Source: Halomonadaceae bacterium T82-2 (GTDB taxonomy: Bacteria > Pseudomonadota > Gammaproteobacteria > Pseudomonadales > Halomonadaceae). Taken from it: DNA of 63,862 bases. The position numbers were made by a program, and so were the translations under genes. The notes under the pieces were generated by a model, which was given only the letters and a program-made list of their open reading frames with translations, did not search any database and had not been told where the DNA came from. The stretch covers positions 1 through 63,862 of the forward strand of contig LSBP01000014.1 in NCBI GenBank assembly GCA_001577635.1, in the 5' to 3' direction. Shown here piece by piece: positions 1 to 63,862 of the stretch (the stretch's first letter is position 1; each line of letters starts with the position of its first letter).

Positions 1-299
1 CCCGACGTGTCAAGCGGCGTTTTTCGTCGTGGCGATCGGTGAAAACCGATCCCGCGGCGGCCGCCGGCCTGCCGAATCGTGGGAGAGCATTCTAGGCGTT
101 TCGAAGCGCTCTGGCAAGGGCGATTTTCATCGCCGCCTTCCAGAAACCTTCGAGGAAACAACCACTTGCTTCTCCTCTCCACCGCCGGCGACGTGTCCCG
201 TCGTCGGCAGCGGATGCGTACTTTACGGATCACAACGGCGGGATGCAAGCCCTTTCTTGCGACCAGGGTCGAAAAAAATCGACCACCCCGCCACACGTC
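1..299. other. non-coding left edge
   Basis: No convincing gene is visible here; the ORFs that cross it have no start context and look like GC-rich shadows. It lies downstream of the dld stop codon. A short perfect hairpin, GATCGGT-gaaa-ACCGATC, sits at 34-51 but has no T-run, so I do not call it a terminator. Confidence 0.5.
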
Positions 300-3161
300 C
301 TATTCTGCCGCGCTTTCCGCCGCCTCCCGCGGGCGCCCGACCTCGTCGACCAGCGACAGGATCGAACGGTAGGGAATGCCGCCGTGGGCCGCCAGGCCGA
401 TCTCGCAGGTCCTCGAGTTGGAGTAGCCCACCTCGCAGCCGGCGACCGCCTCGGCCAGCCCCGTCAGCGCCGAGGCATTGAGCTCCGGCACCTGCAGGCC
501 CTTGTCACCGGCGAAGCCGCAGCAGGTGATCTCCGGCGGCACCACCACCTCCTCGGCACAGGCCCGGGCCAGGGCGATGAAGGTGTCGGCCAGCCCCATG
601 CGCGTACTCGAGCAGGTGACATGCACGGCGACACGCGCCTTCTTGGGCGTGATGGCAAGCCGCGGCAGCACCTGGTCATGCACAAAGCCCACCGGCTCGT
701 GCAGCGCGAGACGCGCATCCAGGGTTTCCTGCATGCGCAGCGTGCAGGGGCTGGTGTCACAGAGAACCGGATAGCGGCCGTTCTCGCTGGCGGCCAGCAG
801 GGCGGCGTTGAGTTCACCCGCCTTGCGGTCGGCTTCCGCGAACTGCCCCTTGGACTGAAATGCCATGCCGCAGCACTGCCCGCCCAGCGATTCCGGCAGG
901 ATGACCTCGAAACCCGCCTTGTCGAGCAGCGACAGCGTCACCTCCATCACCGAGCGCGTCTCGTCATCGCCTCGCGAGCGACCGAACACCCGTGTCGCAC
1001 ACGAGGGCAGATAGACCACTCGGGGCGCCCCCGGCTTCTCGCGGCGCGGCCGGTCGAGCACGCGCACCGGTGCCGCGTCCGGCAGCGTCGGCAGCCACTG
1101 CGGCAGGCGCTGTCCGCTGGCCCGCCGCAGCGTGCCGGTGAACCGTGTCATCGCCGGCGTACCCAGTAGCCCATGCGTCATGTCGGCGGCCTTAAGCGCC
1201 CCGCGGGCCAGCTGCGTCACGCCATTGAAATGGGCACCGAGACGATGCGCCATCCCCGCCTTGCCGGCCTGGTGGTCGTGCCGCCACGCCCGCACCAAAT
1301 CGCCAGTATTGATGCCCACCGGGCACTGGGTCGCACACAGCCCGTCGGCCGCACAGGTATCGATGCCGTCGTAGACATACCCCTCGCGCAGCGTTGCCAG
1401 CCGTTCGCGGGCCTCGGCGTCGGCCTGCTCGCCCAGGGCCTCGAGCCGGGCCATCTCGCGACGCACGACGATCCGCTGGCGCGGCGTCAGCGTCAGGGCC
1501 CGCGACGGGCACACCGACTCGCAGAAGCCGCACTCGATACAGGTATCGACAATCGGGTCGGCGGCCGGCAGCGGCTTGAGGTTCTCCAGATGCAAGGTCG
1601 GGTTGCGACTCAGGATCACCTCGGGGTTGAGCAGGTTCCCGGGGTCGAACAGTGCCTTGATCGCCCACATCAGGGCATAGGCCTCGGTGCCCCACTCGCG
1701 CTCGACGAAGGGCGCCATGTTGCGCCCGGTACCGTGTTCGGCCTTGAGCGAGCCGCCATACTCGACCGCCACGAGCTGCGCCACGTCCTCCATCAGCGCC
1801 CGGTAGCGCTCGGTCTCGCCCGGCTTCTCGAACCCCTGGGGGAAGACGAAGTGCAGGTTGCCCTCCAGCGCATGACCGAAAAGGATCGCCTGAGCGTAGC
1901 CGTGGCGGCGGAACACTTCGGTGAGCGCCAGCACGCCTTCGTCGAGACGCTCGACCGGGAAGGCGACATCCTCGATCACCACCGTGGTGCCGACCTCACG
2001 CACGGCCCCCACCGCCGGAAACAGCCCCTTGCGGATCTTCCAGTAGAGGGCGTACTGCGCCGGGTCGCGGGTGAAGACCACCGGCTCCAGCGTGGCCACC
2101 CCCTGCAGGGCCGCCTGCACCGCCTCGATGCGCGCGGCCAGCTGCCCGGCATCGTCGCCGCGCACATCGACGAGCAGTGCCGCGGCTCCCTCGGGCAGGG
2201 TCGCCAGCGCCTCCGGCATGCCGGGCTGGTCGGCCACCGAGCGCAGCGCCGCCCGGTCCATCAGCTCCACCGCCGAGACCGGCGTGGCCTTGAGCGCGAT
2301 GGTCGCCCGGCAGGTGGTCGCCATGTCGGGGAAGAAGATCAGCGCCGCCGCCTTCTCGGGCTCGTCGGGCACGGTGTCGTAGGTGATGGCGCTGATGAAG
2401 CCCAGCGTGCCCTCGGAGCCGATCATCAGGCGCGTCAGGATATCCAGGCCGTCGCGGTAGTCGACCAGGCTGTTGAGCGCATAGCCGGTGGTGTTCTTCA
2501 GCCGGTACTTGTGACGGATCTTCTCGGCGAGGGCCGTATTGGCCCGCGTCTCGCGCCCCAGCCGCTCCAGCTCGTCGAGCAGCTTGTCGTGCGAATCCCT
2601 GAAGGCCGCCACGCTGTCCGGGTCGGCGGTATCCAGGCAGGTGCCGTCGGCCAGCACCACTCGCAGGTCGCGCAGGGTGCGATAGCTGTTCTGCGCCGTG
2701 CCGCAGCACATGCCCGAGGCGTTGTTGGCGGCGATGCCGCCGATCATGCAGCTGCCGATCGACGCCGGGTCGGGACCGATCTTGCGCCCGTACGGCGCCA
2801 GCAGCTGATTGGCCCGGGCGCCGATGATTCCCGGTTGCAGGCGGATCGCTCGCCCCGCGTCGAGAATCGCGTACTCGCGCCAGCCCTGGTTGAGCTGGAT
2901 CAGCACCGAATCACCGACGGCCTGGCCGGACAGCGAGGTGCCCGCGGCGCGAAACGTCATCGGCAGCCCGCGCTCCCGGCAGGCGCGCATCACGACACCC
3001 AGCTCCGCCTCGTCGAGAGGGCGCACCACCAACTGCGGAATCAGCCGGTAGAAGCTGGCATCGGAACCATAGGCCAGCAGGCGCAGCGGATCATGGATCA
3101 GGCGCTCGTCGGGCAGCGTTTCGCGCAGCGCCTCGAGCAGGTCACGATAGGCCGGCGTCAT
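300..3161 (-). CDS. dld: FAD/Fe-S D-lactate dehydrogenase (quinone-type)
   Basis: A 953-residue fused flavo-iron-sulfur oxidoreductase, probably the respiratory D-lactate dehydrogenase of the Pseudomonas Dld type. The order is an FAD_binding_4 (PCMH) domain at about 35-215 with RAAGTSLSGQ and GGIAANNASG, an FAD-linked oxidase C-terminal domain at about 260-520, two 4Fe-4S motifs at about 540-552 (CIECGFCESVCPS) and 600-612 (CAADGLCATQCP), and a C-terminal cysteine-rich region ending in CCGFAGDKG. It is the last gene of the lactate operon and its ATG overlaps the lutC stop by 4 bp (ATGA), so translation is coupled. Related FAD/Fe-S enzymes act on 2-hydroxyglutarate or glycolate; the lutABC and lldR neighbours favour D-lactate. 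Family is certain, substrate is inferred. Confidence 0.88.
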   Translation of the reverse strand: MTPAYRDLLEALRETLPDERLIHDPLRLLAYGSDASFYRLIPQLVVRPLDEAELGVVMRACRERGLPMTFRAAGTSLSGQAVGDSVLIQLNQGWREYAILDAGRAIRLQPGIIGARANQLLAPYGRKIGPDPASIGSCMIGGIAANNASGMCCGTAQNSYRTLRDLRVVLADGTCLDTADPDSVAAFRDSHDKLLDELERLGRETRANTALAEKIRHKYRLKNTTGYALNSLVDYRDGLDILTRLMIGSEGTLGFISAITYDTVPDEPEKAAALIFFPDMATTCRATIALKATPVSAVELMDRAALRSVADQPGMPEALATLPEGAAALLVDVRGDDAGQLAARIEAVQAALQGVATLEPVVFTRDPAQYALYWKIRKGLFPAVGAVREVGTTVVIEDVAFPVERLDEGVLALTEVFRRHGYAQAILFGHALEGNLHFVFPQGFEKPGETERYRALMEDVAQLVAVEYGGSLKAEHGTGRNMAPFVEREWGTEAYALMWAIKALFDPGNLLNPEVILSRNPTLHLENLKPLPAADPIVDTCIECGFCESVCPSRALTLTPRQRIVVRREMARLEALGEQADAEARERLATLREGYVYDGIDTCAADGLCATQCPVGINTGDLVRAWRHDHQAGKAGMAHRLGAHFNGVTQLARGALKAADMTHGLLGTPAMTRFTGTLRRASGQRLPQWLPTLPDAAPVRVLDRPRREKPGAPRVVYLPSCATRVFGRSRGDDETRSVMEVTLSLLDKAGFEVILPESLGGQCCGMAFQSKGQFAEADRKAGELNAALLAASENGRYPVLCDTSPCTLRMQETLDARLALHEPVGFVHDQVLPRLAITPKKARVAVHVTCSSTRMGLADTFIALARACAEEVVVPPEITCCGFAGDKGLQVPELNASALTGLAEAVAGCEVGYSNSRTCEIGLAAHGGIPYRSILSLVDEVGRPREAAESAAE

Positions 3162-3838
3162 GCGTCCGCCTGCCCGGGGGCGTCAGCATGGCGCACGATC
3201 ACCACCAGTTCGCGAGGGCCGTGGACCCCGTAGGCCAGCGTCTGCTCGATGTCCGCGGTCTTGCTGGGCCCGGAGATCAGCAGCGCATTGGTGGGCATGC
3301 CCTGCGCCCAGCCGTGAGCCTCGACCACGTCGAAGAAGGTGTCCTCGATGGTCTCGGCGTCCAGCACGGCGATGTGCAGCGGCGGCACCAGGCTCAGCCG
3401 GCGCGGCTCGTCGGGGGTCGGCCACAGCCACAGGCTGCCGGTCTCGGCGATGGCACCCCGGGTCGAGGTCAGGCCGGCCTCCAGCGTCTCGAACTGCTCG
3501 CGACTCCAGGCCGCAATATCACGGTCGGCATCGACCAGCATCACGCCGCCGTCGGCCAGCGCCGCCCGCGCCTCGACGGCGACCGGGTGTTCGCGCCCCA
3601 CACCGAGTCGGGTCACGCCCTTGTCGCGCAGGACGGCGGCCAGGGCCTGCGTCCATTCGCCCCGCGCGGCGTGATGCACCTCGCCGTGCACCGCGGTGAT
3701 CATCGACTCGAAACGCGCCAGCCGCTCGGCGGGCGTCCAGCCGCGCCCGGTCATCACCGAGAAGTCGCTCTCGGGCGCACTCAGCGCCCCGTCGGCACGT
3801 TCGCGCAGGCGCTTGAGAATGGTCTCGCGGGCACTCAT
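3158..3838 (-). CDS. lutC: L-lactate utilization protein LutC/LldG (LUD domain)
   Basis: A 226-residue LUD-domain protein, the third subunit of the LutABC (LldEFG) L-lactate oxidation system that converts L-lactate to pyruvate. The C-terminal half carries the family segments AIAETGSLWL and the final HGPRELVVIVR strand. The ATG at 3838 was chosen because it overlaps the lutB stop as ATGA, the same junction used throughout this operon; reading farther upstream only runs antisense-like sequence out of frame with lutB. How LutC contributes to catalysis is not established in general. Confidence 0.9.
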   Translation of the reverse strand: MSARETILKRLRERADGALSAPESDFSVMTGRGWTPAERLARFESMITAVHGEVHHAARGEWTQALAAVLRDKGVTRLGVGREHPVAVEARAALADGGVMLVDADRDIAAWSREQFETLEAGLTSTRGAIAETGSLWLWPTPDEPRRLSLVPPLHIAVLDAETIEDTFFDVVEAHGWAQGMPTNALLISGPSKTADIEQTLAYGVHGPRELVVIVRHADAPGQADA

Positions 3839-5277
3839 GACTCGCTCTCCCCGGTGGTGTCGTGGTCCTGGCGATGGCGCTTGACCAACGCATGCAGCGT
3901 GGTCGATGCCGGCTTCGGTGCGGTGCGGTAGTCGGTCCAGGGACGCAGCGTCGACGGCGCCAGCCCGCGCAGCTTGCCGGCCATGCCGGTACCGGCCCGC
4001 CAGGCCCCGGGATGGGTGGCCAGCCACTGCCAGCTCTTCCAGGCGAACACCTCCTTGCGGTTGCGCTTGACCCCGGCCCCCGGCACGTTGCCGCGCCCCT
4101 CGCCGACCGACTCCTTGCGCAGCCGCACCAGCAGATCGGGAATCGGAATCTTCACCGGACACACCTCGCCGCAGGCCCCGCACAGGCTCGACGCGCTGGG
4201 CAGGTCGCGGGTCGCCTCCAGGCCCATCAGGTGCGGCATCAGGATCTTGCCGATCGGCCCCGGATAGGTGGTGCCGTAGGTATGCCCGCCCACCCGGGTG
4301 TAGACCGGACAGTGGTTCATGCACGCCCCGCAGCGGATGCAGCGCAGGGTGTCGAGCAGCTCGTCGTCCTGGTAGATGGCCGAGCGCCCGTTGTCGACCA
4401 GCACCAGGTGGACCTCCTCGGGCCCATCATGCTCGTCCGCCCGGCGCGGCCCGGAGATCATGTTGAAGTAGGTGGTCACCGGCTGGCCGGTCGCCGAACG
4501 GGTCAGCAGCGCATAGAGCGGCGGCACGTCGCGCAGCTGCTCGACCACCTTCTCGATGCCGGTCACCGCGATGTGCACCGGCGGCACCGTGGTGGTCATG
4601 CGGCCGTTGCCCTCGTTCTCGACCAGGCACAGCGTGCCGGTCTCGGCGACCGCGAAGTTGACCCCCGAGATCCCCACGTCGGCGGCCATGAAGCGCTCGC
4701 GCAGCTGGGCACGCGCCGCCGCGGTCATGGCGTCCACGTCGCGGGTACGCTCGGTGCCGGTCTTGTCGTGGAGGATGTCCGAGATCTCGTCGGTGTTGAG
4801 GTGGATCGCCGGCATGATGATGTGCGAGGGCGTCTGCTCGTTGAGCTGCACGAGGTACTCGCCGAGATCCGACTCCAGCGCCTCGATGCCCGCCGCCTCG
4901 AGATGCGCATTGAGGTGCATCTCCTCGGAGACCATCGACTTGCCCTTGATCACCGCCTTCGCCTCGCGCGCCTGGCAGATCTCGCGGACGATGCGGCAGG
5001 CCTCGTCACCGTCGCCGGCCCAGTGCACGCGGATGCCGTTGGCCTGGCAGTTGGCCTCGAGCTGCTCGAGCAGGTCCGGCAGGCGGGACAGCGCGCGCAG
5101 GCGAATGTTGGCGCCCAGCTCGCGCAGCGTCTCCACGTCCCACTCGCTGAAGACGCTGCGCCGCTTGTCCATCAGCCCGTCCATGGCGCGCCGGAAATTG
5201 CTGCGGATCTGCGGGTTGCCCAGCGCGTCATGCGCCTGGCGATGGAAGGCCTGCGGGGTATAGGTCTGAACGCTCAT
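3835..5277 (-). CDS. lutB: L-lactate utilization iron-sulfur protein LutB/LldF
   Basis: A 480-residue iron-sulfur protein of the LutABC complex. It has an N-terminal LUD domain at about 70-300, then two ferredoxin-like clusters at about 310-325 (CIRCGACMNHCP) and 360-370 (CGACGEVCPV), followed by a C-terminal lactate-utilization tail. It probably passes electrons from L-lactate oxidation toward the quinone pool in the cytoplasm or at the membrane. The start at 5277 (MSVQTYTPQ) overlaps the lutA stop by 4 bp; a longer reading to 5790 would overlap lutA by over 500 bp and is rejected. All catalytic-looking cysteines are present. Confidence 0.92.
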   Translation of the reverse strand: MSVQTYTPQAFHRQAHDALGNPQIRSNFRRAMDGLMDKRRSVFSEWDVETLRELGANIRLRALSRLPDLLEQLEANCQANGIRVHWAGDGDEACRIVREICQAREAKAVIKGKSMVSEEMHLNAHLEAAGIEALESDLGEYLVQLNEQTPSHIIMPAIHLNTDEISDILHDKTGTERTRDVDAMTAAARAQLRERFMAADVGISGVNFAVAETGTLCLVENEGNGRMTTTVPPVHIAVTGIEKVVEQLRDVPPLYALLTRSATGQPVTTYFNMISGPRRADEHDGPEEVHLVLVDNGRSAIYQDDELLDTLRCIRCGACMNHCPVYTRVGGHTYGTTYPGPIGKILMPHLMGLEATRDLPSASSLCGACGEVCPVKIPIPDLLVRLRKESVGEGRGNVPGAGVKRNRKEVFAWKSWQWLATHPGAWRAGTGMAGKLRGLAPSTLRPWTDYRTAPKPASTTLHALVKRHRQDHDTTGESES

Positions 5278-6029
5278 GAGGTGCGCCTCCACAGATAGCT
5301 GGCGATGTGTTCGCCACGCACCGGGCGCTGCTGCTGCTCGAGGTGGCCGTCGATGTTCATCAGGCAGCCGCAGTCCGAGGTCACGAAGTGCTCGGCGCCG
5401 GCCTCCTCGATGGCGCGCGCCTTGTCGTCGACCATCGCCCCCGAGACTTCCGGGTGGCGTACCGCGAAGGTCCCGCCGAAGCCGCAGCACTCCGCCGCGC
5501 GCGCCTGCTCGACCAGCTCCACGTGCTCGAGCTGGCCGAGCAGCGCCGGGCCGGTGTCGGCCACCCCCATCTCGCGTCGGGCACTGCACGAGGTGTGCAT
5601 CGCCACGCGCTGCGGCTCGCCGCGATCGGTCAGCGTCACATGGCAGACATGCACCAGGAACTCGGTCAGCTCGAAGATCCGCCCGGCCAGCTCGCGGGCC
5701 TGCGCCTCGCGCCCGGTGCCGGCGAACAGCTGCGGGTAATGGGTACGCATCATCCCGCCGCACGACCCGGAGGGCACGATCACCGGCCACGGCTCGGGGA
5801 ACAGGTCGAGCTGCGCGGCCGCCACCGCCCGGGCCTCGTCATGGTAGCCGGAGGTGTAGGCCGGCTGGCCGCAACAGGTCTGGTCGTCGGGAAACACCAC
5901 CTCGATGCCCTCCCGCTCGAGCAGGCGGATGCCGTCGAGCCCGGCGCCGGGATAGAAGAGATCGATCAGACAGGTGCCATAGAAGTACACCTTGTCCGGC
6001 CTGGGGGGGTATTGCTTGAGTGGCGTCAT
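5274..6029 (-). CDS. lutA: L-lactate utilization protein LutA/LldE (CCG domains)
   Basis: A 251-residue cysteine-rich protein with two CCG domains: TCCGQPAYTSG near residue 52 and ECCGFGGTF near 185, plus SGSCGG between them. This is the first gene of the lutABC-dld operon and part of the LUD-type L-lactate dehydrogenase, which replaces the flavin LldD enzyme of E. coli. The 5' flank holds the divergent lldR gene and two LldR-type operators, so expression is probably induced by lactate. No lactate permease gene is visible in the window. Confidence 0.92.
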   Translation of the reverse strand: MTPLKQYPPRPDKVYFYGTCLIDLFYPGAGLDGIRLLEREGIEVVFPDDQTCCGQPAYTSGYHDEARAVAAAQLDLFPEPWPVIVPSGSCGGMMRTHYPQLFAGTGREAQARELAGRIFELTEFLVHVCHVTLTDRGEPQRVAMHTSCSARREMGVADTGPALLGQLEHVELVEQARAAECCGFGGTFAVRHPEVSGAMVDDKARAIEEAGAEHFVTSDCGCLMNIDGHLEQQQRPVRGEHIASYLWRRTS

Positions 6030-6091
6030 GTCCTCTCCTCGAGCCAGTTGCGTCGCGACCCGGGCACCGCGCCGCGCTGGCGCCGAGCTCT

Positions 6092-6108
6092 AATTGGTAA
6101 AACCAATT
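6092..6108. promoter_or_regulatory. LldR-type operator, copy 1
   Basis: A perfect 17-bp palindrome, AATTGGT-AAA-ACCAATT, matching the TGGT-N3-ACCA core of the FadR subfamily of GntR regulators to which LldR belongs. It lies about 13-29 bp downstream of the predicted lutA transcription start, a roadblock position. An identical copy lies exactly 200 bp away. Confidence 0.85.
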
Positions 6109-6127
6109 GACAATTGATGTTGGGGAA

Positions 6128-6156
6128 CCTTATGGGCAAGGTTAGGCGAGAGTCAA
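6128..6156 (-). promoter_or_regulatory. candidate sigma-70 promoter of lutABC-dld
   Basis: On the minus strand TTGACT (6156-6151) is followed after 16 bp by CATAAG (4 of 6 matches to the -10). The implied start near 6121 places operator copy 1 just inside the transcript. Spacing is slightly short, so this is a candidate only. Confidence 0.4.
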
Positions 6157-6291
6157 ACGTCAGCGTAACAAACTCGCCGTCCGACGCTTTAGACTTTGGT
6201 ATTGCCTGCCCGAGCGGCAACGGCAACTTGTTGTCATACCACTGAAATCCCCTGTCTCCAGCGAGGTTGCGAGCGCCCGGCATCTCGCTAG

Positions 6292-6308
6292 AATTGGTAA
6301 AACCAATT
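6292..6308. promoter_or_regulatory. LldR-type operator, copy 2
   Basis: The same 17-bp palindrome as at 6092-6108, without a mismatch. It lies about 90 bp upstream of the lldR start and overlaps a TTGACA hexamer at 6308-6313, so it could repress lldR itself while also looping to copy 1. The paired arrangement recalls the two lld operators described for E. coli. Confidence 0.85.
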
Positions 6309-6399
6309 TGACATTAGCCGCCCCGTCACGCCTTTGACACAATCTGTCGACCGCTCGCGACAGGGCGGGCCCAGCCACCCGGTATCCCGAGAACACGTC

Positions 6400-7185
6400 A
6401 TGGTCTATCAGCCGGTCCGACAACCGCGTATCGCCGACGTCATCACCGAACGCCTCGAGTCGATGATCCTCGAGGGCAGCCTGGCGCCGGGCCAGCGACT
6501 GCCGTCGGAACGCGAACTGGCCGAGCGCTTCGGCGTGTCGCGCCCCTCGCTGCGCGAGGCGATCCAGAAGCTCTCGGCCCGCGGCCTGCTGAGCAGCCGT
6601 CAGGGCGGCGGCACCTTCGTCAGCGAGGAACTCAAGAGCGGCTATAGCGACCCGCTGCTGGAGATGCTCTCGCGCCACGGCGAGTTCCATCTCGACCTGC
6701 TCGAGTTCCGCGACGCCCTGGAAGGCATCGCCGCCTATTACGCGGCCCTGCGCTCCACCCCGGCCGACAAGGAACTGCTGATCCGGCGCTTCGAGGAGCT
6801 CCAGGCCAGCTACGCCGAGCCGGCGCTGCAGGACGACCCCAATCGCGAGGCCAAGGCCGACGCCGCCTTCCACCTGGCGATCGCCGAGGCAGGGCACAAC
6901 GTGCTGCTGCTGCATACCATCCGCGGCATCTTCCACCTGCTGGAGAAGAGCATCGTCTCCAACCTGGCGCACCTGTTCGAGAAGCCGGGTTCCCGCGAGC
7001 AGCTGATGACCCAGCACCGCGCGCTGCTCGATGCCATCCTCGAGGGCCGTCCGGAGGACGCCCGCCTGCTGGCCCACGAGCACCTGGTGTTCGTCGAGGA
7101 AGGGCTGCTCGAACTGGAGCGCGCCGAGACCCGCGCCCAGCGTGCCCTGCGCCGCGCCCAGGCCCTGCCCGAACGCGGCGACTGA
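6400..7185 (+). CDS. lldR: GntR/FadR-family lactate regulator LldR
   Basis: A 261-residue transcription factor with an N-terminal winged helix-turn-helix at about 10-75 (LPSERELAERFGVSRPSLRE, then SRQGGGTFV) and an all-helical FCD ligand-binding domain behind it. The start at 6400 (MVYQPVRQPR) matches the usual N-terminus of the family; a longer TTG reading from 6334 adds residues with no family character and overlaps the operator region. It diverges from lutABC-dld and is flanked by two matching operators, so it most likely represses the lactate genes until L-lactate binds. Confidence 0.87.
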   Translation: MVYQPVRQPRIADVITERLESMILEGSLAPGQRLPSERELAERFGVSRPSLREAIQKLSARGLLSSRQGGGTFVSEELKSGYSDPLLEMLSRHGEFHLDLLEFRDALEGIAAYYAALRSTPADKELLIRRFEELQASYAEPALQDDPNREAKADAAFHLAIAEAGHNVLLLHTIRGIFHLLEKSIVSNLAHLFEKPGSREQLMTQHRALLDAILEGRPEDARLLAHEHLVFVEEGLLELERAETRAQRALRRAQALPERGD

Positions 7186-7208
7186 TTCCACGAGCCCGAG
7201 GAGCGCCC

Positions 7209-9465
7209 ATGCAGGCCACCCGCTTGCCCAGACGCTGGCGTCGACTGTTGCTGCTGCTGGTCCCGCTGGGGCTGGCCCTGAGCGTCTGGCAGGTCTCGCT
7301 GCTGGCCCGCGAGGAAGCGCTCGATGCCCTGTACGCCGAGGGTCGCAACGAGCTGCGGCTGTCCGCCGCCGGCGTCTCCGCCTACCTGTCGCGCCACGAC
7401 TACCTGCCGCACCTGCTGGCCAGCCGCGAGGCCGTGCGCTACGCCGTCACCCACCCCGACGATCCGGCGGCGGTGATGCGCCTCAACCGCCTGTTCGACG
7501 ACTTCCGCGGCATTGCCGATGTCTCCGACATCTACCTGCTCGACGCCACCGGCACCACGCTCGCCGCCAGCAACTGGAACCTGCCGCACAGCTTCGTCGG
7601 CCAGAACTACGGCTTTCGTCCCTACTTCCTCGACGCCATGCAGGGGCGGATGGGGCGCTTCTACGGCCTGGGCACGCAATCCGGCGAGCGCGGCTACTAC
7701 TTCTCGGCGCCGGTGCGCGTCACCGATGCCCGGGGCGGGCATATCGCCGGGGTGCTGGTGGTCAAAGTGCTGGTCGCGCCGCTGGAGGCCAACTGGACGA
7801 GCCTCAACGGCGAACTGCTGGTCAGCGACGAACACGGCGTGGTGTTCATGGCCAGCTCGCCGGGGCTGCGCCTGGCCAGCCTGCGTCCGCTGCAGGCCGG
7901 CGAGCGCGAGCGCCTGAACGCCACGCGCCGCTACGACGGCGCCCACCTGCCGCTCCTGGACCTGACTCGCCTGGGCCGGCGCCGCGACGGCTCGCGCCTG
8001 ATGACCTTTGCCGCCGGCCCGCTGGAGGGGGAGCGCTTCCTCTCGGTGACCCGCGAGCTGCCGGCCCTGAACTGGCAGATGCGCATGCTCAAGCCGCTGC
8101 ACTCCCTGGAAAGCGCCCAGTGGCAGGCCGGCATGCTGGCCGCCGGGCTCTACGGCGTGGTGATCCTCGCCGGCGGCATCGGCTGGCAGCGCTGGCGCCT
8201 GCGCCGGGAGCGCGAGCTGTTCGCCAGTCGCGAGCGTCGGGCCCTGGCCGAGGGGCAGGCCCGGGTGCGCGGCATCATCGACCGCACCCGCGCCGGCCTG
8301 CTGGTGCTCGACGAGCATGCCGCCCTGACCTACCTCAACCCCACCGCCCAAGCGCTGTTCGGCCAGACGCCGCAGAGCGTCGAGGGGCGCCACCTCACCG
8401 AGCTGCTCGCGCCGGCCGATGCGCGCAGCATCGCCGCCCTGCGCCACGCCCGCCAGTCGCCGGCCATCGAGGTGCTGGCCCTGCGCCCCGGCGGCGACGG
8501 CATTCCCCTGGAGCTCACCGTCAGCCGGCTGGTCAGCCCCCACGGCCAGCGCTGGCTGGCCACGGTGTTCGACATCAGCGAACGCAAGGCCCAGGAACAC
8601 GCCCTGGCCCGCGCCCGCGACCAGCTGGAGCAACGAGTCGCCGAGCGCACCCGCGATCTGCTGGCCTCCAACCAGCGGCTGTCCTCGGAGATCGACGAGC
8701 GCAAGCGCGCCGAGGCCAGTCTGCGCCAGACCCAGGACGAGCTGGTCCAGGCCGCCAAGCTGGCGGTCCTCGGCCAGATGGCGGCGGGCATCAACCACGA
8801 GCTCAATCAGCCGCTGGCGGCGATCCGCGCCTACGCCGAGAATGCCCGGACCTTCATCGAGCGCGGCCGCCACGAGACCGCCGACGCCAACCTCGAGCAG
8901 ATCGTCGAGCTCACCGCACGGATGGCCGAGATCAGCGCCCAGCTCAAGCAGTTCTCGCGCAGAAGCGGCGACAACCTGGCCCCCGTCTCCGTGCAGGCGA
9001 GCTTCGGCTACGCCCTGCGCCTGTACCGCTCGCGGCTGGTCGATGCCGGGGTGACGATCACCCGTGACTGGCCGCCCGGCGATGTCTGGGTGCATGCCGA
9101 CCTGGTGCGCCTCGAGCAGGTGCTGGTCAACCTGATCGGCAACGCCCTGCAGGCGATGAGCGAGACGCCCGAGCCGCACCTGTGGCTGCGCATCCGGCCC
9201 GGCGAGACGGTGCGCATCGAGGTGCGCGACAATGGTCCGGGCATCGCCGAGGATCACCTCGGCCGGGTCTTCGAGCCCTTCTTCACCACCAAGGCCACCG
9301 GCAAGGGGCTGGGCCTGGGGCTGTCGATCTCGGCGCGCATCATCGACGACCTGGGCGGCCAGCTCGACGCCGGCAACGTCGCGTCCGGCGGCGCCTGCTT
9401 CACCATCACCCTGCCGGCCTGTGCCGCGCCGGCCACCGCCGAGCCGCCCCCCGAGGAGGAACGCC

Positions 9466-9473
<8 letters not shown>
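7209..9473 (+). CDS. dctB: C4-dicarboxylate sensor histidine kinase DctB
   Basis: A 754-residue membrane sensor kinase. The first transmembrane helix is at about 12-30, a periplasmic double-PAS (dCache-like) sensor follows to about 300, and the second helix is near 303-322. A cytoplasmic PAS domain at about 340-455, a coiled coil at about 465-515, the HisKA domain with His530 in GINHELNQPLAAIRAYAENA and an HATPase domain (DNGPGI, GLGLGLSI) complete it. It overlaps dctD by 8 bp. The extra cytoplasmic PAS is not present in the classical rhizobial protein. Target: dctPQM at 16-19 kb is the likely one. Confidence 0.88.
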
Positions 9474-10851
<1,378 letters not shown>

Positions 10852-10871
10852 GCGGGCTTACTGCCGCACGC

Positions 10872-11543
10872 TCATTGCCACAGTCGGGTGCTGTGGGCCA
10901 GCAGGTCGAGCAGGGTCTGCCAGGGCGGCAGCCAGGGCGCCAGCCCGGCCGCCAGCAGCAGCATGACCATCGAGTTGCCCGGCTCCCGATAGTCGAACAG
11001 CTTCATCGCCGTGCCGAAGGAGCGCTTGAGCCGCGAGCCGACCAGGTCGACGCTGTAGAGCTCGTCGAGCAGCAGGTGGATAATGCCCCCCACCACCAGG
11101 GCCACGCCCTGCGCCCAGGCCTGCCAGGCCGGCTGGGCGAGCCATTGATAGCTCAGCGCGGTGGTGGTCAGCCCGCACAGGCCCATCGCCAGCAGCGAGT
11201 GCCAGATGCCGCGGTGCACGCTGAAGCGCCGGAAGATCGCCCCGGCGCCGTAGCGCACCGCGACATACAGCCCGCCGCAGCCGACCAGCAGCATCGCCGG
11301 GCTGACCCGCCCCTGCAGCCAGCAGGCGCCGGCGACCACCGCCAGCAGGGCGAAGAGGTTGAAGATCAGGCGAATGGCCCGGGAATGGTCGGAGTCGATG
11401 TCCGGCAGGATGCCGCCGAAGGCGGTCAGTGCAGCCAGCGAGGCGCCCTCGGGGGGCGTCCACAGGGTCGCCTGCCAGCCGCCGACGGCCAGCAGCGCGC
11501 CACCGGCCACGGCCACGCTGAAATGAGTCTTGAAGTCGGCCAC
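10872..11543 (-). CDS. YdjM-like metal-dependent membrane hydrolase family protein
   Basis: A 223-residue polytopic membrane protein of the DUF457/YdjM type. The signature residues are the N-terminal ADFKTHF histidine, GGILPDIDSDHSRAIR, the internal SVHRGIWHS and the later HLLLDELYSVDLVG. These His/Asp motifs suggest a metal-dependent hydrolase embedded among about five membrane segments; the E. coli relative is LexA-controlled, but no clear LexA box is seen here. I chose the GTG at 11543 because AGGTGG precedes it by 6 bp; an ATG at 11609 would add a non-homologous leader. It is convergent with dctD. Function is unproven. Confidence 0.72.
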   Translation of the reverse strand: MADFKTHFSVAVAGGALLAVGGWQATLWTPPEGASLAALTAFGGILPDIDSDHSRAIRLIFNLFALLAVVAGACWLQGRVSPAMLLVGCGGLYVAVRYGAGAIFRRFSVHRGIWHSLLAMGLCGLTTTALSYQWLAQPAWQAWAQGVALVVGGIIHLLLDELYSVDLVGSRLKRSFGTAMKLFDYREPGNSMVMLLLAAGLAPWLPPWQTLLDLLAHSTRLWQ

Positions 11544-11662
11544 GCGCCGCCACCTGCGAATGACTGGATGTAAATCCAGATTATCGCGCACGGCACCTCG
11601 GAAAAACAATCAGTTGAGCGCGAGAAACCGGCCCCCGGAGCGCCGTCCGGAGGCCCGGGCCG

Positions 11663-12205
11663 TCAGGCGGGATCGGTTGCGGCGAGGTACTCGTCCTTCA
11701 GCGTGACGTAGTTGCCGGCGGTATAGGTGAAGAACTGCCGCTCGGCCTCCTTCAGGGGGCGCAGCGACCGGGCCGGGTTGCCGGCGTAGACGTGCCCGCT
11801 TTCCAGGCGCTTGCCGGGCGTGACCACCGCGCCGGCGGCGATGATCACCTCGTCCTCGACCACGGCGCCATCCATGATGGTGGCATTCATGCCCACCAGC
11901 ACCCGGTCGCCCACGGTGCAGCCGTGCAGGATCGCCTTGTGACCGATGGTCACGTCGTCGCCGATGCTCAGCGGGTAGCCGCCGGGGTTGTAGTCGCTGG
12001 CGTGGGTGATGTGCAGCACGCTGCCATCCTGAATGCTGACCCGCGCACCGACGCGGATGCGGTGCATGTCGCCGCGCACCACCGCCATCGGCCACACCGA
12101 GCAGTCGTCGCCCAGCGTCACGTCGCCCAGCACCACGCAGTCCGGGTCGATGTAGACGCGCTCGCCGAGCTGCGGCGTGTAGCCGCGAAAGGTTCTCAGG
12201 TTCAT
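11663..12205 (-). CDS. yrdA: gamma-carbonic-anhydrase-like hexapeptide protein YrdA
   Basis: A 180-residue left-handed beta-helix protein of the gamma-class carbonic anhydrase family. It has the family segments VVRGDMHRIRVG, GSVLHITH and TIGHKAILHGCTVGD, where the histidines line up with the zinc ligands. E. coli YrdA and related proteins often lack measured anhydrase activity, so the enzymatic role is uncertain. A strong GGAGGTG precedes the ATG. The NSS transporter gene lies 21 bp upstream, so the two may be cotranscribed. Confidence 0.88.
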   Translation of the reverse strand: MNLRTFRGYTPQLGERVYIDPDCVVLGDVTLGDDCSVWPMAVVRGDMHRIRVGARVSIQDGSVLHITHASDYNPGGYPLSIGDDVTIGHKAILHGCTVGDRVLVGMNATIMDGAVVEDEVIIAAGAVVTPGKRLESGHVYAGNPARSLRPLKEAERQFFTYTAGNYVTLKDEYLAATDPA

Positions 12206-12226
12206 GATTCGTCACCTCCTCGCGAT

Positions 12227-13567
12227 TCAGAACAGTCCCGACAGCAGTACCACCACCACCAGCGGAATGGAAACGTAGCGCACCAGGGCGCGCCAGGTGC
12301 GGAAGCCGCCCGGCCCGGCATCCAGGGCACGCTCGGCGGCCTCGGCGGACATCACCCAGGCCGCGAAGATGGCGATCAGCAGCCCGCCCACGGGCAGGAA
12401 GAAATCGGTGGGCACGGTGGTCACCAGATCGAAGAAGTTCATCTCGCCGATCCAGTGCACGTCGGCCATGGTCGAGAACGACAGCACCGACAGCAGGCCC
12501 ACGGCCCAGACCGCGATGCCCACCAGCGCCGCCGAGCGGCCGCGCTTGAGCCCGGCGCCCTGCAGGGTGGCGACCATCGGCTCGGCGAGGTTGATCGACG
12601 AGGTCCAGGTGGCCAGCAGCAGCAGCAGGAAGAACACCGCCAGCCACAGCGAGCCGCCGGGCAGTTCGGCGAAGGCGATCGGCAGGGTGACGAACATCAG
12701 CCCCGGGCCCTCGCCGGGGTCCAGGCCCTGCGAGAACACCACCGAAAAGATGGCGATGCCCGAGAGCAGCGCCACCAGCACGTCGAGCACCGCCACCGCG
12801 GCCACCGCCCGCGGCAGGCTCTGGTGATCCGGCATGTAGGCGCCGTAGGCCATCAGCGCACAGGCGCCCACCGCCAGGGTGAAGAAGGCATGGCCCATGG
12901 CGTTGAGCACCACCGACAGCGTGATCGCCGAGGCATCGGGGGTGAACAGCCAGGCCATCGCCGTGCCGAAGCCGTGCGTGGTGGTGGCGTAGACGGCCAG
13001 CACGATCAGCAGCAGATAGAGCAGCGGCATCAGCAGGTTGTTGAGCTTCTCGAGTCCGCCGGAGATGCCCGCGGCGACCACCGACATGGTCAGCAGCATG
13101 AACAGGGTATGGTTGAAGGTCATGCGCAGCGGGTCGGCGAGGAAGTCGTTGAAGTTGGCGCCGATCGCCTGCGGCGTGCCGCCGGCGAAGTTGCCGTTGA
13201 TCGACTCCACCAGGTACTCGATCGACCAGCCGGAGACCACCGAGTAGAACGACAGGATGAAGAACACGGTGATCACCCCGAACACGCCGAGCCAGCGCCA
13301 GTGCGGCGAGGCCCCGGCGGCCCGCGCCAGGTGGCCGAGCGACTGCATGGGGCTGCGCCGTCCGGCGCGGCCGATGAGGATCTCGGCCATCATCACCGGC
13401 AGCCCCAGCAGCACCACGAAGGCGATGTAGAGCAGCAGGAAGGCCGAGCCGCCGTTCTCGCCGGTCATGTAGGGGAAGCGCCAGATATTGCCCAGTCCCA
13501 CCGCGGCGCCGGTGACCGCCAGTATGAATGCACGCCGGCTGCTCCAGCGCTCCAGTGTCTCTTTCAT
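12227..13567 (-). CDS. sodium-dependent NSS-family amine/amino acid transporter
   Basis: A 446-residue inner-membrane symporter of the neurotransmitter:sodium symporter family. The first helix has the hallmark AVTGAAVGLGNIWRFPY, which shapes the Na+ and substrate sites, and about eleven further hydrophobic segments follow. The ATG at 13567 (MKETLERWSSRR) is preceded by AAGGGA; an upstream ATG at 13594 adds a leader without homology. The substrate cannot be read from the sequence; LeuT-type amino acid or tryptophan uptake is typical. Na+ coupling suits a halophilic lifestyle. Confidence 0.86.
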   Translation of the reverse strand: MKETLERWSSRRAFILAVTGAAVGLGNIWRFPYMTGENGGSAFLLLYIAFVVLLGLPVMMAEILIGRAGRRSPMQSLGHLARAAGASPHWRWLGVFGVITVFFILSFYSVVSGWSIEYLVESINGNFAGGTPQAIGANFNDFLADPLRMTFNHTLFMLLTMSVVAAGISGGLEKLNNLLMPLLYLLLIVLAVYATTTHGFGTAMAWLFTPDASAITLSVVLNAMGHAFFTLAVGACALMAYGAYMPDHQSLPRAVAAVAVLDVLVALLSGIAIFSVVFSQGLDPGEGPGLMFVTLPIAFAELPGGSLWLAVFFLLLLLATWTSSINLAEPMVATLQGAGLKRGRSAALVGIAVWAVGLLSVLSFSTMADVHWIGEMNFFDLVTTVPTDFFLPVGGLLIAIFAAWVMSAEAAERALDAGPGGFRTWRALVRYVSIPLVVVVLLSGLF

Positions 13568-13766
13568 CGCTCGTGTCCCTTGTTGTCCCGCCACGGGCGC
13601 CGGCGCGGCCTGCCGTGCCGACGGCGCTCGAAAGCCGCAAGCCTAGCAGGGGCGGCGCGGCACGGGAATGGCGCCGCCCGGGCGATCGTCGATGCGGCGT
13701 TGAAACCCGCCGGGTGCGGCCGCATCTAACAAACAGTTCCCCTTCTTGCAGACGAGGCCACCGCGC

Positions 13767-15818
13767 ATGTCCCGCAACCCCTTGCTCGAGACCCACACCC
13801 TGCCGCCCTTCGCCGAGATCCGGCCGGAACACGTGGTGCCGGCGATCGAGCGGATCCTCGACGAGAACCGTGACGCCATCGATCGGCTCGCCGCCCGGGC
13901 GGAGCGCGAGACGCCCATCTGGGAGAGCCTCGCCGCGCCCCTGGAAGCGCTCAACGACCGCCTGTCCCAGGCCTGGTCGCCGGTCTCGCACTTGAACGGC
14001 ACGATGAACAACCCCGAGCTGCGCGAGGCCTACCAGGCCTGCCTGGCCAGGCTCTCCGAATACGGCACCTGGCTGGGCCAGCACGAGGGGCTGTTCCGCG
14101 CCTACCAGTCCCTCAGGGACTCGCCGGCCTGGGCCGAGCTCGATGCCGCCCAGCAGCGCTCGGTCGACAACACCCTGCGCGACTTCCGGCTCGCCGGCGT
14201 CGATCTGCCGGCCGACGCCAAGCGGCGCTACGGCGAGATCCAGGCCCGGCTCTCCGAGCTGTCCAACACCTTCGCCAACCAGGTGCTCGACGCCACCCAG
14301 GCCTGGCACAAGGACGTCACCGACGCCAACGCCCTCGACGGCCTGCCGCAGAGCGCCCTGGACACCCTCAGGGCCAACGCCGAGGCCAAGGGCGTCGACG
14401 GCTATCGCATCACCCTCGACTTCCCCAGCTTCTTCCCGGTGATCTCCTACGCCAGCGACCGCGAGCTGCGCCGCGAGATCTACACCGCCTTCGTCACCCG
14501 CGCCTCGGACGTCGGCCCCGATGCCGGCGAGTTCGACAACGCACCGGTCATCGAGGAGATCCTCGCCCTGCGCCAGGAACTGGCCACGCTGCTCGGCTTT
14601 GCCACCTATGCCGACTACTCGCTGGCCACCAAGATGGCCGAGTCGCCGCGCCAGGTGCTCGACTTCCTCGCCGACCTCGCCGAGCGCGCCCACCCCCAGG
14701 CGCAGGAGGAGTTCAACGAGCTCGAGGCCTTCGCCCGGGAGTCGCTCGGCCTCGAGAGCCTCGAGCCGTGGGATGTCGGCTACGCCAGCGAGAAGCTGCG
14801 CGAGGCGCGCTACGCCATCTCGCCGGAACAGCTGCGCCCCTACTTCCCGGCGCCGCAGGTGATCGACGGGCTGTTCCGCGTCACCGGGCGGCTCTATGGC
14901 CTGCGCTTCGTCGAGGACGAGACGGCCCCGCGCTACCATCCGGACGTGCGCTACTACACGATCCACGACGGTGACACGCCGATCGCCGGCTTCTACCTCG
15001 ACCTCTATGCCCGCGAGGGCAAGCACGGCGGCGCCTGGATGGACGAGTGCCGGGTGCGCCGCCAGCGCGAGGACGGCAGCCTGCAGCTGCCGGTGGCCTA
15101 CCTGACCTGCAACTTCACCCGGCCGGTGGGCGAGCGGCCCGCGCTGCTCACCCACGACGAGGTGCTGACGCTGTTCCACGAGTTCGGTCACGGCCTGCAC
15201 CACATGCTCACCCGGCAGACCGTCGCCGACGTCTCCGGCATCAACGGCGTGGCCTGGGATGCGGTCGAGCTGCCCAGCCAGTTCATGGAAAACTTCTGCT
15301 GGGAGCGCGAGGGGCTGGACATGATCGCCGCCCACGTCGATACCGGCGAGCGCCTGCCCGACACGCTGCTCGACAGGCTGCAGGCGGCGCGCAACTTCCA
15401 GTCGGCGATGGGCATGCTGCGCCAGCTGGAGTTCTCGCTGTTCGACTTCCGCCTCCACCACGAACTCGACGCCCCCTCGGCGGCCGACGTCCAGGCGCTG
15501 CTCGACGACGTGCGCGATCGCTACTCGGTGGTGCCGCGGGTCGACTTCAACCGCTTCCAGAACAGCTTCAGCCACATCTTCGCCGGCGGCTACGCGGCCG
15601 GCTACTACAGCTACAAGTGGGCGGAGGTGCTCTCCGCCGATGCCTACAGCGCCTTCGAGGAAGCCGGTATCTTCGATCCCGAAACCGGTGCCCGCTTCCG
15701 CTACCATATCCTCGAGGCCGGCGGCTCGCGGGATGCGGCAGAGCTGTTCAAGGCCTTCCGCGGCCGCGATCCCAGCGTCGACGCGCTGCTGCGCCACAGC
15801 GGCATCCGCGCCGCCTGA
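13767..15818 (+). CDS. prlC: oligopeptidase A (M3 zinc metallopeptidase)
   Basis: A 683-residue cytoplasmic thimet-type peptidase. The zinc site is HEFGH at residues 471-475 in LTLFHEFGHGLHHML, and the C-terminal part keeps the family segment FAGGYAAGYYSYKWAEVLSADAY in pieces. It degrades short peptides, including released signal peptides, in the cytosol. The start at 13767 (MSRNPLLETH) fits the family N-terminus. The neighbour downstream is yheV, a pairing also seen in pseudomonads. Confidence 0.93.
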   Translation: MSRNPLLETHTLPPFAEIRPEHVVPAIERILDENRDAIDRLAARAERETPIWESLAAPLEALNDRLSQAWSPVSHLNGTMNNPELREAYQACLARLSEYGTWLGQHEGLFRAYQSLRDSPAWAELDAAQQRSVDNTLRDFRLAGVDLPADAKRRYGEIQARLSELSNTFANQVLDATQAWHKDVTDANALDGLPQSALDTLRANAEAKGVDGYRITLDFPSFFPVISYASDRELRREIYTAFVTRASDVGPDAGEFDNAPVIEEILALRQELATLLGFATYADYSLATKMAESPRQVLDFLADLAERAHPQAQEEFNELEAFARESLGLESLEPWDVGYASEKLREARYAISPEQLRPYFPAPQVIDGLFRVTGRLYGLRFVEDETAPRYHPDVRYYTIHDGDTPIAGFYLDLYAREGKHGGAWMDECRVRRQREDGSLQLPVAYLTCNFTRPVGERPALLTHDEVLTLFHEFGHGLHHMLTRQTVADVSGINGVAWDAVELPSQFMENFCWEREGLDMIAAHVDTGERLPDTLLDRLQAARNFQSAMGMLRQLEFSLFDFRLHHELDAPSAADVQALLDDVRDRYSVVPRVDFNRFQNSFSHIFAGGYAAGYYSYKWAEVLSADAYSAFEEAGIFDPETGARFRYHILEAGGSRDAAELFKAFRGRDPSVDALLRHSGIRAA

Positions 15819-15879
15819 CACCGCCCGCCACCATCCACCCGCGCCCCCGGCTCGCCGGGGGCTCGTCACAGGAGGGCCC

Positions 15880-16122
15880 ATGGCCATCCAGAAACGCTTC
15901 ATCGCCGGGGCGATCTGCCCACGCTGCGCCGCCATGGACAAGATCCGCACCTGGGAACAGCACGGCATCCGCTACCGGGACTGCGTGGCCTGCGATTTCT
16001 TCGAGCAGCTGCCCATCGAGGACGAGACCGCGCCGGAGCTCACCACCCGGGTCAACCAGCCGCGCGAGGAGGAGCAAGACAACAGCGTGACCCCGGTGCG
16101 CATCCTCGACCCCAAGGGCTGA
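15880..16122 (+). CDS. yheV: YheV-family putative zinc ribbon protein
   Basis: An 80-residue protein with a compact cysteine motif, CPRCAAMD early and DCVACDFFE near residue 40, forming a four-cysteine zinc ribbon. Pseudomonads have a similar protein directly downstream of prlC, as here. An AGGAGGG ribosome binding site stands 6 bp before the ATG. No function has been established for the family that I know of. Confidence 0.82.
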   Translation: MAIQKRFIAGAICPRCAAMDKIRTWEQHGIRYRDCVACDFFEQLPIEDETAPELTTRVNQPREEEQDNSVTPVRILDPKG

Positions 16123-16143
16123 GCGCGGGCTCCCCCCGAACGC

Positions 16144-16174
16144 AAAAACCCCGCCTTTCGGCGGGGTTTCTGTT
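16144..16174. terminator. bidirectional intrinsic terminator, yheV / dctM
   Basis: A perfect 10-bp stem, AAACCCCGCC / GGCGGGGTTT with loop TTTC, has T-rich tails on both strands. It lies between the convergent yheV and dctM genes and can serve both. Confidence 0.9.
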
Positions 16175-16193
16175 TCATCTCGGGGCGTCGCGT

Positions 16194-17576
16194 TCACGAC
16201 AGCAGGTTGGGCAGCCACAGCGAGATCGCCGGGATGTAGGTGATGGCGATCAGGAACAGCAGCAACAGGCACAGCCACGGCAGCGCCGCCTTGATCACCC
16301 AGCCGATCGAGCGGTTGGTGATCCCCGCGGTGACGAACAGGTTGAGTCCCACCGGTGGCGTGAGCATGCCGATCTCCATGTTGACCACCATGATGATGCC
16401 CAAGTGGATGGGGTCGATGCCCAGCTGCATGGCGATCGGGAACAGGATCGGCGCCATGATCAGCAGGATCGCCGACGGCTCCATGAAGTTGCCCGCCGCC
16501 AGCAGCAGCAGGTTGACGACGATCAGGAACCCCCACGCCGGCAGGCCCCAGGAGACGATCGCCTCGGCGATGTGATGGGGAATGCGCTCGGTGGTCAGCA
16601 CGTGGGCGAAGAGCATGGCGTTGGCGATGATGAACAGCAGCATCATCGACACCTTGGCGCCATCCAGCACCACCTCGCGCACCTCGCGGTTGACGAACGA
16701 GCCGACCAGCGCCAGCGGCGTCTGCCACAGGTTGCGCACGGCCGCCGCGGCCAGGTTCTCGTCGGGGCGCTTCCAGGGAATGCCCTTGAGCGGGCCCATG
16801 TCGCGGTAGCCGATCACCGCCACCAGCCAGGCGTAGATCGCGGCGATCGCCGCCGCCTCGGTGGGGCTGGCCACGCCGCCGTAGATCGAGCCCAGCACCA
16901 GCAGGATCAACAGCAGCCCGGCCGTGGCCTTGCCGCCGGAGCGCAGCAGCGCGCCGAACCCCGGGAACGGCTGGGCGGGCAGCTTCATGCGCCGCGCCGA
17001 GATATAGATGGCCAGCATCAGGATCGAGCCCATCATCAGCCCGGGGATCAGGCCGGCCATGAACATCTTGGCCGCCGAGACCTCGGTGGCCGCCGAGTAG
17101 ACCAGCATGACGATCGACGGCGGAATCAGGATGCCCAGCGTGCCGGCGTTGGCGATCGCCCCGGCGGCATAGGACTCCGGGTAGCCCTGACGGACCATGC
17201 CGGCGATGACGATCGAACCGATCGCCGCCACCGTGGCCGGCGAGGAGCCGGAGACCGCGGCGAACAGCATGCAGGCCAGCACCGAGGCCATCGCCAGGCC
17301 GCCCTTGACGTGGCCCACCGCGTCGGTCGCGAAGTTGATCAGCCGCCGCGCCACCCCGCCGGTGGAAAGGAAGGCGCTCGACAGGATGAAGAAGGGAATC
17401 GCCAGCAGCGTGTAGTGATTCGAGACCGACTCGAACAGCTTGATGGCGATCGAGCCCAGCGAATCATTGGAGAACAGCAGGATCGTGGTCACGCTGGAGA
17501 AGCCCAGCGCGAAGGCAATCGGCATGCCCAGGAAGATGGCGCCGAACAGCAGGATGAACAGGGTCGCGATGGTCAT
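16194..17576 (-). CDS. dctM: TRAP transporter large permease DctM
   Basis: A 460-residue membrane protein of the TRAP large-subunit (DctM) family with about 12-13 hydrophobic segments. Family patterns include AAVSGSSPATVAAIGSI, GILIPPSIVMLVY and the repeat-symmetric NMEIGMLTPPVGLNLFV near the end. A central loop of charged residues (about 260-290) is longer than usual. It forms the Na+-driven channel of a C4-dicarboxylate importer with DctQ and DctP. The gene overlaps dctQ by 4 bp. Confidence 0.93.
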   Translation of the reverse strand: MTIATLFILLFGAIFLGMPIAFALGFSSVTTILLFSNDSLGSIAIKLFESVSNHYTLLAIPFFILSSAFLSTGGVARRLINFATDAVGHVKGGLAMASVLACMLFAAVSGSSPATVAAIGSIVIAGMVRQGYPESYAAGAIANAGTLGILIPPSIVMLVYSAATEVSAAKMFMAGLIPGLMMGSILMLAIYISARRMKLPAQPFPGFGALLRSGGKATAGLLLILLVLGSIYGGVASPTEAAAIAAIYAWLVAVIGYRDMGPLKGIPWKRPDENLAAAAVRNLWQTPLALVGSFVNREVREVVLDGAKVSMMLLFIIANAMLFAHVLTTERIPHHIAEAIVSWGLPAWGFLIVVNLLLLAAGNFMEPSAILLIMAPILFPIAMQLGIDPIHLGIIMVVNMEIGMLTPPVGLNLFVTAGITNRSIGWVIKAALPWLCLLLLFLIAITYIPAISLWLPNLLS

Positions 17577-18133
17577 GAGCGGCCCTCCTTGTCATGGGGC
17601 TCGTCGGCGGCGCCCTCTTCGGCGAGACGCAGGCTCTCCTCGCCCTCGTCGGAGAAGCCGAAGCCGTCGGCCTCATCCTTGATCACGCGCCAGCCGAGCT
17701 CGAGAAAGCGCAGCACCAGAAGGCCCAGGCCGATCGGCAGGATCAGGGTCGCCTGCCACTTGGGTATGGGGATGTCCTGCAGCTCGATGCCGATCATCTT
17801 GGTCAGCGACAGGTACTGGTAGCTGCCGACCAGCAGCAGGCCGCAGTAGGTCAGGCACACCGCCAGGGCGACGAGGGTGACGATGCGGCGTCCGCCGCGC
17901 GGCAGCTTCTTGACCAGCACGTCGACGCCGATGTGGGCGCCGTGCTTGATCCCCCAGGAGGCGCCGAACAGCACGAACCAGCCCGACAGGTAGAGCGAGG
18001 CCTCCTGCGCCCAGCTGATCCCCTCGGCCAGCACGAAGCGATAGAACACCTCGACACCCACCAGCAGCACCATGGCCACCAGCAGCGCCGAGAAGATCGC
18101 CTCCTCCAGCTTGTTGAGCCAACGTACAATCAT
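17573..18133 (-). CDS. dctQ: TRAP transporter small permease DctQ
   Basis: A 186-residue four-helix membrane protein of the DctQ family; the typical GISWAQEASLYLSGWFVLFG segment is at about 44-63. It couples DctM to the periplasmic binding protein. The C-terminal 30 residues are acidic and hydrophilic, facing the cytoplasm. A strong inverted repeat separates it from dctP upstream, which may lower its expression relative to the binding protein. Confidence 0.9.
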   Translation of the reverse strand: MIVRWLNKLEEAIFSALLVAMVLLVGVEVFYRFVLAEGISWAQEASLYLSGWFVLFGASWGIKHGAHIGVDVLVKKLPRGGRRIVTLVALAVCLTYCGLLLVGSYQYLSLTKMIGIELQDIPIPKWQATLILPIGLGLLVLRFLELGWRVIKDEADGFGFSDEGEESLRLAEEGAADEPHDKEGRS

Positions 18134-18154
18134 GGTCTTTCCTCATGGAGACAA

Positions 18155-18180
18155 CGACGGCGCCCCGGGGGGCGCCGTCG
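18155..18180 (-). promoter_or_regulatory. intercistronic hairpin between dctP and dctQ
   Basis: A 10-bp perfect stem, CGACGGCGCC / GGCGCCGTCG with a 6-nt loop, sits between the dctP stop and the dctQ ribosome binding site. No T-run follows. Such a structure can protect the upstream message and give more DctP than DctQM, which TRAP systems need. Confidence 0.65.
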
Positions 18181-18198
18181 CCGGATGCCTCGGGCCGA

Positions 18199-19338
<1,140 letters not shown>

Positions 19339-19364
19339 TTACCGAAGGCGTTATCACGTCATGC

Positions 19365-19414
19365 GTGCGAAGATCCACACAGCTCATTCAGGCTTTTGTG
19401 CGGGAACCCGCACA
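19365..19414. promoter_or_regulatory. DctD-type upstream activator sites
   Basis: A perfect palindrome, TGTGCGGG-AA-CCCGCACA (19397-19414), lies about 110 bp upstream of the -24 element. A weaker partner, GTGCGAAGATCCACAC (19365-19380), has its centre 33 bp away, about three helical turns. The GTGCGG/CCGCAC half-sites resemble the DctD sites known from rhizobial dctA; assignment to this DctD is inference. Confidence 0.7.
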
Positions 19415-19462
19415 CTTTTATCGCTCCGCGCACTCACCCCCGCAAACGAACACCCACAAACG

Positions 19463-19488
19463 AAAAAACCCCACCGTAGGGGTGGGGT
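19463..19488 (-). terminator. metF intrinsic terminator
   Basis: On the minus strand ACCCCACC-cctac-GGTGGGGT is followed by a T-run, 28 bp after the metF stop. Confidence 0.9.
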
Positions 19489-19515
19489 CCGTGAATCACG
19501 CATACCGCATGGCCG

Positions 19516-20355
19516 TCAGGCGAGGTTGTCGAGGATGCGCAGCGCCGGGGTGGCCTGGTTGAGCGTGTAGAAGTGCAGCCCCGGGGCGCCGCCGTCGAGC
19601 AGCCGCTGACAAAGCCGGGACACCACCTCCTCGCCGAAGGCCTGGATGCTCTCGCTGTCGTCGCCGTAGGCCTCGAGCTGCTTGCGGATCCAGCGCGGGA
19701 TCTCGGCCCCGCAGGCATCCGAGAAGCGCGCCAGCTTGGTGTAGTTGGTGATCGGCATGATGCCCGGCACGATCGGCTTGTCGACCCCCAGGGCCCGCGC
19801 CCGCTCGGCGAAGTGGAAATACGCCTCGGCACTGAAGAAGTACTGGGTGATGGCCAGATCGGCACCGGCCTGCATCTTGCGCGCGAAGTTCTGCAGGTCG
19901 TGCTCGAGACTCGGCGCCTGCGGATGGGCCTCGGGGTAGGCGGCCACCGCGATCTCGAAATGATCGCCGGTCTCGGCACGGATGAACTCGACCAGCTCGT
20001 TGGCGTAGCGCAGCTCGCCGACGCCGCCCATGCCCGAGGGCAGGTCACCGCGCAGCGCCACCAGGCTGTCGATGCCGTCGGCGCGGTAGCGCTCGAGCAA
20101 CTCGCGCACCTGGGCCTTTTCGCTGCCGATGCACGACAGGTGCGGTGCGGTGCTGATGCCGCCGTCGCGGACGCGCTGTACCGTTTCATGCGTCCGCGCC
20201 TGGGTCGACCCGCCGGCGCCGTAGGTCACCGAGAAGAAGCGCGGCTTGCGCTCGGCCAGGGCATCCCGGGCAGCCATGAGCTTCTCCCGCCCGGCATCGG
20301 TATTGGGGGGAAAGAATTCGAAGCTGATGCCCAGCGGATGCTCGTGTGCGCTCAT
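19516..20355 (-). CDS. metF: 5,10-methylenetetrahydrofolate reductase
   Basis: A 279-residue flavoenzyme that reduces 5,10-methylene-THF to 5-methyl-THF for methionine synthesis. It opens with the family signature SFEFFPPNTDAGREKL, keeps FFSVTYGAGGSTQ with the FAD-contacting region, and has AITQYFFSAEAY and VPGIMPITNY. Length matches bacterial MetF. In many relatives metF sits beside ahcY; here it is about 13 kb from ahcY and metK and has its own terminator. Confidence 0.94.
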   Translation of the reverse strand: MSAHEHPLGISFEFFPPNTDAGREKLMAARDALAERKPRFFSVTYGAGGSTQARTHETVQRVRDGGISTAPHLSCIGSEKAQVRELLERYRADGIDSLVALRGDLPSGMGGVGELRYANELVEFIRAETGDHFEIAVAAYPEAHPQAPSLEHDLQNFARKMQAGADLAITQYFFSAEAYFHFAERARALGVDKPIVPGIMPITNYTKLARFSDACGAEIPRWIRKQLEAYGDDSESIQAFGEEVVSRLCQRLLDGGAPGLHFYTLNQATPALRILDNLA

Positions 20356-20504
20356 CGGTCAACCCTTGTCGTTTCCATGCGTGCAGAATGCCCGCATTGT
20401 GCCCGCCGGGCTTGCCGACGACCAATGAAAGTTTCGAGGTCGATCATGAAGCCCGGTCATGTTGCCGGCTCGCCCTCGGCACTGGCCATGAGCGCGGGTC
20501 ATGA

Positions 20505-21452
20505 TCACGCCGGCGACGGCGTCTGGCAGTCACCGCCGGTCAGGCAGGCCCGCCCCTCGAGCTGCAGCGTGGCATGATGGATGCCGAAGCGCTCGTGCAG
20601 CCGGGCGTAGGCCTCGCGCAGCACACGATCATTGTCCGCCTCGGCGTCCACAACCAGATGCAGGCTGAGCAGCGGGTCCTGGGGCGTCAGCCCCCAGAGG
20701 TGCACGTCATGGACGTCGCTGACCCCTTCCACCGAGGCCAGCGCCTCGTGGATCTCGGCGATCTCGACCCCGTCCGGGGTGCCCTCGAGCAGGGTATGGG
20801 CACTGCGCCGAACGATCTTCCAGGCCCCGCGCAGGATCAGCGCCGCGGCAAGCAGCGACAGCAGCGGGTCGGCGACGTCCCAGCCGGTGAACATGATCAC
20901 CAGCGAGGCGACGATCGCCGCCACCGAACCGAGCAGGTCGCCCATCACGTGCAGGATGGCGCCACGCAGGTTGATGTTGTCGCGGTCGCCGGCATGCAGG
21001 ATGGCGAACCCCCCGAGGTTGACCAGCAGCCCCAGCACGGCGACGCCCATCATGGTTCCGGCCATGACGTCCACCGGGGCATAGAAGCGCTTGATGGCGG
21101 CGATCACGATGCCCACGCCGATCGCCAGCAGGGTCAGGCCGTTGACGAAGGCCGCCAGCACCTGGAAGCGCTGGTAGCCGAAGGTGCGGCGGGCGTCCGG
21201 CGCGCGCCGCCCGAGGCGGAAGGCGAACAGCGCCAGCCCCAGCGAGGCGGCGTCGCTGACCATGTGCCCGGCATCGGCCAGCAGCGCCAGCGACCCGGAC
21301 CACCAGCCACCGATGACCTCGGCCAGCATGAAGCCGGCGGTCAGCCACATCGCCAGGCGCACCCGGCGTTCGCTGTCGGCGGTCACGGTGGGCGCATGGT
21401 CGTGGTCATGATCGTGATCATGGCCGTGATGGTGAGCGTGATCGTGCGCCAT
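20505..21452 (-). CDS. CDF-family divalent cation exporter (ZitB/CzcD-like)
   Basis: A 315-residue cation diffusion facilitator. The N-terminus is a histidine cluster (HDHAHHHGHDHDHDHDHA) that can bind zinc. The transmembrane metal site is SLALLADAGHMVSDAASL with a second HD pair at HVMGDLLGSV, and the C-terminal cytoplasmic domain shows DVHDVHLWGL. It probably exports Zn2+ or a similar ion by proton exchange. It stands as a single gene; no metal regulator is adjacent. Confidence 0.9.
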   Translation of the reverse strand: MAHDHAHHHGHDHDHDHDHAPTVTADSERRVRLAMWLTAGFMLAEVIGGWWSGSLALLADAGHMVSDAASLGLALFAFRLGRRAPDARRTFGYQRFQVLAAFVNGLTLLAIGVGIVIAAIKRFYAPVDVMAGTMMGVAVLGLLVNLGGFAILHAGDRDNINLRGAILHVMGDLLGSVAAIVASLVIMFTGWDVADPLLSLLAAALILRGAWKIVRRSAHTLLEGTPDGVEIAEIHEALASVEGVSDVHDVHLWGLTPQDPLLSLHLVVDAEADNDRVLREAYARLHERFGIHHATLQLEGRACLTGGDCQTPSPA

Positions 21453-21508
21453 GAAGGGCTCCTGTTGCCGAATGGACCCTGATTACCGCACCTGTAGTGG
21501 CTACAGGG

Positions 21509-22399
21509 TCAAGCGGGACGCCGCCGCCCCAGCCAGCCGCTGCCCACCAGCATGCCCAGCGTGATCAGTCCCGCCGCCAGCGCCAGCCACGACGTCGGCG
21601 CGGCGTAACCAGCGACGATCAGCACCACAGTCGACAGCAGCGGCGTGAAATAGGCCAGCAGTCCGAGCAGCCGCAGGTTGCCGTGCTTGACGCCCACATC
21701 CCAGGTGAAGAAGGCGCTGCCCACCGGCCCCAGTCCCAGGCCGACCACGCCCAGCCAGCCGAGCCCCTGGGGCCAGCGCGACGGCTCGAACAGCGCGTGG
21801 CAGAGCGCAGCGAGCAGCGCGGTGACCAGGCAGAAGCCGCCCACCGCGGCGGTCGGTACCGCACGCTGGGTGCGCAACAGTACCGAATAGCCGCTCCACA
21901 GGAAGGCGCAGGCGAAGGCCGCCGCATACCCCAGCACGCTGCCGGCCGCCGACACGTCGCCGCCCACCAGCAGTGCCGCACCGGCAAAGCCCAGCAGGCC
22001 GCCGACCACGTGGTTGGCGCGCAGCCGCTCGCCCGGCAGCAGGGCGACGAAAATCACGATCAGCAGCGGCCACAGGTAGCTGATCAACCCGGCGTTGGCG
22101 GGCGGCGCGTTCTGCTGGGCGACGAAGTACAGCGCGTGATAGCCGAACAGGCCGCCGACGCCCAGCGCCCAGACCCTCGGCGGCTGGCGCAGCGGCGCGA
22201 TCAGCGATTGCCCGCGCACGCCCAGCCAGACGGCGAAGCAGACGAAGGCGATGGCGAATGCCAGGGCGGTGAGCAGAAACGGCGGCACCGGCCCGGCCAG
22301 CTGGGTCAGCGTGGCCAGCAGCGCCCAGTTGAGCACGGTGGTGGCGCCGATCGCCGTGGCGCGGGGATCGGCGGTGGGCGTCTCGTGACGCGTGGTCAT
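21509..22399 (-). CDS. DMT-superfamily (EamA) transporter
   Basis: A 296-residue inner-membrane protein with ten predicted hydrophobic helices in two EamA repeats. Family-like stretches include NAPPANAGLISYLWPLLIV and the C-terminal FTPLLSTVVLIVAGYAAPT. The ATG at 22399 follows GGGAG by 8 bp; the longer reading to 22543 crosses the divergent promoter region. It is divergent from the AEC gene. It may export amino acids or related metabolites; substrate unknown. Confidence 0.85.
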   Translation of the reverse strand: MTTRHETPTADPRATAIGATTVLNWALLATLTQLAGPVPPFLLTALAFAIAFVCFAVWLGVRGQSLIAPLRQPPRVWALGVGGLFGYHALYFVAQQNAPPANAGLISYLWPLLIVIFVALLPGERLRANHVVGGLLGFAGAALLVGGDVSAAGSVLGYAAAFACAFLWSGYSVLLRTQRAVPTAAVGGFCLVTALLAALCHALFEPSRWPQGLGWLGVVGLGLGPVGSAFFTWDVGVKHGNLRLLGLLAYFTPLLSTVVLIVAGYAAPTSWLALAAGLITLGMLVGSGWLGRRRPA

Positions 22400-22533
22400 G
22401 GCAGCGACTCCCATAAAGACGGATGACGGAGACGCCCAGTCTGCCGCCCCGCGGCGGGGCCGGCTTGTCGATTCCTGACCTGTTGCCGGCCGCCGCGAGC
22501 GGGCATCATGGCGCTTTTGCCCGGGAGATCGCG

Positions 22534-23466
22534 ATGACCGCACAGGCCGACCTCACCCAACCGCTGTGGATGCTGCTGGCCTTCGTCGGCCTGGGCTGGC
22601 TCGTCGCCCGGCGGCTCGGTGTCGACCCGCGCCCCATCGCCACCCTGCTGATCTACGTGATCGCCCCGCTGACCTTCTTCCGCGGCCTGGTGCAGGGCGA
22701 CCCCGGCCCCGCCGACCTGCTGCTGACCGCCGGGCTGTTCAGCCTGGCCAGCCTCATCGCCGTGACCGTCCACCGCCTGGCGCGCCCCTGGTTCGCCCCG
22801 CCCGAGGCCGCGGTGCTGGCCTTCTCCGCCGGCACCGGCAACACCGGCTACTTCGGCCTGCCGCTGGCGCTGGTACTGCTGCCGCCCGAGGGCGTGGCCC
22901 AGTACCTGTTCTGCCTGCTGGGCATCACCCTCTACGAGTTCACGGTGGGTTTCTACCTGAGCGCCCGGGGGCGCTTCTCGGTGCGCGAAAGCCTCTCGCG
23001 CATCGTGCGCCTGCCGCTGATCTACACCTTCGCCGCCGCCCTGCTGGTCAACGCCCTGGCGGTGCCGCTACCCGAGGCGCTGCTCGACGGCCTCGACCAC
23101 TTCAAGTCCAGCTACACCGTGCTGGGCATGATGATCATCGGCATGACGCTGGGACGGGTAACGCTCGCCGCGGTCGATTCGCGCTTCATCGCCGCCTGCG
23201 TGCTGGCGCGCTTCGTCCTGTGGCCGCTGCTCAGCCTGCTGGCCGTGTGGCTGCTGCAGGCCACGCTGGGCATCAATGCCACCCTCGCCACCGCCCTGCT
23301 GCTGCTGGGCGTGGTGCCGATGGCCGCCAATGTGGTGGTCATCGCCATGGAGCTCGACATCCCGCCCGCCAAGGGCGCCGTCGCCGTGCTGCTCACCACC
23401 CTGGCCGCCCCGCTGGTGATCCCGGCCTGGCTCGACGCGCTGCTTGCTCTTGCGGGGCTACGCTAG
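22534..23466 (+). CDS. AEC-family auxin-efflux-type permease
   Basis: A 310-residue membrane protein of the AEC/YfdV family with about ten hydrophobic helices. Recognisable parts are GTGNTGYFGLPLALVLL in the fourth helix and MMIIGMTLGR after the central loop. Bacterial AEC proteins move malonate, malate or other anions. The ATG at 22534 is preceded by GGGAG. Its end overlaps the convergent AraC-type gene by 4 bp. Confidence 0.86.
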   Translation: MTAQADLTQPLWMLLAFVGLGWLVARRLGVDPRPIATLLIYVIAPLTFFRGLVQGDPGPADLLLTAGLFSLASLIAVTVHRLARPWFAPPEAAVLAFSAGTGNTGYFGLPLALVLLPPEGVAQYLFCLLGITLYEFTVGFYLSARGRFSVRESLSRIVRLPLIYTFAAALLVNALAVPLPEALLDGLDHFKSSYTVLGMMIIGMTLGRVTLAAVDSRFIAACVLARFVLWPLLSLLAVWLLQATLGINATLATALLLLGVVPMAANVVVIAMELDIPPAKGAVAVLLTTLAAPLVIPAWLDALLALAGLR

Positions 23467-24194
23467 CCCGACGCGCGATCCGACGAGGCCCGGCGCCATT
23501 CGCCGGGCGGGCGGCCGACATGACGGCGGAAGACCCGCGAGAAGTGCGCCGCGTCGGCGAAGCCACAGGCCAGGGCGATCTCGGTGAGCGAGGCACGAGG
23601 ATCGCGCAGCCGCTCACGGGCACGGGCGAGCCGCTGTGCGGTCAACCACACATGCGGTGATTGCCCGGTCAGGGCGCGGAACTGGCGGGCGAAGGCCGCC
23701 TCGGCGAGATGACAGCGTGCCGCCATCTCGGCGACGCGCCAGGGATGGGCGAGATCGGCGCGGATCGCCGGTAACAGACGCAACAGACGCAAGCGAGGCT
23801 CCGCCACGCCACGTCCGCCCGTAGCCAATACGGCATCCAGCCAACCGGCCAGCACCGACGGCGCCTGTCCTCCGAGCCCACGCCCCTGCTCGACCAGCGC
23901 CCGGGGCAGACGCCGCGCCGGCCGCGACACCAGCGCCTCCAGCCCCAGCGACTGGCACCAGGCCACCGGCAGGTCGAGCACCAGCACCCGGTTGTCGCCC
24001 GGCGCCAGATAATGGTGAATGTCGCCGGTGGCCACCGGCGCCAGCACCCCTGGCGCGACGCGCGTGGCGCGCCCCGCCGCCTCGAGCTCGACGTGGCCGT
24101 CGAGCCCCAGCAGCAACTGGTGGAATTCATGGCGATCGCTCAGCACGCGATCGGGATAGTCGCGCGCCTCGACCAGCGGGGCTGTGATGGCCAC
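23463..24194 (-). CDS. AraC-family transcriptional regulator
   Basis: A 243-residue regulator with a short cupin-like N-terminal domain (about 15-100, histidines HEFHQLLLG and IHHYL) and a C-terminal double helix-turn-helix at about 145-240, with the second helix segment SLTEIALACGFADAAHFSRV matching the AraC signature. It is smaller than average for the family because the N-domain is compact. Cotranscribed or local targets cannot be told; the convergent AEC gene and upstream phosphoesterase are the nearest. Confidence 0.87.
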   Translation of the reverse strand: MAITAPLVEARDYPDRVLSDRHEFHQLLLGLDGHVELEAAGRATRVAPGVLAPVATGDIHHYLAPGDNRVLVLDLPVAWCQSLGLEALVSRPARRLPRALVEQGRGLGGQAPSVLAGWLDAVLATGGRGVAEPRLRLLRLLPAIRADLAHPWRVAEMAARCHLAEAAFARQFRALTGQSPHVWLTAQRLARARERLRDPRASLTEIALACGFADAAHFSRVFRRHVGRPPGEWRRASSDRASG

Positions 24195-24248
24195 CCGGGG
24201 CTCCCGTTATCGACGCTGGCTCGCCAGTGTGCCACAGATCCGGTCGTC

Positions 24249-25070
24249 TCAGGCGTTGACCAGCACCCCCGGCGTAGGCGGCGGTGCCGGCACCACATGC
24301 GGCTCGGTGGCCAGCGTGCGCCCCTGCCAGTCGACCAGCCGCAGGCGGCCATCGGGCAGCTCGGCCAGCGCCGTGCAGTGTTCCACCCAGTCGCCGTCGT
24401 TGGCATAGAGCACGCCGTAGCCCGCCCGGAACCCGGCCTGATGGATATGCCCGCCGATGTAGCCGTCCAGCCCCTCGCGCCAGGCCTGATGCAGCGCGGC
24501 CTGCTCGAACTGGGCGATGTAGCGCCGGGCGCTGCCGAGGCGCCGCTTGAGGGCACTGGCCAGCGACCAGTAGGGCAGCCCCAGGGTGCGCCGCAGGCCG
24601 TTGCACCAGCGGTTGAGACGCAGCACGAACTGGTGCATGCCGTCGCCCAGCGCCAGCAGCCAGGGCGCGATGCGCACATGGGTATCGAACTCGTCGCCGT
24701 GGCTGACCAGAAAGCGTCGGCCGTCGGCCAGCTCGTGAATCCAGCGCCGCTCGATGCGCACATTGTGGATGCGCAACCCGCTCAGGCGCCGGAAGGCCGC
24801 GTCATGGTTGCCGGGAATGTAGATCACCTCGCAGCCGCCGCGTGCCAGACGCAGGATGCGCGCCACCAGCTGCTGCTGGGCGGGCGGCAGCACCGCCCGC
24901 CGGCGCATGGCGATCAAATCGACCACATCGCCGACCAGATACAGCCGCTCGGGACGTACACGGCGCAGCAGTCGGCCAAGCAGTGCCGCCTGGCAGTCCG
25001 GCGTGCCGAGATGCACATCGGAGATGAACAGGGTGCGGCAGGTATCGACGATCTCGGACGGGGTGCTCAT
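24249..25070 (-). CDS. calcineurin-like metallophosphoesterase (LpxH-like)
   Basis: A 273-residue phosphoesterase with all five metal-binding blocks: FISDVHLG (D,H), GDVVDL, GNHD, SHGDEFD and GHIHQAG. This pattern resembles UDP-2,3-diacylglucosamine diphosphatases, but the length and the arginine-rich middle differ from LpxH, so a lipid A role is only possible. The ATG at 25070 (MSTPSEIVDT) starts just before the first metal block; an in-frame ATG lies farther upstream at 25100. It follows the metal island on the same strand after a 114-bp gap. Confidence 0.75.
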   Translation of the reverse strand: MSTPSEIVDTCRTLFISDVHLGTPDCQAALLGRLLRRVRPERLYLVGDVVDLIAMRRRAVLPPAQQQLVARILRLARGGCEVIYIPGNHDAAFRRLSGLRIHNVRIERRWIHELADGRRFLVSHGDEFDTHVRIAPWLLALGDGMHQFVLRLNRWCNGLRRTLGLPYWSLASALKRRLGSARRYIAQFEQAALHQAWREGLDGYIGGHIHQAGFRAGYGVLYANDGDWVEHCTALAELPDGRLRLVDWQGRTLATEPHVVPAPPPTPGVLVNA

Positions 25071-25184
25071 GGAACGGCCTCCTGACAAGCGCGGCCCCAT
25101 GCTCCGCGATGCCCATGACCGTTGCGTGGCACCCCGATGATGATTCGGTGACGATACCTCCTGCCGTGCCACCCAGCGGCGGGA

Positions 25185-25523
25185 TCAGTGGCAGCTCCAG
25201 GGCTCCTGGCTGGCGTTGTCCTTGATGTTCTGGTCGACGAAGCGGTAGTGGTTTTCCCTGACCCGCTCCCACCAGCCGTTGCTGACCGTGATGGCGTGGC
25301 GCGACAGGATCGCCCGGATGTGATCGAGACACAGCCGCGTCGCGTCGTAGGCCACGTCGAGCCGCCGCTTGCGCGGCAGGTAGGTGACGCTCTCGAGACC
25401 GAACAGGGCATCGATCTCGCCGATGGCCGCCTGCAGGGCCGACTCGCTGCAGGGCCTGAGCCTGAGCTTGCGGGTCACCAGGTTGGCCTCGGAGACACCG
25501 AGGCGGCGTTCCTTGTCCGACAT
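25185..25523 (-). CDS. small ferredoxin-fold (HMA-like) protein
   Basis: A 112-residue protein. Its body (about 17-80: KLRLRPCSESALQAAIGEID, then ESVTYLPRKRRLDVAYD) reads as a beta-alpha-beta-beta-alpha pattern like HMA domains, but the CxxC metal motif is absent. Only Cys25, Cys65 and the final Cys-His remain. It starts 45 bp after the DUF3141 stop and is probably in the same operon. It may be a partner of the DUF3141 protein or of the copper pump; no function is known to me. Confidence 0.65.
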   Translation of the reverse strand: MSDKERRLGVSEANLVTRKLRLRPCSESALQAAIGEIDALFGLESVTYLPRKRRLDVAYDATRLCLDHIRAILSRHAITVSNGWWERVRENHYRFVDQNIKDNASQEPWSCH

Positions 25524-25568
25524 GCAGAACCTCCTCTCGTATCTGGAAAAAAGTTGGAAATTGACGGC

Positions 25569-27335
25569 CTATCGGCCCGGATCCGAGTTGTCCCGCCGCT
25601 GCCCCGGTGCCAACCACCACCCGCCGTAGAGCGCCTGAAACAGTGTTTCGCAGGCCGCATCGCGGAGTTCGCCCGCCAGGGTCAGCGACTGCGTGACCGC
25701 CTCGTCGAGACACGCCTCCCCTTGCCGCCAGGGGTTGTCCTGCGCGACGGGCAGTGGATGTGCCGCGGCCTGCTCGGCCAGCCACTCGATGCCGGCCATC
25801 CAGGGTGCAAAGCGCGCCGAAAACAGCAGCCGGCTGGTCCGCGCCGGGTGCAGCTGGCGCCCTGTCTCGGCCAGCCAGGGATTGACCGCCAGGCGTACCC
25901 AGGGCCCCACGAAGGTTTCGTAGAGGGCGACGTTGTGTTCCGAGAGCTCGCGCACCCGCTCGAACGCCGGCGACTGGGCGGGACAGTCCATGTCCTCCAC
26001 ACGCCGCTCCTCGAAGTGCACCTGAAAATGCGGCTTGTGGCAGTCGGGGTCGCCGGTGGGATTGTCGATGTGCATCTCGTAGAGCCCCGGGGCGAGTTCC
26101 TGGAGTTCCTGGAGACTCTCGAGAATCGCGCGGTGCTCCAGGCGGGCGACGCGGGCGGAGACGAATATCCCCAGGTGGCCGACATGCGGGTCGATCAGGT
26201 AGACGATGCGCTGGCCGGCGGCCTTGAGCGCCTCGGTGGTCGGGTACACCGCCGGAATCCAGTCGAGCGCCTGAGCAGGGGGCGTGATGTTGTCGCCCGC
26301 GGAAGCGAAGATGACCAGCGGGTTGCGGATGTAGCGCAGGTCGACGTGGCAACCGGGGCACAGCCGGACCTCGCCACGCTCCAGCTTGTCGCCGATGAAC
26401 AGGTTCTCGACGATGGCCGTGATCTCGGCCTTGCTCAGCAGGTAGAAGCCGGTCCACCAGCGCTCGAAATCGAGAAAGCGCTCCCGCTCGCCCTCGATAT
26501 CCGCGAACAGCCGGTAGTCCTTCTCCCAGAGCGTATTCGCCGGCTTGAGGGCCTCGAAGTTGCTGACCAGATGGGCGCCGTCGAAACGGCCGTCGCCGAG
26601 GTCCGCCGCCAGATGGGTCAGCCAGGCGCCGCCCAGCAACCCGCCGGCCAGCCGCATGGGATTGACCCCGGAGGCGCCGGCCCAGTAGGACAGCGGCGAG
26701 CCGTTGAGCACGGCCGGCCCGGTCAGGCCCTCACAGTCGGCACACAGCAGCGCGATGGCCCAGCCGGCCTGGCAGTTGCCGTAGAGTACCGGCGGCTGGC
26801 CCGGGTGACGCTCGGCCAGCGTCTCGACGAAACGCCGCAGGACATGCAGCACGTCCGCCAGCGTCTGGCCCGGGACGGGCTCGGGGAAGAAGGTCACGAA
26901 GTAGACCGGATGCCCCTCGCGCAGCGCCATGCCCACCTCGGAATCGCGCTTGAAACCGCCGATCCCCGGCCCATGGCCGGCACGGGGGTCGACGATCATG
27001 ACCGGCGGCTTGTGCACGTCGAGACAGTCCGCCAGGCAGGCGTCCCCGATCCGGGTGATGCGCAGCAGGGCGTAATTGGCCGGACGCGCCAGCCGACGGC
27101 CATCGAGGAGCGTCTCGTAGTCGAAGTCGAGCAGCGGCGGCTTGCCCATGCGCTCGTGCTCGAGCATGTTGTCCGCCCGCTGACGCAGCGTATCCAGATA
27201 CCGCACGCCGCGCTGCCAGAGGTCGACCTGATAGGCGGCAAGCGCCATCAGCGGGTTGTCCGATGTCCCGGCAGCGGGCACGGCAGCACGCGGCGACGCC
27301 GCCGCCGGGCTCACCACCGGCAGAGGGCTATTCAT
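25569..27335 (-). CDS. DUF3141 PhaC-like alpha/beta hydrolase
   Basis: A 588-residue protein related to polyhydroxyalkanoate synthases. The nucleophile elbow is YGNCQAGWA with Cys187, as in the G-x-C-x-G box of PhaC. The other triad members can be placed at Asp348 (FASAGDNITPP) and His387 (DPHVGHLGIFV). An internal CPGCH (about 330) is unusual. So the catalytic triad looks intact, but the protein belongs to the uncharacterised DUF3141 group, not to true PhaC. The ATG at 27335 overlaps the upstream DUF2933 gene by 8 bp, which ties it to the copper operon. Confidence 0.8.
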   Translation of the reverse strand: MNSPLPVVSPAAASPRAAVPAAGTSDNPLMALAAYQVDLWQRGVRYLDTLRQRADNMLEHERMGKPPLLDFDYETLLDGRRLARPANYALLRITRIGDACLADCLDVHKPPVMIVDPRAGHGPGIGGFKRDSEVGMALREGHPVYFVTFFPEPVPGQTLADVLHVLRRFVETLAERHPGQPPVLYGNCQAGWAIALLCADCEGLTGPAVLNGSPLSYWAGASGVNPMRLAGGLLGGAWLTHLAADLGDGRFDGAHLVSNFEALKPANTLWEKDYRLFADIEGERERFLDFERWWTGFYLLSKAEITAIVENLFIGDKLERGEVRLCPGCHVDLRYIRNPLVIFASAGDNITPPAQALDWIPAVYPTTEALKAAGQRIVYLIDPHVGHLGIFVSARVARLEHRAILESLQELQELAPGLYEMHIDNPTGDPDCHKPHFQVHFEERRVEDMDCPAQSPAFERVRELSEHNVALYETFVGPWVRLAVNPWLAETGRQLHPARTSRLLFSARFAPWMAGIEWLAEQAAAHPLPVAQDNPWRQGEACLDEAVTQSLTLAGELRDAACETLFQALYGGWWLAPGQRRDNSDPGR

Positions 27336-27555
27336 CGTCCGCCCCCTTGTCCTTCGCGCCGTGATGATGCCCGCCATGCATCAGCAGGTGCATGAGCGGG
27401 CAGGCCAGCAGCAGCAACCAGGGCGCCGCGCTCAGGAACAGCGCCTTGTGCGTGTCCCAGAGCAGGGTGACGACGACCAGCCCCACCAGGCCGGCCACGA
27501 GGGCGATCTGCAGCCGTGTCGGGCGGCGATCCAGCCAATGCCTGTCATGTGCCAT
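27328..27555 (-). CDS. DUF2933 small membrane protein
   Basis: A 75-residue protein with two hydrophobic helices (about 16-33 and 40-58) and a histidine-rich tail, HLLMHGGHHHGAKDKG. DUF2933 proteins accompany copper and silver resistance genes; the His/Met tail could bind metal. A good AAGGAG precedes the ATG, and it lies 2 bp after the copper ATPase stop. Confidence 0.82.
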   Translation of the reverse strand: MAHDRHWLDRRPTRLQIALVAGLVGLVVVTLLWDTHKALFLSAAPWLLLLACPLMHLLMHGGHHHGAKDKGADDE

Positions 27556-27557
27556 GC

Positions 27558-29873
<2,316 letters not shown>

Positions 29874-29960
29874 GAGACCACCTCCTGCCTGGGTGGAAGA
29901 ACGCAACGAAAGACGCCTCGCCGCCCCGGCACGAAGCCGACCACCGGCGAGGGCGAGACG

Positions 29961-30212
29961 TCACTCCGACAGGTCGCGCTTGCGTGCCTCGAATTCCTGG
30001 TGATCGATCTCCCCTCGGGCATAGCGTTCGCGAAGAAGCTCCATGGCATCCTTGTGTGTCGAATGCGCGCGGGTGCGGCTGCCGGCAAGGCGCATGACCA
30101 GCATCACGATCAGCGCGATCACCAGCCCCCAGAAAATCAGCATCATGATGCCGCCGAAGAGCATGTGCCCCCAGCCGCCACCACTCATGTATCCCAGCAT
30201 GTCATGCCACAT
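29961..30212 (-). CDS. SHOCT-domain small membrane protein
   Basis: An 83-residue protein with a Gly/His-rich N-terminus (GGGWGHMLFGG), one membrane helix at about 20-42 and a C-terminal SHOCT domain (ELLRERYARGEIDHQEFEAR). SHOCT proteins with this layout are frequent next to copper resistance genes; the molecular role is unknown. It is the first gene after a MerR-type promoter. Confidence 0.82.
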   Translation of the reverse strand: MWHDMLGYMSGGGWGHMLFGGIMMLIFWGLVIALIVMLVMRLAGSRTRAHSTHKDAMELLRERYARGEIDHQEFEARKRDLSE

Positions 30213-30286
30213 GGCTGCCTCCCCGTATGTTGCTGGTCCACCCTGCCACGTCGACCGTCTCGACCATCAGGGCAGGTTGCTGAACA

Positions 30287-30317
30287 GCGTAAGACTTGCA
30301 GGTTACCCAAGGGTCAA
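30287..30317 (-). promoter_or_regulatory. MerR-family (CueR-like) metal-responsive promoter
   Basis: On the minus strand TTGACC (30317-30312) and TTACGC (30292-30287) are separated by 19 bp, the over-long spacing used by MerR-family activators. The spacer carries an imperfect dyad (ACCCTTGG ... TGCAAGT). It lies about 75 bp before the SHOCT gene and copA. No cueR gene is in the window. Confidence 0.55.
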
Positions 30318-30435
30318 GTATCGACGCTGGCGAGAGGCGGTATCCCGACGGACCCATGACCCCGGTCAACGAAAGTCGCCTGTCGCCCCTTCTTGACTCG
30401 ATCGTCCCGGTCTTCGACACGCGCCGCCGCACCAC

Positions 30436-30464
30436 GAAAAAGGGCCCGCAACAAGCGGGCCCTT
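30436..30464 (-). terminator. intrinsic terminator after the DUF4396 gene
   Basis: On the minus strand AGGGCCCGC-ttgtt-GCGGGCCCT runs into a T-run, about 31 bp past the stop at 30495. Confidence 0.9.
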
Positions 30465-30494
30465 CCATGACGCGTTTGACGCGACGAGTCTCGA

Positions 30495-31229
30495 TTACAT
30501 GGCTTCCTTGACGCCGCGCTGGATCAGCCACCAGTTGACCGGATAGGCGGTGAGGAAGCCGAAGCCCATGGCGATCTGCATCATGAACCAGAAGTGGATG
30601 GAGTTGACGTGCAGCTTCTCGCCGAACACCACGGCAAACAGATAGAAGTGGGCGAAGGCCATGAAGCCGTACATGCCCACCTGCCAGGCGGTCAGCGACA
30701 GGGTGTCGGCCTTGACCGCCTGAACGAGTGCCTTGCCCGGCGAGATATCCTGCATCGGCTTGATCGAGTAGTACTGGAAGGCGATGCCGAACAGGTAGGC
30801 CAGGATGTAATCGAACACCCAGACGGCGAAGATCTTGTCCTCGAAGATGCCCTTCCAGCCCAGCCAGACGGCAATGGTCGGCATAAGGAAGGCCGCCCAC
30901 TCGGCAACGATATCACCCAGCGAGCAACCACTGCCGCAATGCAGCGTGCCCTTGACCACCTTGACCGGGAATGGCGTGTCGCGCTTGTGCGGCGGCGTCT
31001 CGCCCTCCTTCATGGCCGGATGGGCGATCTCGTCGGCAGCCAGCCGGCCGTACTTGCGATAAACGTACAGTATCGGCAGGTGGCCGAACAGCGCACAGGC
31101 CGGCCACACCACGTTCATGATGGTCATGTGCTGCGGATGTCGGCGCAAATCGCCGATCACGTAGAGGGCACTGGCAAAGCCCAGCAGCACGGAAATCCAG
31201 GCCAGTATGGTCAACCAGTCGGGAATCAT
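30495..31229 (-). CDS. DUF4396 integral membrane protein
   Basis: A 244-residue membrane protein with about six hydrophobic segments. The family region includes WPACALFGHLPILYVY and a cytoplasmic or periplasmic HCGSGCSLGD motif, whose His and two Cys could hold a metal or heme-like ligand. The ATG at 31229 follows AAGGAG by 8 bp. DUF4396 genes often lie near copper and multicopper-oxidase genes; function unknown. It faces a divergent gene with an ANR/FNR box between them. Confidence 0.75.
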   Translation of the reverse strand: MIPDWLTILAWISVLLGFASALYVIGDLRRHPQHMTIMNVVWPACALFGHLPILYVYRKYGRLAADEIAHPAMKEGETPPHKRDTPFPVKVVKGTLHCGSGCSLGDIVAEWAAFLMPTIAVWLGWKGIFEDKIFAVWVFDYILAYLFGIAFQYYSIKPMQDISPGKALVQAVKADTLSLTAWQVGMYGFMAFAHFYLFAVVFGEKLHVNSIHFWFMMQIAMGFGFLTAYPVNWWLIQRGVKEAM

Positions 31230-31334
31230 GACGGGACTCCTTTCCACGACGATGATGAATGGGATACGCAATCCTTACCCAAGGTAGACCCCTTGCCCGG
31301 CAACAGGGCAAGCCGGTGTGCGCAATCCGCAAGC

Positions 31335-31375
31335 TTGACGCGCATCAAGCTCGCCGCCCCGACTTGGCCCATAAT
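31335..31375 (+). promoter_or_regulatory. ANR/FNR-dependent class II promoter
   Basis: The box TTGAC-GCGC-ATCAA (31335-31348) matches the FNR consensus TTGAT-N4-ATCAA with one change. A -10 hexamer CATAAT (31370-31375) follows at the distance that puts the box centre at about -41, as in class II FNR promoters. The gene at 31412 is directly downstream. The box could also act on the divergent DUF4396 gene. Confidence 0.75.
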
Positions 31376-31411
31376 GAAGGCATCGCCATCTCGCCGATGT
31401 GGAGGGTCACG

Positions 31412-31870
31412 ATGCGTGTCGAAACCCTGGAGGATGCCCTGGAGTGGGCGCGACGCACCCATGTCCGGCTGGCCGGTCAGATCGAGCGTGACCTGGGCAA
31501 GGTCACCGACGAGCGTTCACGCATGCTGCTCGACTACCTGGCCAAGCACGAGCGCACGCTGGGCGAGACGCTGGAAATGACGCGTCACGACGCCTCGCCG
31601 GCGGCCCTGCACACCTGGTGCTACGAATATTTCGAGAATGCACCGAGCCACCCCGAGAGCCACGAAGCGAGCGATTTCCGCGAGCTGGCGCCGGACGCCA
31701 TCATGCGCAAGGTGCTGGCCGAGCACGAGCATATCGGCGACCTGTTCCGCTACCTGCGCGACCAGGTCGAGACCCCCACCGCCCACGAGCTGATCGACAG
31801 CCTGGTCTCCCTCGAGGAGCACGAGACCATGCGTCTGGTCCGCGACGCGGAGCGGATGGAGGACCTGTAG
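31412..31870 (+). CDS. conserved helical protein, ferritin-like, unknown function
   Basis: A 152-residue, almost all-helical protein that I cannot assign to a characterised family. It is rich in Glu and His: LAKHERTLGETLEMTRHD, TWCYEYFENAPSHPESHE, LAEHEHIGDLFRYLRDQ and SLEEHETMRLVRDAERM. The E-x-x-H-type spacing in several helices resembles ferritin-like or hemerythrin-like four-helix bundles and could hold iron. Similar ~150-residue proteins exist in pseudomonads. A GGAGGG stands before the ATG, and a well-placed ANR/FNR promoter suggests use at low oxygen. Confidence 0.7.
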   Translation: MRVETLEDALEWARRTHVRLAGQIERDLGKVTDERSRMLLDYLAKHERTLGETLEMTRHDASPAALHTWCYEYFENAPSHPESHEASDFRELAPDAIMRKVLAEHEHIGDLFRYLRDQVETPTAHELIDSLVSLEEHETMRLVRDAERMEDL

Positions 31871-31879
31871 GGCGCCCCT

Positions 31880-33139
<1,260 letters not shown>

Positions 33140-33187
33140 GAGATGTCCTCGACGTTTCCTGGCCAGGGAGCCTGGTGGCCCGGCCAC

Positions 33188-33217
33188 GAAAACGCCGCCC
33201 CGGGAACGGGGCGGCGT
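33188..33217 (-). terminator. ahcY intrinsic terminator
   Basis: An 11-bp perfect stem, ACGCCGCCCCG / CGGGGCGGCGT with a four-base loop, followed by TTTTC on the minus strand, 27 bp beyond the ahcY stop. Confidence 0.9.
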
Positions 33218-33244
33218 CGGTTGAGCGCCCGAAGCCGGGCGGGC

Positions 33245-34657
33245 TCAGTAGCGGTAGGCGTCCGGCTTGTAGGGGCCGTCGACCGCCACCCCGGTGTAGC
33301 GGGACTGGTCCTCGGTCATGCGCGTGACCACGCCGCCGAAGCCCTCGACCATGTAGCGGGCCACTTCCTCGTCCAGCGCCTTGGGCAGCACGCTGACGCT
33401 CAGCCCGCCGGCCTTGGCGTCGTCGGTGAGCTCGGCGAACTTGTGCTCGAAGAGGTGGATCTGCGCCAGCACCTGGTTGGCGAAGGAACCGTCCATGATG
33501 CGTGACGGGTGGCCGGTGGCGTTGCCCAGGTTCACCAGGCGCCCCTCGGAGAGCAGGATCAGGTAGTCGTCGCTGGTCGGGTCGAAGTCGTCCGGATCGC
33601 TGTCGCGATAGATCTTGTGGACCTGCGGCTTGACCTCTTCCCAGTGCCACTGGCGACGCATGTAGGCGGTGTCGATCTCGCTGTCGAAGTGGCCGATGTT
33701 GCACACCACCGCGCCCTTCTTGAGCGCCTTGAGCATCGGCGCATCGCAGGCGTTGATGTTGCCGGTGCAGGTCACCACCAGATCGATGCGCCCGAGCAGG
33801 TCGCGGTCGATGCTCTCGACGCCCCGATTGACGCCGTCGACGTAGGGCGAGACCACCTCGTAGCCGTCCATGCAGGCCTGCATGGCGCAGATCGGGTCGA
33901 TCTCGCTGACCTTGACGATCATGCCCTCCTGACGCAGCGAGGCCGCCGAGCCCTTGCCCACGTCGCCGTAGCCGACCACCAGCGCCTGCTTGCCGGCCAT
34001 CAGGTGGTCGAGCCCGCGCTTGATGGCATCGTTGAGACTGTGGCGGCAGCCGTACTTGTTGTCGTTCTTGGACTTGGTGACGGCATCGTTGACGTTGATC
34101 GCCGGCACCCTGAGCGTGCCCTCGCGCAGCATCTCCTGCAGGCGGTGCACGCCGGTGGTGGTTTCCTCGGAAATGCCGTGGATGGCCTCGAGCAGCTCCG
34201 GGCGCTTGTCGTGGAGCAGGGCGGTCAGGTCGCCGCCGTCGTCGAGCACCAGATTGGGCGTCCAGCCGTCCGGGCCTTCCACCGTCTGCTCGATGCACCA
34301 CCAGAACTCCTCCTCGGTTTCGCCCTTCCAGGCGAACACCGGGATGCCGGCGGCGGCGATCGCCGCGGCGGCATGATCCTGGGTGGAAAAGATGTTGCAG
34401 GAGGACCAGCGCACGCTGGCGCCGAGCTCGATCAGGGTCTCGATCAGCACCGCGGTCTGGATGGTCATGTGGATGCAGCCGGCGATACGGGCGCCCGCCA
34501 GCGGCTGCTGATCGCGATACTTGGCGCGGATCTTCATCAGCGCCGGCATTTCGGTCTCGGCGATGCGAATCTCGCGACGCCCCCACTCGGCCAGGTCGAT
34601 GTCGGCGACCCGGTGGTCCGGCAGGGTGGCGGATTGCGCGTTGGCCATTGCTGTCAT
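33245..34657 (-). CDS. ahcY: S-adenosyl-L-homocysteine hydrolase
   Basis: A 470-residue NAD-dependent enzyme that splits S-adenosylhomocysteine into adenosine and homocysteine, relieving product inhibition of methyltransferases. It has [17 protein letters not shown], the NAD-binding [13 protein letters not shown], the catalytic region [16 protein letters not shown] and the C-terminal KPDAYRY lid that reaches the neighbouring subunit. The ATG at 34657 has GGAG 7 bp before it; a second in-frame ATG lies 9 bp downstream. Directly upstream is an SAH riboswitch, which explains induction by its own substrate. Confidence 0.96.
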
Positions 34658-34680
34658 CGTCTTACTCCATTCCGGGGGAA

Positions 34681-34755
34681 TGGGCGCCGTTGCGATTGAC
34701 GACCGCCTGCCCGAGCCTCGCGCATGGGCCTCATGCGCTGCAGCGCCCCTCGGAC
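34681..34755 (-). ncRNA. SAH riboswitch upstream of ahcY
   Basis: The minus strand shows the SAH aptamer core: P1 arms CCGAG / CTCGG, the conserved GGGCGCTGC after the first arm, AGG before the second arm, and a distal CGCAACGGCGCCC whose GCGCCC pairs back to GGGCGC as the pseudoknot. The ahcY start lies 23 bp further on. These features match the SAH riboswitch class, which turns on ahcY when SAH accumulates. No terminator stem follows, so control is probably at ribosome access. Confidence 0.9.
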
Positions 34756-34888
34756 GGCAGCTTCACGACTCCGGTCCGGCGAAGGACCGTGCTGGCAGTT
34801 CACTACAGGATGGCAGGGTTTGCAATCACGGAGCCGACACCCTCATGTCGCAAACATGCATGTCGCCCACCGCGTCGACGGCACAGAA

Positions 34889-34921
34889 AAACCGGGGGCA
34901 ACCGTAGCGGCTGCCCCGGGG
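34889..34921 (-). terminator. terminator after the acidic lipoprotein gene
   Basis: A GC-rich stem (CCCCGGGGCAGCCG / CGGTTGCCCCCGG, imperfect) followed by TTTTTC on the minus strand, about 28 bp after the stop at 34949. Confidence 0.75.
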
Positions 34922-34948
34922 AACGACGGGCAACGTCCCCGCCGTCAT

Positions 34949-35338
34949 TTACTGGTGGGTGTCGCCCTTGTCGCTGCCGGCCTCGCCGGTACCGGTTTCC
35001 TTGGTCGTCGAGCCATCACCGCCGGATCCGCTCTGCATCTCGCCGGTGGTGCCGCTTGCGTCGCCCGAGTCATTATCCATGTCCATGTTGTCGCTGGACT
35101 GGGTCATGTCGCCCTCCTGACCGCCTTCCGACGAGGCCGCCTGCGAGGTGCTGGAGGTCTCGTTCGACTCGGTCGCGGCGCCGTTCGTCGAGTCTGACGG
35201 CGCAGTCTCCGATGTCTCGGTGGCCGTGGACGACTGCCCACCTTCACCGGCCGTATCGTCGCTGTCATCGCCGCAGCCGGTCAGCAGCACGGCGGAGAGA
35301 GCCAGCGCGGCAATCCAGGGTATCTTGCGATCTAGCAT
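34949..35338 (-). CDS. acidic low-complexity lipoprotein
   Basis: A 129-residue protein with a signal peptide and lipobox LLTGC (lipidated Cys22), followed by about 105 residues made almost only of Ser, Thr, Gly, Asp, Glu, Asn and Gln (SSTATETSETAPSDSTNG and similar). There is no recognisable domain; it should be an unfolded, highly acidic chain anchored to a membrane, as often seen in halophiles. A GAGGA precedes the ATG. It could be a spacer or buffer at the cell surface; nothing more can be said. Confidence 0.7.
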   Translation of the reverse strand: MLDRKIPWIAALALSAVLLTGCGDDSDDTAGEGGQSSTATETSETAPSDSTNGAATESNETSSTSQAASSEGGQEGDMTQSSDNMDMDNDSGDASGTTGEMQSGSGGDGSTTKETGTGEAGSDKGDTHQ

Positions 35339-35540
35339 GGTCGAATCCTCATTCCGTGGATAAACGAACCCTTCATTGTCATTCCCTGATGGACCTGTTG
35401 TTCTCTCAGCGTAGACGGCCCCTGCCCGTTTCCCCAAACCGCGAGTGCGAGTCCCGGGCCCGGGCAGGCACGGCCTTCTCGAACACTGTTCGACATCGCA
35501 TGATGGCATGGGTTCCCCTTGCGGCGCCAGCCCGACGCAA

Positions 35541-35565
35541 GATGCCCCGCACGGGGCGGGGCATC
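35541..35565 (-). terminator. hairpin downstream of metK
   Basis: A 10-bp perfect stem, GATGCCCCGC / GCGGGGCATC with a 5-nt loop, 30 bp after the metK stop. It lacks a T-run on the minus strand, so it may be a weak terminator or an mRNA 3' end stabiliser. Confidence 0.55.
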
Positions 35566-35594
35566 GAGGGAAGGCGGTCGCTGGTGGCGCCGGC

Positions 35595-36815
35595 TCAGAG
35601 GTCGGCGGCAGCGCGCAGCGCCTCGGCACGGTCGAGCTTCTCCCACGGGAAGGCGGTGAAGGTCTCGTGCTGGGTCTCGCCGTTGACGTCGGTCCAGGTA
35701 TAGGTGTGCTCGAACGGCTCGCGACCGAAGTGGCCGTAGGAGGCGGTCAGCTGATACATGGGATGCTGCAGGTCGAGCATGCGGGTGATCGCGTAGGGAC
35801 GCAGGTCGAAGTGCTCGCGCACCAGCTCGATGATCCTGTCGTCGCTGATCCGGCCGGTGCCGAAGGTGTTGATCGACACAGAGGTCGGCTCGGGAACCCC
35901 GATCGCGTAGGAGACCTGGATCTCGCACTTGTCGGCCAGCCCGGCGGCGACCACGTTCTTGGCCACGTAGCGCCCGGCATAGGCGGCGCTGCGGTCGACC
36001 TTGGAGGGGTCCTTGCCGGAGAAGGCGCCGCCGCCATGGCGCGCCATGCCGCCGTAGGTGTCGACGATGATCTTGCGCCCGGTGAGCCCGCAGTCGCCGA
36101 CCGGCCCGCCGATCACGAACTTGCCGGTGGGGTTGATGTGGTACTTGGTGGACGACGTCAGCCACTCGGCCGGCAGCACCTGCTCGATGATCTCGCGGCG
36201 CACCATCTTGCGCAGGTCGTCCTGGTCGATCTCCGGGTCATGCTGGGTCGAGAGCACCACCGCGTCCACCGCCACCGGCTTGCCGTCCTCGCCGTAGCGG
36301 AAGGTCACCTGGCTCTTGGCGTCCGGGCGCAGCCACGGCAGCATGCCGTTCTTGCGCAGCTCCGACTGACGCTCGACCAGCCGGTGCGCGTAGTGGATCG
36401 GCGCCGGCATGTAGGACTCGGTCTCGTTGGTCGCGTAGCCGAACATCAGCCCCTGGTCCCCGGCGCCCTGATCCTCGGGCTTGGTGCGGTCGACGCCCTG
36501 GGCGATGTCCACGCTCTGCTTGCCGATCAGGTTGAGCACACCGCAGGTCTCGCCGTCGAAGCCGACATCCGAGGAATCGTAGCCGATGTCCAGGATCACC
36601 TTGCGCACCAGGTCCTCGAGGTCGACCCAGGCGCTGGTGGTGATCTCGCCGGCGACGATCGCCACCCCCGTCTTGACCATGGTTTCGCAGGCCACGCGTG
36701 CCTGCTTGTCGCGGGCGATGATGGCGTCCAGCACCGCGTCGGAAATCTGGTCGGCGATCTTGTCCGGATGCCCTTCGGACACGGATTCGGATGTGAACAG
36801 GGAGTATTCGCTCAT
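35595..36815 (-). CDS. metK: S-adenosylmethionine synthetase
   Basis: A 406-residue enzyme that makes S-adenosylmethionine from methionine and ATP. It starts with [20 protein letters not shown], has the central [12 protein letters not shown] and the P-loop-like [16 protein letters not shown], all invariant in MetK. It is about 20 residues longer than the E. coli enzyme, mainly in the middle. Together with ahcY next door and metF at 20 kb it covers most of the activated-methyl cycle. It is divergent from tkt. Confidence 0.96.
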
Positions 36816-37347
36816 GACGTGCTCGACCCTCTCTTAGGCTGTCCGTTAGCGTCAGATGATGAAGGGTGACTTGCTGCGGCGTCACGCCCCTGAGACGACA
36901 GGGCGGCAACGTGCGACCTTCCGGCACGGCGACGACACCGCCGGGCCCGGGGGTCCCGAGTCTACACGCTGCCCGACCGGCTGCCTAGCGAGGCCCCGCC
37001 ACGCGGGCCCGGGGCAAGCGCAGATAGCGGCATGCTCAGGCTGAACCGGCAACAGGTCTACGAGGGGCGCTATAAACCCATCCATGGGCGCTACTTTGGC
37101 CATCCATGGCCAAAAACCCCCTCTAGGACCTGTTCCCGGTCCCTCGTCCTGAAGAACGTCGATAGCCCCGCCACACGGGCCGTGGCGATTTGATGGCAGG
37201 CGGCTTCTCGGCGACAATACGGCGCTGATTTCCGCGCGTCGCCCGCCCGGCGGCGCGCTCCAGCCAATCAGGAAGAGGTACGCGGCCACCCGACCCTCAC
37301 GCACAGCCGCGACCGCTGCCCATTTGCCGCAGGCGAGGAGCTAGAGA
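36816..37347. other. non-coding region between metK and tkt
   Basis: The 532 bp between the divergent metK and tkt genes hold no supported gene. The main structure is the nested palindromic repeat at 37045-37140. A GAGGAG ribosome binding site for tkt ends the region; no clear -35/-10 pair was picked out. Confidence 0.6.
37045..37140. repeat. nested palindromic intergenic repeat, copy A
   Basis: A 96-bp element with outer inverted arms (ACCGGCAACAGGTC and GACCTGTTCCCGGT) and two inner hairpins, AACCCATCCATGGGC and TTGGCCATCCATGGCCAA. The inner part GGGCGCTACTTTGGCCATC is found again, inverted and diverged, after tkt at 39358-39519. This looks like a dispersed palindromic family. Confidence 0.7.
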
Positions 37348-39342
37348 ATGCCGTCCCGTTTCGAGTTGGCGAATGCCATCCGCGCGCTGTCCATGGACGC
37401 CGTGCAGAAGGCCAAGTCAGGCCACCCCGGTGCCCCCATGGGCATGGCCGACATCGCCGAGGTGCTGTGGAACGATTACCTCAAGCACAATCCGGCCAAC
37501 CCGCACTGGGCCGACCGCGACCGCTTCGTGCTGTCCAACGGACACGGCTCGATGCTGCTCTATTCGCTGCTCCATCTGTCCGGCTACGACGTCACCCTGC
37601 AGGACCTGCAGAACTTCCGTCAGCTGCACTCGCGCACACCGGGCCACCCGGAACTGGGCTACACCCCGGGCGTGGAGACCACCACCGGCCCGCTCGGCCA
37701 GGGTTTGGCCAACGCCGTGGGCATGGCGATCGCCGAGCGCACCCTGGCGGCGCAGTTCAACCGCCCAGGCCATACCGTGATCGACCACCACACCTACGTA
37801 TTCCTGGGTGACGGCTGCCTGATGGAAGGCATTTCCCACGAGGCCTGCTCGCTGGCCGGCACCCAGGGTCTGGGCAAGCTGGTCGCCTTCTACGACGACA
37901 ATGGCATCTCCATCGACGGCGAGGTCGAGGGCTGGTTCACCGACGATACCGCCAAGCGCTTCGAGGCCTACGGCTGGCACGTGGTGCCCAACGTCGACGG
38001 CCACAAGCCCGAGGAGATCAAGGCTGCCATCGAGATGGCACGCACTCACGACGACCGCCCCAGCCTGATCATCTGCAAGACGGTCATCGGCTTCGGCGCC
38101 CCCAACAAGCAGGGCACCGAGTCCTGCCACGGCGCGCCGCTGGGCGACGACGAGATCGCCGCGGCGCGCCAGCAGCTGGACTGGCCGCATGCGCCCTTCC
38201 ATGTCCCGGAAACGCTCTACAGCGCCTGGGACGCCACCGAGCGCGGCGCCGAGCGCGAGGCCGACTGGAACACCCGCTTCGAGCGCTACCAGGCCGAGTA
38301 TCCGGAACTCGCCAGGGAGCTCAGCCGCCGCCTCAAGGGCGAACTGCCCAGCCCGCTGTCCAGCGAAAAGCTCATCCAGGACACACAGGAAAAGGCCGAG
38401 ACCCTTGCCAGTCGCAAGGCCTCGCTGGCCTGCCTCAACGAGCTCGGCCCGCAGCTGCCCGAACTGCTCGGCGGCAGCGCCGACCTGGCCCCCTCCAACC
38501 TGACCTTCTGGAAGGGCGCCCGCGCCATCAACCGCGACCATCACGACGGCAACTACCTGCACTACGGGGTACGCGAGTTCGGCATGGGCGCAATCATGAA
38601 CGGCATCAGCGCCCACGGCGGCTTCATCCCCTACGGCGCCACCTTCCTGACGTTCATGGAGTACATGCACAACGCGGTACGCATGGCCGCGCTGATGAAC
38701 CGCCAGGCGATCTACGTGTTCACTCACGACTCCATCGGCCTGGGCGAGGACGGCCCCACCCACCAGCCGATCGAGCAGTTGAGCGCACTGCGCTCGACGC
38801 CCAACCTGTCGACCTGGCGCCCGTGCGACGCCACCGAGACCGCCGCCGCCTGGCATTCCGCCCTGCATCGCCGCGGCGCCCCCACAGCCCTGGTACTGTC
38901 CCGCCAGAATCTCGCCGCCCAGCAGCGCGACAAGCAGCAGCTGGCCGACATCCAGCGCGGCGGTTACGTCCTCAAGGACAGCGACGACCCGGCCGAAGCA
39001 GTACTCATCGCCACCGGCTCCGAGGTCGATCTGGCGATACAGGCCGCCGACGCCCTCGAGGCCAAGGGCAAGGCCATCCGCGTGGTGTCGATGCCGTCGA
39101 CCGACACCTTCGACGCCCAGCCGCAGAGCTACCGCGACAGCGTGCTGCCGCCGGCCCAGCGCAAGCGGCTGGCCATCGAGGCCAGCCACCGTGTCTACTG
39201 GTACAAGTACGTGGGTCTGGATGGCCGCATCATCGGCATGAACAGCTTCGGCGAGTCCGCTCCGGCGGGCGACCTGTTCAAGTACTACGGCTTCACCGTC
39301 GACAACATTGTCGCCGAGGTCGAGGCGCTGCTCGCGGAATAA
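37348..39342 (+). CDS. tkt: transketolase
   Basis: A 664-residue thiamine-diphosphate enzyme of the non-oxidative pentose phosphate pathway. The N-terminal half has [20 protein letters not shown] and the ThDP motif [13 protein letters not shown]...DDN; the middle has [13 protein letters not shown] and [20 protein letters not shown]; the C-terminus is a standard transketolase C domain. Length equals E. coli TktA. Its 5' and 3' flanks carry the two inverted copies of the palindromic repeat. It faces the convergent aldolase gene. Confidence 0.96.
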
Positions 39343-39357
39343 AGACGGACTTCCAGA

Positions 39358-39519
39358 ACCCGGTGCAGAGTGCCGGGGGCAAGGCGAAGAGAGGGTCCTT
39401 TGCCATGGCCGGAAAATGTTCCTTTCCATTCCGGCATTTCCGCCATCCATGGCGGTCAGATGGCAAAGGTAGCGCCCAAGGAAGGGTTCACAGCGCCCTC
39501 GTAACGCCTTGCCACCGGG
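39358..39519. repeat. nested palindromic intergenic repeat, copy B (inverted)
   Basis: Read on the minus strand this stretch contains TACGAGGGCGCT, AACCCTTCCTTGGGCGCTAC and TTTGCCATC in the same order as copy A. It is longer, with extra inner hairpins (CCGCCATCCATGGCGG; TTTGCCAT / ATGGCAAA) and outer arms GGCAAGGCG / CGCCTTGCC. It lies directly after the tkt stop and before the terminator. Confidence 0.65.
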
Positions 39520-39554
39520 AACGCCTGCTTCGTTTGTCAGGTTGGAAAGCAACG

Positions 39555-39593
39555 CAACAGGGGGGCACGGCCATCAGCCGTGCCCCCCTGTTG
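39555..39593. terminator. bidirectional hairpin between tkt and fbaB
   Basis: A perfect 17-bp stem (CAACAGGGGGGCACGGC and its complement) with a 5-nt loop. It sits between convergent genes, and TGTTGTTTC follows on the plus strand. Confidence 0.85.
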
Positions 39594-39633
39594 TTTCAGG
39601 CCCACTGTTTCAGGCCACTGAACCGCGGGTGCG

Positions 39634-40686
39634 TCAGGCCACGGTCACGTCCTTCGCCAGATAGACGTCCTGAATGGCGTTGAGCAGCTCGACGCCCTCC
39701 TTCATCGGCTTCTGGAACGCCTTGCGACCGGAGATCAGGCCCATGCCGCCGGCACGCTTGTTGATCACCGCGGTGCGCACCGCCTCGCCGAGGTCGGAGT
39801 GCCCCTTGGAGCCGCCGCCCGAGTTGATCAGCCCGATGCGCCCCATGTAGCAGTTGGCCACCTGATAGCGCGCCAGGTCGATGGGGTTCTCGGAGGTCAG
39901 CTCATCGTAGACCTTGTCATGGGTGTGGCCGAAGCCCACCGCCCGGTAGCCGGCATTGGTCTCGGCCAGCTTCTGCTTGACGATGTCCGCCTTGAGGGTG
40001 GCCGCCAGATGGATCGCCTGGCCGGTCAGGTCCGAGGCCACGTGATAGTCGGTGCCATCCTTCTTGAACGCCGGGTTGCGCAGGTAGGCCCACAGCACCG
40101 TGACCATGCCCAGTTCATGGGCACGCTCGAAGGCCTCGCTGATCTCCTCGATCTGACGCCGGCTTTCCGGCGAGCCGAAGTAGATGGTCGCGCCGACCGC
40201 CACGCAGCCCATGGCGTGCGCCTGCTCGACCTGGGCGAACAGCGTCTGGTCGTAGAGCGCCGGGTAGGTCAGCGTCTCGTTGTGGTTGAGCTTGAGCATC
40301 ATCGGGATCTTGTGGGCATAGCGCCGCGCCACCGATGACAGCACCCCCAGCGTCGAGGCCACGCAGTTGCAGCCGCCCTCGATCGCCAGCTCGATGATGT
40401 TGGCCGGGTCGAAGTAGAGCGGGTTGGGCGCGAAGGAGGCGCCGGCGGAGTGCTCGATACCCTGGTCGACCGGCAGGATGCTCACGTAGCCGGTGCCGCC
40501 CAGCCGGCCGTGATTGAAGATCGACTGGAGGTTGCGCAGCACGTGCGGGCTGCGATCGGTATCGGTCATCACCCGATCGATGAAATCCGGCCCCGGCAGG
40601 TGCAGGGTGTCCCGGGGAAAGCCCCGGCAGGTATGGTTGAGCAGGCTGTCAGCCTCGTCACCCAGCAGCTTGGCGATATCCGTCAT
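39634..40686 (-). CDS. fbaB: class I fructose-bisphosphate aldolase (DhnA type)
   Basis: A 350-residue aldolase, the same length as E. coli FbaB. It contains [31 protein letters not shown] and, at residue 237, the lysine in [10 protein letters not shown] that corresponds to the Schiff-base lysine of FbaB. It cleaves fructose 1,6-bisphosphate and works with transketolase next door in central carbon metabolism. The start at 40686 has GGGAGGAG upstream; the longer reading to 40752 has no family match. Confidence 0.94.
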
Positions 40687-40797
40687 GATCTTGCGCTCCT
40701 CCCTAGAGAGTGGTCCTTGCAATACCCGCGATCGCGGGGTCCATCCGCCCATCTTGACGTCTCGCGCGAGCGCTTTCCAGTCTGGAAGGCCCGGCGG

Positions 40798-42300
40798 TCA
40801 CCCCGCATCGGGCGTTCGCCGGACCCACCAGGCGTAGACCAGCCCGGCCACCATCAGGGTGGCGGCGAAGGCATAAATGCCCACCGAGATGCCGCTGCCG
40901 ACCAGGATGCTCCAGTCGCCGCCGGAAATCGCCAGGGCACGGCGCAGGTTGAACTCCATCTCCCCGCCCAGCAGCAGCCCCAGCACCACCGGCACGGCCG
41001 GCATGTGCAGCTTGCGCAGCCCATAGCCCAGCACGCCGAAGGCCAGCATGACGTAGAGATCGAAGGGGCTGTTGTTGAGCGAGTAAACGCCCACGAACGC
41101 CACCAGGATCACCACCGGCATCAGCAGCCACGAGGGCGCCCGCAGCACCCGGGCAAACAGCCCGACCAGCGGCACGTTGAGCACCAGCAGCATGACGTTG
41201 CCGATGAACAGCGCCGCCACCAGTCCCCACACCATGTCGGGCTGCTGATCGAACAGCAACGGCCCCGGCGTGATGTTCATGGACAGCAGCAGCGCCAGCA
41301 GGATGGCCGTGGTCCCGCTGCCCGGAATGCCCAGCGACAGCATGGGAATCAGCGCACCGCCGGCGGCGGCATTGTTGCCGGCCTCGGGGGCCGCCACGCC
41401 CCGCGGGTCGCCGTTGCCGAAATCACCCTGGCGCCCCAGCCAGCGCTTCTCCAGCGTGTAGGAGAGAAAACTGCCCAGCGAGGCCCCGGCGCCCGGCAGC
41501 ACCCCGGCGATGAAGCCGATCAGCGAGCCGCGGGCGATGGTCGCCTTGCACGCCCCGGCGCGGCGCATGCCGGGGATCGCCGAGCCCAGCTCGCGGCTGG
41601 CGCCGGTGGTCTGGTGGCGATCCTCGAGGAACAGCAGGCATTCCGAGATGGCGAACAGCCCCACCAGCGCGGCGATGAAGTCGATGCCGTCGTACAGCTC
41701 GTACCAGCCGAAGGTGTAGCGTGACACCCCGCTCGCCGGGTCGAGCCCCACGGTGCCCAGCAGCAGGCCCAGGCAGGCGGCCAGCAGGCTCTTGGTGAAG
41801 CTGCCGCTGGTCACGCCGCCGATGGTGGCGAAGGCCAGCATGAACAGCGCGAAGTACTCGGCGGGGCCGAAGCGGATGGCAAACCCCACCAGCAGCGGCG
41901 CGAAGAGTGTCAGACCGATGGTCGCCACGGTGGCGCCGACGAAGGAGGCCACGGCGGACAGACCCAGCGCCTCGCCGCCGCGCCCCTTGAGGGCCATCGG
42001 ATAGCCGTCGAGGGTGGTCATCATCGCCGGCTCGTCGCCGGGGATGTTGAGCACGATCGAGCTGATGCGCCCACCGTACATGGTGCCGTAATAGACGCTC
42101 ACCAGCAGGATCAGCGCAGCGGTGGGCGACAGGCCGAAGTTGAACGCCAGGGGGATCAGCAGCGCCACGCCGTTGACCGGCCCCAACCCCGGCAGGGCCC
42201 CGATCAGCGTACCCACGGCACAGCCGATCAGTGCCAGGAACAGGTTCTGGGGTTCGAGAGCGACCGCGAACCCGTGCAGCAGAAAGCCGAGAATATCCAT
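40798..42300 (-). CDS. tctA: tripartite tricarboxylate transporter large permease TctA
   Basis: A 500-residue membrane protein of the TctA family with about 11-12 helices. Family signatures are GALPGLGPVNGVALLIPL, VYYGTMYGGRISSIVLNIPG and the second-half PMLSLGIPGSGTTAILLALL. With TctB and TctC it imports carboxylates using the ion gradient. It is the last gene of a five-gene operon whose first two genes encode CoA-metabolising enzymes. The start at 42300 (MDILGFLLHG) fits the family. Confidence 0.94.
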   Translation of the reverse strand: MDILGFLLHGFAVALEPQNLFLALIGCAVGTLIGALPGLGPVNGVALLIPLAFNFGLSPTAALILLVSVYYGTMYGGRISSIVLNIPGDEPAMMTTLDGYPMALKGRGGEALGLSAVASFVGATVATIGLTLFAPLLVGFAIRFGPAEYFALFMLAFATIGGVTSGSFTKSLLAACLGLLLGTVGLDPASGVSRYTFGWYELYDGIDFIAALVGLFAISECLLFLEDRHQTTGASRELGSAIPGMRRAGACKATIARGSLIGFIAGVLPGAGASLGSFLSYTLEKRWLGRQGDFGNGDPRGVAAPEAGNNAAAGGALIPMLSLGIPGSGTTAILLALLLSMNITPGPLLFDQQPDMVWGLVAALFIGNVMLLVLNVPLVGLFARVLRAPSWLLMPVVILVAFVGVYSLNNSPFDLYVMLAFGVLGYGLRKLHMPAVPVVLGLLLGGEMEFNLRRALAISGGDWSILVGSGISVGIYAFAATLMVAGLVYAWWVRRTPDAG

Positions 42301-42313
42301 GTCATGCCCGCTC

Positions 42314-42787
42314 TCAGACGCCAAGCCCGGGGATGTCGGGCAACGGAATGCCCAGCGCGAACTCGAACAGCAGATACAGGATGACGGTCAGCGACGCGCC
42401 GCTGGCCAGGGCCTGCCGCCAGGCAGCATCGAACAGGCGCATCAACAGCACGCTGCCGACCAGCGTCGCCGGCAGGAAGCCCCAGGGTTCGAGAAAGGTG
42501 GCGTAGCCGCCCAGCAGCACCAGCAGCCCGGCCTGGCGCAGCAGCGCCGCGCGCCCGGGCCAGCGCGCATTGATGCCGGGGCGAATCAGCAGGTACAGCG
42601 CGAGCAGCCCCAGGGGGACGCAGACCAACCGCGGAAACACATCCGGCCCCACCGCCTGGCGAAAGCCGGTCACGAAGGTCCGGGCATGCCACCAGGCCGC
42701 CACCGCCAGCAGCACGAGCACGGCCCCGGCGATGCGATCGCCGAGGGCCGAGGCGTGAGACGAGGGGGGAGACACGTCCGCCGTCAC
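42314..42787 (-). CDS. tctB: tripartite tricarboxylate transporter small permease TctB
   Basis: A 157-residue membrane protein with four hydrophobic helices of the TctB family (AVGPDVFPRLVCVPLGLLAL in the first half; LPATLVGSVLLMRLF later). It overlaps tctC by 4 bp and precedes tctA by 13 bp, as in other Tct operons. Confidence 0.9.
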   Translation of the reverse strand: MTADVSPPSSHASALGDRIAGAVLVLLAVAAWWHARTFVTGFRQAVGPDVFPRLVCVPLGLLALYLLIRPGINARWPGRAALLRQAGLLVLLGGYATFLEPWGFLPATLVGSVLLMRLFDAAWRQALASGASLTVILYLLFEFALGIPLPDIPGLGV

Positions 42788-43779
42788 TGGATGACCCCGA
42801 TCTCCCGGGAGATGCTTTCGACCTTGTCGGCCGTGTCACGCACGAAGGTGTTGAACTCGTCGCCGCCGCGCCACAGCGGCACCAGGCCGTTGCGCTCGGC
42901 GACCTGCTTCCACTCCGGCGAATCGTAGAGCGTCTTCAGGGTGTCGACCATCGACTGGTAGTCGGCATCCGAGACATCACCGCCGGTATAGAAGCCGCGC
43001 CAGTTGTAGCCGGTCACGTCATAGCCCTGGGACACCGCCGTGGGCAGATCCTCGAAGGGCGGCGCCAGCGGCTTGTCGGCGAGCACGGCCAGCACCCGGA
43101 CATCGCCCGACTTGATGAAGCCCGCGATCTCGCCCAGGTCCGTGGACACGGCGTCGACGTGCCCGCCCATCATCTGGGTCACGGCGGGGCCGCCGCCATC
43201 GAACTGCACCCAGCGCACGCTGCCGATCTGGTCATCGGGCAGTCCCGCCGCCTCGGCGAGCATCAGCGCACGGATATGGTCCCAGCCACCGACCCCGCTG
43301 GAACCGGCCATGACCACCGAGGAAGGGTCGTCGACCATCGCCTCGAGCAGGCCGTCGAGGGACTGGTAGGGGCTGTCGTCATCGACCAGCACCACGCCCA
43401 CGTCGGTGCCCAGCATGCCCAGCCAGCGCATGGTATCGACGCCGCCGGGGTAGCGCCCCTGGGCGATCTGGGTGATCCCCACGGTGCTGGTGGCCACGAT
43501 CAGGTCGCTGTCGTCGGCGCGCTTGCCGGCGACGTTGGAAAACGCCACCGCCCCGACCCCGCCGGGCATGTTGACCACCTTCACGGGGTTGTCGACCAGG
43601 TCGAGATCGTAGAGCAGCTTGCCGACACTGCGGCAGGTGAAGTCCCAGCCGCCGCCCGGGTCGGCCGGGGCAATGCACTCGCTGATGGGCAGCGCCTGGC
43701 TCGGCGTGCTGACGCTCAGGCCCAGCCCGAGCAGGGCCGCGGCGGCGACGGTGTGGAGAGATCGTGGAGAGATAGCCAT
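42784..43779 (-). CDS. tctC: tripartite tricarboxylate transporter binding protein TctC
   Basis: A 331-residue periplasmic binding protein with a signal peptide of about 29 residues (ending PSQA). The mature part holds the Tct pattern IAPADPGGGWDFTCRSVGK, NMPGGVGAVAFSNV and the C-terminal ligand region. The PADPGGGWD variant is seen in a subset of Tct binding proteins. Its ligand is unknown; the operon points to a branched carboxylate that is then made into a CoA ester. Confidence 0.92.
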   Translation of the reverse strand: MAISPRSLHTVAAAALLGLGLSVSTPSQALPISECIAPADPGGGWDFTCRSVGKLLYDLDLVDNPVKVVNMPGGVGAVAFSNVAGKRADDSDLIVATSTVGITQIAQGRYPGGVDTMRWLGMLGTDVGVVLVDDDSPYQSLDGLLEAMVDDPSSVVMAGSSGVGGWDHIRALMLAEAAGLPDDQIGSVRWVQFDGGGPAVTQMMGGHVDAVSTDLGEIAGFIKSGDVRVLAVLADKPLAPPFEDLPTAVSQGYDVTGYNWRGFYTGGDVSDADYQSMVDTLKTLYDSPEWKQVAERNGLVPLWRGGDEFNTFVRDTADKVESISREIGVIQ

Positions 43780-43801
43780 ATTGTTGTTCCTTGTGTCGGT
43801 G

Positions 43802-45034
43802 TCATCTCGTGGACGCTGGAATGTCGAGGGCTCCGATCACGCCCTCGTCGTGCAGTGCCTGGATTGCCGCTTCATCAAGCCCCAGCCCGGCCAGAATCTC
43901 GCGGGTGTGTTCCCCCAGGGCCGGCACATGACGGTAGATCGCGGCCGGCGCCTCGCTCATCTTCACCGGGAAGCCGGTGGTCGGCACCCGGCCGTGTTCG
44001 CCCTGGTCGAGCTCCAGACGCATCTGCTGGGCCTGAACCTGCGGATCGTCGAAGGTCTCGCGCAGGCTGTGGACGCGCCCGCAGGGCACCCCGGCCGCGT
44101 TGAGGTGATCGATCCATTCGGTCACGCGGCGCGTGCCGATGACCGCGTTGAGCCGTTCGCGCAATTCCTCGCGATGGGCCATGCGCCGGGCATTGTCGGC
44201 GAAGCGCGAATCCTCCAGCAGCTCGAGGCAGCCCAGCGCCCGCAGCAGGCGCTCGACCATGGCATCGTTGCTGGGCGCGATCGCCACGTCGCCGTCACTG
44301 GCCTTGAACAGGCCGTAGGGGTAGACCATCGGGTGGTCGTTGCCGGTGCGCGCCGGCACCTTGTCGGTGGCGAAATACTCGGCGGCGAGGTAGCCCATCA
44401 TGCTGATCAGGCCGTTGGTCAGGGCGGTCTCGACGATGTCGCCCTGGCCGGTGCGTTCGCGGCGCACCAGCGCGGCACAGATACCGAAGGCCAAGTTCTG
44501 GCTGGCGACCATGTCGCTGAGCGGCGGCGCGGCGCGCATGGGCTCGCCATCGGCCGGACCGTTGACGCTCATGAAGCCGCTCATGGCCTGGGCGATGAAG
44601 TCGTAGGCCGGGCGGTCGCGATACGGCCCCTCGGAACCGAAGCCGTTGATGCGCCCCACTACCAGCCGCGGAAAACGCTCGCGCAGCGTGGCGTCGTCCA
44701 GTCCTATCTTGCCCAGCACACCGGGACGAAAGTTCTCGACCAGCACATCGGCATCCTCGAGCAGCCGCCAGAGGATCGCCTTGCCGCGTTCGCTGCGCAG
44801 GTCCAGCGTCAGCGAGCGCTTGTTGCGGTTGAACTGGGCGAAGTACCAGCTGAACCCCTTGACCTTGTTGCCCTGGGAGCGCACCACGTCGCCGCGCTGC
44901 GGCGGCTCGATCTTGATGACGTCGGCGCCGTGATCGCCGAGCATCTGGGTACAGAAGGGGCCGGAGATCACCCGAGTGAGGTCGATGACGCGAATGCCCT
45001 CGAGGGAGCCGGCGGTTGTCCGGGATGCCTCCAT
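43802..45034 (-). CDS. CaiB/BaiF (family III) CoA-transferase
   Basis: A 410-residue family III CoA-transferase. It has the opening GIRVIDLTRVISGPFCTQML, GADVIKIEPPQRGD, the nucleotide-site VENFRPGVLGKIGL, and the catalytic aspartate region PPLSDMVASQ. Such enzymes transfer CoA between carboxylates through an aspartyl anhydride. Here it lies 5 bp after a HMG-CoA-lyase-like gene and before tctCBA, so it probably activates the imported acid, for example with succinyl-CoA as donor. Substrate is inferred only. Confidence 0.88.
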   Translation of the reverse strand: MEASRTTAGSLEGIRVIDLTRVISGPFCTQMLGDHGADVIKIEPPQRGDVVRSQGNKVKGFSWYFAQFNRNKRSLTLDLRSERGKAILWRLLEDADVLVENFRPGVLGKIGLDDATLRERFPRLVVGRINGFGSEGPYRDRPAYDFIAQAMSGFMSVNGPADGEPMRAAPPLSDMVASQNLAFGICAALVRRERTGQGDIVETALTNGLISMMGYLAAEYFATDKVPARTGNDHPMVYPYGLFKASDGDVAIAPSNDAMVERLLRALGCLELLEDSRFADNARRMAHREELRERLNAVIGTRRVTEWIDHLNAAGVPCGRVHSLRETFDDPQVQAQQMRLELDQGEHGRVPTTGFPVKMSEAPAAIYRHVPALGEHTREILAGLGLDEAAIQALHDEGVIGALDIPASTR

Positions 45035-45039
45035 GATGC

Positions 45040-45990
45040 CTACCCCCGGGCCGTGGCGACGCTGCCGCCGTCGCTGAGCGCAAGCCGCGGGCCGGCCCTG
45101 GAGACCTGCGCGGGCAGCGCCCGCCCCATCAGCCGCGAGGCAAGTCCGGACGCCTCGATCAGGGTCGGCAGGTCGATGCCGGTGTCGATGCCCATCTCGG
45201 TGAGCAGATAGACCAGATCCTCGCTGGCGATGTTGCCGGTGGCCCCCGGCGCGAAGGGACAGCCGCCCAGCCCGCCGATAGAACTCTCGTAGCGGCTGAC
45301 GCCGAGCGACAGCCCCTGCATCACGTTGGCCAGGCCGATGCCGCGGGTGTTGTGGAAGTGCAGGGTCGGCGACAGGGAAGGCGCCACCTCGCGCAGGTGG
45401 CGAATGCGTTCCGTGACCAGCGGCGGCGTCGCCATCCCGGTGGTGTCGCCCAGCGAGACATGGCGTGCGCCGAGATCGGCGAAGGCACGAGCGATGTCGC
45501 CGACCGCGGCGACATCGACATTGCCTTCGAAGGGGCAGCCGAAAGCCGTGGCGATGGCGCCGCGCAGCTCGACGCCACTGCCGTCGAGAAGGCGTGCCAC
45601 GTCCGCGAAGCCCGCCAGTGAGGCGGCGATGTCGCGATTGACGTTCTTGGCGTTGTGGGTCTGCGAGGCCGACACGAACAGCACCACCGAGTCGACGCCG
45701 GCGGAAAGCGCGCGCTCGGCGCCGCGCACGTTGGGGACCAGCGCCGACCAGTGCACGCCCCGGACATCGTCCAGCGCCGCCACCAGTTCCGCCGCATCGG
45801 CCAGCGCGGGGACGGCCCGCGGGCTGACGAACGAGGTCAGCTCGAACTCGCGGACGCCGGCCGCCACCAGCGCACGCACCAGCGCCACCTTGTCCTCGGT
45901 ACTCAGATGTTTCGCTTCGTTCTGCAGGCCATCGCGGAGCCCGACCTCGGTGACATTCACCCGAGAGGGCATCGGCGGGTACTGATCCAT
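45040..45990 (-). CDS. HMG-CoA-lyase-like (HMGL) enzyme
   Basis: A 316-residue TIM-barrel lyase of the HMGL family. It starts VNVTEVGLRDGLQNEAKHL (metal Asp and Arg), has ELTSFVSPRAVP, the metal histidines in HFHNTRGIGLANV and the catalytic cysteine loop GGLGGCPFAPGATGN. The closest functional matches by motif are 3-hydroxy-3-methylglutaryl-CoA lyase; citramalyl-CoA-type cleavage is also possible. It is the first gene of the operon with a CoA-transferase and TctCBA. No leucine-degradation genes are near, which argues for another substrate source. Confidence 0.88.
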   Translation of the reverse strand: MDQYPPMPSRVNVTEVGLRDGLQNEAKHLSTEDKVALVRALVAAGVREFELTSFVSPRAVPALADAAELVAALDDVRGVHWSALVPNVRGAERALSAGVDSVVLFVSASQTHNAKNVNRDIAASLAGFADVARLLDGSGVELRGAIATAFGCPFEGNVDVAAVGDIARAFADLGARHVSLGDTTGMATPPLVTERIRHLREVAPSLSPTLHFHNTRGIGLANVMQGLSLGVSRYESSIGGLGGCPFAPGATGNIASEDLVYLLTEMGIDTGIDLPTLIEASGLASRLMGRALPAQVSRAGPRLALSDGGSVATARG

Positions 45991-46145
45991 GGCAGGCGCG
46001 ACCTCGTGAAACCGGATTGCCGTTGGTTACACGAGCCTACCCTTGCCAAGCCGCGTCGCAAAAGCGCGACTTTGGTCGTTCGTGACAGCCCCGGAACCCT
46101 GGACTACGCCACGCTGCCCGCCACCCTGTTCTCACACCTCGCCGC

Positions 46146-46220
46146 TCACTCCTCGGCCAGTGCCGGCAGCAGTACCTTCAGCTTGCCGGACCTGGTAAAG
46201 AGCGGGTGTTGCGCCCCCAG
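46146..46220 (-). pseudogene. degenerate duplicate of the ntrC 3' end
   Basis: Read on the minus strand this 75-bp stretch begins GGGGGCGCAACACCC and ends with codons for GKLKVLLPALAEE and a TGA, matching the last codons of the real ntrC (RKLKVLLPALAEE, TGA). An insertion of about 11 bp breaks the middle. It lies 44 bp beyond the ntrC stop and has no start of its own. Confidence 0.8.
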
Positions 46221-46264
46221 ACCAGCCGTTCCAACTTCTACGGATGAGACGGCGACGTCGCTGT

Positions 46265-47674
<1,410 letters not shown>

Positions 47675-47759
47675 AAAGCCCTCCAGCGGGTAACAGTGGG
47701 GGCGCCTCCGGCGCAGGTCACGAGAGGCGCACCGGCGGCGCGATGGGACGCCGGCCGGT

Positions 47760-48803
47760 TCATGCGGAACACGCCAGCGGGATCAGCAGGCGGAATTCCG
47801 TGCAACCGGGCTGCGAGTCGCACTCGACCAGTCCCTGGTGCTGGTGCAGGATCGACTGGGCGATCGACAACCCCAGCCCGCTGCCCTCGGCACGTCCCGA
47901 GACCATCGGATAGAACAGCGTCTCCTGGAGCGCGGGGGGAATCCCGGGGCCGTTGTCGATCACCGCCACCTCACAGACCAGCCGATGGCGCTCGGCGCCC
48001 AGGGTGAACTGGCGCCGGGCCCGGGTACGCAGCGTCAGGCGTGGCGCGTCGACGGCGCTCTCCTCCAGGGCCTGCACGGCGTTGCGGGCGACGTTGAGCA
48101 CCGCCTGGATCAGCTGCGCCTCGTCGCCGTGCAGGTCCGGCAGGCTGGGGTCGTAGTCGCGTGCATAATCGACCCGCGGGTGCTCGGCCTCGAGCAGCGC
48201 CCGTACCCGCTCGAGTACCTTGTGGATGTTGAGCGGCTCGTGCCCGGCGGGGCGATTGGGGCCGAGCATGCGGTCGACCAGGTCACGCAGACGGTCGGCT
48301 TCCTCGACGATCACCCGGGTAAACTCGGCCAGCTGCGGGTCCGGCAGGTCGCGCTCGAGCAGCTGGGCGGCACCGCGGATGCCGCCCAGCGGATTCTTGA
48401 TCTCGTGGGCCAGCCCCCGCGAGAGCACCTTGATGGTCTCCTGACGGGTGATCAGCGCCTCCTCCCGGGAGATACGTATCAGCCGGTCGCGGGGCTCGAT
48501 CTCGAGCAGCAACTCCCGGTCCGACAGCGGCGTGGCCGTGAAGTCCACCGTGACCGGTTCCGTCCCGGCGGGCAGCAGTACGGCCTCACGCTGGGTAAAG
48601 GGATGCCGGGCCTCCAGCGCCTTGGTCAGCACCGCCGCGATGGCGCCGCCGTCGCCTTCCAGACAGTCCAGGCGTGTGCCCCTGACCCGGCTCTCGCTGA
48701 CCGCCAGCAGCGCCTCGGCGGCCGGGTTCAGCCAGCGTACGCGCAGGGCGTCGTCCAGATAGACGACGGCGGTGGTCAGGTTCTCCAGCAGGCGTTGATA
48801 CAT
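47760..48803 (-). CDS. ntrB: nitrogen sensor kinase NtrB (NR(II))
   Basis: A 347-residue soluble histidine kinase. A PAS domain (about 5-110, AVVYLDDALRVRWLNPAAE) is followed by the HisKA region with His133 in RGLAHEIKNPLGGIRGAAQL and the ATPase domain (NVARNAVQAL, DNGPGIPP, GSGLGLSIAQ). It phosphorylates or dephosphorylates NtrC depending on PII. It lacks membrane segments. A perfect NtrC palindrome lies about 115 bp upstream. Confidence 0.94.
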   Translation of the reverse strand: MYQRLLENLTTAVVYLDDALRVRWLNPAAEALLAVSESRVRGTRLDCLEGDGGAIAAVLTKALEARHPFTQREAVLLPAGTEPVTVDFTATPLSDRELLLEIEPRDRLIRISREEALITRQETIKVLSRGLAHEIKNPLGGIRGAAQLLERDLPDPQLAEFTRVIVEEADRLRDLVDRMLGPNRPAGHEPLNIHKVLERVRALLEAEHPRVDYARDYDPSLPDLHGDEAQLIQAVLNVARNAVQALEESAVDAPRLTLRTRARRQFTLGAERHRLVCEVAVIDNGPGIPPALQETLFYPMVSGRAEGSGLGLSIAQSILHQHQGLVECDSQPGCTEFRLLIPLACSA

Positions 48804-48908
48804 GGGCGCTCTCCCGTGCGGGATGTGTCACGACAAGGACTGCAAGAAGCGCGCCATGCCGGGAAACCCGGCATTCAGCGGGATGAACGCCGATGGCGCG
48901 CCCCTTGA

Positions 48909-48925
48909 CGCACCATTATGGTGCA
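48909..48925. promoter_or_regulatory. NtrC-binding site before ntrBC
   Basis: CGCACCATTATGGTGCA matches the NtrC palindrome TGCACC-N5-GGTGCA with one change. A CATAAT hexamer for leftward transcription is inside it, so NtrC may repress ntrBC here, as at glnLp in E. coli. Confidence 0.8.
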
Positions 48926-48995
48926 TTTGCTCGTGCAGGGCTGTGCCAAGGTGGCGAAATCGGTGTGTCGAGTGTGGTGAACAGCAAGCCGCCGC

Positions 48996-49592
48996 TCAGG
49001 GCGACCGGGCGGGATTGTTGGGGTTGGCAGGCAGATGGACGCTGGCGCGCTGCACGTAGAGGGTCACCGGCGCACTGCGATGGCGCACCCGGCCCTGGGC
49101 GTCGAGCAGCTCCGCCTGCAGGGTGTGCTCGCCACGCACCAGATCCGTGAGCATGAACACGCGCGCGTGCAGCGCCGACTGGCTGACCCGGCCATCGACG
49201 AGCAGGCGGACCTTGTGGTCCGGCCGCAGGGCGGGCTCGATGGCCAGCGCCACCTGCACGTTGCCGGCGGCGCCGGTAGGCAGCGTCTCGCCATCCTCGG
49301 GCTGTTCGATGCGGAAGGTGGTGTAGGGCATGAACGGCGTGTCGGCACTCGCCGGTTGCCGGGCCGTTTCGCGCTCGACATCACGCGCCGCGGGTTCGCG
49401 CACGGGGGCGGATGGCAGCACGCTCAGCGGCTCCAGCTCGACACGCTCGCCCTGTTCCACCGGTCGGTCGGTGAAGACCGCATTGCCCTGGGCATCGGTG
49501 GTGCGATAGACGCTGGCCGCCGAAACGACGCTCGGTGCCGCACCCGCTACTAGGCAGACGGCCAGCAGCATGGCCGGCAGGCAGCGGTTCAT
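48996..49592 (-). CDS. DUF4124-type periplasmic protein
   Basis: A 198-residue exported protein with a signal peptide of about 25 residues. The N-terminal part is a DUF4124 domain (SVYRTTDAQGNAVFTDRPVE), which is common in proteobacterial periplasmic proteins near glnA/ntrBC. The C-terminal part (about 85-185) looks like a beta-sandwich. No catalytic motif is visible and the role is unknown. GGAGGG precedes the ATG at 49592. It lies between glnA and ntrB on the same strand, after the glnA terminator. Confidence 0.8.
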   Translation of the reverse strand: MNRCLPAMLLAVCLVAGAAPSVVSAASVYRTTDAQGNAVFTDRPVEQGERVELEPLSVLPSAPVREPAARDVERETARQPASADTPFMPYTTFRIEQPEDGETLPTGAAGNVQVALAIEPALRPDHKVRLLVDGRVSQSALHARVFMLTDLVRGEHTLQAELLDAQGRVRHRSAPVTLYVQRASVHLPANPNNPARSP

Positions 49593-49649
49593 GGGAGCCC
49601 TCCTTGATGGCGTGACGACACGGCCGCGTGTCTCGTCCGAGTGTAACGC

Positions 49650-49678
49650 AAACAAAGAGCCCGCCGATTGGCGGGCTC
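49650..49678 (-). terminator. glnA intrinsic terminator
   Basis: On the minus strand GAGCCCGCC-aatc-GGCGGGCTC is followed by TTTGTTT, 44 bp after the glnA stop. Confidence 0.92.
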
Positions 49679-49722
49679 CATGTCGCGACACGCCCGGCGC
49701 ACCGCGCCGGCCGGAGGCGGGA

Positions 49723-51132
49723 TCAGCAGCTGTAGTAGAGGTCGAACTCCACCGGATGCGTCGCCATGCGCAGGCGCTGGACGTCTTCTTCCTTGAGCTC
49801 GATGTAGGCATCGATCATGTCGTCGGTGAACACGCCGCCTTCGGTGAGGAAGGCCCGGTCGTTGTCCAGGGCTTCCAGGGCCTGATCGAGGCTGTTGGCC
49901 ACGGTCGGCACCTGCTTGCCCTCTTCCGGCGGCAGGTCGTAGAGGTTCTTGTCCATCGCGTCGCCGGGATGGATCTTGTTCTTGATGCCGTCGATGCCCG
50001 CCATCAGCATCGCCGCGAACGCCAGGTAGGGGTTGGCGGTCGGGTCGGGGAAGCGAGCCTCGACGCGCTTGCCCTTGGGGCTGGCGGTGTAGGGGATGCG
50101 GATCGACGCGGAACGGTTGCGCGCGCTGTAGGCGAGCATGACCGGCGCCTCGAAGCCCGGCACCAGACGCTTGTAGGAGTTGGTGGAGGCGTTGGTGAAG
50201 GCGTTCAGGGCCCGCGCGTGCTTGATGATGCCGCCGATGTAGTACAGCGCCATCTCGGACAGGCCGGCGTACTCGTCACCGGCGAACTGGTTGGTGCCGT
50301 CCTTCCAGAAGGACTGGTGGACGTGCATGCCGGAGCCGTTGTCGCCGACGATCGGCTTGGGCATGAAGGTCGCGGTCTTGCCGTAGGCGTGGGCCACGTT
50401 GTGGACCACGTACTTCAGCTGCTGGACCTCGTCGGCCTTCTTGACCAGGGTGTTGAACTTCACGCCGATCTCGTTCTGGCCGGCGTTGGACACCTCGTGG
50501 TGATGGACTTCCACCGCCTGGCCGATCGCCTCCAGGGTGTTGCACATCGCGCTGCGGATGTCGTGGAAGCTGTCCACCGGCGGTACCGGGAAGTAGCCGC
50601 CCTTGACCCGCGGGCGGTGACCCAGGTTGCCGCCTTCCACGCTGGTGGAATCGGTGGCCCAGGCGCCTTCCTCGGAGGTGATCTTGTACATCGCACCCTG
50701 GAGGTCGGTCTTCCAGTGCACCTCGTCGAAGATGAAGAATTCCGGCTCCGGGCCGAAGAAGGCAGTATCGCCCAGGCCGGTGGACTGCAGGTAGGCCTCG
50801 GCGCGCTTGGCGATGGAGCGCGGGTCGCGCTCGTAGCCCTGCATGGTGGCCGGCTCGATGATGTCGCAGCGCAGCACCAGGGTGGCGTCCTCGGTGAACG
50901 GGTCGAGGAAGCCGGAGCCGTCCTCCGGGCGCAGGATCATGTCGGACTCGTTGATGCCCTTCCAGCCTTCGATGGAGGAGCCATCGAACATCTGGCCGTT
51001 CTCGAAGAACTCTTCATCGACGGCGCCGGCCGGAATCGTGACGTGCTGCTCCTTGCCCTTGGTGTCGGTGAAGCGCAGGTCCACCCACTTGACGTCGTGT
51101 TCTTCGATCAGGGCGAGTGTCTTCTCAGACAT
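49723..51132 (-). CDS. glnA: glutamine synthetase type I
   Basis: A 469-residue dodecameric enzyme that makes glutamine from glutamate, ammonia and ATP. Motifs include [17 protein letters not shown], the ATP-site [18 protein letters not shown] and [10 protein letters not shown]. Tyr398 in NLYDLPPEE is the adenylylation site, so activity is likely controlled by GlnE. The ATG at 51132 follows GGAGGA. A sigma-54 promoter and two NtrC sites are upstream, so nitrogen limitation should induce it. Confidence 0.97.
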
Positions 51133-51242
51133 GATGTCCTCCACAAATGAGCCGATAGCTCGAATCGATGGCTTGCGTGTCCAGCGTCGTTGTAGCACGC
51201 CGCTTCAGGATTGCCCATGACGTGCCGTTCTGGCAAACGAAA

Positions 51243-51258
51243 TGCAGACACCGTGCCA
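51243..51258 (-). promoter_or_regulatory. sigma-54 promoter of glnA
   Basis: The minus strand reads TGGCACG-GTGT-CTGCA, with GG at -24 and GC at -12 in exact spacing. The predicted start near 51232 is 100 bp before the glnA ATG. Confidence 0.85.
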
Positions 51259-51388
51259 AAATGGCGCACCATTTATCGCTATCGTCGCAAGCCAATGAAA
51301 TTCCGCCATAAAAGGCGACGCTGACAGTCTCGCCGAATAATGAAAGCGGTGATCCCAGTGTGGTCGGCATTTTTCACCGTCGACCTAA

Positions 51389-51436
51389 TGCACCACAAAA
51401 GGTCATCAATTTTCATTGATGCACCATATCAGTGCA
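51389..51436. promoter_or_regulatory. paired NtrC enhancer sites for glnA
   Basis: Site 1, TGCACCATATCAGTGCA (51420-51436), is nearly perfect; site 2, TGCACCACAAAAGGTCA (51389-51405), has one good half. They are 31 bp apart (about three turns) and about 165-196 bp upstream of the predicted start, fitting an NtrC enhancer. Confidence 0.8.
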
Positions 51437-51691
51437 TGCGCCTAAGATGGCGAAAACCCGGACGATCAATGGAGCATCTCAACCATCGACGGAGGGAAAA
51501 ACCACCCGCGAATCGCCACAAAATCAGCAGGCTGCAAGTTGATACCCTTTGAAACCACCGGCTACGCTTTATTACAAACAACGCGCGGGACGGCAGGGCA
51601 CGCTGACAAACCACTACCGAGCGCCAAGGGCGCGGTGCTTCGGGCGGCCGGCGACACGGCAACCGGTCGGCACCGTCACTGGACCGCCATT

Positions 51692-52252
51692 ATGCATTCC
51701 TACAGTGTCATCCTTGACGCCCGCCGCGGTCATGCACGCCTGGGGCGCTGCCTGGCCGGCCTCGCGCGGGACTTCGGCCAGACGCCCACCCGTCACGAGA
51801 TCTGGCTGCTCGTCGACAAGTCTCGCAGTCGCATCGAGCGGCTGGCCGAGGCACACGGCGCCCGGCTGCTGTTGCTGCCCGACCGGCCCCGAGGCCAGCG
51901 CCTCAATATCGTGGCCAATCGCAGCCAGGCCGACGTGCTGGCGTTTCTCGATCCGGCGACCGACCCACCCCCGGGCTGGCTGGCCCTGGTCGACCAGGCC
52001 CTGGCGTCGCAGTGGGACGTCGTCGCGCTGATCAGCGACGGCTGGCTCACCACTCACTGGCTGGCACGCCTGCCGGGCGGTGGCGGGCGGATTCGGCTGC
52101 TGGCGATGCGCCACAGCTGGTTCGAACGGGTCGGCGGCTTCGACCCGGATCTGGAAGGCACGGCCGAACGCGACCTGCTGGCCCGCCTGCGCGCCTGCCA
52201 TGCCAGCGTGCTGCAGCGGCGCATGGGAGACGGCCAGCGCTCGGCAGGATGA
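51692..52252 (+). CDS. glycosyltransferase-like (GT-A fold) protein
   Basis: A 186-residue protein resembling a short family 2 glycosyltransferase. It begins MHSYSVILDARRGHARLGRC, has a Rossmann-like half (LLVDKSRSRIERLAEAHGAR), an aspartate in AFLDPATDPPPGWLALVD where the DxD would be, and the late RHSWFERVGGFDPDLEGTAE typical of these enzymes. It is shorter than usual and has no clear ribosome binding site, so it may be a reduced member. It precedes a polysaccharide-deacetylase-like gene by 81 bp. Confidence 0.65.
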   Translation: MHSYSVILDARRGHARLGRCLAGLARDFGQTPTRHEIWLLVDKSRSRIERLAEAHGARLLLLPDRPRGQRLNIVANRSQADVLAFLDPATDPPPGWLALVDQALASQWDVVALISDGWLTTHWLARLPGGGGRIRLLAMRHSWFERVGGFDPDLEGTAERDLLARLRACHASVLQRRMGDGQRSAG

Positions 52253-52333
52253 GCGGTGCCGATGCCGGGGCTTGGGATAGACTGAGGGAACACGGAGGTG
52301 TCGCGCGCCGGACGCGCGGGGAGGGAAAACGCC

Positions 52334-53323
52334 ATGAACGGCCTGGATATGGCTCAGGACCTGGCCTGCCGTCTGCGCGGCCACTGGCGGCGCAGCCAGG
52401 CGGAGCCCCTGTGGGGACGCAGCGCGATCCTCGTGCTGCCCCGCGTGCTGCCCAGCGATGCCGAGGCCCGGCTGCCGCATCGCGCCGCGTGGTGTCTGGG
52501 GCGCGAGAGCCTGGAGCGGCTGCTGCTCAACCTCAGCGACATCGCCCGGCTGGTCTGCCTGGGCACGGCGCTGCAGCCCCATCATGACCCGCAGGCCCGC
52601 ATCACCCTGACCTTCGACGCCGGCTGGCGCAGCACCCTGGACGTGGCCATGCCGCTGCTCGCGCACTACGCCATCCCCGCCAGCGTGTTCCTGAGTACCG
52701 GATGGCTGCGTCATCCGCGCGGCAGCTGGCGCCTCACCATCGGCGAAGGCCTGTGGGAAGGGCGCGACGCCCGGCGCATCCACGACACGCTGGCCGATGC
52801 GGGCCTGCCCCGGCCACCCCTGCCACCGGCGAGCCCCGACACCGCCTACAGCCGCGCCCTGGCCCGCTACCTGACCCAGCTCGAAGGGCTGGACGCACGC
52901 CGCCTCGCCGCCGTGGCCGACTACCTGCACAACGAGCTGGGCCACGCGCCCCACAACCTCGACCCCTTCAGCATCCGCCGGCTGGAACACGAAGGGCTGG
53001 TGCGTTTCGGCGGGCGCGGCGTGGGTCTGAGCGACCTGGAACCGCTCGACGATGACGCCGTACGCCGCCAGGTGAAGGGCGCCCGCCGGGAACTCGCCCG
53101 GCTGTGTCGCGAGCCGCTGCCGATCTTCGCCTACCCCGACCGGCAGCCTTCCCCGCGCCTGCAGCGGCTCGTCAGCCAGTGCGGCGTCAGCCTGGCGCTG
53201 GCCGGGCAGGGTGGCTGGCTGTCGCCACGCAGCGACCCGCTTGCCCTGCCCCGCATCCCGCTGACCCAGCCGCTGGCGCAGAGCCCCGGGCGGCTGTTCG
53301 ACTACCTGCTCGGACAGCTGTGA
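52334..53323 (+). CDS. polysaccharide deacetylase-like protein, degenerate active site
   Basis: A 329-residue protein of the NodB (carbohydrate esterase 4) type. The first motif, normally TFDDG, reads ITLTFDAGWRSTL, so the metal-binding second aspartate is replaced by alanine, and no clear H-x3-H zinc motif follows STGWLRHP. The later part keeps FAYPDRQPSPRLQRL, like the motif after the catalytic core. It is therefore probably inactive or altered. GGGAGGG precedes the ATG at 52334. Paired with the glycosyltransferase-like gene. Confidence 0.75.
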   Translation: MNGLDMAQDLACRLRGHWRRSQAEPLWGRSAILVLPRVLPSDAEARLPHRAAWCLGRESLERLLLNLSDIARLVCLGTALQPHHDPQARITLTFDAGWRSTLDVAMPLLAHYAIPASVFLSTGWLRHPRGSWRLTIGEGLWEGRDARRIHDTLADAGLPRPPLPPASPDTAYSRALARYLTQLEGLDARRLAAVADYLHNELGHAPHNLDPFSIRRLEHEGLVRFGGRGVGLSDLEPLDDDAVRRQVKGARRELARLCREPLPIFAYPDRQPSPRLQRLVSQCGVSLALAGQGGWLSPRSDPLALPRIPLTQPLAQSPGRLFDYLLGQL

Positions 53324-53333
53324 GCCCGAACAC

Positions 53334-53954
53334 TCACGGCGACTGGTCCTGCTGGTTCTGCTCCATCATCTGGTAGAGCTGTTCGTGCATTTGCCGGGCG
53401 TTCTCCTGCATCTGGCGCCGCAGGCGGAAGATCTCCGCATAGACCTTGCCGGCCTGTTCCGGGTCCGCCTTGTCGTCCAGCGACAGCTCCCGCAGTCGCA
53501 GGCGCTGCTCCATCATCTTTTCCATCAGCGGCTGCTGCTCCTTGAAGAAGTCGCGCTGGATCTGGCGCAGCTCCTCGCGCTGGGGCCCCTGCAGCCACGC
53601 CGGATTGCCCATCATGCCGTGGCCGTACCAGCCGCCGGCCTCATCGTCATCGTCGTCCATCATGCCCGGGCCATAGCCCGCGCCATAACCGCCCATCATG
53701 CCCGGGCCCATGCCCGCGCCGTAGCCACCCATCATGCCCGGACCCATGCCCGCGCCGTAGCCGCCCATCATGCCGGGCCCCATGCCCGCGCCGTAGCCGC
53801 CCATCATGCCCGAGCCGTATCCACCGCCCCCCATCATGCCCGGCCCATAGCCGCCATGATCGAAGCGGCCGCCCTCGTTACCGTGGGCCAGTGCCAGGCC
53901 GGAGCCCAGTCCCAGCGACGCGGCCAGCAAGCCGCCCCAGAGCCATGCTTTCAT
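53334..53954 (-). CDS. periplasmic Spy/CpxP/ZraP-like protein with Met-Gly repeats
   Basis: A 206-residue exported protein with a 24-residue signal peptide. A Gly/Met/Tyr-rich section (about 35-100) contains a 12-residue motif, GGYGAGMGPGMM, repeated in tandem, then DDDDDE. The C-terminal half (about 118-200) is a helical LTXXQ-like domain (REELRQIQRDFFKEQQPLME, then RQMQENARQMHEQLYQMM) as in Spy or ZraP chaperones. Met-rich repeats often bind Cu+ or Ag+. GGAGG precedes the ATG at 53954. Convergent with the deacetylase-like gene, divergent from typA. Confidence 0.78.
   Translation of the reverse strand: MKAWLWGGLLAASLGLGSGLALAHGNEGGRFDHGGYGPGMMGGGGYGSGMMGGYGAGMGPGMMGGYGAGMGPGMMGGYGAGMGPGMMGGYGAGYGPGMMDDDDDEAGGWYGHGMMGNPAWLQGPQREELRQIQRDFFKEQQPLMEKMMEQRLRLRELSLDDKADPEQAGKVYAEIFRLRRQMQENARQMHEQLYQMMEQNQQDQSP
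53665..53808 (-). repeat. four tandem 36-bp coding repeats
   Basis: Four copies of a 36-bp unit at 53665, 53701, 53737 and 53773, each ending CCCATCATG on the plus strand, encode the 12-residue Gly/Met motif of the Spy-like protein. The three right-hand copies differ at only a few bases, a sign of recent slippage. Confidence 0.9.
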
Positions 53955-54133
53955 CGATAACCTCCTCGCGAGTCGTCTCGAAAACGTGCCTCTCCAGACT
54001 AGAAAGAAGGGCGCCATGACGGCTTGACGGGGGTCAAGACAGCGACAAAGTGGTCGAAAGCCGCGGCGAATGGTGGCAGGGGCCGGGGGCTAGCCACTAT
54101 AATGCGCCCCTTATTTCCCTGCAGGATCCCGTC

Positions 54134-55960
<1,827 letters not shown>

Positions 55961-55980
55961 GCACCACCTGCCTCACGACG

Positions 55981-56013
55981 AACCCGCCGGCGCCTCGCCC
56001 CGGCGGGTTTTTC
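55981..56013 (+). terminator. typA intrinsic terminator
   Basis: Stem AACCCGCCG / CGGCGGGTT followed by TTTTCGTTT, 20 bp beyond the typA stop. Confidence 0.92.
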
Positions 56014-56180
56014 GTTTCTTGATCTGCAACAGGTTTCGAAATCGTCCGGCGCACGACCGGGCCCGAAACTTGTCCCAGCGCAAATATCCACACAAATCGA
56101 AGGGCTATTGTTGCGGGGTTCATCCCGGCGGCGCGCCGTATCGCGCCGCCATGATCCACCGCTGTTCAGGAGACTCCGAG

Positions 56181-56807
56181 ATGCGCACCCCTGCCCTGCT
56201 TTCCGCCGCCCTGCTCACCGGCGGCCTGATGACCAGCGCCACCGCCCTCGCCTACGGCCAGGGCGACCTGTTCACCCGCTTCGGTGTCGCCAAGGTCGAC
56301 CCCAAGAGCGACAACGGCAACTTCAGCGACCTGGGGCTGGATGTCGACGTCGGCGACGACAGCGCCTTCGCCTTCACCCTCGGCTACCGCTTCACCGACA
56401 CGCTGGGTATCGAGCTGCTCGCCGCCCAACCCTTCGAGCACGAGATCGCGCTCAACGGCGACAACCTCGCCTCCACCAAGCACCTGCCGCCGACCCTGAC
56501 GCTGCAGTACTACCCGCTGGGCGGCACCGCCTCGCGCGTGCAGCCCTATCTCGGCGCCGGCATCAACTACACCCACTTCTCCGACGAGAGCCTCGATGTC
56601 GGCACGCTCAACCTCGACGACTCCTGGGGCGCCGCCGCCCAGGTCGGCGTCGACCTGCTGATCAACGAGCACTGGGCGCTCAACGCCGCCGCCTGGTACC
56701 TCGACATCGACAGCGACGCCACCGCCACCGTCGGCGGCGTGAACTACGACGCCAACGTCGAGATCGACCCGGTCGTGCTCATGGGCGGGCTCAGCTTCCG
56801 CTTCTGA
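56181..56807 (+). CDS. ompW: outer-membrane protein OmpW family
   Basis: A 208-residue beta-barrel porin-like protein. The signal peptide (about 25 residues, ending ALAYG) is followed by FTRFGVAKVDPKSD, then the OmpW pattern FTLGYRFTDTLGIELLAAQPF and VQPYLGAGINYTHF, and it ends with the barrel C-terminus LSFRF. OmpW forms a small eight-stranded barrel with a hydrophobic channel. GGAG stands 11 bp before the ATG. A half FNR box far upstream is too weak to call. Confidence 0.92.
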   Translation: MRTPALLSAALLTGGLMTSATALAYGQGDLFTRFGVAKVDPKSDNGNFSDLGLDVDVGDDSAFAFTLGYRFTDTLGIELLAAQPFEHEIALNGDNLASTKHLPPTLTLQYYPLGGTASRVQPYLGAGINYTHFSDESLDVGTLNLDDSWGAAAQVGVDLLINEHWALNAAAWYLDIDSDATATVGGVNYDANVEIDPVVLMGGLSFRF

Positions 56808-56815
56808 GTCTTCAG

Positions 56816-56847
56816 GCCGCTCCGGCCGGCATGCCGGCCGGAGCGGC
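56816..56847. terminator. palindrome between ompW and DUF2231 gene
   Basis: A perfect inverted repeat, GCCGCTCCGGCCGGC and its complement separated by AT, lies between these convergent genes. No T-run follows on either strand, so termination is probable but not certain. Confidence 0.6.
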
Positions 56848-56855
56848 GCGCCACA

Positions 56856-57317
56856 TCAGGGATGCGCCGCCGCGACGTTGACCCCGATCTCGTAGACCAG
56901 ATCGCCGCCACGATCCGCGGTCATCAGCATCAGCACGACCCCCACCAGTCCCGCCACCGGCATGACCCAGGACAGCGCCCGGTTGAGGGCAATGCGCCGC
57001 CAGTAGACCACCGCCTGAACCAGGGTAAGCAGCCCGAACACGGTCAGGGTGGTCATCGCCAGCTCCTCGTGGGACTCGATGGGCGCCGCGGGGAAACCCT
57101 TCTCCCGGGCGATATCGAAGGCCGCATCGCCGAAGCCGGCCGCAACAAGGCCCCCGAGCGTGCCCAGCACCAGCAGCCACAGCGACGCCTTCTGCCAGCT
57201 TCGCCGTCGCTCGAACGTCTCCCCGCGCAACACCACCAGACACTGGCAGGCCACGGCCAGCAGCCAGAGCACGATGGGGAAATGAACCAGCATGGGGTGA
57301 ATATGGGCCATCGACAT
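56856..57317 (-). CDS. DUF2231 integral membrane protein
   Basis: A 153-residue membrane protein with four hydrophobic helices. It opens MAHIHPMLVHFPIVLWLLAV, where the histidine pair HPMLVHFP is the DUF2231 signature and could bind heme or metal. The start at 57317 follows GGGAGG; the longer reading is unsupported. Function not established. Confidence 0.85.
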   Translation of the reverse strand: MSMAHIHPMLVHFPIVLWLLAVACQCLVVLRGETFERRRSWQKASLWLLVLGTLGGLVAAGFGDAAFDIAREKGFPAAPIESHEELAMTTLTVFGLLTLVQAVVYWRRIALNRALSWVMPVAGLVGVVLMLMTADRGGDLVYEIGVNVAAAHP

Positions 57318-57499
57318 CGGATACCTCCCGTTACCAGGGCGTGACCGCCGCACAGCCACGCATTAGCGTCCTTTCGCCACCTCAGCACAGCGCATGTGTC
57401 TTAACGCCGGCTTAACGACCGAATATCCGCCACCCCATGGGCGAGCCGCGAACAGCACGCTACCCTGACGGTAACCCCAACCCGCAACAGGAGTTTTGC

Positions 57500-57808
57500 A
57501 TGCACAAGCACATCGAATGGGATTCCCCGGGCACCGGAAGCGTCAGCGCGCATTACGCCAAGGACCCCAACGACTACGGCGAGCCCCACCCCGGCAGCAT
57601 CCTCACCGGCCGCTACCGCGGCGTCAGCGTGCGCGTTCGCGTCGAGGCCTACCGCGACGCCACCAGCATCGGCGAGGTGGTCGCCCTGATCGACCCCGAC
57701 AGCGGCGAGCGCATGAAGAGCTTCGGCGATCTGGAGCTTGGCGACATGGTGCGCCTGCCCGACGACAAGCGGGCCTTTCAGCCGGCCGCCCCCGACGCCG
57801 ACAGCTGA
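57500..57808 (+). CDS. small soluble protein of unknown function
   Basis: A 102-residue acidic protein starting MHKHIEWDSPGTGSVSAHYA, with a central beta-rich part (SILTGRYRGVSVRVRVEAYRD, then EVVALIDPDSGE). No domain is recognised and there is no signal peptide. A clear CAGGAG precedes the ATG at 57500. It stands alone, upstream of the metallothionein gene. Confidence 0.65.
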   Translation: MHKHIEWDSPGTGSVSAHYAKDPNDYGEPHPGSILTGRYRGVSVRVRVEAYRDATSIGEVVALIDPDSGERMKSFGDLELGDMVRLPDDKRAFQPAAPDADS

Positions 57809-58056
57809 GACTCGGCACCCGCCCGTGTCAGGGCGCATGCTGAAACGCGGTGCCGGACGCACCGCGCTTCATCGGTCTGTTGTGTCGCGCGGTGCTGGTT
57901 ACTCGAGCCAGCGACGAGACGCCGCCCGATTTCAGAGCCTCGTCGTGCCGCCCTTCGCGATGTGCTCGCCGCCTACCACAAGCTGCCCGATCGATTGGCA
58001 AAGCGCCCTGCGGCTTGACTACCTTGATTGGCGAATCCGCCAAACAGGAGACACCG

Positions 58057-58260
58057 ATGGCCGATCTGGGAACCTGCGCCTGCGTGGGCTGCGAACACCA
58101 GGTCACCAGCGAGCAGAGCGCGATGAGCGAAGGCCAGGCCTTCTGCTGCTCGGCCTGCGCAGCCGGTCACCCCGACGGTATGTCCTGCATCCACGAGGGC
58201 TGCCCCTGCACCGAGCTCAACCGTCCGGCCGCCGGCGATCTGCCCCGCGACGGCGCCTGA
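58057..58260 (+). CDS. bacterial metallothionein
   Basis: A 67-residue cysteine-rich protein of the prokaryotic metallothionein (SmtA/BmtA) type: TCACVGCEHQV, AFCCSACAAGH and CIHEGCPCTELN give nine cysteines plus histidines, arranged as in zinc-finger-like MTs. It should bind Zn2+ or Cd2+ in the cytoplasm. CAGGAG is 6 bp before the ATG at 58057; the longer frame from 57850 has no support. No smtB-like regulator is visible. Confidence 0.9.
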   Translation: MADLGTCACVGCEHQVTSEQSAMSEGQAFCCSACAAGHPDGMSCIHEGCPCTELNRPAAGDLPRDGA

Positions 58261-58315
58261 GCCGAAACGCGTCGAAGAGGAAAACCGCACCCATCATTTC
58301 CGGCAAGGAGCGACC

Positions 58316-58492
58316 ATGCAGAAACAAGCCCGTGTGGAACCGGTATTCGCCGCCCGTGACATGAACGAGAAGATCACCGGCTGGGTCGTGATCGACGAGA
58401 GCCAGCCCGACAACGAGAATGTCGTCTCCGAGCACGACACCCAGGACGAAGCGCTGCACGCCGCCGAGCGCTTCGAGAACGACGAGCACTGA
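58316..58492 (+). CDS. 58-residue hypothetical protein
   Basis: A short ORF starting MQKQARVEPVFAARDMNEK and ending AAERFENDEH. It is acidic and soluble, with no recognised domain. AAGGAG stands 5 bp before the ATG, which together with the start 56 bp after the metallothionein stop makes it a real gene, possibly in the same operon. Confidence 0.6.
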   Translation: MQKQARVEPVFAARDMNEKITGWVVIDESQPDNENVVSEHDTQDEALHAAERFENDEH

Positions 58493-58499
58493 ACCTCTC

Positions 58500-58517
58500 A
58501 GCCCGCTCCGGCGGGCT
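58500..58517 (+). terminator. hairpin after the 58-residue ORF
   Basis: A 7-bp stem, AGCCCGC-tccg-GCGGGCT, 8 bp beyond the stop. The T-run is missing, so it is a weak terminator at best. Confidence 0.45.
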
Positions 58518-58589
58518 GTCCGCCCTCGCCGAACGTCCCGCACCGGCTATACTCCACGAGCGGCATCCGCCGTCTTCGAGTACGCCCCC

Positions 58590-58766
58590 ATGGCACTCAG
58601 TGTCATCACCTGCTTCGGCTTCCTCGCCTTGCAACTGCTGCTTCTCGCTCATATCGACCGACGGTTGAATGCCAGAACGCAAGCAACTGACGATTCCATC
58701 GAAACGTCTGCAAAAGGATCGGATCCTCAACCCTCTACACCGCCCGCCCCGATCAGGCGTGGATAG
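58590..58766 (+). CDS. possible small membrane protein
   Basis: A 58-codon ORF, MALSVITCFGFLALQLLLLA followed by a hydrophilic Ser/Pro-rich tail. One hydrophobic helix is plausible, but no ribosome binding site is seen. It ends just before the terminator of the CRISPR array on the other strand. Confidence 0.3.
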   Translation: MALSVITCFGFLALQLLLLAHIDRRLNARTQATDDSIETSAKGSDPQPSTPPAPIRRG

Positions 58767-58803
58767 AAAAATGAGCGTCTTTTCCCTGTGTGGAAAGACG
58801 CTC
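58767..58803 (-). terminator. intrinsic terminator of the CRISPR array
   Basis: On the minus strand a 12-bp stem (GAGCGTCTTTCC / GGGAAAAGACGCTC with a bulge) is followed by A-TTTTTC. It lies 70 bp beyond the leftmost repeat, where a leftward array transcript would end. Confidence 0.8.
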
Positions 58804-58872
58804 GTATTCTCGAGACGTATTTTCCTACAGCAGGAACTGCTTTCTGGACTGTCTGGGCGGCAGCGAACGCAA

Positions 58873-61800
58873 ACGATTATCCCCGCGCCTGCGGGGACCG
58901 GGCGGTGTTCTTGCGCGCCTTGCTGCGCAGCAGCGGGTTATCCCCGCATCTGCGGGGATCAGGCCTCGCGAACCTCGCGGCTCAGATGGGTGTTCGGGTT
59001 ATCCCCGCGCCTGCGGGGATCGGACCTCGCGAACCTCGCGGCTCAGGTGGGTGTTCGGGTTATTCCCGCGCCTGCGGGGATCGGGCCGGTCGACCAGGTC
59101 AGGGCTTCGCCATGCACGGGTTATCCCCGCGCCTGCGGGGACCGGATCTCGTGCGGCAGCGCCTTCATCGACCCGTACGGCTTATCCCCGCACCTGCGGG
59201 GATCGGTCCACCATGGCCTTGAAGGCCAGGCCGAGGCGCGGGTTATCCCCGCGCCTGCGGGGATCGGACAACGAGCGCCTGAGCAACAGCTATCAGGATC
59301 GGGTTATCCCCGCGCCTGCGGGGATCGGGGCGGCTATCTGGTCATAACTCCGGGTCCAGTCGGGTTATCCCCGCGCCTGCGGGGATCGGTACCTCGATCT
59401 GTGGGACCGCGCCGCGGCGACCGGGTTATCCCCGCGCCTGCGGGGATCGGCATCACCTCGTTCTCGAAGCGCAGCTTCGCTGCGGGTTATCCCCGCGCCT
59501 GCGGGGATCGGTTTCTCGATCACCAGGCTGGTGGAGGAGATCCCGGGTTATCCCCGCGCCTGCGGGGATCGGATCCAGTCCGGCGCCCAGTCACTGCCGA
59601 TGGGCGGGTTATCCCCGCGCCTGCGGGGATCGGCCGGAGAACGACATCACGCGCACCAAGGCCGACGGGTTATCCCCGCGCCTGCGGGGATCGGATCTCC
59701 ATGTTCTCCTTGAACATGCCGAGATGCGGGTTATCCCCGCGCCTGCGGGGATCGGTAAGCTGCAGCTCGAGCTGATGAAGATGGCGCCGGGTTATCCCCG
59801 CGCCTGCGGGGATCGGCACACTATCGAACACAGCCCGCCTAGTGCGGGCGGGTTATCCCCGCGCCTGCGGGGATCGGCATTCAGCGGCTTCTCGCTCGCT
59901 GTAGTAACGCGGGTTATCCCCGCGCCTGCGGGGATCGGGACGCCTACGCAGAGGAACCGATGTCCCAGCCCGGGTTATCCCCGCGCCTGCGGGGATCGGA
60001 TGGTGGCCCTAACCCATGGGTCTCCTGACTGCGGGTTATCCCCGCGCCTGCGGGGATCGGATCCTGACGCTGCTGGGCGAGATCGTCGGCGGCGGGTTAT
60101 CCCCGCGCCTGCGGGGATCGGACAGTTAGTGACACAAGTCCTAGCGGAGCCGGCGGGTTATCCCCGCGCCTGCGGGGATCGGGACACGCTCAAGAAGAGC
60201 TACTGGAATGAACGCGGGTTATCCCCGCGCCTGCGGGGATCGGATCTGATTGATCGTCTCGAAGCTGGGAGACGTCGGGTTATCCCCGCGCCTGCGGGGA
60301 TCGGTCCTGAGCGCACCATGCGAGAGGATTCCGTCGCGGGTTATCCCCGCGCCTGCGGGGATCGGTTCCCAGTGATGGCGTTGAATGCCTCAACAGCCGG
60401 GTTATCCCCGCGCCTGCGGGGATCGGAGAGCCACGGCATCAGCCGCAAGAGCGACGACCGGGTTATCCCCGCGCCTGCGGGGATCGGTATTCCCTGTCGC
60501 TGTGATCATCTGGCACGGGCGGGTTATCCCCGCGCCTGCGGGGATCGGCATCACCTCGTTCTCGAAGCGCAGCTTCGCTGCGGGTTATCCCCGCGCCTGC
60601 GGGGATCGGGGCGCGGTAATCCGCCGAGCGGAAGCGCGTGTCGGGTTATCCCCGCGCCTGCGGGGATCGGCCGGTGTGCAGCGCAGAGACCGGGGAGGAC
60701 GACGGGTTATCCCCGCGCCTGCGGGGATCGGCTGCCGCTCGCTCCAGTTGCGTCATTTCGCTGCGGGTTATCCCCGCGCCTGCGGGGATCGGACACTCCA
60801 GCGTCCATTCCTCTGGCGCCATTCCGGGTTATCCCCGCGCCTGCGGGGATCGGACCTGACTCCATGACGTGGGCTCCGCATCAGGCGGGTTATCCCCGCG
60901 CCTGCGGGGATCGGCCGCCGGCACGTTTTGCGCGGCTGGCAGATTGCGGGTTATCCCCGCGCCTGCGGGGATCGGTACGCTTCGAGAATTTGGGACAGGG
61001 GGTGAGCCGGGTTATCCCCGCGCCTGCGGGGATCGGTTTTTTTCGAGGATGCCCTGGCTGTGGCACACCGGGTTATCCCCGCGCCTGCGGGGATCGGGAG
61101 CAGGCTGTTGAGGCGGACGGCTGCCGGATCGGGTTATCCCCGCGCCTGCGGGGATCGGCGAATCGCCCGTTGCGCCGGGGACAGGTCGGGCGGGGTTATC
61201 CCCGCGCCTGCGGGGATCGGTCGTCACCCCGCTGATCATCTCCGCCCCGGAACGGGTTATCCCCGCGCCTGCGGGGATCGGGGGCCAACCAGACAGATTC
61301 GGGGCAAAACAGGCGGGTTATCCCCGCGCCTGCGGGGATCGGCTTCCGCATAATCAGCGAGCTGCTGCCGGTCGCGGGTTATCCCCGCGCCTGCGGGGAT
61401 CGGGTCTTGCCCGAGAGTTCGGTGATGGTCGGCCACGGGTTATCCCCGCGCCTGCGGGGATCGGCGCTCGAGGAACGCTTCGGCGTCGGCGTTGGCCGGG
61501 TTATCCCCGCGCCTGCGGGGATCGGCACCATGCTGGTGACTTTTTTCGCCCGGTTGCCGGGTTATCCCCGCGCCTGCGGGGATCGGTCGCGGTCGATGAC
61601 CTCGGCGATCAGTCGCTGCGGGTTATCCCCGCGCCTGCGGGGATCGGCCGCTGACCACCTGGGAGCAGATCGTCTGGGACGGGTTATCCCCGCGCCTGCG
61701 GGGATCGGCTCCTGGCCGATTCGCTGGGCCGCGACGAGCCCGGGTTATCCCCGCGCCTGCGGGGATCGGGCCTTTCAGCAGGCGGCCAAATCGACTGCCG

Positions 61801-63765
61801 CCGGGTTATCCCCGCGCCTGCGGGGATCGGGCGTCGCGCATGTACGCCAACCGGGTGGGCGGCGGGTTATCCCCGCGCCTGCGGGGATCGGTTCAGTGTC
61901 TCCGAGACCGAGCCGGCAACCGACGGGTTATCCCCGCGCCTGCGGGGATCGGGGTAACGGTAGTCGACCAGGAAAACCGAGACCCGGGTTATCCCCGCGC
62001 CTGCGGGGATCGGGAGCGCAGCCAGGGCCGCGGCCAGGGTGGCTCCGGGTTATCCCCGCGCCTGCGGGGATCGGTTGCGGATGCGCTCGACGGCCATGCC
62101 GATCTCCGGGTTATCCCCGCGCCTGCGGGGATCGGCTCTCGACGACCATCGGGGCATAGGTGCGACCCGGGTTATCCCCGCGCCTGCGGGGATCGGGTCG
62201 AAATAGTCCATGACCGCGGAGGTCGACCACGGGTTATCCCCGCGCCTGCGGGGATCGGAGCCGCCGCCGGGTCGCAGGTCTCCGGCGTGGCGGGTTATCC
62301 CCGCGCCTGCGGGGATCGGCTGCGACAGACGATCCGCGCGGGCCTGAGCCACGGGTTATCCCCGCGCCTGCGGGGATCGGGGTGGCGCGCATGGCGATGG
62401 CGAAGATCTGGTCGGGTTATCCCCGCGCCTGCGGGGATCGGACCTCGGCGCTGTTCTCGGTCTCGAGGACCACCGGGTTATCCCCGCGCCTGCGGGGATC
62501 GGTCTCTGCCTTGCTAGCGTTCTGCGTCACGGGCCGGGTTATCCCCGCGCCTGCGGGGATCGGCGTCGCTTCGTGCACCCCGGGGCGGTGGTCACCGGGT
62601 TATCCCCGCGCCTGCGGGGATCGGGGTACCGGGGCCGTTCAACCCCGACAGCAACCCGGGTTATCCCCGCGCCTGCGGGGATCGGTTGCCTACCGCTACC
62701 AGCTGCTTGCCGGTCGCCGGGTTATCCCCGCGCCTGCGGGGATCGGTTCCATGTCGCCTTCTTCTTCATGGAACGTGTCGGGTTATCCCCGCGCCTGCGG
62801 GGATCGGGAAGCCCCCACCGCCCGCAAGGGTGGTGGGGGCGGGTTATCCCCGCGCCTGCGGGGATCGGGCCTTGCGGGGCAACTGCCCCACGGTGCCAGC
62901 CGGGTTATCCCCGCGCCTGCGGGGATCGGTCGTCGGGTTTCGGTGAGCAGGCGGTGTCGGGCGGGTTATCCCCGCGCCTGCGGGGATCGGATAAACTCCC
63001 TCGAGCTTCTCAGATCAATGTGCGGGTTATCCCCGCGCCTGCGGGGATCGGTCGCCGGTGCCCAGGAGCTGGTGCGCAAGGACCGGGTTATCCCCGCGCC
63101 TGCGGGGATCGGCCCGCAGTTCCCGTCGCCCCAGTGCGCGATCGCGGGTTATCCCCGCGCCTGCGGGGATCGGGTGAGCAGCGGCAGCTCCTCGACGATC
63201 TTCGACGGGTTATCCCCGCGCCTGCGGGGATCGGGGCGAAAGTGTCGGCAGCAACGACGAAGTCGTCGGGTTATCCCCGCGCCTGCGGGGATCGGCTTTA
63301 CTGGTAGCGGGTAGTGGAGTCGAACCACGGGTTATCCCCGCGCCTGCGGGGATCGGGAGGTGCCCAATGCATCACGACGACGAGAAACCGGGTTATCCCC
63401 GCGCCTGCGGGGATCGGGTGCGGTGATGCTTGATGCTGGCCTGCGCGGTCGGGTTATCCCCGCGCCTGCGGGGATCGGTCGGCACCAGCCCGCTGCTCTC
63501 CAGCAGCGCCCGGGTTATCCCCGCGCCTGCGGGGATCGGACCGCAGTTCCCGTCGCCCCAGTGCGCGATCGCGGGTTATCCCCGCGCCTGCGGGGATCGG
63601 CTTGCCGCGTCGCGGTCACACTATCTCGGCAGCGGGTTATCCCCGCGCCTGCGGGGATCGGTGTTCGAGCGCAAGCTGCTCAACAAGAAGCAGCGGGTTA
63701 TCCCCGCGCCTGCGGGGATCGGCGCGCCGGCCTCGAGCGCGTCGATCCCTGGGACGGGTTATCCC
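58873..63765 (-). CRISPR. large type I-E-like CRISPR array, 81 repeats, truncated at right
   Basis: There are 80 full 29-bp repeats and a truncated 81st, with a 61-bp period (32-bp spacers). The plus strand repeat starts CGGGTTAT and holds the arms ATCCCCGC-GCCT-GCGGGGAT. The reverse complement ends GGGGATAACCCG, which matches the end of the E. coli type I-E repeat, so crRNAs read leftward with handle ATAACCCG. Leftmost repeats are decayed (58873 has ACGATTAT; 58934 CATCT and CAGG; 59056 TTATTCCC; 59178 CGGCTTAT), as expected at the old, leader-distal end. One repeat has an extra or changed G near 61191 and the spacer before 62230 is 33 bp. The last repeat stops after 11 bases at 63765, where an IS begins. 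No cas genes are in the window. Confidence 0.97.
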
Positions 63766-63862
63766 TGAAGTGGACCCCGAAATTCGGACCAGGCGCTAAG
63801 CTCTGATCATTCCGACAGGAGAACCTGATCATGAGCAGGAAACGCAGGCAATACAGCGCCGA
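63766..63862 (+). mobile_element. left end of an IS3-family-like insertion sequence
   Basis: The break in the CRISPR repeat is followed by TGAAGTGGACCCCGAAATTC and then GGACCA, an end sequence of the kind seen in IS3-family elements, and 65 bp further a transposase-like ORF starts. The element continues beyond the window, so its right end and any target duplication cannot be checked. Confidence 0.8.
63831..63862 (+). CDS. transposase OrfA start (partial, runs off the edge)
   Basis: The window ends 32 bases into this ORF: MSRKRRQYSA, the typical basic opening of IS3-family OrfA (helix-turn-helix, HTH_Tnp_1). GACAGGAGA precedes the ATG. The rest is outside the window. Confidence 0.75.
   Translation, partial: MSRKRRQYSA

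Follow-up and report, generated by a model that had tools for sequence, protein, structure and literature searches.

How much of a CRISPR system survives when an insertion sequence (IS) lands inside its array? This question is raised by the right-hand end of the window, by which we mean the whole 63,862-nucleotide stretch analyzed here. The window is contig C13 of a draft genome (G000) that comprises 55 contigs and 3.42 Mb, and the final 5 kb of this contig are a CRISPR array with repeats of 29 nt (in transcript sense: CCGATCCCCGCAGGCGCGGGGATAACCCG) and spacers of 32–33 nt. Eighty complete repeats at 58873–63722 on the minus strand form the leader-distal part of a type I-E array, which is transcribed leftward and ends in a degenerate trailer (from 58873 on). 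Next come spacer B00 (63723–63754, minus strand), the first one beyond the IS, and an 11-nt remnant of its upstream repeat, CGGGTTATCCC, at 63755–63765 on the minus strand. The remnant comprises the predicted 8-nt 5′ handle of the crRNA and one copy of a target duplication that reads CCC on the plus strand and GGG in transcript sense. The IS adjoins directly. Its left end, TGAAGTGGACCCC, starts at 63766 on the plus strand, places the start codon of orfA at 63831, and continues to the contig end at 63862. The transposase points rightward, toward the leader, and is antisense to the pre-crRNA. An earlier sequence-only reading of this DNA had described a truncated 81st repeat with an adjoining IS3-like end; both the count and the coordinates were correct.

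IS3-family elements start with TG and end with CA in short imperfect terminal inverted repeats, generate target duplications of 3–4 bp, and code for an OrfA with a helix-turn-helix and an OrfB with a DDE integrase core. The TG...CA termini are present in this element (TGAAGTGGACCCC on the left, GGGGTCCACTTCA on the right). The 97 bp past the junction are 100% identical at five places in the genome, namely in the window and at four other contig ends, and match the left end of a 1,268-bp IS in a genome of the same genus (G008) at 96 of 97 positions. The right end of the G008 copy matches that of the present IS at 90 of 96 positions. This full-length copy contains two open reading frames that match HTH_Tnp_1 and rve in a profile search; at the window locus, the assembled part of orfA is limited to the first codons. 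A 3-bp duplication is found in both cases, CCC at the CRISPR site and CTT at the flanks of the G008 copy. Judged by this relative, the element in the array is probably about 1.27 kb long. A search of the draft genome for the IS interior, with the G008 copy as query, matched only pieces of the right end (26–31 nt).

The continuation of the array was found on contig C15. On this contig, the right end of the IS adjoins a 21-nt piece of the broken repeat (G000:C15:17586–17606). The two repeat halves add up to the full repeat plus three nucleotides (11 + 21 = 29 + 3), and this excess is the mark expected of a single insertion with duplication of CCC. Beyond this piece, the array goes on with 29 spacers and 29 perfect repeats, and the leader and the cas genes come next. 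Hence, all that the sequence-only reading had proposed to look for past the IS, namely the remainder of the repeat, a 3-bp target duplication, the leader, and cas genes, is present on C15, and its suggestion that a longer array might continue past the IS also held. The leftward polarity that it had assigned to the array agrees with a leader beside cas2 on C15 and with degenerate repeats at the C13 end.

Since both C13 and C15 end inside the IS, their adjacency is not read directly, and the join had to be inferred from the available contig ends. The draft genome contains five left ends of the IS (C13, C29, C39, C43, and C53) and four right ends (C15, C18, C30, and C47). The flank on C18 also starts with CCC, but a pairing of C13 with C18 was rejected: one gene seems to be divided between C18 and C53, and the 60 nt beside the IS on C18 contain no repeat. 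The IS flanks of C29 and C30 have ACC in common. With C18 paired to C53 and C30 to C29, C15 or C47 is left for C13, and the repeat occurs on C15 only. C13 and C15 thus very probably represent one locus. The 3-bp rule is not uniform across the copies, as the flanks of C53 and C18 differ by one base (CCT/CCC), and C39, C43, and C47 are left without a partner.

The gene at the ends of C18 and C53 is a side observation. A second IS copy appears to split an AP-endonuclease-like DNA repair gene. The C53 piece matches AP_endonuc_2 from profile position 10, and the short C18 piece is presumably, by its motifs, the start of the gene. We also considered a composite element, that is, a segment between two IS copies, and rejected it, since an IS end occurs on nine contigs and on none of them at both ends; this check is still compatible with a chain of several contigs between two copies. 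Among 250 family genomes, the junction between repeat and IS was found only in that of the window itself, by a search blind to the opposite orientation, to other positions in the repeat, and to other IS families.

That both contigs stop within the IS also fits a different history, in which C13 and C15 are separate arrays, each with its own IS copy, or were joined by recombination between IS copies. We consider this history most improbable, because the two pieces of repeat match up precisely, given a 3-bp duplication, and because a relative has the same cas side and the same trailer side on one unbroken array. A sequence search with the exact repeat returned six stretches from three genomes (the record of the window itself may be omitted from this count). 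One of these genomes, Modicisalibacter tunisiensis LIT2, belongs to the same genus; its coordinates coincide with those of G011. In LIT2, the leader, 163 repeats, the trailer flank, and the fetched part of the cas genes are contiguous. Identity to LIT2 is 90.8% along 6.2 kb of the C15 flank and 94.5% along 6.4 kb of the C13 flank; both flanks bracket the single 163-repeat array. The two leaders agree at 116 of 117 positions. Seven of the 109 spacers recur exactly among the 162 of LIT2: six trailer spacers, which are the oldest, in the same order, and B34, the only one of the other 103 found there. The LIT2 array thus has the cas operon, leader, repeat, trailer flank, and oldest spacers of the array described here, but is longer, and among its 163 repeats no IS was found. 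From this comparison it follows that the arrays are homologous and that the trailer on C13 belongs with the leader on C15.

B34 itself is placed differently in the two arrays. It is the 64th spacer from the leader here (window 61648–61679) and the 21st in LIT2 (G011:C1:1136952–1136985), with different neighbors, and its protospacer may have been acquired twice. Among the distal spacers there are also duplicates or near-duplicates: B52/B70, B03/B10, and B77/B78 differ at 0, 1, and 2 positions, respectively, and the pair B77/B78 is common to LIT2.

In the joined locus, the broken repeat is the 30th of 110 from the leader, with 29 of the 109 spacers (A01–A29) on the leader side and 80 (B00–B79) on the distal side. 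The IS lies 1.8 kb from the leader, about a quarter of the way into the array. The description of the interrupted repeat as leader-proximal could therefore not be upheld, with 29 repeats in between. On the combined contigs, we hold with good confidence that an IS3-family element occupies repeat 30 of a 110-repeat type I-E array of a halophile, flanked by a CCC duplication. All 29 complete leader-side repeats are perfect, as are 73 of the 74 distal repeats nearest to the IS (the other has one mismatch), including the repeats flanking the IS on either side. Five of the six trailer repeats are degenerate. These repeats adjoin the spacers shared with LIT2, where the trailer repeats are degenerate too, and their decay is therefore probably older than the insertion. 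The other repeats give no sign of a long silence.

Next to the leader on C15 follow cas2, cas1, cas6e, cas5, cas7, cse2, cse1, and cas3 in this order, all eight with open reading frames. Each of the eight proteins exceeds the threshold of an appropriate NCBIfam model, Cas3 that of the core and HD models but not that of the full-length Cas3 model NF007248. A ninth protein (L009:5386–6255) gave no match in the NCBIfam profile search. The marks of type I-E are present: a 29-bp hairpin repeat, 32-bp spacers, and a leader beside cas2. In type I-E systems, Cas1–Cas2 insert new spacers at the junction between the leader and the first repeat. On C15, the leader, cas1, cas2, and the 29 perfect leader-side repeats are contiguous. 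The proposal that the insertion freezes acquisition thus finds no support in the layout of the locus and was rejected. The parts for acquisition appear intact, and because they are complete, acquisition at the leader should go on.

The effect on spacers that are already stored depends on where the repeat is broken. Processing of the pre-crRNA by Cas6e takes place at the 3′ base of the repeat hairpins and leaves an 8-nt 5′ handle. If we assume the same cut site as in E. coli, the IS lies exactly between the hairpin, which stays with the upstream half, and the handle, which makes up the last 8 nt of the repeat in the downstream half; the insertion point coincides with the predicted Cas6e cut. 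When the junction strand is folded in isolation, a hairpin of 6 bp persists in the upstream half (minimum energy −16.5 kcal/mol for 49 nt, frequency of 0.19), compared to 8 bp and −15.7 kcal/mol for the intact repeat. Spacer A29 would hence still be given a normal 3′ end. Since the downstream half is reduced to GGG and the handle, B00 should be without 5′ processing and would not be released from the IS RNA at this end. In the fold of the downstream junction, the next intact repeat lacks its normal hairpin and pairs with B00 and the IS end; we draw nothing from this structure, computed for a single strand in isolation. B01–B79 would keep both flanking repeats. By anatomy, B00 alone should directly lose its upstream processing hairpin, and the other 79 distal spacers would depend on read-through.

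We therefore turned to transcription across the IS. Our proposal is that the insertion demoted the distal spacers without switching them off: read-through, helped by a boxA-type signal in the leader, would sustain a reduced but non-zero expression. To this part of the explanation we give an even chance, and that some transcription crosses the IS seems slightly better than a coin toss. The leader carries the motif GCTCTTTAACA, which is boxA-like by the boxA consensus; its role is proposed by analogy with the literature. A boxA-like motif with 0–2 differences is present at −98 to −100 relative to the first repeat in every one of 20 leaders, our own included; these are the best loci from a leader-plus-repeat query that matched 52 of 201 family genomes, some barely beyond the repeat. 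Antitermination of CRISPR arrays was reportedly described by Stringer et al. in 2020. The introduction of one study states that transcription of CRISPR arrays is shielded from Rho by the rrn antitermination complex (PMC12691694). The motif in the present leader could in this way favor read-through.

Other features of the leader speak against so simple an account. A scan of the leader strand on C15 returned no promoter-like site. It returned two terminator-like sites, compared to 1.4 (sd 1.3) in shuffled sequences. A terminator-like inverted repeat separates the boxA-like motif from the array. An inverted repeat that spans roughly −63 to −31 is common to type I-E leaders of the family (L009:15711–15816; L075–L094). 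Of its cells, 97.1% are paired, compared to 38–61% in slid versions. No pair shows a two-sided change, and there is no excess over shuffled controls, 309 of 500 of which score as high. Covariation thus gives no support to an RNA structure; the inverted repeat may be a DNA site for acquisition instead of an RNA hairpin.

Alternatively, the IS could cut the array off, leaving the 80 distal spacers transcriptionally silent and subject only to decay. This view competes with the read-through part of our explanation alone, and we regard it as a serious possibility, if not the one to bet on. Among the matches listed, the leader itself was matched in the draft genome on C15 only; the IS would lengthen the transcript by probably 1.27 kb of untranslated sequence, a possible target for Rho; and its transposase is antisense to the pre-crRNA. 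Against complete silencing speak the boxA-like motif in the leader and the 73 perfect repeats among the 74 nearest to the IS, in which no decay is visible, although the insertion may simply be recent. With the G008 copy as a proxy for the IS at the window locus, two terminator-like sites were found in the region of the copy, compared to 0.6 (sd 0.8) in shuffles; one of them lies outside the IS, and the related IS copy has a single weak terminator-like site in the direction of the pre-crRNA.

The opposite outcome, in which an outward promoter of the IS rescues or raises expression of the distal spacers, also competes with read-through only. The distal spacers would be about 3 to 8 kb from the leader, and a role of this kind was suggested for E. 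coli ATCC 8739 by the authors of the respective report (PMC2886076). In the present case it appears improbable: the transposase points the other way, and neither strand of the G008 copy contains a sigma-70-like site, an absence that says little with 0.3 sites expected in shuffles. An extension of the read-through reading is that the IS acts as a switchable boundary, with 29 recent spacers fully expressed from the leader and an archive of 80 older spacers that is read only to the extent that a boxA-dependent antitermination complex takes RNA polymerase across the antisense IS RNA. We consider this extension unlikely. If it were true, a single event, either precise loss of the IS or recombination with another copy, could bring the archive back or delete it.

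Finally, we asked whether the insertion could have been selected for because it disables a harmful or self-reactive spacer. In Sulfolobus solfataricus, ISC1359 is reported to provide a precedent under plasmid selection (PMC4390879), and a second paper mentions an event of this type (PMC3839810). Interruption of repeat 30 should put B00 out of action and may weaken the 79 spacers beyond it. The search for targets in the genus covered 14 genomes, including our own, with 70 of the 109 spacers (A01–A29 and B00–B40) and at most 21 candidate places scored per genome. No clear self-target emerged from these 70 spacers with 21 of 173 candidate places scored in the draft genome; outside the arrays, the matches there were weak and partial (25 nt for A26 and 29 nt for A01). 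B00 gave only a 24-nt partial match, in G008. Selection for the loss of a spacer is therefore, in our judgment, very unlikely.

In a second comparison, all 109 spacers were matched to 23 fetched loci, where rows from the own array were dropped or were array copies (B42). Full-length matches with 1–4 mismatches in genus loci were found for B07, B11, B35, B36, B75, and B79; those of B75 and B79 came from the trailer query and not from the 70-spacer search. B21 and B33 match with 6 mismatches and without AAG. In type I-E systems, AAG adjoins the protospacers, and it stands directly 5′ of the matches to B07, B75, and B79; CAG is found instead at B35, AGG at B36, and GCC/ACC at B11 (two genomes). 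For the leader-side spacers, the 23 loci contained no full-length match with up to 6 mismatches outside the own array. The matches to B35, B36, and B75 fall within about 8.5 kb of a same-genus genome (G007:C11:235137–243684), a region that is perhaps a prophage remembered by the array. Comparison of the distal array with phage records returned eight records, all at spacer B67 (window 59634–59665) with 89–97% identity; the target is annotated as portal protein in seven of the eight, which are Burkholderia and Pseudomonas phages. The leader-side array gave one weak match of 29 nt.

The locus offers a natural experiment on the reach of the pre-crRNA, with the same leader and the same repeats but 29 spacers separated from 80 by a non-CRISPR insert, and LIT2 serves as the uninterrupted relative for comparison. 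It also illustrates that short-read assembly can cut an array at an IS, and that an array seemingly without leader or cas genes may be a broken contig. In the open-licence PMC literature we found no paper on this locus.

The insertion is a clear-cut case of a type of event that is already in print for other bacteria. For comparison with these, we take IS6110 of Mycobacterium tuberculosis to be a member of the IS3 family and the CRISPR2 array of E. coli ATCC 8739 to be of subtype I-E. IS6110 sits in a repeat in the interior of the M. tuberculosis array, and, as in our case, the halves amount to the repeat and three extra cytosines (PMC7708916); that system is of type III-A, with 36-bp repeats and an IS co-oriented with the CRISPR, in contrast to type I-E, 29 bp, and the opposite orientation here. 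In Xanthomonas citri pv. citri, an IS21-family element similar to ISRso19 lies in a repeat between two spacers and, as here, was first suspected from contig ends with the same inverted repeat; it differs from our case in the IS family, in an ancestral set of 23 spacers, and in confirmation by PCR and sequencing (PMC6889575). The array of E. coli ATCC 8739 is likewise interrupted by an IS and long for its species, although it has 32 repeats compared to 110 here, and an effect on transcription of the distal spacers was suggested (PMC2886076). As for the Sulfolobales, CRISPR loci are described as rather free of transposition, with one spacer inactivated by an IS (PMC4390879).
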